This document shows, one piece after another, positions 1-51,052 of a stretch of 51,052 bases of DNA. Position numbers and translations under genes: made by a program. The stretch is from Firmicutes bacterium M10-2. Lineage in GTDB: Bacteria > Bacillota_I > Bacilli_A > Erysipelotrichales > Erysipelotrichaceae. Below the pieces are notes generated by a model. The model searched no databases and was not told the DNA's origin. It saw nothing but the letters and a program-made list of their open reading frames with translations. The stretch lies in assembly GCA_000403415.2 (NCBI GenBank), contig KE159697.1:1-51052 (forward strand). The letters run 5' to 3'. Every line of letters starts with the position of its first letter. Positions within the stretch are counted from its first letter, which is position 1.

Positions 1-5
1 AATGA

Positions 6-81
6 TGGCGCCTGAAACAAGACTCGAACTTGTGACCTGCCGGTTAACAGCCGGATGCTCTACCGACTGAGCTATTCAGGC
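6..81 (-). tRNA. tRNA-Asn (GTT), CCA encoded
   Basis: A complete cloverleaf reads on the minus strand. The acceptor GCCTGAA pairs with TTCAGGC, followed by discriminator G and an encoded CCA. The anticodon loop CTGTTAA, closed by CCGG/CCGG, places GTT at the anticodon. The T arm carries GTTCGAGTC. A promoter lies directly upstream at 101-129. Confidence 0.95.
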
Positions 82-100
82 ATTTCCTCAATGCCTATAC

Positions 101-129
101 ATAATAGCATTCTCTTTTGAAAAACGCAA
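101..129 (-). promoter_or_regulatory. Promoter of tRNA-Asn
   Basis: Minus-strand TTGCGT, a 17-nt spacer and TATTAT, with an extended -10 TGC just before it. The -10 box lies about 20 nt upstream of the tRNA 5' end, which suits a stable-RNA promoter. Confidence 0.7.
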
Positions 130-224
130 ATCTTTTTTGCAACTTTTTCTTTTCCGAGGATTCAGGCCATTCGATGCACTCTTTCTCTTTTTTTATGCTA
201 TTATTTTTTCCGAGGTGATACCCA

Positions 225-1097
225 TTGATCAAAGCAATCATTATGGACATGGACGGAACCTTGTTAAATTCGGAAAACAAGATTTCGCCTGCCACAAAAG
301 AAAAACTCATTGAACTTGAAAAAAAAGGAGTCCGTCTAATCTTAGCAAGCGGACGCTCCTATACACGACTTTTACCATACGCCAAGGAATTGGAGATGGA
401 AAAATACAATGGCATGCTTATCGAAGTCGATGGCATCGCATGGTACGACCTAAGTTTGGGAAAACGTCATGTGCTCAAAAAAATGAAGCCCGAAGAAATC
501 TATTCGATCTTTCAGTATTTAATGAATCTCGAATGTGAAACGATGGCTTGCTTCGACGATGGATTGTTCGACTTTTTTCCGCAAACTTTACGTCCGATCA
601 AAGAAAAAGTTCGTCAAGAACAGCATTTGCCGATCGATTTTCCTTGGACTGCCGGTCCATGGGGATGGTTGGCTGATATGCGTGACGGATATCCGAACAT
701 CAAATACATTCATAAAGCCGATGAGATCACAATGCCTATCAATAAACTGCAAATCATGCAGGATGAAGATCAGCTCATAGAAATCTACAACGATCTGAAA
801 GCGACATACGGCAACAAATTTGAGATCTTTCGAACAACACCAAGACAACTTGAAGTTCTTCCTTACGGGTTTTCCAAAGGAAAGACTCTTCTCTATTTAA
901 TGAACTTGAATGAATGGAAAGAAGATGAAATCGTTGCGTTCGGTGACGGAGAAAACGATGTTTCTATGTTCGAAATCGTCAAGCACTCATTCGCAATGGG
1001 CAACGCCAAAGAGTTTGTGAAAGAAAAAGCCGCGCAAACGACCCTCTCAAACAACGAAGACGGCATTGTACATGCCCTTCAGTCGTTTGAAGTATAA
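225..1097 (+). CDS. HAD-superfamily phosphatase, Cof type
   Basis: A 290-residue Cof-type (HAD class IIB) hydrolase, a family that dephosphorylates sugar phosphates, FMN or similar small phosphates in the cytoplasm. Motif I is DMDGT near residues 8-12, with nucleophile and acid/base aspartates; the late metal motif GDGENDVSMF lies near residue 240. The length is normal for the family. The start is TTG preceded by GAGGTG at a good distance; no ATG is better placed. The antiporter gene follows after 13 nt and may be cotranscribed. The substrate cannot be read from sequence. A second, unrelated member of the same family lies at 6988-7809. Confidence 0.85.
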   Translation: MIKAIIMDMDGTLLNSENKISPATKEKLIELEKKGVRLILASGRSYTRLLPYAKELEMEKYNGMLIEVDGIAWYDLSLGKRHVLKKMKPEEIYSIFQYLMNLECETMACFDDGLFDFFPQTLRPIKEKVRQEQHLPIDFPWTAGPWGWLADMRDGYPNIKYIHKADEITMPINKLQIMQDEDQLIEIYNDLKATYGNKFEIFRTTPRQLEVLPYGFSKGKTLLYLMNLNEWKEDEIVAFGDGENDVSMFEIVKHSFAMGNAKEFVKEKAAQTTLSNNEDGIVHALQSFEV

Positions 1098-1110
1098 AGA
1101 AAGGATCCTT

Positions 1111-2037
1111 ATGGCTTATCTCATTTTACTGATTGGAATGACACTCCTTATCAAAGGCGCCGATCTCTTTGTAGATGGCAGCGCATCCATCGCATACAAA
1201 TTCAATATTCCGACTTTCATTGTCGGTCTTACGATTGTCTCTTTAGGAACGTCCTTGCCGGAACTAAGCGTTTCCTTAACCGCTACACTTGCAGGAAGCA
1301 ATGAGCTCGCCCTATCCAATGTGGTTGGCAGCAACATTTTCAATACTTTAGTTGTCGTCGGCTGCTCCGCACTCATGAAACCTTTTGTGATCAATCAAAA
1401 GATCATCAAGCGGGATCTTCTTTGGAACATTTTCATCACATTCGTTTTGCTATTGGCAGTATTTAACCAAAAGCTGACATTTGTGAACGGAATCGTGTTC
1501 CTTGTCCTGCTTGTCATTTATATTTACACATTGATCAAAAGCACAAAAGATCATCCTCAGGAGCAAAACGAAGAAGACGAAGAAAAGATCATGCCAATTT
1601 CAAAAAGTCTACTGTTCATTTGTATCGGTGTCGCCGGAATCATTTTCGGAGGAAATCTGGTTGTCGATAACGCAACATGGATTGCCAAGCAATGGGGCAT
1701 GTCCGAAACTTTGGTCGGATTGACAATCGTTTCTGTCGGAACCTCTTTGCCGGAACTTGTCACAAGCATGGTAGCTGCAAAAAAAGGAGAGTCCGGACTC
1801 TCCTTGGGAAACGCAATTGGAAGCAATATCATGAATATCGCATTCATCTTAGGTACAGCAGCAACTTCCTCGATCCTCAGCGTCACCTTGTTCAATCAAA
1901 TTGATATCGTTATTTTATGCGCGATTGCCCTGCTCTTATATTTCATGACAATGCGCAACGACAAGATGAGTCGTCCACGCGGAGCATTGATGGTCGGTTT
2001 GTATATTCTCTACGCCATTTACATTATTTTACGATAA
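1111..2037 (+). CDS. Ca2+/cation antiporter, YrbG-like (CaCA family)
   Basis: An inner-membrane exchanger of 308 residues with about ten hydrophobic segments. The two alpha repeats that define the CaCA family are clear: GTSLPELSVS ... GSNIFN in the first half and GTSLPELVTS ... GSNIMN in the second, related by inverted topology, with the conserved acidic residue in each PEL motif. A short acidic linker (EEDEE) separates the halves. The ATG at 1111 was chosen because AAGGATC sits just upstream; an in-frame TTG further upstream would overlap the HAD gene. The transported pair, probably Ca2+ against Na+ or H+, is inferred from the family. A terminator follows directly. Confidence 0.9.
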   Translation: MAYLILLIGMTLLIKGADLFVDGSASIAYKFNIPTFIVGLTIVSLGTSLPELSVSLTATLAGSNELALSNVVGSNIFNTLVVVGCSALMKPFVINQKIIKRDLLWNIFITFVLLLAVFNQKLTFVNGIVFLVLLVIYIYTLIKSTKDHPQEQNEEDEEKIMPISKSLLFICIGVAGIIFGGNLVVDNATWIAKQWGMSETLVGLTIVSVGTSLPELVTSMVAAKKGESGLSLGNAIGSNIMNIAFILGTAATSSILSVTLFNQIDIVILCAIALLLYFMTMRNDKMSRPRGALMVGLYILYAIYIILR

Positions 2038-2060
2038 AGCGAGGTTACTCGCTTTTTTCA
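2038..2060 (+). terminator. Terminator of the antiporter gene
   Basis: The stem AGCGAG/CTCGCT with loop GTTA is followed by a run of T, immediately after the stop codon. An identical copy lies at 2253-2274. Confidence 0.85.
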
Positions 2061-2250
2061 GAGTGTTGACAAACTACCTATTTTGAAAAAATTAAATTTC
2101 AATAAAATAAAAGTGGGTAAAAAGGTCTAAAAAAAGAGTAATATTAGGTACTTAAATACCTCAAATTGCTCTTTTTTTATTCATTTGTGGGAGAAAAATA
2201 AAAAGCTGTGACAAAGCCGATTTGAAAAATCGACTTTGTCAACAGCCTGT
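2061..2250. repeat. Hairpin-rich insert between duplicated terminators
   Basis: No ORF is seen here. Two hairpins are visible: 2135-2172 (16-nt arms, 13 matches, followed by T7) and 2205-2245 (arms containing TGACAAAG and CTTTGTCA, extended by GCTG/CAGC). The insert is flanked by two identical 24-nt copies of a terminator (2035-2058 and 2250-2273). It looks like a small repeat element or a duplicated 3' end. Confidence 0.5.
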
Positions 2251-2252
2251 AA

Positions 2253-2274
2253 AGCGAGGTTACTCGCTTTTTTT
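2253..2274 (-). terminator. Terminator downstream of trkH (second copy)
   Basis: The same AGCGAG/CTCGCT hairpin as at 2038. It overlaps the last codons of trkH: the A-run encodes its lysine tail. On the minus strand only TTTA follows the stem, so termination in that direction would be weak; it is a better terminator for plus-strand transcripts. Confidence 0.55.
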
Positions 2275-3777
2275 GTGGACATGCCCGCTTTTTCTTCGCA
2301 GTTCCAGCAACGGAAACATAAAGATCAAAATCGGATAAATTTCCAATCGTCCCAGCAACATACAAAAAGAAAGAACGATTTTCGATAAGATCGAGAACAT
2401 CGCAAATGAACCGGTCGGACCGCAAAGACCAAGACCGGGACCCACATTTCCAAGACATGTATACACTGAAGTCAAAGTCGTTTCGAAATCAAAATTGTCC
2501 AGCGAAACAATCAATGTTCCCACCGTAATAATGATCATCCACGCGCAAAAGAACGCCAGACTTTGATCTACAATCTCTTTTTCCACGATTTTTCCGTCCA
2601 TTGTAATTGCTTCTACTTTTTTCGGATGCCATAGCTTTTGAACATTTAATTTGATTTTCTTAAGCAAGATCATCAAACGTGTCATTTTAAGGCCTCCGCC
2701 TGTACTTCCCGCACAAGCACCAACTACCATCAAAAAAAACAAGATCATTTTCGAAAAAGTCGGCCACAAGTTAAAGTCAGTTGTTGCATACCCTGTCGTG
2801 GTGATGATAGAAACAACCTGAAACGAAGAATACCGCAATGCATCGCCAAACGAATCATACATTGACCAAATGTTCAATCCAATCGCAAGCGCAGCAAGAA
2901 CTACAATACAAACATACCACTTCAGTTCTTCGTTTTTAAAAATCGGTTCAAAATCTTTGATCACCAGAAAAAAATACAAATTAAAATTGATTCCGAACAA
3001 GAACATGAAGATCATAATGACCGTTTCGAAGTAAACACTATGATACTCTCCGATACTGGCCGCATAAATTGCGAACCCTCCCGTACCGGCTGTGCCAAAT
3101 GTATTGCACAACGCATCAAACAGAGGCATTCCGCCAATCAATAAAAAGCACAACTCAATGATCGACAACGTCATATACAATCCGTATAAAATCATTGTAG
3201 TCGTCTTTAATCGAGAAACCAGTTTCGAAATCGTCGGTCCGGGTACTTCCGCACGCATGATATGCATTGTATGCTCATTACTTTTCGGCAGAAACGCCAA
3301 CACAAACACCAGAACTCCCATTCCGCCGATCCAATGCGTAAAGCTGCGCCAAAACAACATACAGCGTGACAACGATTCAATATCAGTTAGGATGGTCGCC
3401 CCTGTTGTCGTAAATCCGGATACCGTTTCAAAAAACGCATCCGTCAATGAAGGAATCTCTTGGGAAAAATAAAAAGGCAATCCTCCGAAAAAAGATACAC
3501 ACAGCCATACAAGCCCGACAGCAATCATTCCGTCACGCGCAAAATACGAGCTTTCTTTGACCTTCAATCGAGAAAGAAAAAGTCCCAAAACGATACAAAT
3601 CGCAATTGTGATCCCGAAAGCGCGCATTGGCATAAATTCACGATAGATCAAAGCGACAAAAACGGGAAGAAGCATGAATACAGAAAGAGCAATCAGCGCA
3701 AACCCAATCATATTCAAAATGACACGCCAGTTAAGTTTATTGATATTTCGATTAAGCCAAAATGTCATTGATATCAC
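2260..3777 (-). CDS. trkH: Potassium uptake protein TrkH, membrane subunit
   Basis: Ion-conducting subunit of the Trk/Ktr K+ transporter, about 505 residues with eight to ten membrane helices. The four pore loops are recognisable by their filter motifs: GFTTTGATI, GTAGTGGFA, TTTGYATTD and GNVGPGLG. The chosen start is GTG at 3777, because GGAAAGG lies five nt upstream; the ATG at 3768 has no well-spaced site and would drop three residues. The start overlaps the end of trkA, so the two are translationally coupled, as expected for an RCK regulator and its channel. The C-terminus runs into a duplicated terminator. Confidence 0.9.
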   Translation of the reverse strand: MISMTFWLNRNINKLNWRVILNMIGFALIALSVFMLLPVFVALIYREFMPMRAFGITIAICIVLGLFLSRLKVKESSYFARDGMIAVGLVWLCVSFFGGLPFYFSQEIPSLTDAFFETVSGFTTTGATILTDIESLSRCMLFWRSFTHWIGGMGVLVFVLAFLPKSNEHTMHIMRAEVPGPTISKLVSRLKTTTMILYGLYMTLSIIELCFLLIGGMPLFDALCNTFGTAGTGGFAIYAASIGEYHSVYFETVIMIFMFLFGINFNLYFFLVIKDFEPIFKNEELKWYVCIVVLAALAIGLNIWSMYDSFGDALRYSSFQVVSIITTTGYATTDFNLWPTFSKMILFFLMVVGACAGSTGGGLKMTRLMILLKKIKLNVQKLWHPKKVEAITMDGKIVEKEIVDQSLAFFCAWMIIITVGTLIVSLDNFDFETTLTSVYTCLGNVGPGLGLCGPTGSFAMFSILSKIVLSFCMLLGRLEIYPILIFMFPLLELRRKSGHVHKKSE

Positions 3778-5110
3778 GCAGCCCTTTCCGTTTCGAAATG
3801 ATGATGACCGTATCTCCAATCGTTATCCGCGTCATTCCTGTCGCAATCTTCGGTTCTCCGTGATGAGTCACAAACGCAATCAAGATACCGGATTTAAACG
3901 AAAGATCCTTGATGGGTTTGTTTAAAAACGAACAATTATCTCGGACCCGAAACTCCAACAATTCAATGGCTTCGTTTTTCATCTTGATCAGCGATTCCAC
4001 ATTGCTTCCAAGCGAATTCTGCATCGCCCGAACATAGGATACAATATGATTTGCGGTAATATTTTTCGGCGTGATTGCATTCTCCAAACCGAGTTTTTCA
4101 AGAATAAACCCCAATTCGACCCGATTTACTTTCGGAATGACGTGCTCAATTCCTTTCGCGTTGGCAAACATAGAAATAATGACATTTTCTTCGTCGTTAT
4201 CGGTCAGCGCAATAAAAGCGTCCATTGATTCCAAGTTTTCCGATAGCAGCAGTTCCTGATCGGTCCCATCACCTTCAATAACTGTCACAGTCGGAAACCG
4301 TTCAACCAACTTCAGACACTTCTCCGGATTCTTTTCGATAATCGTTACATAGATTCCCAGATCAAGAAGCATTAACGTCAAATAATATGTGATCCGTCCG
4401 CCTCCGATGATCATTACTTCTTTGATCTTGTTGTTTTTCAAAATCTTCAGTTCATTGAAAAAAGACTGCAAATCTTTGGTCCTTCCTGTTAAGGAAACTT
4501 TATCTCCTTCCAGGATTTCGGTCATACCGTTAGGAATCAAGTACTCCCCGTTGCGGTCAATCATGCAAAACAGCACGCTTTGATCATACGTTCGGGAAAT
4601 ATCCATTACTTTTTTTCCTTTTAACGGAGAATTTGCGAAAATCTTGATTTCCGCAATTTCCAATCGAGTCTTAGCTAGAGAATGCGTCTTTATCGAAGAA
4701 GAAAAACGCAATGCACGTCGGATTTCTCTGGCCGCCACCAGCTCCGGATTGATTTCCATTGAAAGTCCGAGTTCTTCCTTGACCATATGCAAAGAATCCA
4801 CGTATTCCGGTGTTCGAATTCTCGCAATCGTATGTTTGGCCCCCATCTTTTTTGCCAACAGACAGCTGATAATATTGATCTCGTCTTTTGAAGTAGCCGC
4901 AATCACCAGATCAGCATGATTGGCACCTGCCACCTTTAATGTATCCGGTGTCGCTCCATTTCCCAAGATTCCGACCACATCGAGCAAATTGCTCGTCTTT
5001 TCCAGGACAGCCGGCTTATTGTCGATCACTTTCACATCATGGCCTTCATGATCGAGCTGTTTCGCAAGCGCAAAGCCAACCTTCCCATCTCCGATAATAA
5101 CTATGTCCAT
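3752..5110 (-). CDS. trkA: Trk system K+ uptake regulator TrkA (two RCK domains)
   Basis: A 452-residue cytoplasmic gating subunit of the Trk channel. It holds two tandem RCK modules: the first opens with the nucleotide-binding glycine motif IGDGKVG at residues 5-11, the second with IGGGRITYYL near residue 230, each followed by a TrkA-C region. It binds NAD(H) or ATP/ADP in the family and assembles under TrkH. The ATG at 5110 follows AAGGAGAAG; the longer reading frame upstream has no ribosome binding site. It is the first gene of the trkA-trkH operon, with its own promoter at 5139-5167. Confidence 0.93.
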   Translation of the reverse strand: MDIVIIGDGKVGFALAKQLDHEGHDVKVIDNKPAVLEKTSNLLDVVGILGNGATPDTLKVAGANHADLVIAATSKDEINIISCLLAKKMGAKHTIARIRTPEYVDSLHMVKEELGLSMEINPELVAAREIRRALRFSSSIKTHSLAKTRLEIAEIKIFANSPLKGKKVMDISRTYDQSVLFCMIDRNGEYLIPNGMTEILEGDKVSLTGRTKDLQSFFNELKILKNNKIKEVMIIGGGRITYYLTLMLLDLGIYVTIIEKNPEKCLKLVERFPTVTVIEGDGTDQELLLSENLESMDAFIALTDNDEENVIISMFANAKGIEHVIPKVNRVELGFILEKLGLENAITPKNITANHIVSYVRAMQNSLGSNVESLIKMKNEAIELLEFRVRDNCSFLNKPIKDLSFKSGILIAFVTHHGEPKIATGMTRITIGDTVIIISKRKGLRDINDILA

Positions 5111-5138
5111 AATTCTTCTCCTTAAAACTTTTTCTTTT

Positions 5139-5167
5139 ATCGTAACGATTTGCCTGTTTTTTTTCAA
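5139..5167 (-). promoter_or_regulatory. Promoter of trkA-trkH
   Basis: Minus-strand TTGAAA, a 17-nt spacer and TACGAT. The -10 box is about 30 nt upstream of the trkA start. Confidence 0.5.
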
Positions 5168-5257
5168 CAAGCATTTCATGCTCTAGGCATCTTGCTTGGT
5201 CAAACCCTATAATTTTTGTATATTTTATTTAGAAAACCCAAGAAAGGAGCTTCCCTA

Positions 5258-5875
5258 ATGTTAACTGATGTTGTACTTTATACACTTGTCGGGTATTTAT
5301 CAGGCAGTGTATTATATTCTTTGCTGTATTCTAAAATCTTTCATATTTCCGATATCCGGATCAATTCACGCGATCACAATCCGGGCGTCGCAAATGCTTT
5401 TAAAAACGGAGGCTCCGCCTGTGGTATCTTTACTTTATTCGGAGATTTTTTCAAAGCCTTCATTCCTGTATTCTTGTATATCCACTTTACAAGCCATTCC
5501 TTGTCTTCGATTGGAGCCGCTTTCGTAATTGCCGCCCCTGTCATCGGACATATGTACCCGTTGTTTCATGGATTTAAAGGCGGAAAAGGAATTACCGCGA
5601 CTTTCGGCAGTCTGGCCGCTTTATTGCCGATTTGGCAGCCACTGACGCTGCTTGCAGTCTTATTCCTGTTTTTCTCAGGCGTGCTGGTTATTAAGCCAAA
5701 CTATTATCGCACCCTGATTACATATGCTGTATTCCTGCCATGCATAATGACTTTGAATATCAATATCGCCGTTGGCACCGGATGTATGATCATCGCTTTT
5801 GCGGTTATTGTTCGCTTGGTAACGAGCAAAGAAATCAAAGACGAATTCAAGATGGAACCAATATGGAAGCGCTAG
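5258..5875 (+). CDS. plsY: Glycerol-3-phosphate acyltransferase, PlsY family
   Basis: A 205-residue integral membrane enzyme of the PlsY family, which acylates glycerol 3-phosphate from acyl phosphate at the first step of phospholipid synthesis. About five membrane helices are visible, with the family motifs NPGVANAF near residues 45-52 (normally GSGNIGATN) and HGFKGGKGI near residue 105. The first motif is divergent, so this may be a second, specialised PlsY rather than the housekeeping one. The ATG at 5258 follows AAAGGAG. The next gene, a lipid glycosyltransferase, overlaps by 13 nt, which argues for a joint role in membrane lipid supply. Confidence 0.82.
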   Translation: MLTDVVLYTLVGYLSGSVLYSLLYSKIFHISDIRINSRDHNPGVANAFKNGGSACGIFTLFGDFFKAFIPVFLYIHFTSHSLSSIGAAFVIAAPVIGHMYPLFHGFKGGKGITATFGSLAALLPIWQPLTLLAVLFLFFSGVLVIKPNYYRTLITYAVFLPCIMTLNINIAVGTGCMIIAFAVIVRLVTSKEIKDEFKMEPIWKR

Positions 5876-6999
5876 TTCTTTCTTGTTCCACAGGAGGAGG
5901 ACATAACTCGGCGGCAAGATCTATTGTTCAGGAACTGCAGGAACAAGGAGTAAACGTGACTTTCTTTGATCCTTATTCCTTAAAAAACGATCATTTAGCC
6001 GATATTGTCGGAGAAACCTATATTAAATTTGTTCAACATACACCTTCTCTATTCGGCTTTATTTATCAAATCGGTGATGCTTACTCACGCATGCAGAATA
6101 AGATTCCTATCGTTTCTCCGGTATATCTTGCTCAAAAGAAAGTTTCTTTCTTACTGGAAAACTATTTAAAAGATCATTCGTTCGATGTTATCATAACGAC
6201 TCATTTGTTTTGCGGCGAAATGCTTACCCAAATCAAAAACCGAAAAGTTCCGCTTCCACCTGTTTATTTTGTGGCCACCGATTATACATGTTCTCCATTT
6301 GTGCAGGAAGTCAAAGCGGATTATTTCGTGATTCCCCACAAAGATCTGGTGCCGGACTTTACAGCCTATAAGATCCCGAAAGAAAAGCTCTTACCTTTCG
6401 GGATTCCGACCATGATGCAGTTTCATGAAAAAAAGGCAAAATCTCAAGCGAAACGATCCGCAGGACTTGATGAATGCAAAAAATACATTCTCATTTCCGG
6501 AGGAAGTATCGGTGTAGGTGATATTTACGATACGATCGATCAGCTGTTGACATTTATTCTCTCTCATAAAAATTATGAGATTCTCGTACTGGTCGGAAAC
6601 AATGAACATTTGTATGAAAACTTATCCCTTGCTTATCAAGGAGTACGACCGCTGCATTTGATCAAGCCAACCAATCAAGTTTATGACTATCTGAAAGCCA
6701 GCGAAGTTTTTATCTCAAAACCCGGAGGACTTTCTTCCACTGAAACCGCAGTGGCCCAAGTTCCGTTTTTGATCATTACTCCGATTCCGGGATGCGAAGA
6801 CAAAAACGCAGCTTTTTTCGAAAAATACGATATGGCGATATGGGTCAAAAACGTGCAGGACAACTTGCTGCCTGCATTATTAAAAGCACTTGATCCGCAA
6901 ATTGCACAAAAAATGCAGGAAGCCGACCGAAATACGATCGACCCTTATGCGGCAAAAAAAATCTTCAATCATATAAAAAAAGAAATATCAGCTTTTTGA
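5863..6999 (+). CDS. MGDG synthase/UgtP-like lipid glycosyltransferase
   Basis: A 378-residue GT28-type (MurG-like) glycosyltransferase of the monogalactosyldiacylglycerol synthase/UgtP group. These use UDP-glucose or UDP-galactose to glycosylate diacylglycerol at the inner face of the membrane. The N-terminal acceptor domain begins with the glycine loop STGGGHNSAARSI (residues 8-20), and the donor domain carries SKPGGLSSTE near residue 285. The ATG at 5863 lies inside the end of plsY, so translation is probably coupled. The 3' end overlaps the convergent HAD gene by 12 nt. Donor sugar and exact lipid acceptor are not determined by sequence. Confidence 0.85.
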   Translation: MEALVLSCSTGGGHNSAARSIVQELQEQGVNVTFFDPYSLKNDHLADIVGETYIKFVQHTPSLFGFIYQIGDAYSRMQNKIPIVSPVYLAQKKVSFLLENYLKDHSFDVIITTHLFCGEMLTQIKNRKVPLPPVYFVATDYTCSPFVQEVKADYFVIPHKDLVPDFTAYKIPKEKLLPFGIPTMMQFHEKKAKSQAKRSAGLDECKKYILISGGSIGVGDIYDTIDQLLTFILSHKNYEILVLVGNNEHLYENLSLAYQGVRPLHLIKPTNQVYDYLKASEVFISKPGGLSSTETAVAQVPFLIITPIPGCEDKNAAFFEKYDMAIWVKNVQDNLLPALLKALDPQIAQKMQEADRNTIDPYAAKKIFNHIKKEISAF

Positions 7000-7809
7000 T
7001 ATTTCCTCCATATGCTTGATTACACTGTATTCAAAAGCCGGTCCTATGACGGATCTGGCTTTTTCTTTTGCCGCCAAACATGCATTTTCCGGCGCATAAG
7101 AATGGGAAAAACGCGATAGCATGCTCAGATCATTTCCGCCATCACCATACACTGCTACCTCATCGTCTTTTAATCCCAAATACTTGGCAAGGATCGCAAC
7201 AGCATTTCCCTTTTGAGAGTTTACAGCTGTCAATTCGATCAAATCTTCGGAGCTTGGCGCATTGAGAATTTGATCTTGATGCACATCCAAAAATTCTGTC
7301 AATCGGACATACGATTTATGCTGATCGGTACGCATATTGACTTTGCAAACATCTGCATGCAAAATTTCTTCCTTGCTGGCATTAAATTTCATCCTAGGCA
7401 AAAAATCACGCATGAACCGTTCCTTCCACGCATCATCATCGTTGATATCCACTTTTTTACGGACATACGCCTCTTGAGAATGCATCGTATACGTTTTTTC
7501 AGGAGTGACAAAATCAAAAGGTAAATCATAAAACTCATCAATCAGCAAAGAAAGGATATCTTTCGGAAACAACTCCATATGAAGTATCGCATTCTCCTTA
7601 TCGAGTATCAAAGCTCCGTTCATACAAATCTTGTATACATCCCTTTCGATTTCGGGAATCGTACATTGTTTCGGACCACGTCCTGTGGCAATCGAAAACT
7701 CGGCACCCTGATCCAAAAGATCACGAATTCCCTGCACAATTCGCTCATCAAACTGATGATGCGCATTCAAAAGCGTTCCATCCAGATCGCTTGCAAATAA
7801 TTTAATCAC
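6988..7809 (-). CDS. HAD-superfamily phosphatase, Cof type
   Basis: A 273-residue Cof-type hydrolase. Motif I is DLDGTLL at residues 8-14, and the metal-binding motif GDGGNDLSML lies near residue 222. The start is GTG at 7809 with GGAGGAAG just upstream; it overlaps the stop of the MATE exporter by four nt (GTGA), so the two are translationally coupled. The last 12 nt overlap the convergent glycosyltransferase gene, leaving no room for a separate terminator. Substrate unknown; sugar or nucleotide phosphates are typical. Confidence 0.85.
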   Translation of the reverse strand: MIKLFASDLDGTLLNAHHQFDERIVQGIRDLLDQGAEFSIATGRGPKQCTIPEIERDVYKICMNGALILDKENAILHMELFPKDILSLLIDEFYDLPFDFVTPEKTYTMHSQEAYVRKKVDINDDDAWKERFMRDFLPRMKFNASKEEILHADVCKVNMRTDQHKSYVRLTEFLDVHQDQILNAPSSEDLIELTAVNSQKGNAVAILAKYLGLKDDEVAVYGDGGNDLSMLSRFSHSYAPENACLAAKEKARSVIGPAFEYSVIKHMEEISKS

Positions 7810-9173
7810 ACTTCTTCCTCCTTTAACACTTTTTTATAGTAGCGTGCAAACAAGACACAAGTTGTCATCACAGCAATCGTATCCGCAACCGGTTCCGATA
7901 AAAAGACGGCAAATGATCGATTCGCAAAGAAATTCGGTAAAATATAAATTAGAGGAATCAACAAAAATATTTTACGAAGCAAAGCCAAAAATAAAGAAGT
8001 TTTCGCATTTCCTAATGCAATGAATGTTTGCTGGCATGCAATCTGCGCTCCGAAAATCAAAGACATGGCCATATAAATACGCAAAGCCCAGCACGTATAA
8101 TCAATCAATGTCGAATCATTCGTGAACATTTGAGCAAGTATTTGAGGAGCAAACATTGAAACGGCCCACACAACAGTTGAATAGATCAAAGAAACACCAA
8201 GAAGCAATTTAAAAGTTTTTTTGATCCGTTCGTGTTTCCCGGCTCCGAAATTAAAAGAAATAATCGGCTGAGATCCTTGTGTCATTCCTTGGAGAGGGAG
8301 CATGGAAAACTGCATAACCGATGATAAAATTGCCATAGCTCCAACTGCCGTATCGCCTCCGTATTTCAAAAGAGATGAGTTAAAGCAAATATTCAATAAA
8401 CTTTCGGTAATCTGCATCACAAAAGGAGAAAGACCAAGCAACAGACAAGGACCTATGATCGACAGCGACAGCTTAAAATATCTTCTTTTAAGTTTCAAAT
8501 CACTATGTTCGGAGCGTAGAAACCATAAAACATAAATCGTAGAAAGACATTGGGAAGTGATGGTCGCGATAGCAGCCCCTTGAACACCCAAATCAAACAC
8601 AAAGATCAAGATCGGATCTAATAAAATATTGGCAATCGCTCCAATCAAAACGCTCGTCATTCCATACATCGTGTGCCCTTGTGTATTAATAAAGGCATTC
8701 ATACCTAGTGCGATTTGAACAAACAAGGTTCCGCACGCATAGATTCTCAAATAATCAAGCGCAAAAGGCAAAGTCGTTTCGCTTGCGCCAAAAAGATCAA
8801 GCATAGGTACCGCAACGATTTCAGTCAAAACAGTCAGGCAAATTCCAATCACAATCAGCAGCACGAAGCAATTACTCATAATGTGTTCGGCATTCTCCTT
8901 GTTCTTTTTTCCTAATTCGATGGCAGCCCTTGGCGCTCCTCCCATACAGACTAAACTGGAAAAAGCCGTAATGGCCATGATGATCGGCATTGTAACACCT
9001 ACACCGGTTAATGCCAACGCTCCGTGTTCGGGGATGTGCCCGATATACATACGGTCAACAACATTATAAAGCACATTAATTACTTGGGCGACGATACTTG
9101 GCAAAGCGAGTGAAAACAGTAATTTCGCAATGGATCCGCTTCCAAGATCGATTGATTTCATAGATTTTCTCAT
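7806..9173 (-). CDS. MATE family efflux transporter
   Basis: A 455-residue membrane protein with about twelve helices in two homologous MatE halves. The first helix holds LALPSIVAQVINVLYNVVDR, typical of the prokaryotic NorM/DinF-like branch. MATE proteins export cationic drugs, dyes or metabolites using Na+ or H+ gradients. The ATG at 9173 was chosen because AAAGGA lies six nt upstream; an in-frame start 18 nt earlier has no such site. It overlaps the following HAD phosphatase gene by four nt. Substrate unknown. Confidence 0.88.
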   Translation of the reverse strand: MRKSMKSIDLGSGSIAKLLFSLALPSIVAQVINVLYNVVDRMYIGHIPEHGALALTGVGVTMPIIMAITAFSSLVCMGGAPRAAIELGKKNKENAEHIMSNCFVLLIVIGICLTVLTEIVAVPMLDLFGASETTLPFALDYLRIYACGTLFVQIALGMNAFINTQGHTMYGMTSVLIGAIANILLDPILIFVFDLGVQGAAIATITSQCLSTIYVLWFLRSEHSDLKLKRRYFKLSLSIIGPCLLLGLSPFVMQITESLLNICFNSSLLKYGGDTAVGAMAILSSVMQFSMLPLQGMTQGSQPIISFNFGAGKHERIKKTFKLLLGVSLIYSTVVWAVSMFAPQILAQMFTNDSTLIDYTCWALRIYMAMSLIFGAQIACQQTFIALGNAKTSLFLALLRKIFLLIPLIYILPNFFANRSFAVFLSEPVADTIAVMTTCVLFARYYKKVLKEEEV

Positions 9174-9254
9174 AAATATTCCTTTCTTCATGCATTGAGT
9201 ATTGTATCAAACAAGAATAGGGCTTTACAATTGAATTTAAAAACAGGAGCTTCT

Positions 9255-9305
9255 ATGATGAATTTATATGAGGAGGACTTAAATTATGGCAAACAATCAT
9301 TATGA
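9255..9305 (+). CDS. Possible 16-residue leader peptide ORF
   Basis: An ORF of 16 codons (MMNLYEEDLNYGKQSL) starts with two ATGs, eleven nt or less after CAGGAG, and ends inside the next gene in another frame. The strong ribosome binding site of the downstream gene (GAGGAGGA) lies inside it, coding for its Glu-Glu-Asp. It might couple or tune translation of the next gene, or be chance. I recognise no family. Confidence 0.25.
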   Translation: MMNLYEEDLNYGKQSL

Positions 9306-17976: not shown

Positions 17977-19251
17977 TTAGAGCATATCTTTTGGTTCGGA
18001 ACTTTCTTCATTAAGCCAATGCAGCTTAGCAAAAATATAGAAAGCCAATGACATGACCATTGCAACCAATGCCGCAAGAATCATTCCTGTCAGTGCCACA
18101 CTTCCAAACTGGATCGTGACTCCGGAAAGTCCGACAACAAATACAACCGAAGTCAGCATCATATTGACGCTGTTTCCGAAATCGACTTTCTCATCTACTA
18201 AAATACGAAGTCCGCTGACACCAATCATTCCGTAAAGTAAGAAAGAAATTCCGCCAATAACAGGGTTTGGAATCGTTTGGATCAAAGCAGCAAGAGGTCC
18301 GATAAACGAACAAATGATCGAAAGGATTGCAGCTCCCGCAATGACTTGCACACTATATACACCGGTCAAAGCCATAACTCCGATATTTTCCCCATAGGTT
18401 GTGGTTGGTACCGATCCGAGAAATCCCGAAAGCATTGTCGACAAGTTATCTCCAAGCAATGTGCGATCCAATCCCGGATTTTTGATGAGGTCACGACCGA
18501 TAATCTGACCTGTGACAACCTGATGTCCGATATGTTCCGAAGCAATAACAAGAACAACCGGCAAGATCATCAAGATCGCATTCAAGTTAAATTTCGGTGC
18601 CGTAAAGTTCGGAAGAGCAAAGAACGAAGCTTCCATAACCGGTGTGAAATCCACCATTCCAAGACATACAGCCGTTAAATAACCGGCAACAACTGCAATC
18701 AAGATCGGAATGACAGCCCAGAACTTTTTGAAACATACGCTCCCGATCACTGCCACAAGCAAAGTAACCATGAATACAATCACATTGTTCATGTTGATCA
18801 CTTCATCAAGAAGTCCTGCTGTGTTTGCTGCCGAACCGGCAAGTTCCAGACCAATCAAAGCAACAACAGGTCCCATTGCCGCAGGAGGAAGAACTACATC
18901 GATCCATTTAACTCCAAATTTTTTAATCACAAACGCAAGCAGACATCCAATAAAGCCGACCGCGATAAATCCACCCAACGCATATTCATATCCGAACTGA
19001 GCAATCACCGCATTTCCCGGAGCCAAAAACGCAAAGCTCGAGCCAAGATATGCGGGCGCTTTCCCTTTCGTAATCACGATAAACAACAAGGTTCCGATCC
19101 CGTTCATCAACAAGACGATTGCAGGATTGATCCCGAACAAAAACGGTACAAGTACTGTTGCCCCGAACATCGCAAACAAATGCTGAATACTCAAAGGCAA
19201 CATCATTTTAAATGGCACTTTTTCTTCAACTTGAATGATTCTTTTTGCCAT
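17977..19251 (-). CDS. uraA: Uracil permease, NCS2 family (UraA-like)
   Basis: A 424-residue nucleobase:cation symporter of the NCS2 family with about fourteen membrane segments. Features of the uracil branch are visible: SIQHLFAMFGATVLVP near residue 20, the substrate-binding region ASEHIGHQVVTG near residue 236, and the helix-10 motif SVPTTTYGENIGVMALTGV near residue 280. The ATG at 19251 follows AGAGAGGTC. The leader is short and I see no PyrR attenuator or riboswitch. It stands alone, with its own terminator, between two tRNA-Arg genes. Confidence 0.9.
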   Translation of the reverse strand: MAKRIIQVEEKVPFKMMLPLSIQHLFAMFGATVLVPFLFGINPAIVLLMNGIGTLLFIVITKGKAPAYLGSSFAFLAPGNAVIAQFGYEYALGGFIAVGFIGCLLAFVIKKFGVKWIDVVLPPAAMGPVVALIGLELAGSAANTAGLLDEVINMNNVIVFMVTLLVAVIGSVCFKKFWAVIPILIAVVAGYLTAVCLGMVDFTPVMEASFFALPNFTAPKFNLNAILMILPVVLVIASEHIGHQVVTGQIIGRDLIKNPGLDRTLLGDNLSTMLSGFLGSVPTTTYGENIGVMALTGVYSVQVIAGAAILSIICSFIGPLAALIQTIPNPVIGGISFLLYGMIGVSGLRILVDEKVDFGNSVNMMLTSVVFVVGLSGVTIQFGSVALTGMILAALVAMVMSLAFYIFAKLHWLNEESSEPKDML

Positions 19252-19330
19252 CTTAAGACCTCTCTTTCTTATTTCCATCCTATTTTATATCACTTTCCAT
19301 AGAACAATACAAACCGAACCGAAAAAAGAT

Positions 19331-19359
19331 TTGGAAAAATTAAAAAAATCGATTATAAT
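19331..19359 (+). promoter_or_regulatory. Promoter of tRNA-Arg(CCG)
   Basis: TTGGAA, a 17-nt spacer and TATAAT, ending 11 nt before the tRNA. Confidence 0.75.
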
Positions 19360-19370
19360 AATTAAGGAAT

Positions 19371-19447
19371 GCGCTCGTAGCTCAGTTGGATAGAGTATCA
19401 GATTCCGATTCTGAGGGTCGTAGGTTCGAGCCCTATCGAGCGCGCCA
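19371..19447 (+). tRNA. tRNA-Arg (CCG), CCA encoded
   Basis: Complete cloverleaf: acceptor GCGCTCG/CGAGCGC, discriminator G and encoded CCA. The anticodon loop TTCCGAT closed by CAGA/TCTG gives CCG. The T loop is GTTCGAGCC. Promoter and terminator are both adjacent. Confidence 0.94.
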
Positions 19448-19459
19448 TATAAAAAAATC

Positions 19460-19495
19460 AGAGGCTGAAACAACACTGTTTCAACCTCTTTTTTT
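19460..19495 (+). terminator. Terminator of tRNA-Arg(CCG)
   Basis: Stem AGAGG and TGAAACA pairing with TGTTTCA and CCTCT, with one internal mismatch, followed by T7. Confidence 0.85.
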
Positions 19496-19512
19496 ATAAA
19501 AGAGAATTATAA

Positions 19513-20779
19513 TTAAGAAAGAGAAATTTTCATCAAGTTTTAAAAGAGTTTAATCATTTATTAAAAATTGTTTATGAAGGCAGACACCATGAAGCAGCAT
19601 ATGTTTCTGATGAATTCGAAATATCGAACAAGGAATAAGCAATCTTGATAAAGAAAACAGAAACAAAATTGCCAATTTGTTTGGTTATGAACGATTTATG
19701 AACAACCTGAATCAAAGGAATCTGTACAAAAAAATATTGCAGCATATCCTTTATCTTCACTCTACGGCTCAAATTCAGAAAATGCTGGAATATTAAAAAA
19801 AATCTTAAAAAATGAAGAACTGCAATCTTCGTTTTTGTTTTTTCAATATTACTTATTGCATTTTTACTATTTGGTCTATACCGGAAAAGATTACGGAAAA
19901 CGAAAACAGCTCAAAAACATTATCGAAGAAAATTTGTATTTTTTCTCTAATGAAGAAATTGCGACCTTTTATGATTTGCTTTATATTGATGCTTCCGAAA
20001 ATGATCTTAATGAAAATGTGACTCATTTTTTATTGAAAGCGTATGATTACAATCCAAATTCATTTTTGATCAATATGCATCTTGTAATGAATTTACAAAG
20101 AAATCAATATTTGGTCAGTTCATTAACATATCTTGAAAACTGCAAACGATTGCTCTATTCAAACAACAGCATTTATCGGTTTATGCAAATCGGACTTCTG
20201 GAAGTAGCCGTCATGACAGATAACGGAGAAAGAGCTTCTGCTTTGCATTCTCTTTTTCGCCTTCTTCACGAAGCCGAGCAATACGATATCGAAAGTATGA
20301 AATCTTCTATTCTCGATAATATTGCATACACTTGTTTCGTTGACGAGGATTATATCAACACACTAAAGTATTCATTGCTTGCACTTGAAAAAAGAAACAA
20401 TACGAAGCTGGATCACTTTTTCTATATTGCCTTTTCGCAATATAAATTAAATAACTTAACAGCTTATGAACAAAATTTTATTTTTGCAAAAAAGATGCTT
20501 TTGGGCACACCCTATCTATATGATCTTTTATTCGGTCTGGATTCCTTGATCAAAAACGATTTAACCAAAGCAATCGAACACTTTGAAGTTGCCGCAAAAC
20601 ATACCGAAGAACGAATGATTTTAGATTGGTCCGTCTGGATCTGGAAATATCTTTGCGAGTTATTCCAGCAAACAAACAATTTTGAAAAATTTCTGTTTTA
20701 TCAGCAAAAAGTCGAAGAAATTTATCGAAGAAGGACATTACGCTTTTATCCGGAAAACGAAGAAAACTTGATTTTATAG
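19513..20779 (+). pseudogene. Decayed TPR-type (RNPP-like?) regulator gene
   Basis: The last open frame (from 19691 to 20779, about 362 codons, no ATG near its beginning) encodes a soluble helical protein with repeated helix pairs resembling TPR units (for example LLEVAVMTDNGERASALHSL, YINTLKYSLLALEKR). Upstream, two other frames continue the coding pattern (FHQVLKEFNHLLKIVYEGR and NLDKENRNKIANLFGYE), so at least two frameshifts have occurred. No N-terminal helix-turn-helix remains. The size and TPR character recall RNPP regulators (Rgg, PlcR, Rap), but this is a weak inference; the protein could be any TPR protein. A short peptide ORF lies downstream, as in RNPP loci. Confidence 0.5.
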
Positions 20780-21003
20780 GAGAAAGAGAAAGTCATTTTC
20801 GTTAAACTTCAAAAGAATTACTATTTTATACTTTATAAATCACCAAAAGTTTTCGATAATTACCAATAAATTAAGCCAATATATTGCACATAAATAATAC
20901 ACTGTGATATTTTTATGATAAATAGTATAAGAGAACAAAATTTAATGAGAAGCCCGGGTTATTTCATCTCTTATCCATTAAAAATATTGATTAGGAGAAT
21001 ATT

Positions 21004-21081
21004 ATGAAACTTTTTATTACTTTTTTATGCTCTTTTAGCAAATCCGTATGTAAATTCTCTTTGAGAAATGAGGAAATGTAA
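21004..21081 (+). CDS. Possible 25-residue peptide gene
   Basis: An ORF of 25 codons starts with ATG seven nt after TTAGGAG. The peptide begins MKLFITFLCSFSKSVCKF: a lysine, a hydrophobic stretch and two cysteines, like a short secreted or membrane peptide. Its stop codon lies one nt before the start of the small membrane protein gene, whose ribosome binding site is inside it. Translation coupling or a signalling peptide are both possible. Confidence 0.4.
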   Translation: MKLFITFLCSFSKSVCKFSLRNEEM

Positions 21082-21082
21082 A

Positions 21083-21325
21083 ATGAACTCACAAGATAAT
21101 CTAAAGGATTTCAAAACCCTAAGTTATTTATGCCTTGCCAGCGGAATCATCTCCTTTTTCATGAACTATTATGCCGGAAGCTCTTTGATCGGACTTGCCA
21201 TGTTTATTTACATTTGGATCAAATACAAACAAAGAAATATATTCATGACTTTAGGTCTTGTCTTTTCCCTAGTCACCCTGCTGTTGTATGTCCTTTCGAT
21301 TTTCAAAAATTCAGGGCTTGCATAA
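21083..21325 (+). CDS. Small membrane protein, 80 residues
   Basis: A short hydrophobic protein with three likely membrane segments (LSYLCLASGIISFFMNYYA, SLIGLAMFIYIWI, and IFMTLGLVFSLVTLLLYVLS) and a short charged N-terminus. The ATG at 21083 follows GAGGAAATG; an ATG 15 nt upstream is possible but lacks a site. The pattern resembles DUF4190-type small membrane proteins, without a safe family call. It has a clear terminator. The preceding 25-codon ORF ends one nt before it. Confidence 0.7.
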   Translation: MNSQDNLKDFKTLSYLCLASGIISFFMNYYAGSSLIGLAMFIYIWIKYKQRNIFMTLGLVFSLVTLLLYVLSIFKNSGLA

Positions 21326-21329
21326 AAAG

Positions 21330-21375
21330 AAACCCATCCGCAAAGATCTCTCTTTGTACAGATGGGTTTTTTCTT
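21330..21375 (+). terminator. Terminator of the small membrane protein gene
   Basis: Stem AAACCCATC/GATGGGTTT with an inner CAAAG/CTTTG helix, then a run of T. It also stands at the end of the convergent ATP-grasp gene and may serve both. Confidence 0.85.
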
Positions 21376-21381
21376 TGATTT

Positions 21382-22704
21382 CTACTCCTCATCTTTTAAC
21401 AAAAACAAGGTTGCCACTGTCTTTTCATTGTATTGAGTCGAAATAACTCCTGAATCACTCATGCGTGAATATACACCCGCAAAGACGCCATTGTATGTAT
21501 ACAAACCTGTCAAATTCGAATACATCATCCAATGATCGTGATTGACTAAATCAATATTTTCCGATTTGAATGGCGGAATGTATTCTTGGGCAATGTAATC
21601 ATGATCCACAAAATCATAAAGTACTTTAGTCCAGCGATGCGAGTCAAGATCGCATCCCGCCCAAACCCCTTTCGCCGCATAGGAATCTTTCGGTTTAATG
21701 ATCCAGTTGTCCTTTTGTAAAGCAATCTTATTGGCCACCTCAAGCGTAAGATCGTACGTTTTCGGCAAATGCTCATCTAAAAAAGCACACTCTTCCTTTG
21801 TAAAATACGCCCTCATCTTTTCATTGAACAGAACTTGATTAATACACTTATGATGAACAATCTGCGTCTGGAAAGCTCCGATCAAAATGACATTTCCGTC
21901 CTTTACACATTGAATGAAATCCTCTTTCAGTTCGTCATAATGTTCCATGACATCTTTCGTTACTGCACGACGGTAAATCGCATCGAAAGTCGTATTCGTC
22001 TTTGAATTGACAAGCTTGCTTCCATCGTATTTCAGATCTCGGATATCGACCACTTCGCATACGAACCCCCGATCGCAAAACAACTTTTCAAACTGATACA
22101 ATTCACTCAAATACGCATTTTCCAAAAAGTCTACGATCGCAATGTGCGGATCAGTCTTGGCATTTTTGCTTGAAGCATAAGTCAGCAAGAACGCATCCAC
22201 CCACGCTTCCATGAGTTCCGGGATCTCCGCTTTCGGCTTCAACGCCATATATGCATTATTCAAATCAAGAAATTCATTCAACCGTCTATTTTCATTCATT
22301 GCACTCGTTCCATCCGTATTGAACTCGCAAAAATGAAACTCTTTCATGTTCTCGTCAAAAAACACATCAATACGGCAAATCGGAATCGGAATCGGATAAA
22401 GCGGCTCCAATAAAATCAGTTCTTCAAGCTCCTTTGAAAACGGAAACAGTTTTCGAATCTGTTGATCGGTACGATAGGCATCGATTACCTTTCGAAAAAT
22501 CGTATACGTCTGATCCACGATCCTCTCGAACCGATGCTTGTCTTCCTGATCGAAAAATTTAGGAATATGCAATGTTCTCGTATAATTGCCGTTTCCGGCA
22601 TTCAATTCACTATCCTGTATAGCCATTGTGATCTTGAGCGCACTCTCCTTACTTTCGATCCAATGACCATCTATATATTTCTTAAATTTCTTAAATTCAT
22701 CCAT
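21382..22704 (-). CDS. ATP-grasp ligase, glutathionylspermidine synthase-like
   Basis: A 440-residue protein that looks like an ATP-dependent carboxylate-amine ligase of the glutathionylspermidine synthase / circularly permuted ATP-grasp type. FHFCEFNTDGTSAMNE near residue 125 resembles the acidic substrate loop of that family, and NWIIKPKDSYAAKGVWAG near residue 345 resembles an ATP-grasp nucleotide loop. It starts three nt after the stop of a glutamate-cysteine ligase gene, so it probably adds a second group (an amine or amino acid) to gamma-glutamylcysteine. It is not a recognisable GshB. The product is unknown; this assignment is from motif recall only. Confidence 0.65.
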   Translation of the reverse strand: MDEFKKFKKYIDGHWIESKESALKITMAIQDSELNAGNGNYTRTLHIPKFFDQEDKHRFERIVDQTYTIFRKVIDAYRTDQQIRKLFPFSKELEELILLEPLYPIPIPICRIDVFFDENMKEFHFCEFNTDGTSAMNENRRLNEFLDLNNAYMALKPKAEIPELMEAWVDAFLLTYASSKNAKTDPHIAIVDFLENAYLSELYQFEKLFCDRGFVCEVVDIRDLKYDGSKLVNSKTNTTFDAIYRRAVTKDVMEHYDELKEDFIQCVKDGNVILIGAFQTQIVHHKCINQVLFNEKMRAYFTKEECAFLDEHLPKTYDLTLEVANKIALQKDNWIIKPKDSYAAKGVWAGCDLDSHRWTKVLYDFVDHDYIAQEYIPPFKSENIDLVNHDHWMMYSNLTGLYTYNGVFAGVYSRMSDSGVISTQYNEKTVATLFLLKDEE

Positions 22705-22707
22705 GTT

Positions 22708-23910
22708 CTATTTACTCTCTTCAAAAATATGATGGCGCATGTTCACCAATCGTTCAAACTTCATTAAATACTCTTGTTCTTGCGGACACAATCCCTGCTT
22801 TGCCCGTGCAATCATTTCTCTTAGCACATCCTGCAAAACCGAACCGTAAACCGGTGCATCCCATTGTTTTTCTTCAATCTGCGTTTTGTAAGTATGAAGT
22901 TGATCAATCGTGCAATCTTTCGCTTTATCCGTATAATATCTCACATTCCCTTGATTGTAAAACAGACCTTTGATCAACGCACAATACGCAATCACCCACT
23001 CCAAAGGCATACAGTCTGCCGAACGGATTTCGATAAATTGCTTAACCCGAACGAACGGAAAAACCATCGACAAGTAATGCGCAATCATTTCATCGGACCA
23101 TCCGTATTGCTCGGCAACCTCTTTACACGTCTTGTTGTTTGCGCTTGTCATTTGTTCGCCATCCCGTATTACGATCAAAGGAACATTTTCCACCCAGTCG
23201 GCATACGCTTCAAAACTCATCTCCGGGCTCAATGCTTTCGGCATATATCCCGTACGTTGCGGATCCGTATGCTCCCAAATCGAATCACGAAGAAAAACAT
23301 CCTTATTTTTTGTTCCTTCATAATACAAAGTATTGCTTGTCAGAAACGAAAACAGCAAATGCAAATAATTGGCCATCGCATACTTTCTTACAAAATCCGC
23401 TTCATCCGTATAATCGATCGACACATGAACGGCAGCCGTCCCTTTCATCATTTCATGACCACGTTCACCGCTTTTTTTGAACCATTTCTCCATCAGCTCA
23501 TACCGCTTTTTCATGATCCGTTCAACTTCATCGACAGAAACTGTCGGCAGACCACCCGAATAAACAATTTCATAACCATGATCATCCAAATATTTCAGGA
23601 TTGGTTTCATTGCTTCTCCATACCACAATTTGATTTGCTCAAGATCATCTGTATAGCGAAAAGAAAGCTCAAGCTGACAGCCCGGCTCCAAAGTCAACAA
23701 GGTCGTATCCGATTCAAGCGCAATCACATGACCTTCTTCAAAATACGCTTCATCGTAAAAGGGTCTTAGCGACATAAGCAATTTTGAAATCTCATCATAA
23801 GGCATAGGATGCCCCGTTTTTTTATCCAGAACAAAATGCTCGATCTCCACACCTAAAGCACGAGAATCTTTTTTTGCGCCTTTTTTGAAATACTCAACAA
23901 GCGGCATCAT
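22708..23910 (-). CDS. Glutamate-cysteine ligase (GCS2-like)
   Basis: A 400-residue glutamate-cysteine ligase family enzyme, which joins glutamate gamma-carboxyl to cysteine using ATP. The metal/glutamate motif GVEIEHFVLD (residues 20-29), the motif TLEPGCQLELSF near residue 73, the histidine region GTAAVHVSIDY near residue 153 and the late motif IEIRSADCMPLEW near residue 312 follow the plant/GCS2-type pattern. The start codon lies 17 nt inside the DJ-1-like gene. Being tightly coupled to an ATP-grasp gene, it probably provides gamma-glutamylcysteine for a two-step thiol pathway. Confidence 0.82.
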   Translation of the reverse strand: MMPLVEYFKKGAKKDSRALGVEIEHFVLDKKTGHPMPYDEISKLLMSLRPFYDEAYFEEGHVIALESDTTLLTLEPGCQLELSFRYTDDLEQIKLWYGEAMKPILKYLDDHGYEIVYSGGLPTVSVDEVERIMKKRYELMEKWFKKSGERGHEMMKGTAAVHVSIDYTDEADFVRKYAMANYLHLLFSFLTSNTLYYEGTKNKDVFLRDSIWEHTDPQRTGYMPKALSPEMSFEAYADWVENVPLIVIRDGEQMTSANNKTCKEVAEQYGWSDEMIAHYLSMVFPFVRVKQFIEIRSADCMPLEWVIAYCALIKGLFYNQGNVRYYTDKAKDCTIDQLHTYKTQIEEKQWDAPVYGSVLQDVLREMIARAKQGLCPQEQEYLMKFERLVNMRHHIFEESK

Positions 23911-24439
23911 AATAAATCGAAGCTTTCACTTGGTCGGTATGTTCTTTTCCGCAAAGTTTTTCCATGATCGCAAACGCGAACTCAATCGCAGCAGCAGCAG
24001 AAATTCCCGTAATCAGATTTCCATCCGTCACAGTGTATTCATAATGATACGTTCCGCCAAAATTTTCATTGAGTTCTTTGAAACATGTATAATTCTTTCC
24101 TTCAAGAAGTCCCATCTTTCCTAAAATTGTCGGCGCAGCACAAATGGCCGCCACAACCTTTTCATCCTTTACCACTTTCTCGATCACTGTTTTTACACTT
24201 TCGTTGTTTTCAATCTTTTTATAATGCGGTCCTCCCGGAATGATCAGACAATCGATCGAATCAAAATCGTATTCATCCATCGGTATGGCCGGAGAATATG
24301 TCACGCCAAATCGCCCGGTCACTTCATGCCCTTTTACACTGACAACATCCACATCGACATTTCCTCTTCGCAAAAGCGCAATCGGACCCATTGCTTCCAG
24401 CTCTTCAAATCCGTTATCCATTAAAATAGCACATTTCAT
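23894..24439 (-). CDS. DJ-1/PfpI family protein
   Basis: A 181-residue protein of the DJ-1/ThiJ branch. The glutamate-containing start DNGFEELEA (residues 8-16) and the nucleophile elbow AAICAAPTIL near residue 100, with a conserved cysteine, are typical of DJ-1-like glyoxalase III or deglycase proteins. The ATG at 24439 follows AAGAGGTGATTA and an extended -10 box (TGGTATACT). It leads a three-gene operon with the ligase genes, which suggests a role in handling reactive aldehydes or thiol stress. The enzyme activity itself is not proven by sequence. Confidence 0.85.
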   Translation of the reverse strand: MKCAILMDNGFEELEAMGPIALLRRGNVDVDVVSVKGHEVTGRFGVTYSPAIPMDEYDFDSIDCLIIPGGPHYKKIENNESVKTVIEKVVKDEKVVAAICAAPTILGKMGLLEGKNYTCFKELNENFGGTYHYEYTVTDGNLITGISAAAAIEFAFAIMEKLCGKEHTDQVKASIYYDAAC

Positions 24440-24552
24440 TTTAATCACCTCTTTGCATCCAGTATACCAAAAACATCCGAAATTTAACCGTGAAAGCATT
24501 TTGGGAGTGATTTTTTAATTTCCCCTTTATAATGGGGACAGGAGGAGATTTT

Positions 24553-25086
24553 ATGAATAATTTTTTTAGACAAAGTAATTCCAATTTGCGCATTTTCGCG
24601 TTAATATACATCGTTTTTGGATTCATTCTTTGTTTTTTCAACAAAAATATCTTGATCAATGCGGCAAGAATTATCGGAATCGTTTTGTTCGCTTATGGAG
24701 TCTATCAATTGTTTATTTATTTTTCTCAGCGCATTGCTGCCACGACCGTATCGCTTTTTAGCGGAATACCATGTACTTTGATTGGTGCGTTTATGTTCTT
24801 TTCTCCCCAATCGATCGTGGCCGTATTGCCGGTACTCGCCGGATTTATATTGATTGTCAACTCAGTCATGCAAATGCAGAAATCCTTTATATTAAAAGAC
24901 CATCACTATGACAACTGGATCTGGAATTTCGGAATTAGTCTGATCACATTGATCGGAGGACTCATCATCCTGTTACGCCCAATCCAAACGCTCGCATTCA
25001 TCTTGCAGCTTGTCGGTATTTGTTTGATCATAGAAGGAGTGATCATGCTCTTCAACGAACATGAAATCAACAAATACGTATCATAA
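24553..25086 (+). CDS. DUF308/HdeD-like membrane protein
   Basis: A 177-residue protein with six hydrophobic segments arranged as repeated helix pairs, the pattern of HdeD/DUF308 proteins (IFALIYIVFGFILCFF, ILINAARIIGIVLFAYGVY, and so on). AGGAGGAG lies six nt before the ATG at 24553. A -10-like TATAAT at 24528-24533 sits between CCCC and GGGG arms. The Rrf2 regulator follows after 16 nt, so both are probably one unit. In enterobacteria HdeD belongs to acid resistance; no function is claimed here. Confidence 0.8.
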   Translation: MNNFFRQSNSNLRIFALIYIVFGFILCFFNKNILINAARIIGIVLFAYGVYQLFIYFSQRIAATTVSLFSGIPCTLIGAFMFFSPQSIVAVLPVLAGFILIVNSVMQMQKSFILKDHHYDNWIWNFGISLITLIGGLIILLRPIQTLAFILQLVGICLIIEGVIMLFNEHEINKYVS

Positions 25087-25102
25087 TTCAAGGGGGTATT
25101 TC

Positions 25103-25516
25103 ATGAAAATCTCGGCAAAAGGCAGATACGCCATCCTAATGCTTGTTGATCTTGCCGAACACCATGATCAAGGATTCGTATCCTTAAAAGAAATCGCAAA
25201 TAGGCAAGGCATTTCCAAAAAATACTTAGAGCAAATCGTAATCTCGCTCAATCCGCTTCATTTGCTCGCATCCAACCGAGGATATCAAGGAGGGTACTTG
25301 TTACAAAAGGATCCCTCCACAGTATCTGTTTGGGAAATCCTAAACGAAACCGAAGAATCGGTCGTCCCTGTCACAGGTATGAGAAAAGAAAACTGTGCAA
25401 ATACTTGCGCAGCCCAATGGCTTTGGAAAGGATTAAACGATGTAACCGAAGAATATCTTCGGTCGATCACCCTGCAAGACCTTGTTGACCACGAAACAAA
25501 AGGAGCTCTGAATTAG
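25103..25516 (+). CDS. Rrf2 family transcriptional regulator
   Basis: A 137-residue Rrf2 protein. It has the winged helix with SAKGRYAILMLVDLAEH at the start, recognition region GISKKYLEQIV near residue 40 and wing GYQGGYLL near residue 70. In the dimerisation region there are two cysteines only (ENCANTC), short of the three-Cys cluster set of IscR, so an iron-sulfur cluster is uncertain; CymR-like cysteine-responsive regulators use no cluster. The ATG at 25103 follows AAGGGGGT. A glutamate-cysteine ligase operon lies just upstream on the other strand and could be a target. Confidence 0.88.
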   Translation: MKISAKGRYAILMLVDLAEHHDQGFVSLKEIANRQGISKKYLEQIVISLNPLHLLASNRGYQGGYLLQKDPSTVSVWEILNETEESVVPVTGMRKENCANTCAAQWLWKGLNDVTEEYLRSITLQDLVDHETKGALN

Positions 25517-25527
25517 GGCCTTCAATG

Positions 25528-25566
25528 ACAGCAGCTTAAGGAAAAATTCTTAGGTTGCTGTTTTTT
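25528..25566 (+). terminator. Terminator of the DUF308-Rrf2 unit
   Basis: Outer stem ACAGCA/TGCTGT and inner TAAG/CTTA, followed by T6. Confidence 0.75.
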
Positions 25567-25587
25567 GGTAAAAACCGAAAAATATCC

Positions 25588-26358
25588 TCATTCTTCATTT
25601 TGAGCCGCAACGTACATATTCTCTAAATCTTCCAAGATCAATTCTTTCGTACGACCAATAATTCCAAGCTTTTTGACCTCAATATTTTCATCACTCATTT
25701 TTATAATAAAGTCTTTTATATCATTTAAAACACTTTTCGGAGTAAAAATTCTTTGATTTAAACTAATTAATTCAGTTAATCGAAAAACATCATTTTTATG
25801 CTTTTTAATATTTTTAGAATCAACATGCTCACCTTTTCGTTTTCTTTCTGTTAAATCAAGCCAAGCTTTGGCTTTAAAGGGAATCAAATATTCAGGTCCC
25901 AAGACCGTGATTCCATCAACAACAAGTTTCCCTTGTTTTAAGAATTTGTAATAATCATCATCCAGAAGAATTGCAGACAAACTCGAAATATTTTCATCAA
26001 AGGGCAATGGAGTGAAAATGGCATCTTCAGGAAGTTTGATTACATCCGGTTTGCGTGTAAAAAGTTCGATCATTGCCGGATATTCTTTCGATCTAGGGCG
26101 AGTAAAACGATAAAATTGAGGTGTTCCCGAACTCTTATTACAATGCTGATAATCAGCCATTTCAATGTATTCCCAAAACTTTTTTCCAAAATCAGCATCA
26201 ATCGCTTCGACAATTAAAACCAAATCAATATCTTTTGTAGCACGAAAATCCAATCCTTCCGAACTCATCAAAATATCGCAGGCTGTTCCACCAATAATCG
26301 TATATTGATCTTCATTCCCTGCAAACCATTCTTTAAAACTTTCAATTCCAATCACCAT
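25588..26358 (-). CDS. Nucleotidyltransferase-fold toxin-like protein (AbiEii type)
   Basis: A 256-residue protein with the nucleotidyltransferase signature: IIGGTACDIL near residue 22 followed by ATKDIDLVLI, giving the glycine pair and the two catalytic aspartates. The pattern matches AbiEii/AbiGii-type toxins, which modify tRNAs, though the group is broad. The ATG at 26358 follows GGAGG at 11 nt and overlaps the upstream regulator gene by seven nt (stop TGA within ATGGTGA), so toxin and regulator are coupled. No activity is proven. Several stretches are AT-rich compared with neighbours, in keeping with acquired DNA. Confidence 0.7.
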   Translation of the reverse strand: MVIGIESFKEWFAGNEDQYTIIGGTACDILMSSEGLDFRATKDIDLVLIVEAIDADFGKKFWEYIEMADYQHCNKSSGTPQFYRFTRPRSKEYPAMIELFTRKPDVIKLPEDAIFTPLPFDENISSLSAILLDDDYYKFLKQGKLVVDGITVLGPEYLIPFKAKAWLDLTERKRKGEHVDSKNIKKHKNDVFRLTELISLNQRIFTPKSVLNDIKDFIIKMSDENIEVKKLGIIGRTKELILEDLENMYVAAQNEE

Positions 26359-27305
26359 TTTGTGTCTGTCCTCCATAGTGCATCAACCATTTCTTCTACT
26401 GCTTCTTCAACCCTTTCATCTTCTTCATCTTTTAAGGAAAGAGCCAAAGACAAAGGATCGACCATTTTATTTACGGAAAGGATTCTCGGATCATATTTCC
26501 ATAACTCGACCGCAACTTGCAAGTCTGAATCGATCAAATAGTCCGTCATACTATCCTTCCATTTCGATATACTGCACACTGCATAATATTTTACAGCCGA
26601 TTCGTTGATCATAGAATATTCGGAAAGAGCAGTCAGATTGCTTTCCAACAAATCCTCAGTTACCAGCTCCTTAGGAATATATACTGTTCTTTTCTTCGGG
26701 TTTTCCAATTGATCTTTCACTCTTTCGAATAGCTCTTTTGCCTCTTGATCCGTATAGAGGATTTTCTGTACTCCCGCTTTTTTAACCTTTAAGATTCCTA
26801 AACTTTCAAGCTGTTTTGAAGCGCGGGAAATAGAAGTGGGAGTTAAATTCAATTCTCTTGAAGCCAGACTTGTCGGCAATTCATTTGCCCCATGATATAA
26901 AAACCACAAAAGAAGAAGCTGGCTCGATGGAAGAAGCTTTTTTCCGGGTATTTGTTCTCTATCGCTTTTTTGCTGCAAATAGACTGCCATGAAAGGCAGA
27001 TAAATTTGTTTTCCCTCTACGATAAAAGGAATTTTATCCTTGATCAAATATTCTTTTTGACGTGATGTGATCGTTTTGAGGATCAATACGACAGGATACG
27101 CATACTCTTTTATGATCCTTGCGATACGAGACCGCAAAGCTTTTATTTGTTCTAGGCCCTCTTTCGGATAGATGAAAATCGCTTTTTGTCCATCTAAAGC
27201 AACCATTTGAAGTTTATATCTGGAATTGATCAAATTCGGCAAACCGCTGAATTCAGCCTTTTCATGCTCAATTTGAATCCCAAGTATCTTAGTCAGATAG
27301 TTCAT
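26352..27305 (-). CDS. wHTH regulator paired with the nucleotidyltransferase (AbiEi-like)
   Basis: A 317-residue protein in three parts. Residues 1-115 form an alpha/beta domain, possibly nuclease-like or protein-binding; residues 118-175 form a MarR-like winged helix (ELPTSLASRELNLTPTSISR, then a GILKVKK wing); the acidic, helical C-terminus ends RVEEAVEEMVDALW. It most likely represses the pair and neutralises the downstream protein. AAAGGAG lies nine nt upstream of the ATG. Its promoter region holds four copies of TCTTAACT in exact symmetry (27323-27383), the likely operator. Confidence 0.7.
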   Translation of the reverse strand: MNYLTKILGIQIEHEKAEFSGLPNLINSRYKLQMVALDGQKAIFIYPKEGLEQIKALRSRIARIIKEYAYPVVLILKTITSRQKEYLIKDKIPFIVEGKQIYLPFMAVYLQQKSDREQIPGKKLLPSSQLLLLWFLYHGANELPTSLASRELNLTPTSISRASKQLESLGILKVKKAGVQKILYTDQEAKELFERVKDQLENPKKRTVYIPKELVTEDLLESNLTALSEYSMINESAVKYYAVCSISKWKDSMTDYLIDSDLQVAVELWKYDPRILSVNKMVDPLSLALSLKDEEDERVEEAVEEMVDALWRTDTKW

Positions 27306-27322
27306 TCTTATGCTCCTTTCCT

Positions 27323-27383
27323 TCTTAACTCTATACCTATATCTTAACTTAATTTAAGTTAAGATACAATTTTAAAGTTAAGA
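27323..27383. promoter_or_regulatory. Four-half-site operator of the toxin/regulator pair
   Basis: TCTTAACT occurs at 27323-27330 and 27342-27349, and its complement AGTTAAGA at 27357-27364 and 27376-27383. All four are symmetric about 27353, 19 nt apart in each half. The inner pair lies in a 27-nt palindrome (27340-27366) with 13-nt arms. The promoter must lie within this region. Confidence 0.8.
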
Positions 27384-27402
27384 TTTATGAAAACCATTCC
27401 TT

Positions 27403-27434
27403 AAAAAAGAAGCTGGAAAATATATCCAGCTTCT
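27403..27434 (-). terminator. Terminator after the JetD-like fragment
   Basis: On the minus strand AGAAGCTGG and CCAGCTTCT form a perfect 9-bp stem, followed by a run of T. Confidence 0.85.
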
Positions 27435-27466
27435 GGTACTCCTGCTTTGCGATGATTTCTTTGATC

Positions 27467-27853
27467 CTAAAACAAAGTTTCCTGTTCGATATGCAGATGA
27501 ATAAAAGACACTGCTTCAGAAAGCAACGCATCAACATCAGCCAAAGAAAAAAAACGGATCATTTTCAAAACATATGGCCGATCTTTTTCATACTGACTGA
27601 AATGGTGCAAATAGTAGGAAGGATCAAGAGGCCCCGGCAAAGACTCCATCAATTCGATTTTATATTTTAAAGTATCTTTCTTTGGCTTAACGATCCGATA
27701 TCGATTGTACAGAGGCGGATTCTTTTCATTGGAACCCGAACTCTTGATCGGAACAAGCGTTCCGCACGCTACTTCCTGTTCGATTGCTTGTACTCCTTCA
27801 CGATATGTAGTGTATTTTTTTAATAATTGTTCTGTTCTGATTCCTTGTTCCAT
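27467..27853 (-). CDS. Hypothetical protein, possible truncated JetD-like N-terminus
   Basis: A 128-residue protein of uncertain family. The stretch NPPLYNRYRIVKPKKD near residue 45, then LDPSYYLHHFSQYEKDR, resembles my memory of the N-terminal part of JetD (DUF3322/DUF2220) proteins of Wadjet defence systems; the C-terminal Toprim-like part would be missing. No ribosome binding site precedes the ATG, consistent with a decayed fragment. It is followed by a strong terminator. It could equally be an intact small protein. It sits beside the toxin/regulator pair. Confidence 0.4.
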   Translation of the reverse strand: MEQGIRTEQLLKKYTTYREGVQAIEQEVACGTLVPIKSSGSNEKNPPLYNRYRIVKPKKDTLKYKIELMESLPGPLDPSYYLHHFSQYEKDRPYVLKMIRFFSLADVDALLSEAVSFIHLHIEQETLF

Positions 27854-27868
27854 ATGAAAATTGTACCA

Positions 27869-27895
27869 TAAAAAAAGAACCACACTCGCAGTTCT
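27869..27895 (-). terminator. Terminator of the FSA-type aldolase operon
   Basis: On the minus strand AGAACTGC pairs with GTGGTTCT (two G-T pairs) around GAGT, followed by T7. Confidence 0.75.
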
Positions 27896-27909
27896 TCTTC
27901 ATTATCTGT

Positions 27910-28593
27910 CTACTTCAGATCGCAGATCCCAACACCTTCGCCATACATGGAATACCAGTCCGCATTGAAATCATCGACCGCTTTATCGATGCTCGGATTC
28001 TTGAATACTTGTTTCAAGATTTCGACAGGTGCCGTGATTGCCTGCGCACCTGAATCCAGCGCTTCTCGAATTTGACGCACCCCCTTGAAACTTGCCGCAA
28101 CAATCTTGCTGTTGTATCCATCATGATCGATCCGGTCACTGACATGAGCAATCAGTTCATATGGATCGTTTCCTAAATTACCGATCCGATTCACGTAAGG
28201 TGCGATATAGTCCGCTCCGGCCGCCAACGCAAGCAAAGCCTGCATTTCATCATATACAGCAGTTGCCGTAACCGGACACCCTTCTTCTTTCAGAATTTTA
28301 ATTGCCTTCAAACCCTCGTAAGAAACAGGAATTTTGATAAACACTTCATCATCGATTTCTTCATGAATACGATGCGCTTCATTGACCATTTCTTCTGCTG
28401 TTTTCGAAATCACTTGAATGTGCAGCGAACGTTCTTTGCCGATAATCGCACGAATCGTACGCATATGATCAAAAAAGTTTTCCGGATGCGTTTTCTTTAC
28501 AATGCTCGGATTGCTCGTTACCCCGACAATCGGCATATGATCGACTGCATCCTTGATCTCCTCCAAATTAACTGTATCGATAATGAATTCCAT
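27910..28593 (-). CDS. Fructose-6-phosphate aldolase / transaldolase-like
   Basis: A 227-residue class I aldolase of the small transaldolase (TalC/FsaA) group. The Schiff-base lysine is Lys87 in VFIKIPVS, preceded by a typical N-terminus (MEFIIDTVNLEEIKDA) and followed by TATAVYDEMQALLA and AAGADYIAPYVNR. FsaA-type enzymes cleave fructose 6-phosphate or its 1-deoxy analogue into glyceraldehyde 3-phosphate and a C3 ketone. GGAGG lies eight nt before the ATG. It follows the activating-enzyme gene by 11 nt and is the last gene of an operon with a glycyl radical enzyme. Confidence 0.88.
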   Translation of the reverse strand: MEFIIDTVNLEEIKDAVDHMPIVGVTSNPSIVKKTHPENFFDHMRTIRAIIGKERSLHIQVISKTAEEMVNEAHRIHEEIDDEVFIKIPVSYEGLKAIKILKEEGCPVTATAVYDEMQALLALAAGADYIAPYVNRIGNLGNDPYELIAHVSDRIDHDGYNSKIVAASFKGVRQIREALDSGAQAITAPVEILKQVFKNPSIDKAVDDFNADWYSMYGEGVGICDLK

Positions 28594-28604
28594 GTTTTTT
28601 CCTC

Positions 28605-29504
28605 CTATTCCATCACGATATTTTTTATTCCCGCTTTGTTTGCGATTTGTCGAAATTGCTGCATCTCTTCTTTTGTAAACGGTTTTGTTTCTTTGAGCAA
28701 ATACTCAAATTCGTCATACATCGCATATTTGCTCAAAGCCAACGGATTGTAATTGAGCAGTTCGTAACGAACATCTTCATACAATCCGAAAAGAAATTTT
28801 GCGATCTGTTCCACATTTCTTTTCGTTCCCGTTAAATTCGGAATCAAAGGCGTGCGGACAATCACCTTCTCTTTGTGCTCGCTTTGAAGCAAGTACACAA
28901 TATTCTGCTTGATTTTCTCGTTGCTCACACCCGTATATTGCTCATGCTTTTTTTCATCGAACACTTTCATATCACAATAAATCCGATCCAGATACGGAAC
29001 GATTTCCTTGACCTGCTCCAAATTTGTATAAAAGCTTGATTCGATCGCCGTATGGTAACCCGCTTTTTTACAAGCTATGAGCATCTTTTTCAAAAATTCG
29101 AATTGCAGGAAAGGTTCCCCTCCCGAGAATGTCACCCCTCCCCCATACCGAAAGAACACTTCATCCTTTTTGATCTGCTCCATGAGTTGATCGACATCAT
29201 ACCACTTGGCATCGTACATGATCGCCCCAGAAGGACATGCCTCGATTGCTTCATCCGGCAAATCATCCATAAACCAAGGACGCCCTTTTTCGTAGCGAAT
29301 GTTGTCGAACTGCGAGCATATTTTACAATGAATACATTTCTTTTTAAAATAGACCCCTTGCTTTTGGGATTTCAACCCTTCCGGATTTTGACACCACAAA
29401 CATCTTAAAGAACATCCTTTTAAAAATACAGTTGTGCGTAACCCATCTCCGTCGTGGACCGCAAACCTCTTGATATCAAACACAAGCCCCTTAGATGTCG
29501 GCAT
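28605..29504 (-). CDS. Glycyl radical enzyme activating protein (radical SAM)
   Basis: A 299-residue activating enzyme. The radical SAM cluster is bound by Cys31, Cys35 and Cys38 (GCSLRCLWC), and a ferredoxin-type insert has Cys57, Cys60, Cys63 and Cys90 (CIHCKIC, then ACPSGAI), enough for one extra [4Fe-4S] cluster, not the two of some family members. It installs the glycyl radical on its partner. The start overlaps the end of the glycyl radical enzyme gene by 14 nt, so partnership is certain from context. The ATG-proximal region MPTSKGLVFDIKRF is typical. Confidence 0.93.
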   Translation of the reverse strand: MPTSKGLVFDIKRFAVHDGDGLRTTVFLKGCSLRCLWCQNPEGLKSQKQGVYFKKKCIHCKICSQFDNIRYEKGRPWFMDDLPDEAIEACPSGAIMYDAKWYDVDQLMEQIKKDEVFFRYGGGVTFSGGEPFLQFEFLKKMLIACKKAGYHTAIESSFYTNLEQVKEIVPYLDRIYCDMKVFDEKKHEQYTGVSNEKIKQNIVYLLQSEHKEKVIVRTPLIPNLTGTKRNVEQIAKFLFGLYEDVRYELLNYNPLALSKYAMYDEFEYLLKETKPFTKEEMQQFRQIANKAGIKNIVME

Positions 29505-31842
29505 AGCTCGTTCTTTCTATAATTTCGTCCTGCAGTTTTCCGGCAAGTTCGACAAAATATGCCGTATATCCCGCAACCCGAATCGTCAACGATTGATATT
29601 GTTTTGGATGTGCTTTTGCATTAAGCAAATCTTCACGATTCACTACATTGAACTGAATATGCGGAATTTCAAGCTCTACAAATGCACGCAGGAAATTCTC
29701 GAACTTTTTCATACCCGTTTCGGTCTGAAAAAACTCCGGAAGAAACTTCATATTCAACAATCCGCCATTGGTCGTGCACGAATTGCTTATTTTCGATACC
29801 GATTTCAATACAGCGGTAGGCCCGGCAAGATCGCGGCCGTATACTGCCGAAAGTCCGCCATCAGCCAGTGGTTCCTTAGCTAAGCGGCCATCCGGACTGG
29901 CACCCACATTTTCACCCATAGGTACATGAGCGGATACCGTATACATACCCGTATGATACGGTCCCCCACGATAGTTTGTATAATTTTTCATTTGTTCGCG
30001 GACATAAGATGCCCATTTCGATCCCAGCGCATCCACCCAATCCACATCGTTTCCGTATTTCTCCACCTTGTTCAAAAGTTGAGTGCGCAATACAAAATCC
30101 TCTTCGAAATTGGTTTGAAGGGCATAGAGTAAATGCTTAGCCTCTACTTTCTTCTCATCATATACCAGTTTTTTCAAAGCAGCCAAGGAATCGGCCAAAT
30201 TGGCTACCTGAATCATCTGAATACCCGACAAATTATATTTTGCCCCGCCTTTCGTGACATCCTTTCCTACACTTAAACAATCGTCGATTACTGCCGAAAG
30301 AAAAGCTGTAGGCAAGCAATCTTGATGTGCTTTTTCGACAACAACTTCCGCTTTCATCATTTCTTCGATAAAATAGTCTACTTGTTTTTTAAACGCTTGT
30401 TCAAGTTCTTCGAAACTTTGATAAGTATCCAGTCCGCCGACATCCAATCCGATTTTTTGTTTGGTCAGCAAGCATATCCCGTGATTCAATGTCAGCTCCA
30501 GAACCTTGTTCAAGTTGAACATTGCCGCATCCGACCAGCCCAAATTATTTCCATGCGTCGTCAGCTCGACACATCCTACGATCGCATAGTTTCTCGCATC
30601 TTCGATTGTAATTTTGAGATCTTCGTGAAGCGTTTCGATAATCGCTTCATCGTTGAAAAATTGCGGCATACCCGATCCTTTGGCAACAACTTGTATTGCA
30701 TCCTGCATCAATTCCGAAGAAGAATTCTTATTCAGGCGAACGCTCAAATTCGGCTGCGGAAGACCAAGATCGTATTGTGCCTGCAAAAACAAAAACGACA
30801 AATCGTTGTAGGTGTCATTGCCATTCGCATCAACACCACCAACTGCGATATTGAATCCGATCGGAAACCCGGCAAAATACTTTGCCGAATTTTGATTGCG
30901 CAAATAAACAATTTGATTGAATTTCAACCATAAACATTCGATCAGCACCAACGCTTCTTCTTCACTCAAGATTCCTGCTTCGCGATCTTTTTTATAAAAA
31001 GGATACAAGTACTGATCCATCCGTCCGGGAGAAAAAGACGATGCATTCGACTCCATATGCAGGATCGTAAACAAAAACCACACCGACTGAAGCGCCTCAT
31101 GAAAACTTTGCGCTCCACGCTCACTGAGAGCTTTGCAAATGCGTGCCACTTCGGTAAGCTGCAAAGAACGATCCATCCCCATAATCAAATCATAATACCG
31201 ATTCATAAAAGAGATTGCTCCATCCATGACAATGACAACACATTCATAAAATTCGCGCTGATCTTCAGAACATATTTTCAATTGCTCCAGCGCTTTTTCT
31301 TTCAATCCGGCCGGGCCGTATTTCAGCCAGAGCTCAACATCCGGACAAATATGTCCTTGCGCATGATCCTTTTGGTTGATTTTCACAACTTTAGAAATCG
31401 CATCAATATGTTTTCCGTCCTCTTGACGAATCCTATCTTCCATACTTTTTCCTTTCCAGTACGGATAGATCGTTTCACGAAATTCACGGATATCTTCTTC
31501 ACACACAAGAAACTGATCCTGAGGTCTTGTCGGCAACGTTTCGAATTCCCTTTCAATCCAAGAACAACCCGATTCAGGGAATACGACCCCGTATCGAACC
31601 CCTTTTGTTCGGTTTCCGACAATCAGCTCTTCCGGTTCCACACCAATTTCGATTTGCTCAAGAGCCGCCCTCAAAGACAGGGCTCTCTTTTTCGGAACCG
31701 ATCGCTGCTCGTTTTCTTTATACGTATTTGTGATAATCCTTGCCTGTTCGATTGATGCGTAACGTGGCGAAGATATCATTTTTTCTTTCAACGTTTGAAT
31801 TCTTTCGTTTACAGGATGAGATCTTAATTGCATGAAATCCAC
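29491..31842 (-). CDS. Glycyl radical enzyme (PFL-like; candidate anhydrohexitol-P lyase)
   Basis: A 783-residue glycyl radical enzyme. The thiyl cysteine is Cys424 with Glu426 (IVGCVEL), and the glycyl radical is Gly758 (RVAGYTAYFVEL). The Cys-x-Glu pair marks the eliminase/dehydratase group, not true pyruvate formate lyase, which has two adjacent cysteines. With the activating enzyme and FSA-type aldolase behind it, the set matches E. coli ybiW-ybiY-fsaA, described as cleaving 1,5-anhydroglucitol 6-phosphate to 1-deoxyfructose 6-phosphate; this assignment rests on operon context. GAGGTGGA lies before the ATG. A good promoter lies at 31861. Confidence 0.88.
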   Translation of the reverse strand: MDFMQLRSHPVNERIQTLKEKMISSPRYASIEQARIITNTYKENEQRSVPKKRALSLRAALEQIEIGVEPEELIVGNRTKGVRYGVVFPESGCSWIEREFETLPTRPQDQFLVCEEDIREFRETIYPYWKGKSMEDRIRQEDGKHIDAISKVVKINQKDHAQGHICPDVELWLKYGPAGLKEKALEQLKICSEDQREFYECVVIVMDGAISFMNRYYDLIMGMDRSLQLTEVARICKALSERGAQSFHEALQSVWFLFTILHMESNASSFSPGRMDQYLYPFYKKDREAGILSEEEALVLIECLWLKFNQIVYLRNQNSAKYFAGFPIGFNIAVGGVDANGNDTYNDLSFLFLQAQYDLGLPQPNLSVRLNKNSSSELMQDAIQVVAKGSGMPQFFNDEAIIETLHEDLKITIEDARNYAIVGCVELTTHGNNLGWSDAAMFNLNKVLELTLNHGICLLTKQKIGLDVGGLDTYQSFEELEQAFKKQVDYFIEEMMKAEVVVEKAHQDCLPTAFLSAVIDDCLSVGKDVTKGGAKYNLSGIQMIQVANLADSLAALKKLVYDEKKVEAKHLLYALQTNFEEDFVLRTQLLNKVEKYGNDVDWVDALGSKWASYVREQMKNYTNYRGGPYHTGMYTVSAHVPMGENVGASPDGRLAKEPLADGGLSAVYGRDLAGPTAVLKSVSKISNSCTTNGGLLNMKFLPEFFQTETGMKKFENFLRAFVELEIPHIQFNVVNREDLLNAKAHPKQYQSLTIRVAGYTAYFVELAGKLQDEIIERTSYADI

Positions 31843-31860
31843 CTCTCTTCTTTTATTTTT

Positions 31861-31888
31861 ATTATACTCGATTTATTATTGTTTTCAA
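31861..31888 (-). promoter_or_regulatory. Promoter of the glycyl radical enzyme operon
   Basis: Minus-strand TTGAAA, a 16-nt spacer and TATAAT. A 12-bp inverted repeat lies directly upstream. Confidence 0.7.
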
Positions 31889-31896
31889 CACATTCA

Positions 31897-31930
31897 TTAT
31901 TGATTTTTATTGTTTCGGAAAAATCAATAA
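31897..31930. promoter_or_regulatory. Inverted repeat upstream of the GRE promoter
   Basis: TTATTGATTTTT and AAAAATCAATAA, perfect complements with a 10-nt gap, end nine nt before the -35 box. Likely a regulator binding site. Confidence 0.6.
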
Positions 31931-31985
31931 AAACGCGATCCAATGAAATAAAAAGAGCCAATACTTATTATGATCATTTCCCTCC

Positions 31986-32017
31986 AAAATAAAACCGTCC
32001 GCAAATCGCAGACGGTT
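31986..32017 (-). terminator. Terminator of cysK
   Basis: On the minus strand AACCGTC/GACGGTT with an inner GC/GC pair, followed by TTATTTT. Confidence 0.75.
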
Positions 32018-32028
32018 CATTCGTTTCA

Positions 32029-32961
32029 TTATTGTTCATTAAACATCGCAGTCGACAAATAACGTTCTCCCGTATCCGGCAAGAGGACCACGATCAATTT
32101 TCCTTTATTTTCTTCTCGTTTGGCCAGTTCGATTGCAGCAGCTGCAGCAGCACCTGAAGAAATGCCTACAAGCAGCCCTTCTTCTCTGGCTAGGCGGCGA
32201 CCTGTATCGAATGCTTGCTGATCGGTAACCCGAATCACTTCATCGTAAATTTTCGTATCCAGTGTTTCAGGAATAAATCCGGCCGCAATTCCCTGAATCT
32301 TATGCGGTCCGGCATATCCTTTCGACAGCAACGGAGAAGTTTCCGGTTCGACCGCAACGACTTTGACATTCGGATTTTGTTCTTTTAAATATTTTCCGGC
32401 ACCGCTCAATGTTCCTCCGGTTCCTACACCAGCCACGAAAATATCGACTTTTCCATCCGTATCTTTCCAAATTTCCGGACCTGTCGTCAAATAGTGCTTT
32501 TGAGGATTGGCCGGATTCGAAAACTGACTCGGAATAAACGAGCCCGGAATTTCTTCGGCAAGTTTTTCAGCTTTTGCGATAGCTCCTTTCATGCCTTCCG
32601 ATCCCGGAGTCAATTCCACTTTTGCTCCGTACGCTTTGATCAAATTGCGTCGTTCAACGCTCATCGTTTCAGGCATAGTTAAAATGAGCTGATACCCTTT
32701 TTGAGCACACACGAGCGCAAGTCCGATCCCCGTATTTCCCGAAGTCGGTTCGATGATGGTCGCTCCCGGTTTCAGCTTTCCTTCTTTTTCTGCCGTTTCG
32801 ATCATATTCAAAGCAATCCGATCTTTCGCACTTCCTGCAGGATTAAATGATTCCATCTTGGCAGCAATACGAGCTTTCAAATGCTCGTCTTTTTCGATTT
32901 TCGAAAGTTCGACCAAAGGCGTATTCCCTACGAGGTCAAGAATGTTTGAATGAATTGTCAT
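32029..32961 (-). CDS. cysK: Cysteine synthase A (O-acetylserine sulfhydrylase)
   Basis: A 310-residue PLP enzyme that makes cysteine from O-acetylserine and sulfide. The PLP lysine is Lys46 ([10 protein letters not shown]), the substrate loop is [11 protein letters not shown] near residue 72, and the phosphate-binding [10 protein letters not shown] lies near residue 178. The ATG at 32961 follows AAAGGAAA; the frame extends upstream through the small gene in front without a credible start. It follows the small gene by 22 nt. It could supply cysteine to the glutamate-cysteine ligase pathway at 21-24 kb, though that gene is not adjacent. Confidence 0.95.
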
Positions 32962-32983
32962 ACACTTTTTCCTTTCCTTTTTC

Positions 32984-33229
32984 TCAGAGCCGGTCAAGCA
33001 GATCCTGAATATTTCCCTGAACAAATTCTTCCTTTTTCGGATATTTGTCAAGAACATCATCGTAGTGTTTGATCTCATACGGCTTTTTTCCGGCTAAAAG
33101 CGCATCAAGCACCTCGATCTTCATATCAAGATTTTCCATACTTTTCAAATCCAAATATTCCTTGATGAAATAATCATTGACCTGCTCGTACAGATCTTTT
33201 ACTTTTTTCAGTTTTTCTTCCTTGTTCAT
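32984..33229 (-). CDS. Small hypothetical protein in front of cysK
   Basis: An 81-residue charged, helical protein ([20 protein letters not shown] at the N-terminus) without membrane segment or known motif. I do not recognise the family. The ATG at 33229 has GAGGAC two nt upstream, which is closer than ideal; an in-frame TTG at 33244 is an alternative. It ends 22 nt before cysK and probably shares its transcript. Confidence 0.55.
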
Positions 33230-33389
33230 GTCCTCAGTATACAATTTCGTTTTCGTAAAACCAAGGATTTCACACTTGCAAACGCTTTTAAACTTATTAC
33301 AATAAAATTACTTTCAACATAAAGTATCGAAAGTGAGGATTTATCTTGCACTTCGAAACACAGAAAGAGATAAGAAAGGAAACGAATTT

Positions 33390-34208
33390 ATGAAAGCGGA
33401 CTATCATCTTCACACCAGTTTCAGCGATGATTCGATTTATCCGATGGAACAGCTTGTTTTCGATGCGATCGAGCTGGGCCTTGACGAAATTTGCATCACC
33501 GATCACGTAGATTACGGAATCAAATACGATCACGACGATCCAAACAAACCGGAATTTTGCGTATTGAACGTAGACTATCCCGCATATTTTAAGACCCTTG
33601 ACCGCCTTTGTGTTCAATACAAAAAACAGATTACGATCCGAAAAGGATTGGAATTCGGCATTCAGGCACATACGATTTCCCGGTATGAAAAGCTCTTTGA
33701 ATCATACCCGCTGGATTTTGTTCTTCTATCCGTTCATCAGATCAAAGATCTTGAATTTTGGACCCAAGATTTCCAAAAAGGAAAAACCCAGGAACAATAC
33801 AACAAGGAATACTACGATACTTTGTACGATCTAGTCAAAAACTTCAAACACTACAGTGTACTGGCCCATATGGATCTGATTGTTCGCTACGATCAAAAAG
33901 GACGCTATCCATTCGAAAACATAAAGCCACAAGTCGAAAAAATTTTAAAGCAAGTCATTGCCGACAACAAAGGAATCGAAGTCAATACATCCAGTTTCCA
34001 ATACGGATTGGATGATCTGATGCCTTCCAGACAAATTTTAAAACTTTATCACAATCTAGGCGGAATGATCATAACGATTGGCAGTGATGCCCATCAAAAA
34101 CAATATGTCGCCAATCAAATCGAGTTTGTCAAAGAACAACTCAAAGATATCGGCTTTACCCATTTTCACACGTTTGAAAAAATGAAGCCAATCGCTCACG
34201 AATTATAA
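33390..34208 (+). CDS. PHP-domain phosphatase, histidinol-phosphatase-like
   Basis: A 272-residue PHP hydrolase with a trinuclear metal site. Motif I is DYHLHTSFSDDS at residues 4-15; the motif EICITDHVDYG follows near residue 35; GLEFGIQ lies near residue 90; LAHMDLIVRYD is near residue 155; and the late motif TIGSDAHQ is near residue 235. The length fits HisJ/HisK histidinol phosphatases, but many PHP proteins act on other phosphates and no his genes are near. AGAAAGGAAA lies upstream of the ATG. The VOC gene follows after 20 nt. Confidence 0.82.
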   Translation: MKADYHLHTSFSDDSIYPMEQLVFDAIELGLDEICITDHVDYGIKYDHDDPNKPEFCVLNVDYPAYFKTLDRLCVQYKKQITIRKGLEFGIQAHTISRYEKLFESYPLDFVLLSVHQIKDLEFWTQDFQKGKTQEQYNKEYYDTLYDLVKNFKHYSVLAHMDLIVRYDQKGRYPFENIKPQVEKILKQVIADNKGIEVNTSSFQYGLDDLMPSRQILKLYHNLGGMIITIGSDAHQKQYVANQIEFVKEQLKDIGFTHFHTFEKMKPIAHEL

Positions 34209-34228
34209 AAAAGAAAGGAAAAAAACTT

Positions 34229-34612
34229 ATGAAAATCGAACACGTCGCCATGTATGTAAACAATTTAGAAGGAGCAAAAACATTTTTCGAAATGTATTTC
34301 AACGCAAAATCCAATGCGCTTTATCACAACAGGAAAACAGGATTTCGCTCTTATTTTTTATCCTTTGATCATGGGGCTCGCCTGGAAATCATGAACAAAG
34401 AACAAATGGATGACTTAGAAAAACCACTCAACCGAACAGGATTCGCCCATCTTTCTTTTGCGCTTGGCTCCAAAGAAGCGGTCGATGCGCTTACGAAAAA
34501 ATTAAAAGAGGACGGATACGAAGTGATCAGCGGTCCGAGAACAACCGGGGATGGATATTACGAAAGCTGTATTCTCGGGTTTGAAGACAACCAAATCGAA
34601 ATCACAGTATAA
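34229..34612 (+). CDS. VOC family (glyoxalase-like) protein
   Basis: A 127-residue vicinal-oxygen-chelate protein with two beta-alpha-beta-beta-beta modules. Likely metal ligands are His5 (IEHVAMYV), the Glu in ARLEIM, the His in FAHLSFAL and the Glu in NQIEITV near the end. The arrangement resembles lactoylglutathione lyase or fosfomycin-resistance-type proteins, though the substrate is unknown. AAGAAAGGAAA precedes the ATG. It follows the PHP gene and has a terminator. Confidence 0.83.
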   Translation: MKIEHVAMYVNNLEGAKTFFEMYFNAKSNALYHNRKTGFRSYFLSFDHGARLEIMNKEQMDDLEKPLNRTGFAHLSFALGSKEAVDALTKKLKEDGYEVISGPRTTGDGYYESCILGFEDNQIEITV

Positions 34613-34653
34613 CGAAAAAAGCCTTTTCGCTGCCCAATCGTGTCCAACACAAA

Positions 34654-34700
34654 AGGACCGTCTTTTATCTCCGAAAAAGAGAAAAGGCGGTCCTGCTTTT
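34654..34700. terminator. Two-way terminator between VOC and GntR genes
   Basis: AGGACCG and CTTTT pair with AAAAG and CGGTCCT; GCTTTTT follows on plus, CTTTTG on minus. It serves the convergent VOC and GntR genes. Confidence 0.7.
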
Positions 34701-34708
34701 TCCGTTCT

Positions 34709-35383
34709 TTATTTCCGATAGAGATCAATATAGTCGAAATGTTCTCTTAATCCCGCCATGCTCAGGCGAAGATCGTTTTGAAGCAATCCCTGTACAATAT
34801 GGCGATGGGTCAGTTCAAGCTGTCTGGCCGTCTGCATTCCATGGATAATATGCGAGCGCATCATCTTGATATGCGATTCGATAAAACTCGTAAAAGCACG
34901 ATAATTCGCAATAAGAAAATCATTGCGGCTTGCATTTACGATCGTTTGATGAATGATCCAATCGTATTTGGTGCGTTCTTCTTCGGAAGCGGCTTTTTCC
35001 AAATTGGCCAAAGCTCTCGATAATATTTCCTTTTCTTCTTTTGTGATATACTTATTGGCCAGTTTCAAGGCCGATTCTTCGATCTTCCAGCGAAATTCGA
35101 TAATTTGCTGTTCGTTGATACTTTTCAAAAAATACATAAAAGAAAGCATTTCGCTCATCATATCGTCAAAATTCAGCGAAATATAATTTCCCGACCCGTG
35201 ATGCGAAGTGATTACACCGATATTTTCCATGACCCTCAAGCCTTCCCTGACCGAATTGCGGCTGATTCCCAACCGGAGCGCAAGCTCTCGTTCCGTAGGT
35301 AATTTACTTCCGGGACCGTACACTCCCGAAATGATATTTTCCTTGATAAATCCGGTCACCTTCTCGTATGTTTTTTCTGCCAT
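34709..35383 (-). CDS. GntR family regulator, FCD (FadR) type
   Basis: A 224-residue regulator. The N-terminal winged helix (about 5-75) reads GSKLPTERELALRLGISRN, then SVREGLRVMENIGVI with a HGSGNYIS wing; the C-terminal FCD helical domain (about 95-220) carries the ligand-metal residues in histidines such as HIKMMR and LTHRHIVQ. FCD members sense organic acids or sugar acids. The VanY-like gene lies in front on the same strand, 20 nt away, so both may be one unit. No target is evident. Confidence 0.88.
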   Translation of the reverse strand: MAEKTYEKVTGFIKENIISGVYGPGSKLPTERELALRLGISRNSVREGLRVMENIGVITSHHGSGNYISLNFDDMMSEMLSFMYFLKSINEQQIIEFRWKIEESALKLANKYITKEEKEILSRALANLEKAASEEERTKYDWIIHQTIVNASRNDFLIANYRAFTSFIESHIKMMRSHIIHGMQTARQLELTHRHIVQGLLQNDLRLSMAGLREHFDYIDLYRK

Positions 35384-35403
35384 GCCCTTTCTCTCTCCTT
35401 TTA

Positions 35404-36123
35404 TTATTCAATGTGCAAATATTCTTCCAAACATAACCCGGAATTTTTGATGTCAGTTGCTTCTTCGCCTATATAACGAATATGCCAAGGTTCGGCAACA
35501 TATCCCGTGATTGCTTCTTTTCCTTCTTGATAGCGAACGATAAATCCGTATTCATCCGCATGATCTAAGAGCCACTGGGCTTCTGTTTCGTTTTCTACCA
35601 GCATACCATTTGTATGTTTTAAATCGTAAGCAAGTCCTGTTTGATGTTCCGAATATCCCGGCCGCGCCGAAAACGTATCCGCTTGTTCCTGCCCATAAGC
35701 ATTTACGTAAGACGAATAAAGATCTGCTTGCGTTTCATAAGAACGAAATCCGCTGTAATCTTGAGAAATATCTAAGCCTAAAGATTGCATATCCGCAATC
35801 AATTGATGAAGCGCAGCCGAAGCCGTCGGATCTTCTCCGGGTGCATAATCAGCCGGAACCCCATATTTCTTGTTAACCACCACGATCCCGTTAATCGTTG
35901 TCGTATTGCCGTCGTTTTCGATCACCGGCTGCTGATTGCTTTTTTCATTTCCCGACTCTTCCGTCGTATGATTTTCTTCTTCGTGCTGTGCATCTTTTTC
36001 CGAAAATTCCTGCTCTGAAAGTTCGCGATAATGCAATTCTTGCTCGTTTGCCGCACACCCTGCCACAAGAACAAAGCAAACGCACGACCCAAGTAAAAGT
36101 CTTTTTTTTCTATTCATGCCCAT
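35404..36123 (-). CDS. D-Ala-D-Ala carboxypeptidase lipoprotein, VanY family
   Basis: A 239-residue exported lipoprotein. A short lysine-arginine start and hydrophobic stretch end in the lipobox LVAGC (lipidated Cys23), followed by a Glu/Ser-rich linker to about residue 65. The VanY-type zinc carboxypeptidase domain shows SGFRSYETQ, SEHQTGLAYDL (zinc His and Asp) and EPWHIRYIG (zinc His). It trims the terminal D-alanine of peptidoglycan stem peptides outside the cell. AAAGGTAC lies six nt before the first ATG; a second ATG two codons later is possible. Confidence 0.92.
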   Translation of the reverse strand: MGMNRKKRLLLGSCVCFVLVAGCAANEQELHYRELSEQEFSEKDAQHEEENHTTEESGNEKSNQQPVIENDGNTTTINGIVVVNKKYGVPADYAPGEDPTASAALHQLIADMQSLGLDISQDYSGFRSYETQADLYSSYVNAYGQEQADTFSARPGYSEHQTGLAYDLKHTNGMLVENETEAQWLLDHADEYGFIVRYQEGKEAITGYVAEPWHIRYIGEEATDIKNSGLCLEEYLHIE

Positions 36124-36160
36124 ATTGTACCTTTTTCACTTCAAAACGAAAAGAAAACTT

Positions 36161-36190
36161 CAAAAAAAAGCATCCAGATCTTGGATACTT
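36161..36190 (-). terminator. Terminator of brnQ
   Basis: On the minus strand AGTATCCA pairs with TGGATGCT (one mismatch), followed by T8. It overlaps the brnQ stop codon. Confidence 0.8.
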
Positions 36191-37283
36191 ATTCGACGGA
36201 TTCTTTTTTGAAAAGCCCGTAAACCAAAAGCAGAATGGCCAGCGGACATAAGAAATTCAAAATCGGAGCGGATATGCTCAAGATTGCATCCAATCCAAAA
36301 CAAGATACAATCAATCCGGCCAACGTAAACACGATCAGCCATCTTTGATAAGAATACTTCGGGATCAGCTCATGAAAATACGTCGATACACAACTTAACA
36401 AACCTGTGCATACATTAAAGCATGCAATCAGGAAAATCATTGCGTTGACAAGCTGTCCGAACGAACCGAACAACTGCTCGGAAAGCATTGACAATACTTG
36501 TGCCCCGTTCGTGCAAGCCAGCAACGTTTCGGATCTCATCATGCCTGAAAAAGCAAGCAGACCATAAACCCCTGCAAGCAAGATTCCGGCTATAAGTGCT
36601 GCTCGGATCAAGATGGCATGAATCGCTTTTTTGCCATGGATACCTTCGCTTTTAATATTCATGATCATAACATTGCCAAAGCAAAATGCCGCAAGAATAT
36701 CCATCGTTTGATAGCCTTCCACAAAGCCCACCCCAAAAGGATTGTGATCATAATGAACGATCACCTGACTGACTTCATCAGGCAAGATCAACGAGCCGAC
36801 ACATACGATTCCCACCAAAACAAGAAGGATCGGCGACATCACTTTTCCCAAAACATCTTTGAGCTTGTTCGGATGCAAGGCAACAAAAAAAGAGCATCCG
36901 AAAAAACAAAAGGCGAACAGGAATCGAAACAAGCTCGTGTCGGGTAAAATCCAATTGAACATTTCAAAGCTTGTTGTGGCCGTACGTGGTATCGCGATAC
37001 ATGGACCGATCAGCAAGTACACTAAAGACATGAACAAGATGGCGAACGGTTTTGAAATAGTCGATAACATGCTTTTTCCATCCTTAAATTTCGAAAGGAT
37101 AATAATTGCCAATATCGGAACAATGACCGAAGTACAAATAAACCCAAGGAGGGCCAAAGGCGTATTGGCAGCAGCCTGCACACCTAAAAAGGGTGCAAAA
37201 ATTAAATTTCCAGCCCCGAAAAACATCGAAAAGAGCATGAGGCCGACCCAGAATATTTTACTAAAAGGTATCTTATTTTTCAT
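36189..37283 (-). CDS. brnQ: Branched-chain amino acid carrier BrnQ (LIVCS family)
   Basis: A 364-residue symporter for leucine, isoleucine and valine with about ten membrane segments. The N-terminal signature GLMLFSMFFGAGNLIFAPFL (residues 14-33) is that of the LIVCS family, followed by GPCIAIPRTATTSFEM near residue 95. It is shorter than usual (about 430-450), because the region after helix 10 is missing; whether that is natural or a loss cannot be told. It stands alone; its start region lies next to the DUF4186-like gene, 37 nt away. Confidence 0.87.
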   Translation of the reverse strand: MKNKIPFSKIFWVGLMLFSMFFGAGNLIFAPFLGVQAAANTPLALLGFICTSVIVPILAIIILSKFKDGKSMLSTISKPFAILFMSLVYLLIGPCIAIPRTATTSFEMFNWILPDTSLFRFLFAFCFFGCSFFVALHPNKLKDVLGKVMSPILLVLVGIVCVGSLILPDEVSQVIVHYDHNPFGVGFVEGYQTMDILAAFCFGNVMIMNIKSEGIHGKKAIHAILIRAALIAGILLAGVYGLLAFSGMMRSETLLACTNGAQVLSMLSEQLFGSFGQLVNAMIFLIACFNVCTGLLSCVSTYFHELIPKYSYQRWLIVFTLAGLIVSCFGLDAILSISAPILNFLCPLAILLLVYGLFKKESVE

Positions 37284-37319
37284 GACATCATGATACCATT
37301 CTGTAAAAAAAAACGTTAC

Positions 37320-37946
37320 TCAAATGCGTTCAAGTTCTTTTTCAATCCATTCTTTTTGCAGCATTAAGACTTCTTGTTTTTCCTTGGCTGTCAGCTTTCT
37401 TTCTTTCGGGACATGATGCCATTTTTCCAGGCAGCCTCTGCAGCAGGTTGCGGTCGCGTGCTGAGCCACGAAAACAGGATGACCTTTCATCGGAGTCTGC
37501 TTTCCGTCGTTTTTCAAAACCGGGACAAACAACCGTGGCTCCAAAAGAAGCAAAGCATGAGCCATAAGTGTTTCCATCCCCTTTTTTCTTGCATAAGCTA
37601 TAAGCTTTTTATTCAAATGAAAAGACGAACGAAACGCACTTTGCTTTAAATCGTTCCAAGTCGAAAAGGAACGTTCGATCGGAAAAACAAGCTCAAGTTG
37701 TGCCCGTTGTGCCTGCTCTTTCCGTTTTTCTTCAGGAATATTCCACAGCTTTTTATCTTTGATCAATTGCGCAGGAAGACTTTGTATATGAAAAGAAAGT
37801 TCGTGAACTAAACAATACGCATACAAATCGATTATTTGCTCATAAGTGCACACCTTTTCCATATTGCTCAGATCTAGGATCACCCCATCGATTGCGCTTG
37901 AATCCCATTGTTGATTTTCAAAATCCTTCATATATTTTTTTGGCAT
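37320..37946 (-). CDS. DUF4186-like protein
   Basis: A 208-residue protein. The C-terminal part contains GHPVFVAQHATATCCRGCLE, then KWHHVPKERKLT, a motif I associate with DUF4186; the Cys-Cys-x-x-Cys with neighbouring His suggests metal binding. The N-terminal 100 residues are helical and not recognised. The ATG at 37946 follows AAAGGAG; the frame upstream runs into prfB and is not used. It lies 38 nt behind prfB with a terminator between them. Function unknown. Confidence 0.7.
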   Translation of the reverse strand: MPKKYMKDFENQQWDSSAIDGVILDLSNMEKVCTYEQIIDLYAYCLVHELSFHIQSLPAQLIKDKKLWNIPEEKRKEQAQRAQLELVFPIERSFSTWNDLKQSAFRSSFHLNKKLIAYARKKGMETLMAHALLLLEPRLFVPVLKNDGKQTPMKGHPVFVAQHATATCCRGCLEKWHHVPKERKLTAKEKQEVLMLQKEWIEKELERI

Positions 37947-37961
37947 TTTTTCTCCTTTCTT

Positions 37962-37986
37962 AAAAAAAGCCATCCTAAGACGGCTT
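37962..37986 (-). terminator. Terminator of prfB
   Basis: On the minus strand AAGCCGTC pairs with GGATGGCTT around TTA, followed by T7. Confidence 0.65.
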
Positions 37987-39086
37987 ATTGAATTTGAGAT
38001 TTTAAATACGCAAAGATGAACTCGTCCAAATCGCCATCCAGTACATTTTGTACTTGGCTCGTTTCGCATCCGGTACGGACATCTTTGATCAAGCTGTATG
38101 GATGAAGAACATAATTTCGAATTTGAGATCCCCACTCGTTAGCGGCCTGTTCCCCTTTGAGAGCGGCAATCTTTTTTTCTTGTTCTTCGATTTCTCTTTG
38201 ATACAATCTGGATTTTAAGATACGCAATGCTTCTTCCCTGTTTTGGATCTGACTGCGTCCCGATTGGCAAGTTGCGACAATCCCGGTTGGCTTATGCACC
38301 ATACGAATCGCCGAATCGGTCTTGTTGATGTGCTGTCCTCCGGCTCCCGATGCCCGTTTTGTTTCAATGATTAAATCTTCCGGTTTGATTTCGATTTCGA
38401 TTTCTTCATTAAACTGCGGCATAACATCCAACGAAGCAAAAGACGTATGTCTTCTGGCTCCGGAATCAAACGGCGAAATGCGCACCAAGCGATGTACCCC
38501 TTTTTCGGACTTTAGATACCCGTATGCTTTTTCGCCTTCTACTAAAAACGTAACACTTTTAATACCGGCTTCTTCTCCCGGCAAATAATCCAAGACTGTC
38601 ACTTTGTATCCATGTTTTTCCGCATATCGTGTATACATACGATACAACATTCCGGCCCAGTCACAGCTTTCCGTGCCTCCCGCTCCCGGATGAATTTCAA
38701 GAATTGCGTTGGAGTTATCATATTCGTGAGAAAGAAGAACTTTCATTTCGAATTGTTCGAACGTTTTATCCACTTCCTCGTATTCTTCCTGAGCAAGCAT
38801 CATCAATTCTTCATCAAAGCTTGTTTTTAACTCATCTGCAGTTTCATTCAAAGAAACGAGCTCCTCGTGCAAAGAAGCGTATGAATCGATAATGTCTTTC
38901 AATGCGTTTCTTTTACGAATTGTCGCTTGGGCCGATTTTTGATCGCTCCAAAAATTTTCCCCAAGCATTTGCTCGTCAAGTTTTTTTATTTCGCTTTCTT
39001 TTTGAGCGAGGTCAAAGTGACTCACCTAGAAGGTCCAACTTTTCTAGGTGAGTAGATACTGCTTGTTTTAATTCATATAGTTCCAT
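37985..39086 (-). CDS. prfB: Peptide chain release factor 2 with programmed +1 frameshift
   Basis: RF2 ends translation at UGA and UAA. The first frame (39086 to 39012, 24 codons, MELYELKQ...) ends CTT TGA; a +1 shift at CTTTGAC at 39017-39011 continues the main frame (DLAQKESEIKKL...). A Shine-Dalgarno-like AGGTGAG lies just before the shift site. The main part holds the recognition tripeptide SPF (RISPFDSGARR) and the catalytic GGQ (SGAGGQHIN). Full product about 366 residues. The start ATG overlaps the secA stop by one nt (TAATG), so the two are an operon. A 9-bp hairpin overlaps the frameshift site. Confidence 0.94.
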
Positions 39087-41548
39087 TAGGCTTGTGCTCC
39101 TTTGACTTTTTGGGCTTTTTGGGCTTCTTTGGCTTTTTTTACGATTTCTTCTTTTTTCGTAGTCACTCTTCGAATCCGCACTTTTAATAAGAAAAAGGCA
39201 ATTTCGCGATCAATTCGCTGATTCATTTCTTCGAACATATCGAAGCCTTCCTGCACATATTGCTGCAGAGGATTATTCTGCGCATAAGATCGTAAATAAA
39301 TTCCGCTTCTTAATTTATCCATACGGTCGATATGCTCGATCCAGTTGCGGTCCATATTGCGAAGGACCACAGTCTTTTCAAACGGAAGGAACTGACCTTG
39401 GACATCCTTGATTTCGTTTTCATAATCCGTCCAAATCTTGTTTATAGAGTATTCTTTAATCTGATCATAGCTTTTTCCTTCAAGATCGCTTGCATGAATG
39501 GAACGTTCATCCTGAAGTCCCATCATTTCCAAAGATTTGACGTATCCCGGAATATCCACTGTGCCTTTGCGGGAATCAGAAATATTTGCCTGCAAAGTCT
39601 GATCGATCACTTTTTCGAAAATGACTTTGACCATATCGTGCACGTTTTCGCTTTCCAAAATCTTGTTGCGCTGAGCATAGATGATTTCACGTTGCCGACG
39701 AAGGACATCATCATAATCCAACAGCTGCTTTCGGGAATCGAAGTTGAAACCCTCAACTCGTTTTTGGGCCATCGTAATCGATTTCGTCACTGTTTTCGAT
39801 TCAATCTGCTCATCGCCCATTTTCGAGAAAAGTCCTTGAAGTTTATCTCCGCCGAAACGAACCATCAAAGAATCTTCCAGGGAAACGTAAAATTTAGAGA
39901 ATCCCGGATCTCCTTGACGTCCGGAACGCCCACGCAGCTGATTGTCGATACGACGACTTTCATGCCGTTCCGATCCAAGCACCGCAAGCCCTCCAAGCTC
40001 TCTCGATTCTTTGGAAAGTTTGATATCCGTACCACGTCCGGCCATGTTGGTCGCAATCGTTACTGCTCCAACTTGTCCGGCTTTTGCGACGATTTCCGCT
40101 TCACGAGCGTGGTTTTTCGCATTCAGAACTTCATGAGGGATTTTTTCTTTTTTCAACATTTTCGAAATCAATTCGGATGTTTCGACCGCAATCGTTCCGA
40201 CCAGAACAGGTTGTCCTTTCGCATGAAGTTCTTTGACACGATTAACCAAAGCGCGATACTTGTCTTCCTTGCGGGCATAGATCTCATCGGACATATCGTC
40301 ACGAACGACCGGTTTGTTCGTCGGGATCACAATAACTTTCATATTGTAAGTTGAAAGGAATTCTTCTTCTTCGGTCTTTGCCGTTCCTGTCATACCGGCC
40401 AGCTTTTCGTAAAGACGGAAAAAGTTTTGATAAGTGATCGTGGCAAGCGTCGAAGTTTCTTCTTTGATCGGCACGCCCTCTTTCGCTTCGATCGCTTGGT
40501 GCAACCCATCGCTGTATGCACGTCCCGGCATCATACGACCGGTAAACTGATCGACGATCACGATTTCCTGATCATCGTTGACAACGTATTCCACACCTTT
40601 CATCATGATGTAGTTTGCCCGCAGCGCCTGATTGATATGATGGACAAGCTGCGTATGTTCCAAATCGTACAAGTTTGAAATATTAAAGAATTTCTCGGCT
40701 TTTTTTACGCCTTCTTCCGAAAGCATGACTTGTCGGGTCTTTTCGTCAATGTCATAATCGCCGGAAATCAATGTTTTCTCATGTGTGTGTTTATCCGTTT
40801 CATATTCCGGGGCAGTCAGCGTTTTAACGAACCGATCCGCACCGATATATAAATTGGCAGTCTGTTTCTTTCCTCCGGAAATGATCAGCGGTGTTCTTGA
40901 TTCATCGATCAAAACCGAATCGACCTCATCAATGATTGCCATATGAAGTCCACGCATTACACGATCCTTTACATCTGTAACCATATTGTCGCGCAAGTAA
41001 TCAAATCCTAGTTCCGAGTTTGTCGTGTATGTAATATCGCAGTTGTAGGCTTCACGTTTTTCTCTTGGCGAAAGTTCACGCTTGTTGACACCGACAGTCA
41101 AACCAAGGAAGCGATAGATTTCTCCCATCCATGCCGCATCACGTCCGGCAAGATATTCGTTGACGGTGATCACATGTACACCTTTTCCGACCAAGGCGTT
41201 CAAATAAACAGCCATCGTAGCCGTCAAGGTTTTTCCTTCTCCCGTTTTCATTTCCGCAATATCTCCCAGGTTCATTGCCAAGGATCCCATGATCTGCACT
41301 TTATACGGTTTTTCGTTGATCACTCGATATGCGGCTTCACGAGCTGTCGCGAACGCTTCATATAAAATATCGTCTGTCGTTTCTCCTTTTGCTAAACGAT
41401 CTCTGAATTGGGTTGTTTTATTTTTTAATTCATCATCAGAAAGTTTTGAAATCTGCGGTTCGAGAGCCAAAACTTTATCTGCCATTTTTTCTAGTTTATT
41501 CAGTTCTCTTTTCTCTTCCGAAAAAAGACCTTTTAAAAATCCGGCCAT
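39086..41548 (-). CDS. secA: Preprotein translocase ATPase SecA
   Basis: The 820-residue motor of the Sec export pathway. Visible motifs: Walker A MKTGEGKTLTA near residue 100, the DEAD-type region IDEVDSVLIDES near residue 205, the motif TNMAGRGTDI near residue 490, and the helicase region GRSGRQGDPG. The end is a lysine-rich tail (IVKKAKEAQKAQKVK) without the zinc-binding SEC-C motif (CxCGSGKK...C), so it is of the type that lacks this C-terminal extension. AAGGAGGT lies upstream of the ATG. It is translationally coupled to prfB. Confidence 0.96.
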   Translation of the reverse strand: MAGFLKGLFSEEKRELNKLEKMADKVLALEPQISKLSDDELKNKTTQFRDRLAKGETTDDILYEAFATAREAAYRVINEKPYKVQIMGSLAMNLGDIAEMKTGEGKTLTATMAVYLNALVGKGVHVITVNEYLAGRDAAWMGEIYRFLGLTVGVNKRELSPREKREAYNCDITYTTNSELGFDYLRDNMVTDVKDRVMRGLHMAIIDEVDSVLIDESRTPLIISGGKKQTANLYIGADRFVKTLTAPEYETDKHTHEKTLISGDYDIDEKTRQVMLSEEGVKKAEKFFNISNLYDLEHTQLVHHINQALRANYIMMKGVEYVVNDDQEIVIVDQFTGRMMPGRAYSDGLHQAIEAKEGVPIKEETSTLATITYQNFFRLYEKLAGMTGTAKTEEEEFLSTYNMKVIVIPTNKPVVRDDMSDEIYARKEDKYRALVNRVKELHAKGQPVLVGTIAVETSELISKMLKKEKIPHEVLNAKNHAREAEIVAKAGQVGAVTIATNMAGRGTDIKLSKESRELGGLAVLGSERHESRRIDNQLRGRSGRQGDPGFSKFYVSLEDSLMVRFGGDKLQGLFSKMGDEQIESKTVTKSITMAQKRVEGFNFDSRKQLLDYDDVLRRQREIIYAQRNKILESENVHDMVKVIFEKVIDQTLQANISDSRKGTVDIPGYVKSLEMMGLQDERSIHASDLEGKSYDQIKEYSINKIWTDYENEIKDVQGQFLPFEKTVVLRNMDRNWIEHIDRMDKLRSGIYLRSYAQNNPLQQYVQEGFDMFEEMNQRIDREIAFFLLKVRIRRVTTKKEEIVKKAKEAQKAQKVKGAQA

Positions 41549-41576
41549 TGAGTACCTCCTTTTTATTGTTCATTTT

Positions 41577-41585
41577 ATAATAGCA
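41577..41585 (-). promoter_or_regulatory. Extended -10 promoter of secA-prfB
   Basis: Minus-strand TGCTATTAT about 30 nt before the start codon. No good -35 box is seen; an extended -10 promoter is plausible. The DNA further upstream has repeated CCATT/AATGG elements (41612-41666). Confidence 0.45.
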
Positions 41586-41717
41586 TACTCTGCGATTAAT
41601 CGGTGAACTATCCATTGTCTAAAGCCAATGGGATTATGAAAATTCCATTAATACAAATGCCATTAAACATGAGAACTATCACTTTTTCAACAGTTTTTTC
41701 CATTTTTTCCCGAAACA

Positions 41718-41746
41718 CAAAAAAATGAAGCCATTTCGCTTCATTT
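41718..41746 (-). terminator. Terminator of the ABC operon
   Basis: On the minus strand AAATGAAG/CTTCATTT stem with an 8-nt loop, followed by T. Confidence 0.8.
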
Positions 41747-41760
41747 CTATCAATGCTTAC

Positions 41761-42525
41761 TTATTCCAGTTCGATTCCGTTCGATAACTTTTTCAAACTG
41801 ATCAAATTCAGACACACACAAACGATTATATAATACACTGTTCCCATATAAAATATCGGAGCGACAATTGCCGGATTGCCGGCCTCATCGGAAAACATGG
41901 ACAATAAAGACGGATCAAAGAGCTTTCCGTATCCGTAAAGCGCCGCAATCGATAAAATCGAGCCCACCATATAGCATACAATTCCCGAAAGAACGGCTTT
42001 TGCTGCTTTATCTTTATAGGCACTGTATCCGATCACGATTCCCGTATATCCTGCGCTCAGTCCGAATGCGACTTCAAAATAAAACACGATTACAGTAAGC
42101 ACGATCAAATGCAAAGAGGTCATCCCCATCATCTGTGCAGCCATATCGATCATGGAGTGGATCGAATTTGATGTTCCTATCCCGATCATAATGCACAAAC
42201 ACATGCACACGATGCTCATCAGCAACAAGATCATCGAACTGCTCCAATGCGAAAGATAAATCGTTCTCGTTTTTATCGGCAAAGTATTTGTAAGATACCC
42301 TTCGTCTTTATATATATGTTTGATTGCGTCATACCATGCATGAAGAATCGGAACAAGCACGCACCCCATCAACAAAAGAGCGAACAACCCGACTAAAAGC
42401 GATTGAACTTTCGTCCCATTGTTGAAGATTCGAAACACCACAGCCCCTAAAATTACGATAAGATCATAAACAAGAACGACCTTTCCTTGGCGTTTCAGAT
42501 CATATTTCAAAAGTTTTCCTACCAT
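41761..42525 (-). CDS. ABC transporter permease
   Basis: A 254-residue membrane protein with six hydrophobic segments (for example VVLVYDLIVILGAVVFRIF and LLLMSIVCMCLCIMIGI), resembling YtrC/YtrD or ABC-2 type permeases. It overlaps the ATPase gene by seven nt, in an operon with a YtrA-type regulator. Cargo unknown; related operons respond to cell-wall antibiotics in B. subtilis. AAGGAAAA-type site is not evident because the start lies inside the upstream gene. Confidence 0.8.
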   Translation of the reverse strand: MVGKLLKYDLKRQGKVVLVYDLIVILGAVVFRIFNNGTKVQSLLVGLFALLLMGCVLVPILHAWYDAIKHIYKDEGYLTNTLPIKTRTIYLSHWSSSMILLLMSIVCMCLCIMIGIGTSNSIHSMIDMAAQMMGMTSLHLIVLTVIVFYFEVAFGLSAGYTGIVIGYSAYKDKAAKAVLSGIVCYMVGSILSIAALYGYGKLFDPSLLSMFSDEAGNPAIVAPIFYMGTVYYIIVCVCLNLISLKKLSNGIELE

Positions 42526-43220
42526 GCGTATGTCCTCCGAAAGTACTCATCGATCGAACAATTGTTGCCGGTTCGCAATTCGTCTGCTTCCTCGATCAGT
42601 TTTACTTCGCCTTCTTCCAAAATAACCACTTCGTCCAAGATCCGTTCGATATCGGCAATCATATGTGTGGAAATCAAGATCGATGATCCTTCGTCAAAGT
42701 TCGATAAAATCGTATCTAAGATATAATCTCTCGTTGCCGGATCGACCCCTCCTAGCGGCTCGTCGAGAATATACAGTTTCGCTTTGCGCGACATAACAAG
42801 GATCAATTGGAATTTTTCCTGCATTCCTTTACTCATACTGCCAATCTTCATATTCAAGTCCAGACCGAGATCACAGATCAGACGGTTTGCTTTTGAAAAA
42901 TCGAAATCTTTATAAAAATCCCGAAAGTACCGCAACACTTCATCAACCCGCATCGAACGATCCAAATACGTTCTTTCCGGCAAATAGGAAACAAGTGCTT
43001 TCGAAACAGGGCCGGGATTTTCCTGTTCGATCCGGATCTGTCCTTGATCGGGTCTTAACAATCCGCTGATCAATTTGATCAATGTGGTTTTTCCCATTCC
43101 GTTTTTTCCGATCAGTCCGATGATCTTTCCGGACGGAATAGAAAAGCTGACATTTTTTAACACCTGTTTTTTTCCGTACGATTTCGATACATTTTTTATT
43201 TCAACGATCGATTTCACCAT
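42519..43220 (-). CDS. ABC transporter ATP-binding protein
   Basis: A 233-residue ATPase. Walker A is GLIGKNGMGKTTLIK (about 35-49), Walker B is LYILDEPLGGVDP near residue 155, and the signature is the degenerate MSKGMQEKF in place of LSGGQ. H-loop histidine lies in LISTHMIAD. It pairs with the downstream permease. The start, ATG at 43220, overlaps the regulator gene by 20 nt, after AAGGAGAACG. The degenerate signature is seen in the YtrB group. Confidence 0.9.
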   Translation of the reverse strand: MVKSIVEIKNVSKSYGKKQVLKNVSFSIPSGKIIGLIGKNGMGKTTLIKLISGLLRPDQGQIRIEQENPGPVSKALVSYLPERTYLDRSMRVDEVLRYFRDFYKDFDFSKANRLICDLGLDLNMKIGSMSKGMQEKFQLILVMSRKAKLYILDEPLGGVDPATRDYILDTILSNFDEGSSILISTHMIADIERILDEVVILEEGEVKLIEEADELRTGNNCSIDEYFRRTYAW

Positions 43221-43578
43221 TTTCGTTCTCCTTTTTCAACAATTCGATCGCGTCCTTCGCACTTAAACCTAAAGCGTTCAAATCTTTTATACATTGGGCC
43301 ACGATCTGATGTGCCTGTTTTTGACGCACATCTTCAATCAGAGAACAGTTTTCGGAAACGAACTTTCCGTTCGTTCGTTCAGTATAGATCAACTTTTTCT
43401 TTTCAAGTTCCTGCAAAGCTTTTTGCATCGTATTCGGATTCACTTGGTAAATTGCCGCGAATTCACGCACAGACGGAAGTTTTTGATTCGGACCATACTG
43501 ACCGGTCAAGATGGCCTGTTCAATTTCTTCGACAAGCTGCAAATAGATGGGTCGATCATTTGAAAAAGCTTTTGCCAT
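43201..43578 (-). CDS. GntR family regulator, YtrA subfamily
   Basis: A 125-residue short GntR protein: winged helix of residues 5-75 (PIYLQLVEEIEQAILTGQYG, then KLPSVREFAAIYQVNPNTMQ) and a two-helix C-terminal end, the small dimerisation tail of YtrA types, without a ligand domain. It probably represses its own operon with the ABC transporter genes. The ATG at 43578 follows AAAGGAGAG; the frame upstream contains the site itself and is not used. Confidence 0.9.
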   Translation of the reverse strand: MAKAFSNDRPIYLQLVEEIEQAILTGQYGPNQKLPSVREFAAIYQVNPNTMQKALQELEKKKLIYTERTNGKFVSENCSLIEDVRQKQAHQIVAQCIKDLNALGLSAKDAIELLKKENENGEIDR

Positions 43579-43625
43579 ACATTTCTCTCCTTTCACTGTA
43601 TCACTGACCTAATACAATAATACAG

Positions 43626-44612
43626 TTAATCTTCTTCTTGTTCAAGTTTTTCCTTCGCTTTTTCAAAAAAAGGCAAAAAGGCCGAAGGAACAGCCAGTTC
43701 ATTTTCAATTGTGTCGATATCATAAAAATTTTTTCCTTCACGTACATAAAACAGTTGTGCGCTCATACGCCATTCCACATGGGAAAAAATATGAGTATAT
43801 TCTCCCAGATCGATCTTCTTTTCGATCGCATCGGGATCAGGAATCGTTTCATCGAATTCATACATATTCGCAAGCAATCCTGTATCGCTTCGCTTGTTCA
43901 TATGGATCTTTTTTCCGTCCGTAAGCACATAAATTTGTTTTATTTCGACTTTCCGCGCTTTCTTTTTCGGTTTGACGGGCAAACTTTCCGGATCTTTTGT
44001 TTTACAATACGCTTGTACCGGACAAATCGTGCATTTAGGCGATCTTGGCGTACAAATTGCCGCCCCCAGTTCCATTAACGCCTGATTATAATCTTGGATC
44101 GGATCGACAAGAGAATCTTCCACAAGCTCAGAGATTCTCTTTTTTCCCGCTGCTTTTGTGATGTCAAGACGAATATCGTATAATCTGGCGAAAACCCGTG
44201 ATACATTCCCGTCAATCGCACTCACTTTTTCGCCGTATGCGATGCTTGCGATCGCACCAGATGTATAATCGCCGATTCCGGGAAGCCTTGCTAATTGCTT
44301 CTTGGTCACCGGCAACTTGCCATCATATTGTTCGACACAGACTTGGGCACACTTTTTCAAATTGCGGCACCGCGAATAATAACCAAGACCTTCCCATGCT
44401 TTATGAAGCTGTTCGTCATTTGCTGCAGCTAAAGCCGGAATATTCGGATAAAGCTCGATAAAACGTTCAAAATACGGAAGCATCGCTTCGATTCGCGTTT
44501 GCTGCGCCATAATTTCCGAAATCCAGATTCGATACGGATCCCTATTTTTTCGAAAAGAAAGCTTGCGTGCATTTTCTCGATACCACGCAAGCAAATTCGT
44601 TTGCATTGTCAT
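43626..44612 (-). CDS. mutY: A/G-specific adenine DNA glycosylase
   Basis: A 328-residue MutY, which removes adenine mispaired with 8-oxoguanine. The helix-hairpin-helix is LPGIGDYTSGAIAS near residue 110, the catalytic Asp lies in SAIDGNVSRV near residue 134, and the [4Fe-4S] cysteines are in AICTPRSPKCTICPVQAYC. The C-terminal NUDIX-like domain (about 225-328) carries the HVEWRM motif for oxoG recognition. The ATG at 44612 follows GAGGAATTG; an in-frame TTG two codons earlier is less likely. It is a single gene. Confidence 0.95.
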   Translation of the reverse strand: MTMQTNLLAWYRENARKLSFRKNRDPYRIWISEIMAQQTRIEAMLPYFERFIELYPNIPALAAANDEQLHKAWEGLGYYSRCRNLKKCAQVCVEQYDGKLPVTKKQLARLPGIGDYTSGAIASIAYGEKVSAIDGNVSRVFARLYDIRLDITKAAGKKRISELVEDSLVDPIQDYNQALMELGAAICTPRSPKCTICPVQAYCKTKDPESLPVKPKKKARKVEIKQIYVLTDGKKIHMNKRSDTGLLANMYEFDETIPDPDAIEKKIDLGEYTHIFSHVEWRMSAQLFYVREGKNFYDIDTIENELAVPSAFLPFFEKAKEKLEQEED

Positions 44613-44650
44613 ATTCAATTCCTCGCTTTTTCATTATAAAAAAGAGGTGC

Positions 44651-44680
44651 AAAAAAGAGCAAGAAAATTCTCCTGCTCTT
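44651..44680 (-). terminator. Terminator of the MurNAc PTS gene
   Basis: On the minus strand AAGAGCA/TGCTCTT stem with a partly paired loop, followed by T6. Confidence 0.75.
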
Positions 44681-44689
44681 GATCTTCTT

Positions 44690-46597
44690 TTAATTTTCGC
44701 AGCGGATTACTTCCGTTACGCCTTTTTCCACCGCAATACCGGTGTGTGTGACGATTCGCATATTCATTCCGTTTGTCACGATCATCGGCGTTGTCAAATC
44801 GATTTTTTTCGATCGAAAGAAATCACGGTCAAGATGTACAAGCGGATCGCCGATCTTGACAGCCTGTCCTTCCTGAACTTGCATAGTAAAGCCTTGCCCA
44901 TTGAGCTCGACCGTATTCAGGCCGATATGAATCAAGATTTCCACTCCGTCATCATCGATCAATCCGATCGCATGCTTCGTTCCGGCAATCATACACACTT
45001 TGCCATCGCAAGGAGAAACGATTTCGCTTCCTTCAAAACAAAACGCCACACCATCTCCCATCATCCGACTGGCAAACACATTATCCTGCACCTGCGAAAG
45101 CGCAATACATTGTCCGTCAACCGGCGCAAAAAGCTTTGAATTCGATTTGATGGCCTCTCCGTCTGCTTCGATGTCCTCTTCCTCTTTTACCTCTTTATCG
45201 TGTACGAAAAGCTTTGTGATAATAAACCCGCCTACATAGGAAATACACAAGCCAATCAGGAAGTTAAGCATGCCTGTGACCCCTTGCATAAGCGGAATGG
45301 CCACCAGACCACTTGGCCCCCAAGCATTGGACATAACATGCGTAAGCATAATGTACGCGCCTCCGAAACCGGCACCGATTCCGGCTGTAATAAATGGTTT
45401 TCCAAGTGGCAGCGTTACACCGTAAATCAACGGTTCGCCAACCCCCAGGAAACCGGCAGGAAGCGCACCGGTAATGATCGTTTTCAGGCGTTCGTTACCT
45501 ACTTTCTTGGCAATAAAATAAATGGCAATTGCCGCACCAACTTGTCCGGCACCACCCATCGCAAGGACCGGGAACAAAGAAACCCCACCCATTTGCTCAA
45601 GCTGGATCGCATAAATCGGAATCAGTCCATGATGAAGTCCGAGAAGGACCATCGGCAAGAAAAGAGCAGCCAATAAAAATCCACTCACAACACGCACGAA
45701 CGGATGCGTCGAATTGATGATCAGCGTCAGTCCCGAAACAAGGGCATCGCTGGCAAAACCTGCCACCGGCATAATTACGAAAATGAAGAGCACACCGGCA
45801 ATCAGCAGCGAAACAAACGGCGTCACAATCAAATCAAGGACATCCGGAACGTGCTTGCGGATATTTTTTTCAATAATCGAAAGCAGCCAGACTCCGAAGA
45901 TCACACCGATAATCCCGCCTTTTCCGGTTGTTAAAATCGATTCGAGAGGTTCTGCCTCGTTGTACAAACCGACCATTTTCGAAATTTCCACCACATTGGC
46001 ACCAATGCTGATGGCACCGATCATTCCGCCAAATGCGGGTGTTGCGCCAAATACTTGGGCCGCGTAAATTCCGGTATAAATCGCAAAATATCCTAAAAAC
46101 GCATTGCCGAGCAGCGACAGGATAAGCTGGAGCATCGTAAAGAACGATCCGCTCACGACTCCATCAGCCATCATTTGTGCCAGCAAGCTGGCAAATCCGT
46201 TAAACAATCCGGCCGCGATAATCGCCGGAATCAGCGGTACGAAAATTTCGGAAATCAGTTTCAAGATCCTCTTGAACTTGTTTTCCTTCTGCCCTTCTTT
46301 AATGCGGGACTTGTTTTCCTGCCAATCGTTTGTATTTCCGCCTTTTGGAAGTTTGAATTCCTCAATGCAAAGATCTGTTACTTTTTTCACTTTTCCGGGT
46401 CCAAGCACAATTTGCAGACTGTTTCCTTCAACAACAAGTCCTAAAACGCCTTCCAATCTTTTCAACGATTTTGTATCGACCCGATCTACATCCTTGACAG
46501 TGACACGCAAACGTGTCATGCAGTGTGCTGTCTTGGTGACATTGCCAGGGCCGCCAAGCAAAGTAACAATTTGTTTTGCGAGTTCGAGATTTGTCAT
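44690..46597 (-). CDS. PTS EIIBCA, probably for N-acetylmuramic acid
   Basis: A 635-residue fused transporter of the glucose superfamily: EIIB at the N-terminus (phospho-Cys26 in AHCMTRLRV), EIIC in the middle (about ten membrane segments, with GVGEPLIYGVTLP), and EIIA at the C-terminus (His in EILIHIGLNTVEL). MurP of E. coli and B. subtilis is EIIBC only, so the EIIA fusion is a difference. The substrate is inferred from the overlap with murQ (ATGA). AGGAGGTT lies upstream. The sequence could by itself also suit beta-glucosides or sucrose. Confidence 0.9.
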   Translation of the reverse strand: MTNLELAKQIVTLLGGPGNVTKTAHCMTRLRVTVKDVDRVDTKSLKRLEGVLGLVVEGNSLQIVLGPGKVKKVTDLCIEEFKLPKGGNTNDWQENKSRIKEGQKENKFKRILKLISEIFVPLIPAIIAAGLFNGFASLLAQMMADGVVSGSFFTMLQLILSLLGNAFLGYFAIYTGIYAAQVFGATPAFGGMIGAISIGANVVEISKMVGLYNEAEPLESILTTGKGGIIGVIFGVWLLSIIEKNIRKHVPDVLDLIVTPFVSLLIAGVLFIFVIMPVAGFASDALVSGLTLIINSTHPFVRVVSGFLLAALFLPMVLLGLHHGLIPIYAIQLEQMGGVSLFPVLAMGGAGQVGAAIAIYFIAKKVGNERLKTIITGALPAGFLGVGEPLIYGVTLPLGKPFITAGIGAGFGGAYIMLTHVMSNAWGPSGLVAIPLMQGVTGMLNFLIGLCISYVGGFIITKLFVHDKEVKEEEDIEADGEAIKSNSKLFAPVDGQCIALSQVQDNVFASRMMGDGVAFCFEGSEIVSPCDGKVCMIAGTKHAIGLIDDDGVEILIHIGLNTVELNGQGFTMQVQEGQAVKIGDPLVHLDRDFFRSKKIDLTTPMIVTNGMNMRIVTHTGIAVEKGVTEVIRCEN

Positions 46598-47499
46598 ACT
46601 TGAACCTCCTGTTCCACATTCCCGATACATCCATCTGCCCGATCCAGAGCGTTTTGTGCCTGCTCTTTCGAACAGCCCATCAAGACCATCGTAATTGCTA
46701 CACGGACTTGTCCATCTGCATTTTTGAGAGCGTTTTGTGCCTGCTCTTTCGAGCATCCGGTCACAGCCATGACGATATTCGTTCCTCGTGTCACGAGTTT
46801 TTCATTGGTCATCTTCACATCAACCATATAGTTTTTATAAATTTTTCCGATTCGGATCATGCTCAGCGTACTGATCATATTGCAGACAAGCTTCGTGGTC
46901 GTTCCTGCCTTTAAACGAGTCGATCCTGTCAAAACTTCCGGACCCGGAACCACTTCGATTGTCAACGGGCAAATTTTTGCGATTTCGCTTTCCCAGTTGC
47001 ATACGACAGCTGCGGTTCTGGATCCAAGTTTTTGTGCGTATTCCAATCCGCCGATCACATACGGTGTCCTGCCGCTGGCAGCCAGTCCGATCACAAGATC
47101 GATCGGGGAAAGATCGATTACCTGCAAATCTGTTTTTCCTTGTTCTTTATTGTCTTCGGCACCTTCTACGGCTTTGATAAATGCGTGCTGCCCTCCGGCA
47201 ATAAGTCCGATCACTGTATTGTCGTCGACCCCAAAAGTCGGGGGACATTCTACCGCATCAAGCAGACCGATCCGGCCGCTTGTTCCCGCACCCATATAAA
47301 TAATCCGACCACCTTGTGCTAACGCATCTTGCGCGATTTCGATCACGCGCTCGATTTTATCGTATTGCGATTCGATGCACGTCACCGCTCTCATGTTTTC
47401 CTCGTTCATCACCTCAATGGCTTCCCTTAACTCCATCGAACTCAATCCTGATGTTCTTGGATTTTCCTGTTCGGTTGTCATTTTTTTGAAATCAATCAT
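46594..47499 (-). CDS. murQ: N-acetylmuramic acid 6-phosphate etherase
   Basis: A 301-residue SIS-domain lyase that splits MurNAc 6-phosphate into GlcNAc 6-phosphate and lactate in peptidoglycan salvage. The signature is GAGTSGRIGLLDAVECPPTF near residue 70, then GLAASGRTPYVIGGLEYA and PEVLTGSTRLKAGT. The C-terminus repeats a 27-residue unit starting GCSKEQAQNAL. It overlaps the PTS gene by four nt. GGAGGAG lies upstream of the ATG. Upstream are a promoter and a likely MurR operator. Confidence 0.95.
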   Translation of the reverse strand: MIDFKKMTTEQENPRTSGLSSMELREAIEVMNEENMRAVTCIESQYDKIERVIEIAQDALAQGGRIIYMGAGTSGRIGLLDAVECPPTFGVDDNTVIGLIAGGQHAFIKAVEGAEDNKEQGKTDLQVIDLSPIDLVIGLAASGRTPYVIGGLEYAQKLGSRTAAVVCNWESEIAKICPLTIEVVPGPEVLTGSTRLKAGTTTKLVCNMISTLSMIRIGKIYKNYMVDVKMTNEKLVTRGTNIVMAVTGCSKEQAQNALKNADGQVRVAITMVLMGCSKEQAQNALDRADGCIGNVEQEVQV

Positions 47500-47519
47500 G
47501 GCTTTCTCCTCCTGATTTC

Positions 47520-47548
47520 AATTTAAACAATTCGGAGTTTATTTACAA
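47520..47548 (-). promoter_or_regulatory. Promoter of murQ-PTS
   Basis: Minus-strand TTGTAA, a 17-nt spacer and TAAATT. The murQ start codon follows after about 20 nt. Confidence 0.55.
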
Positions 47549-47563
47549 TATATATGGGTAATT

Positions 47564-47580
47564 ATGAAATTTTGTTTCAT
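47564..47580. promoter_or_regulatory. Candidate MurR operator
   Basis: ATGAAA and TTTCAT arms, five nt apart, 15 nt upstream of the -35 box. An RpiR-type regulator gene lies directly in front. Confidence 0.5.
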
Positions 47581-47640
47581 CCTTTTAAACTTTCCCGAGC
47601 GGATTTCGGTTGTTGTTTCAAAAATCATCTGAAATCGCTT

Positions 47641-48507
47641 TCAATCCTGTTTCTTCTCTTCGATTTTCTTTTCGAGCAGCTTATTCGTGGAAACGATTTT
47701 TTTCATCGCTTCGTCTTTTTTCATCGAAAGATACGTGTTGTATACGATATCGACAATCGATAGCTGAGATACTCGGCTTGAGCTGGCGCCTATGCGCAAC
47801 GGCTTTTCGATCGTAGGCACATAGAGTGTGTAATCACTCATGGACGCAAGCGGATTGGTTCCGTATTTTGTGATGGAAATCAAAATTCCTTCGCAAAGCT
47901 TCACATTGCGTGCCACATCGAGAATTTCCTTGGTTTGCCCGGAATACGAAATGATGATTGCGATGTCGCCTTTATCGAGATTTGTGGAGCTGACCATCTG
48001 CATATGAATATCTTCATACAAAAACGTCCGTTTATTGACGCGTTCGAACTTCTGTTGAAAATCCTTGGCAACCAGATAGCTGGCTCCGATTCCGAACAAG
48101 TACACATAACGACACTGAAGCAAATGGATCACGATTTGTTCAAGCTCTTCAAAATCAAGAAGGCTGTAAATGTTTCGAATAGCAACAAGATTGGCATTGA
48201 GAACTTTGGCAACAAGTGCAGGCAGCTTCTCATTGGGATCCGCTTCCAAACGAATCTGGTGCAGCTGTTCGGAGAAGTTGATATCGTTTCCGAGTGCGAT
48301 CTTAAGTTCTTTAAAACCTGAAAACCCGTTTTTCTTGCATATGCGCACAATTGTCGCTGCACTGCAGAAACATTGTTTGGCCAGTGTGTGAATGTCCATA
48401 CCGACAACCTTTTGCGGGTCATGAAGAATGAATCGAAGCACTTCCTTTTCGCTTTCGGTCGCATGATATTTAAAGTATTCTTCCAATCGGTACAAACCCT
48501 TTTTCAT
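47641..48507 (-). CDS. murR: RpiR family regulator, MurR-like
   Basis: A 288-residue RpiR protein: N-terminal HTH (about 1-80; MDIHTLAKQCFCSAATIVRI is the recognition region) and a SIS domain (about 125-260; YVYLFGIGASYLVAKDF, IIISYSGQTKEILD). In MurR the SIS domain binds MurNAc 6-phosphate. The ATG at 48507 overlaps the stop of the second murQ by four nt. It probably controls both murQ units, by the operator at 47564. Confidence 0.87.
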   Translation of the reverse strand: MKKGLYRLEEYFKYHATESEKEVLRFILHDPQKVVGMDIHTLAKQCFCSAATIVRICKKNGFSGFKELKIALGNDINFSEQLHQIRLEADPNEKLPALVAKVLNANLVAIRNIYSLLDFEELEQIVIHLLQCRYVYLFGIGASYLVAKDFQQKFERVNKRTFLYEDIHMQMVSSTNLDKGDIAIIISYSGQTKEILDVARNVKLCEGILISITKYGTNPLASMSDYTLYVPTIEKPLRIGASSSRVSQLSIVDIVYNTYLSMKKDEAMKKIVSTNKLLEKKIEEKKQD

Positions 48508-49385
48508 ACCGCTTCGATCCTTCCGTCTGCCTTGTCGAGCAGTGCCTTTGCGTACGATTTCGAGCAACCCTTTTTCCCCATAACAATCGCTGTCTTGATT
48601 TGTCCATCAGCCGATTGAATAAGAGATACGGCTTCGGCTCGCGTACACCCGATTGTTTCGCATACGATACGCACTCCCCGATCAATGAGCTTTTCGTTGG
48701 AGAGCTGCACATCCACCATGTAATTTTTATACACTTTGCCAAGCTGCGCCATGCTCAACGTGCTGATCATATTGCAGACAAGTTTCGTGGCTGTTCCCGC
48801 CTTTAAACGAGTCGATCCTGTTAAAACTTCCGGACCGGCTACAGCTTCGATTGTCAACGGGCACATTTTTGCGATTAAACTGTTTGGATTGCACACGACA
48901 GCGGCTGTCTTTGCTCCGACGTTTTGGGCGTATTCGAGTGCTCCGAGAACATACGGGGTGCGCCCGCTCGCCGCTAAACCTACAACCATATCGTTTTCGG
49001 TAAGGGCTATCCGTTCCAGATCCGCTTTTCCGTTTTCTTTGTGATCTTCCACACGGGCGTTGGAAAATCCGTCCACTCCTCCGGCAAGCAGTCCAAGAAC
49101 TTTTTCGGGCTCGGTTCCGAACGTGGGCGGACATTCCAAAGCATCGAGCCAACCGATCATGCCACTTGTCCCGGCTCCGATATAAATAAGACGTCCGCCC
49201 TTTTTCAGGGCAGCACTTGTTTCCATGATCACACGTTTGATCTTGGTTGTTTGAGATTCCAAACAGCGTACCGCATTCATATTTTCATCATTCATCGTGT
49301 TGATTTGTTGTTCGAGCGACATTTCGCTGAAATTCGCACTTTTTTTATTGGGTTGTTCCGTAATAAGTTGTTCAAGTTCGACCAT
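48504..49385 (-). CDS. murQ: Second N-acetylmuramic acid 6-phosphate etherase
   Basis: A 293-residue paralogue of the murQ at 46594-47499. The signature is GAGTSGMIGWLDALECPPTF; GLAASGRTPYVLGALEYA and PEVLTGSTRLKAGTATKLVC are retained, so it should be active. The C-terminus has the same 27-residue repeat pattern (GCTRAEAVSLIQSADGQIK, GCSKSYAKALLDKADGRIE). The ATG at 49385 follows AAAGGCGG. It overlaps murR by four nt. A terminator lies directly in front, so it may depend on a weak promoter there. The two etherases could differ in regulation or substrate. Confidence 0.9.
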   Translation of the reverse strand: MVELEQLITEQPNKKSANFSEMSLEQQINTMNDENMNAVRCLESQTTKIKRVIMETSAALKKGGRLIYIGAGTSGMIGWLDALECPPTFGTEPEKVLGLLAGGVDGFSNARVEDHKENGKADLERIALTENDMVVGLAASGRTPYVLGALEYAQNVGAKTAAVVCNPNSLIAKMCPLTIEAVAGPEVLTGSTRLKAGTATKLVCNMISTLSMAQLGKVYKNYMVDVQLSNEKLIDRGVRIVCETIGCTRAEAVSLIQSADGQIKTAIVMGKKGCSKSYAKALLDKADGRIEAV

Positions 49386-49430
49386 AAAGAGTCCGCCTTT
49401 CTTTGTTTCCTTCATTGTACGAAAGGCATA

Positions 49431-49455
49431 AAAAAAACGGAAGTCTTTGCTTCCG
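49431..49455 (-). terminator. Terminator of the GltD-like gene
   Basis: On the minus strand CGGAAG/CTTCCG stem, loop CAAAGA, then T8. Confidence 0.85.
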
Positions 49456-49460
49456 CTCGA

Positions 49461-50672
49461 TTATTTGTTTTTGAGATATTCATTCATTTGGAAAACGGCT
49501 TTTTTCGCATCGGCCACAGCTTCGACAACAGTACGTCCTCCGTAAACGACATCACCGGCTCCAAACACTCCCGGAACGGTCGTCTGATTTTCATCAACCT
49601 TCAAAAGTCCTCGTTCATTGCCTTCAAGACCTGTTGTCGTATTGATCAATTTGGACATCGGTCCTTGGCTTGCGGCAATGATCGTAAAATCTGCAGGTTC
49701 CAATACTTCCTCTTCTTCAACGGAAACGATTTGGCCGTTCTCATCCAAATGCACAGTCTTGAACATCGGCCCTTCATCGGTAATCTTTGAAATCTGCATT
49801 CCTGATTTAAACTGCGCCCCTTCCAAAAGAGCGAGTTCTCTTTCTTTCGGATCTGCGTTGCTTTGAGTGCGGCGTGCGTACAATGTCACATAACTTACCC
49901 CGTTGTGAAGTGCGGTACGAGCGACATCAATCGCGGTATTTCCGGTACCGATTACAGCTAAACGATTGCCGATCTCAAACGATTCGGGACTTGCCAGATA
50001 ATGGATGCCGTAGCAGACATTCGGAAGCGTTTCTCCTTGTACATGCAAAGCTTGGGCACGCCAAAGGCCGCTTGCGATCAATACGGCATCGTAGCCATCG
50101 CGAAGCATATCTTCGATCGTAATGGAATTGCCGACAGCTGTATGCAGACGGAATTTGATGCCCAAAGATTTCATTTTCTTGAAGTAGCGATCGAGAATGC
50201 TTTTGGGAAGGCGGAATTCGGGAATTCCGTAACGAAGCATTCCGCCGATTTCGCTTTGTTCTTCAAATACAGTCACTTCATGACCGAGCTTGGCAAGTTC
50301 GATGGCTGCGGCCATGCCGGCCGGACCTGCGCCGATCACTGCGACATGTTTTCCTGTCGGTTCCGCTTTTTCGACTTGGACACGTTCCAAATACGTATCC
50401 GATATGAAGTGTTCGATCGAGCCCCATTCCACAGGACTTTCCTTGATTCCTTTTACGCAATGACCTTCGCATTGCTTATCGTGATCACAGACAATCGCAC
50501 AAATCAGAGAAAGCGGATTATTATCAAAAAGCATTTGTGCGGCTTCCTGCAGCTTTCCTAATTTAAAAAGTGCGATTGCTTTTGGTATGTCGGTTTGGAT
50601 CGGACATCCTTTTTGGCAGCGGGGAATCTTGCATTGCAGACAACGCTGCGCCTCAGATTGTATATTCAACAT
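49461..50672 (-). CDS. GltD-like NAD(P)H oxidoreductase (FAD, Fe-S)
   Basis: A 403-residue flavoprotein of the glutamate synthase small subunit / NfnB / dihydropyrimidine dehydrogenase PreT group. The N-terminus binds two iron-sulfur clusters (CLQCKIPRCQKGCPI and the later CDHDKQCEGHCVKGI); FAD is bound by VAVIGAGPAGMAAAIELA near residue 110, NAD(P) by LAVIGTGNTAIDVA near residue 240, with the end motif VFGAGDVVYG. No large subunit is near, so it is more likely a stand-alone or partner-dependent reductase than glutamate synthase. AAGGAGAAC lies upstream of the ATG. Confidence 0.85.
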   Translation of the reverse strand: MLNIQSEAQRCLQCKIPRCQKGCPIQTDIPKAIALFKLGKLQEAAQMLFDNNPLSLICAIVCDHDKQCEGHCVKGIKESPVEWGSIEHFISDTYLERVQVEKAEPTGKHVAVIGAGPAGMAAAIELAKLGHEVTVFEEQSEIGGMLRYGIPEFRLPKSILDRYFKKMKSLGIKFRLHTAVGNSITIEDMLRDGYDAVLIASGLWRAQALHVQGETLPNVCYGIHYLASPESFEIGNRLAVIGTGNTAIDVARTALHNGVSYVTLYARRTQSNADPKERELALLEGAQFKSGMQISKITDEGPMFKTVHLDENGQIVSVEEEEVLEPADFTIIAASQGPMSKLINTTTGLEGNERGLLKVDENQTTVPGVFGAGDVVYGGRTVVEAVADAKKAVFQMNEYLKNK

Positions 50673-50870
50673 TTATATTGTTCTCCTTCATATGCACTTA
50701 ATATATTATAATCGGTTCCATCTAATAATAAAGTAAGAGAAAAACTTCACAAAAAGAAAAGAAATTACGCTACAATAACCCTTACAAGGAGGATATGTTA
50801 AGTTATAAGAAATATAGAAAAAAAGTGTATAAATACGGCATAATGTATTCATAAAGAAAGGGTTGTATTT
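50673..50870 (+). other. Intergenic with possible IS left end and disrupted reading frame
   Basis: About 200 nt. An AAGGAGG site at 50786-50792 is followed two nt later by ATG (50795) opening a frame of 19 codons (MLSYKKYRKKVYKYGIMYS) that ends before the transposase. This could be a gene cut by the element. The pair ATAC/GTAT forms a short hairpin at 50834-50847. The exact element edge is not visible. Confidence 0.35.
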
Positions 50871-51052
50871 ATGAACACAAAGAATATCACAAACTATAAA
50901 CCTAAAGATTTTGCCGAGTTATTGGGTGTATCAGTCAAGACATTGCAGAGATGGGATAGAGAAGAAATATTGAAAGCTCATCGAACTCCTACTGATAGAA
51001 GATATTATACTTACGACCAGTATCTACAATTCAAAGGAATACAAACAGAAAA
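50871..51052 (+). mobile_element. tnpA: IS607-type serine transposase TnpA, 5' part
   Basis: The first 60 codons of an IS607 resolvase-type transposase. The MerR-like HTH reads YKPKDFAELLGVSVKTLQRW, then REEILKAHRTPTDRRYY, the usual start of these proteins; the serine recombinase domain lies beyond the window. AAAGGG sits nine nt upstream of the ATG. It is incomplete because the window ends. A tnpB gene may follow outside. Confidence 0.85.

Follow-up and report, generated by a model that had tools for sequence, protein, structure and literature searches.

The three-gene operon described here probably encodes a two-step gamma-glutamyl-thiol pathway, in which a glutamate-cysteine ligase (GCL) would be followed by an ATP-grasp ligase coupling the carboxylate of the cysteine to an amine or an amino acid. 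The operon lies in a 51,052-nt stretch of DNA (the window) from Firmicutes bacterium M10-2 (Erysipelotrichaceae). In the first step the class-3 GCL, judged by its family, would couple the gamma-carboxylate of glutamate to cysteine. The ATP-grasp ligase would then phosphorylate the cysteine carboxylate of gamma-glutamylcysteine, and the activated carboxylate would react with an amino group to give gamma-Glu-Cys-X. This predicted enzyme would take the place usually held by GshB or by the ATP-grasp half of GshF, having its origin in the glutathionylspermidine-synthase (GSP) superfamily. The features of the locus are as follows.

21382..22704, minus strand: ATP-grasp ligase, circularly permuted, GSP_synth superfamily, proposed to carry out the second step, 440 aa (from orthologues, profile match and catalytic residues)
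22708..23910, minus strand: GCL, class 3/plant type (GCS2), 400 aa (PF04107, TIGR01436, plant GCL structures)
23894..24439, minus strand: DJ-1/PfpI family protein, accessory, glyoxalase-III/deglycase-like, first gene of the operon (PF01965, TIGR01383)
24440..24472, minus strand: candidate operon promoter -10 and ribosome-binding-like sequence (read by eye)
24553..25086, plus strand: DUF308/HdeD-like membrane protein, divergent, adjoining DJ-1 (PF03729 in the window)
25061..25516, plus strand: Rrf2-family regulator (IscR/CymR-like), a neighbor in the window and in locus L008 (PF02082 at 107.5 bits, TIGR00738)

The first-pass annotation had listed three minus-strand genes with a 17-nt overlap and a 3-nt gap, and the ORFs (24439..23894, 23910..22708 and 22704..21382) confirm this: DJ-1 and GCL overlap at 23894-23910, and positions 22705-22707 separate GCL from the ATP-grasp gene. 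The ORF listing begins DJ-1 at a longer start, 24499. Two elements support the start at 24439, which we adopted: a ribosome-binding-like GAGGTGA (24451-24445) and the hexamer TATACT (24466-24461). Comparable sequences precede the DJ-1 gene of the relative at L008. A consensus promoter scan, whose match count was at chance level, did not list the TATACT at 24466-24461. The divergent PF03729 gene is also found in L024, and the divergent genes of L008, L023 and L025 were matched to it by eye. An Rrf2-type gene was recognized by eye in L008 (3179-3598) and was not seen in the L023-L025 loci.

The second gene was expected to be GCL-like, and its product passes PF04107 (91.9 bits, gathering cut-off 21). 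It scores 173.2 bits (E = 6.4e-51) against TIGR01436, the plant GCL equivalog, below the cut-off of 463.15 bits, and by this model it is classed as a relative and not an equivalog. Its best solved-structure matches are plant GCL structures (E about 1e-39, aligned over residues 4-374). The class-3 GCLs of plants and alphaproteobacteria are related to it in sequence over nearly the whole length, the alphaproteobacterial plasmid copies at about 30% identity; they differ in that the window GCL is partnered with a GSP-type ATP-grasp protein. GCS2-type models include carboxylate-amine ligases, and with the TIGR01436 score short of the equivalog cut-off one could suppose an enzyme that does not use cysteine and makes another gamma-glutamyl amide, so that the product is not a thiol. 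We consider this very unlikely, since the plant GCL structures rank first, with the EgtA model (also cysteine-using) next at 1.5e-23 and the YbdK-type model no better than 1.5e-5. The replacement of class-3 by class-1 GCL in three genomes (below) also points to gamma-Glu-Cys as the common product.

The ATP-grasp protein is, by sequence comparison, assigned to the GSP_synth superfamily as a circularly permuted member, and relatives were needed to identify it. Scanned by itself, the window protein gives nothing significant in Pfam (Peptidase_S49 at chance level, E = 0.23) and shows no PF03738 match. Full-length relatives within Erysipelotrichaceae share 86, 68, 59, 58 and 53% identity with it. 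Among seven orthologues scanned singly, three pass the PF03738 gathering score of 29.3 bits (45.2, 39.5 and 39.5 bits). All three are from family f9 and cover the model from about position 30 to 361-363 of 371. PF03738 is found at E <= 0.01 in 6 of 13 members, and the family profile matches GspS/YgiC/YjfC over 334 columns, a modest match (E = 7.5e-5, probability 62%). The earlier description of the third gene as GSP-synthase-like is thus borne out through orthologues and not through the window protein alone.

GspS residues R316, D318, E330, N332, D334, K498, K533 and R598, which we take to be metal/ATP and catalytic residues, are identical in all 13 aligned rows, and S337 is also S in 13/13. 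The E391 position is E in 11 rows and D in one. E392, K607 and D610 are not kept (D610 in none of the 13 rows), and R538 is replaced by Y or F. D389 falls in a gap in this family, as it does in YgiC/YjfC, and D387 aligns to F193 with MAFFT but to D192 with hhalign. R222 and R246 are invariant in the 13 rows, where GspS has D and T. The C-terminal motif differs by clade: STQYNE in the DJ-1-linked Erysipelotrichaceae and mostly SGLHGYY in f9. An AlphaFold2 model built from three rows (window, L008 and L009) is of low confidence (mean pLDDT 41.8).

Several known systems resemble parts of this arrangement. The synthetase domain of E. coli GspS/Gss and the proteins YgiC and YjfC are likewise circularly permuted ATP-grasp members of the GSP_synth superfamily and share the eight residues and S337. 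GspS differs in having an amidase domain (the window protein has 440 aa and no other domain was found in it) and in R538, K607 and D610; the YgiC and YjfC genes (1161 and 1164 bp) likewise leave no room for an amidase domain. YgiC and YjfC are reportedly peptide-spermidine ligases. GspS, YgiC and YjfC act on finished glutathione or peptide, whereas the window ATP-grasp protein is genetically coupled to a GCL. In GshF (GshAB) a GCL comes first and an ATP-grasp domain second; it resembles the present pair in joining the two activities in one chain or operon, but both halves of the window pair belong to other classes. The best PDB profile match is Cp1B (9cjn; E = 1.6e-4), an ATP-grasp enzyme of the fungal E-64 pathway, and covers only the ATP-grasp core (about 90 profile positions). 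Cp1B, according to excerpts of PMC12568646, links trans-epoxysuccinic acid to an amino acid through an amide bond; it is a fungal natural-product enzyme with a different acid substrate.

The ATP-grasp gene was found in 12 carrier genomes, seven of the window's family and five of f9. A search of genome contigs with the single protein gave two loci, and no relatives were found in the viral contigs searched. A match in G126 (9.4e-5, 100 positions) and a contig-end fragment in G015 were excluded from alignments and trees. GCL presence was scored on class-3 and class-1 types. The TIGR01435 matches in G009 and G011, confined to the ATP-grasp half, were not counted.

The two ligases are linked in several ways. 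GCL and ATP-grasp occur in one chain, GCL first, in G031 (an ORF of 887 aa, some 835 aa if read from its likely start), in a Lachnospiraceae record (860 aa) and in G088 (869 aa). In the ATP-grasp tree these three fused genes are placed on different branches. Fused genes are also basal in each of the two main branches, so one fusion in an ancestor, split again later, would explain the tree no less well than three fusion events. In carriers G003, G005 and G013 no class-3 GCL was found; each has a standalone class-1 GCL elsewhere (420, 447 and 406 aa) and lacks the GshF ATP-grasp half. The GCL class has been exchanged in these three genomes while the ATP-grasp gene was kept. Among 30 genomes of the family at least 90% complete, six have both genes, none has one alone and 24 have neither (Fisher p = 1.7e-6, a statistic that ignores kinship). 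The GCL and ATP-grasp identity matrices of 10 loci correlate at r = 0.957, a value reached by none of 2000 permutations. No GCL was found in carrier G015 (68% complete) and no ATP-grasp gene in the GCL genome G030 (65% complete). Family f2, from the same order, includes four genomes whose GCL is a standalone class-1 protein and one with a GshF-like protein, none of them carrying this ATP-grasp gene; GCL therefore does not require it. That the ATP-grasp protein belongs to another pathway and is merely a neighbor of GCL would suit G005 and G013, where it adjoins DJ-1 with GCL not alongside, and G003, where it adjoins neither. The fusions on three branches, the GCL exchange and the co-occurrence make this highly improbable.

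No GshB was found over cut-off in the 12 carriers; weak partial matches occur in three, all f9. GshF (TIGR01435) was likewise not found over cut-off in any carrier, and the matches in three of them are confined to the N-terminal GCL half. None of 14 control genomes reached the TIGR01435 cut-off either, so the GshF test rests on which half matches, and the ATP-grasp half was found in 0/12. An identity of the ATP-grasp protein with GshB or GshF was rejected on these results. The first-pass annotation had already set it apart from GshB, and the window protein indeed matches neither TIGR01380 nor PF02955; no match to a known GshB or to an unrelated enzyme was found. One of seven members matches PF02955, only at E = 0.25. 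The label "glutathione synthetase" (PRK12458) was also set aside. It is matched by five of eight members at E <= 0.05 (best 6.9e-5); these weak matches, some spanning 50-75 residues, we take as generic ATP-grasp similarity. The fusions, the GCL exchange, the co-occurrence and the failure to find GshB or a GshF ATP-grasp half in the 12 carriers together argue for the gamma-Glu-Cys pathway, and support the original proposal of a gamma-glutamyl-cysteinyl compound with a further group.

As to X, a small amino acid (glycine, which would give ordinary glutathione, or alanine, beta-alanine or serine) is most likely, and an amine or polyamine is less likely. Within the two-step pathway, the ATP-grasp enzyme could be a non-orthologous replacement of GshB that adds glycine, a tentative reading to which we give about one chance in three. 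It would account for carriers in which neither GshB over cut-off nor the GshF ATP-grasp half was found, yet a GCL was in 11 of 12 cases. The invariant R222 and R246 could hold a carboxylate, and homoglutathione synthetase is named in the excerpts of PMC12568646 as a Foldseek neighbor of Cp1B. The E or D at the E391 position, however, would also suit an amine, and excerpts of PMC6272389 describe E391 as key for spermidine binding in GspS. The different C-terminal motifs of the two clades suggest that X may differ between them.

A polyamine ligase like GspS or YgiC/YjfC, making gamma-Glu-Cys-polyamine, is unlikely. It would agree with the profile match to these enzymes, the three f9 orthologues that pass GSP_synth, the retention of S337 and mostly of E391, and a spermidine synthase over cut-off in four of the five f9 carriers. 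Spermidine synthase is, however, over cut-off in none of the seven carriers of the window's family (two are just below), which makes a polyamine less likely there, although polyamines may be imported. Carboxynorspermidine decarboxylase is over cut-off in 0/12 carriers (weak matches in seven, 28-50 bits against 409). The loss of D610, which recognizes the far amine of spermidine according to excerpts of PMC2702004, also speaks against a polyamine. It weighs little, since YgiC and YjfC have R at this position in our alignment and TryS and CfGspS, by the same excerpts, lack D610 too. A new thiol gamma-Glu-Cys-X made by GCL and a GSP-type ATP-grasp enzyme, with X other than glycine and differing between the Erysipelotrichaceae and f9 clades, is a real possibility that we rate a little below even chances.

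The first gene had been called DJ-1-type, in agreement with its PF01965 score (126.8 bits, cut-off 26.6); against TIGR01383 it scores 130.1 bits, just below the cut-off of 131.25. Its AAICAAP and GFEELE sequences resemble the nucleophile elbow and the acidic residue of DJ-1. No adjacent DJ-1 gene was found in any of the five f9 loci, in the Lachnospiraceae record, on a Selenomonas plasmid or in G003. DJ-1 as a required part of the pathway was rejected for this reason; it is a lineage-specific accessory outside the conserved core and may act against reactive carbonyl or thiol stress. The f9 loci have patatin and 2-hydroxyacid-dehydrogenase neighbors.

To our knowledge, a low-molecular-weight thiol has yet to be assigned in many anaerobic Bacillota. 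Among the matches listed in an open-access literature search, no title or abstract opening describes a pathway of GCL with a GSP-type ATP-grasp enzyme. Genomes with GCL and without GshB or GshF are easily read as stopping at gamma-glutamylcysteine; the ATP-grasp family offers a second-step candidate for them and flags them for thiol screening. If the proposed pathway is correct, it would be a further solution to the addition of the last residue besides GshB, GshF and eukaryotic GSS, with a residue that is possibly new, and a gut-type bacterium may have a previously undescribed way of making glutathione or a related compound.

The three minus-strand genes proposed by the first-pass annotation (DJ-1, glutamate-cysteine ligase and ATP-grasp ligase) were confirmed in place by an ORF check:

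24439..23894, minus strand, DJ-1 (ORF)
23910..22708, minus strand, glutamate-cysteine ligase, GCL (ORF; PF04107)
22704..21382, minus strand, ATP-grasp ligase (ORF)

DJ-1 and GCL overlap by 17 nt and a 3-nt gap separates GCL from the ATP-grasp gene. In front of the DJ-1 start (24439) stand GAGGTGA, which resembles a ribosome-binding site, and, further upstream, TATACT; locus L008 has comparable elements. The upstream site is absent from the list of a consensus promoter scan, the counts of which were at chance level. The genome (2.4 Mb, 99.8% complete) belongs to the Erysipelotrichaceae, a gut-type family. The ATP-grasp protein of Erysipelotrichaceae bacterium OPF54 (BQKD01000001.1) shows 86% identity to that of the window.

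The window GCL matches PF04107 (91.9 bits) and plant GCL structures (~1e-39, residues 4-374 aligned). It matches TIGR01436 at 6.4e-51, below that model's equivalog cut-off, the EgtA model at 1.5e-23 and a YbdK-type model at 1.5e-5. By these alignments it is a class-3, plant-type enzyme with predicted GCL activity.

The window ATP-grasp protein alone gave no significant Pfam match. Among 13 family members, seven match CP_ATPgrasp_2 and six match GSP_synth (E <= 0.01); in single scans of seven members, three passed the GSP_synth gathering score of 29.3 bits (45.2, 39.5 and 39.5 bits). The best match of the 13-row profile is Cp1B (9cjn, 1.6e-4), and below the threshold it also finds trypanothione synthetase (0.06), a putative glutathionylspermidine synthase (0.17) and, next to these, a GTPase (0.36). 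Profile-profile comparison with E. coli GspS (glutathionylspermidine synthetase) and the peptide-spermidine ligases YgiC/YjfC covered 334 columns (7.5e-5, probability 62%). Far closer to the family than GspS is a group of proteobacterial plasmid proteins (profile E 2.1e-27; L041 4524-5801, L042 4494-5771, L043 3797-5203, L075 3866-5266), annotated as hypothetical or "glutathionylspermidine synthase family". The three of these that were scanned (L041, L042 and L043) matched no Pfam family at E <= 0.001. The Methylophaga copy sits among copper-resistance genes.

GCL lies directly upstream of the ATP-grasp gene in the window, its genus-mate G001, G099, G109, G066 and G117. The two are joined in one chain, GCL first, in G031, a Lachnospiraceae record (860 aa) and G088 (869 aa). 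The G031 fusion is an 887-aa ORF; its probable start, which would make it ~835 aa long, overlaps DJ-1, like the GCL start in the window. The three fusions occupy separate branches of the ATP-grasp tree; two are basal in theirs and G031 has no settled position in its clade, so the tree is compatible with three fusions or with one ancestral fusion that later split. On Selenomonas ruminantium plasmid pSRC2 one MATE-transporter gene separates GCL and ATP-grasp (L040 3201-4934), a hint at possible export of the product or of one of its conjugates.

Across 36 genomes of the window's family, six have both genes, one GCL only (G030, 65% complete), one ATP-grasp only (G015, 68% complete) and 28 neither (p 2.4e-5, kinship ignored). 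With the six genomes below 90% completeness omitted, the counts are 6/0/0/24 (p 1.7e-6, kinship ignored). In all 60 genomes searched, including another family of the order, they are 6, 6, 1 and 47 (p 1.2e-4, kinship ignored). GCL counts exclude G009 and G011 (matches in the ATP-grasp half only), and other GCL classes were outside the search. For 10 loci, the identity matrices of the two proteins show a correlation of r = 0.957 (0/2000 permutations as high), which reflects common inheritance, not function.

Three genomes carry the ATP-grasp gene without class-3 GCL and have a standalone class-1 GCL elsewhere: G003 (420 aa, profile match extending slightly beyond the stop), G005 (447 aa) and G013 (406 aa). 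PF04262 confirmed the G005 enzyme, and TIGR01435 is the basis for those of G003 and G013. A class-II glutamine amidotransferase (PF13230) adjoins the standalone class-1 GCL in five of eight genomes having one (G003, G040, G045, G055 and G058; not G005, G013 or, by eye, G030). The loci are L055 1999-5216, L056 1924-5141, L057 2085-5491, L052 4391-6403 and contig C119 of G040. The genes that follow encode a CPS-L-type ATP-grasp protein and an esterase in L056, as checked with Pfam, and, judged by eye, in L055. The amidotransferase resembles EgtC of ergothioneine synthesis, and the arrangement could serve a different gamma-glutamyl pathway with glutamate removal.

Known second-step enzymes were searched in the 12 genomes with the ATP-grasp gene (carriers; seven of the window's family and five of a second family, f9), including the 68% complete G015. 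GshB (TIGR01380) was over cut-off in none of the 12, with weak partial matches in three, all f9; it was over cut-off in 3 of 14 control genomes. GshF (TIGR01435) was likewise over cut-off in no carrier, and the three matches all fell in the GCL half. None of 14 controls reached this cut-off and a 749-aa full-length match in G046 also fell short (616 vs 656 bits); the GshF test thus rests on which half matched.

The residues of GspS were compared in a 20-row alignment that includes the 13 family rows, GspS and YgiC/YjfC. GspS R316, D318, E330, N332, D334, K498, K533 and R598 are identical in 13/13 family rows; R538 is replaced by Y or F, and K607 and D610 are not kept. In GspS the spermidine amine is handled by E391 and S337 (PMC6272389); among the 13 family rows all have S at S337, and at E391 eleven have E and one has D. 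D610 of GspS handles the far amine of spermidine (PMC2702004). D387 pairs with F193 (MAFFT) but D192 (hhalign), and D389 is a gap, as in YgiC/YjfC, so the spermidine pocket is not judgeable from sequence. R222 and R246 are invariant in the 13 rows; GspS has D and T there. A polyamine as the added group appears unlikely. Pocket residues weigh less against it because YgiC/YjfC lack them too. Spermidine synthase (PF01564) is over cut-off in 0/7 carriers of the window's family (two just under) and 4/5 of f9, and nspC in 0/12 (weak matches in seven); these counts argue against polyamine synthesis by carriers of the window's family, with import still possible.

In the window's family six loci are readable, and the gene cluster includes DJ-1 in five of them (window, G001, G005, G013 and G031; not G003); the G015 locus is truncated by a contig end. 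A search of loci only did not find it at the five f9 loci, the Lachnospiraceae record or the Selenomonas annotation. DJ-1 is accessory. A DUF308/HdeD-like membrane protein gene (window 24553-25086) is divergent from DJ-1 in the window, L008, L023, L024 and L025 (Pfam-checked in the window and L024), followed by an Rrf2 regulator in the window and L008. The near-palindrome CCCCTTTATAATGGGG (24522-24537, centre TATAAT) lies just 5' of the DUF308 gene; the pattern CCCC-N6-10-GGGG is absent from L008, giving no sign of conservation. Other neighbours (loci L017, L018, L019, L020, L021 and L025) are a patatin-like gene upstream of GCL in 4/5 f9 loci and adjoining the ATP-grasp gene in G005, a D-2-hydroxyacid dehydrogenase-like gene downstream in 3/5 and a gamma-glutamyltransferase nearby in 2/5. 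Pfam checks cover patatin in L018, L020 and L025, dehydrogenase in L018 and L020, and transferase in L018; others were identified by eye.

ATP-grasp matches, with the window's genome counted, were found in 7/60 relatives, 7/296 class genomes and 5/392 phylum genomes (overlapping draws), and in 6/8 of f9, five full length. Within these draws, which took in no Lachnospiraceae or Negativicutes genomes, the ATP-grasp gene is rare and patchily distributed. The ATP-grasp protein is a real, rare candidate for the second step to gamma-glutamyl thiols, on a GSP-type ATP-grasp. The candidate acceptors are glycine, another small amino acid or a simple amine. Comparative genomics supports the pathway class well, with a gamma-glutamyl thiol as the putative product.
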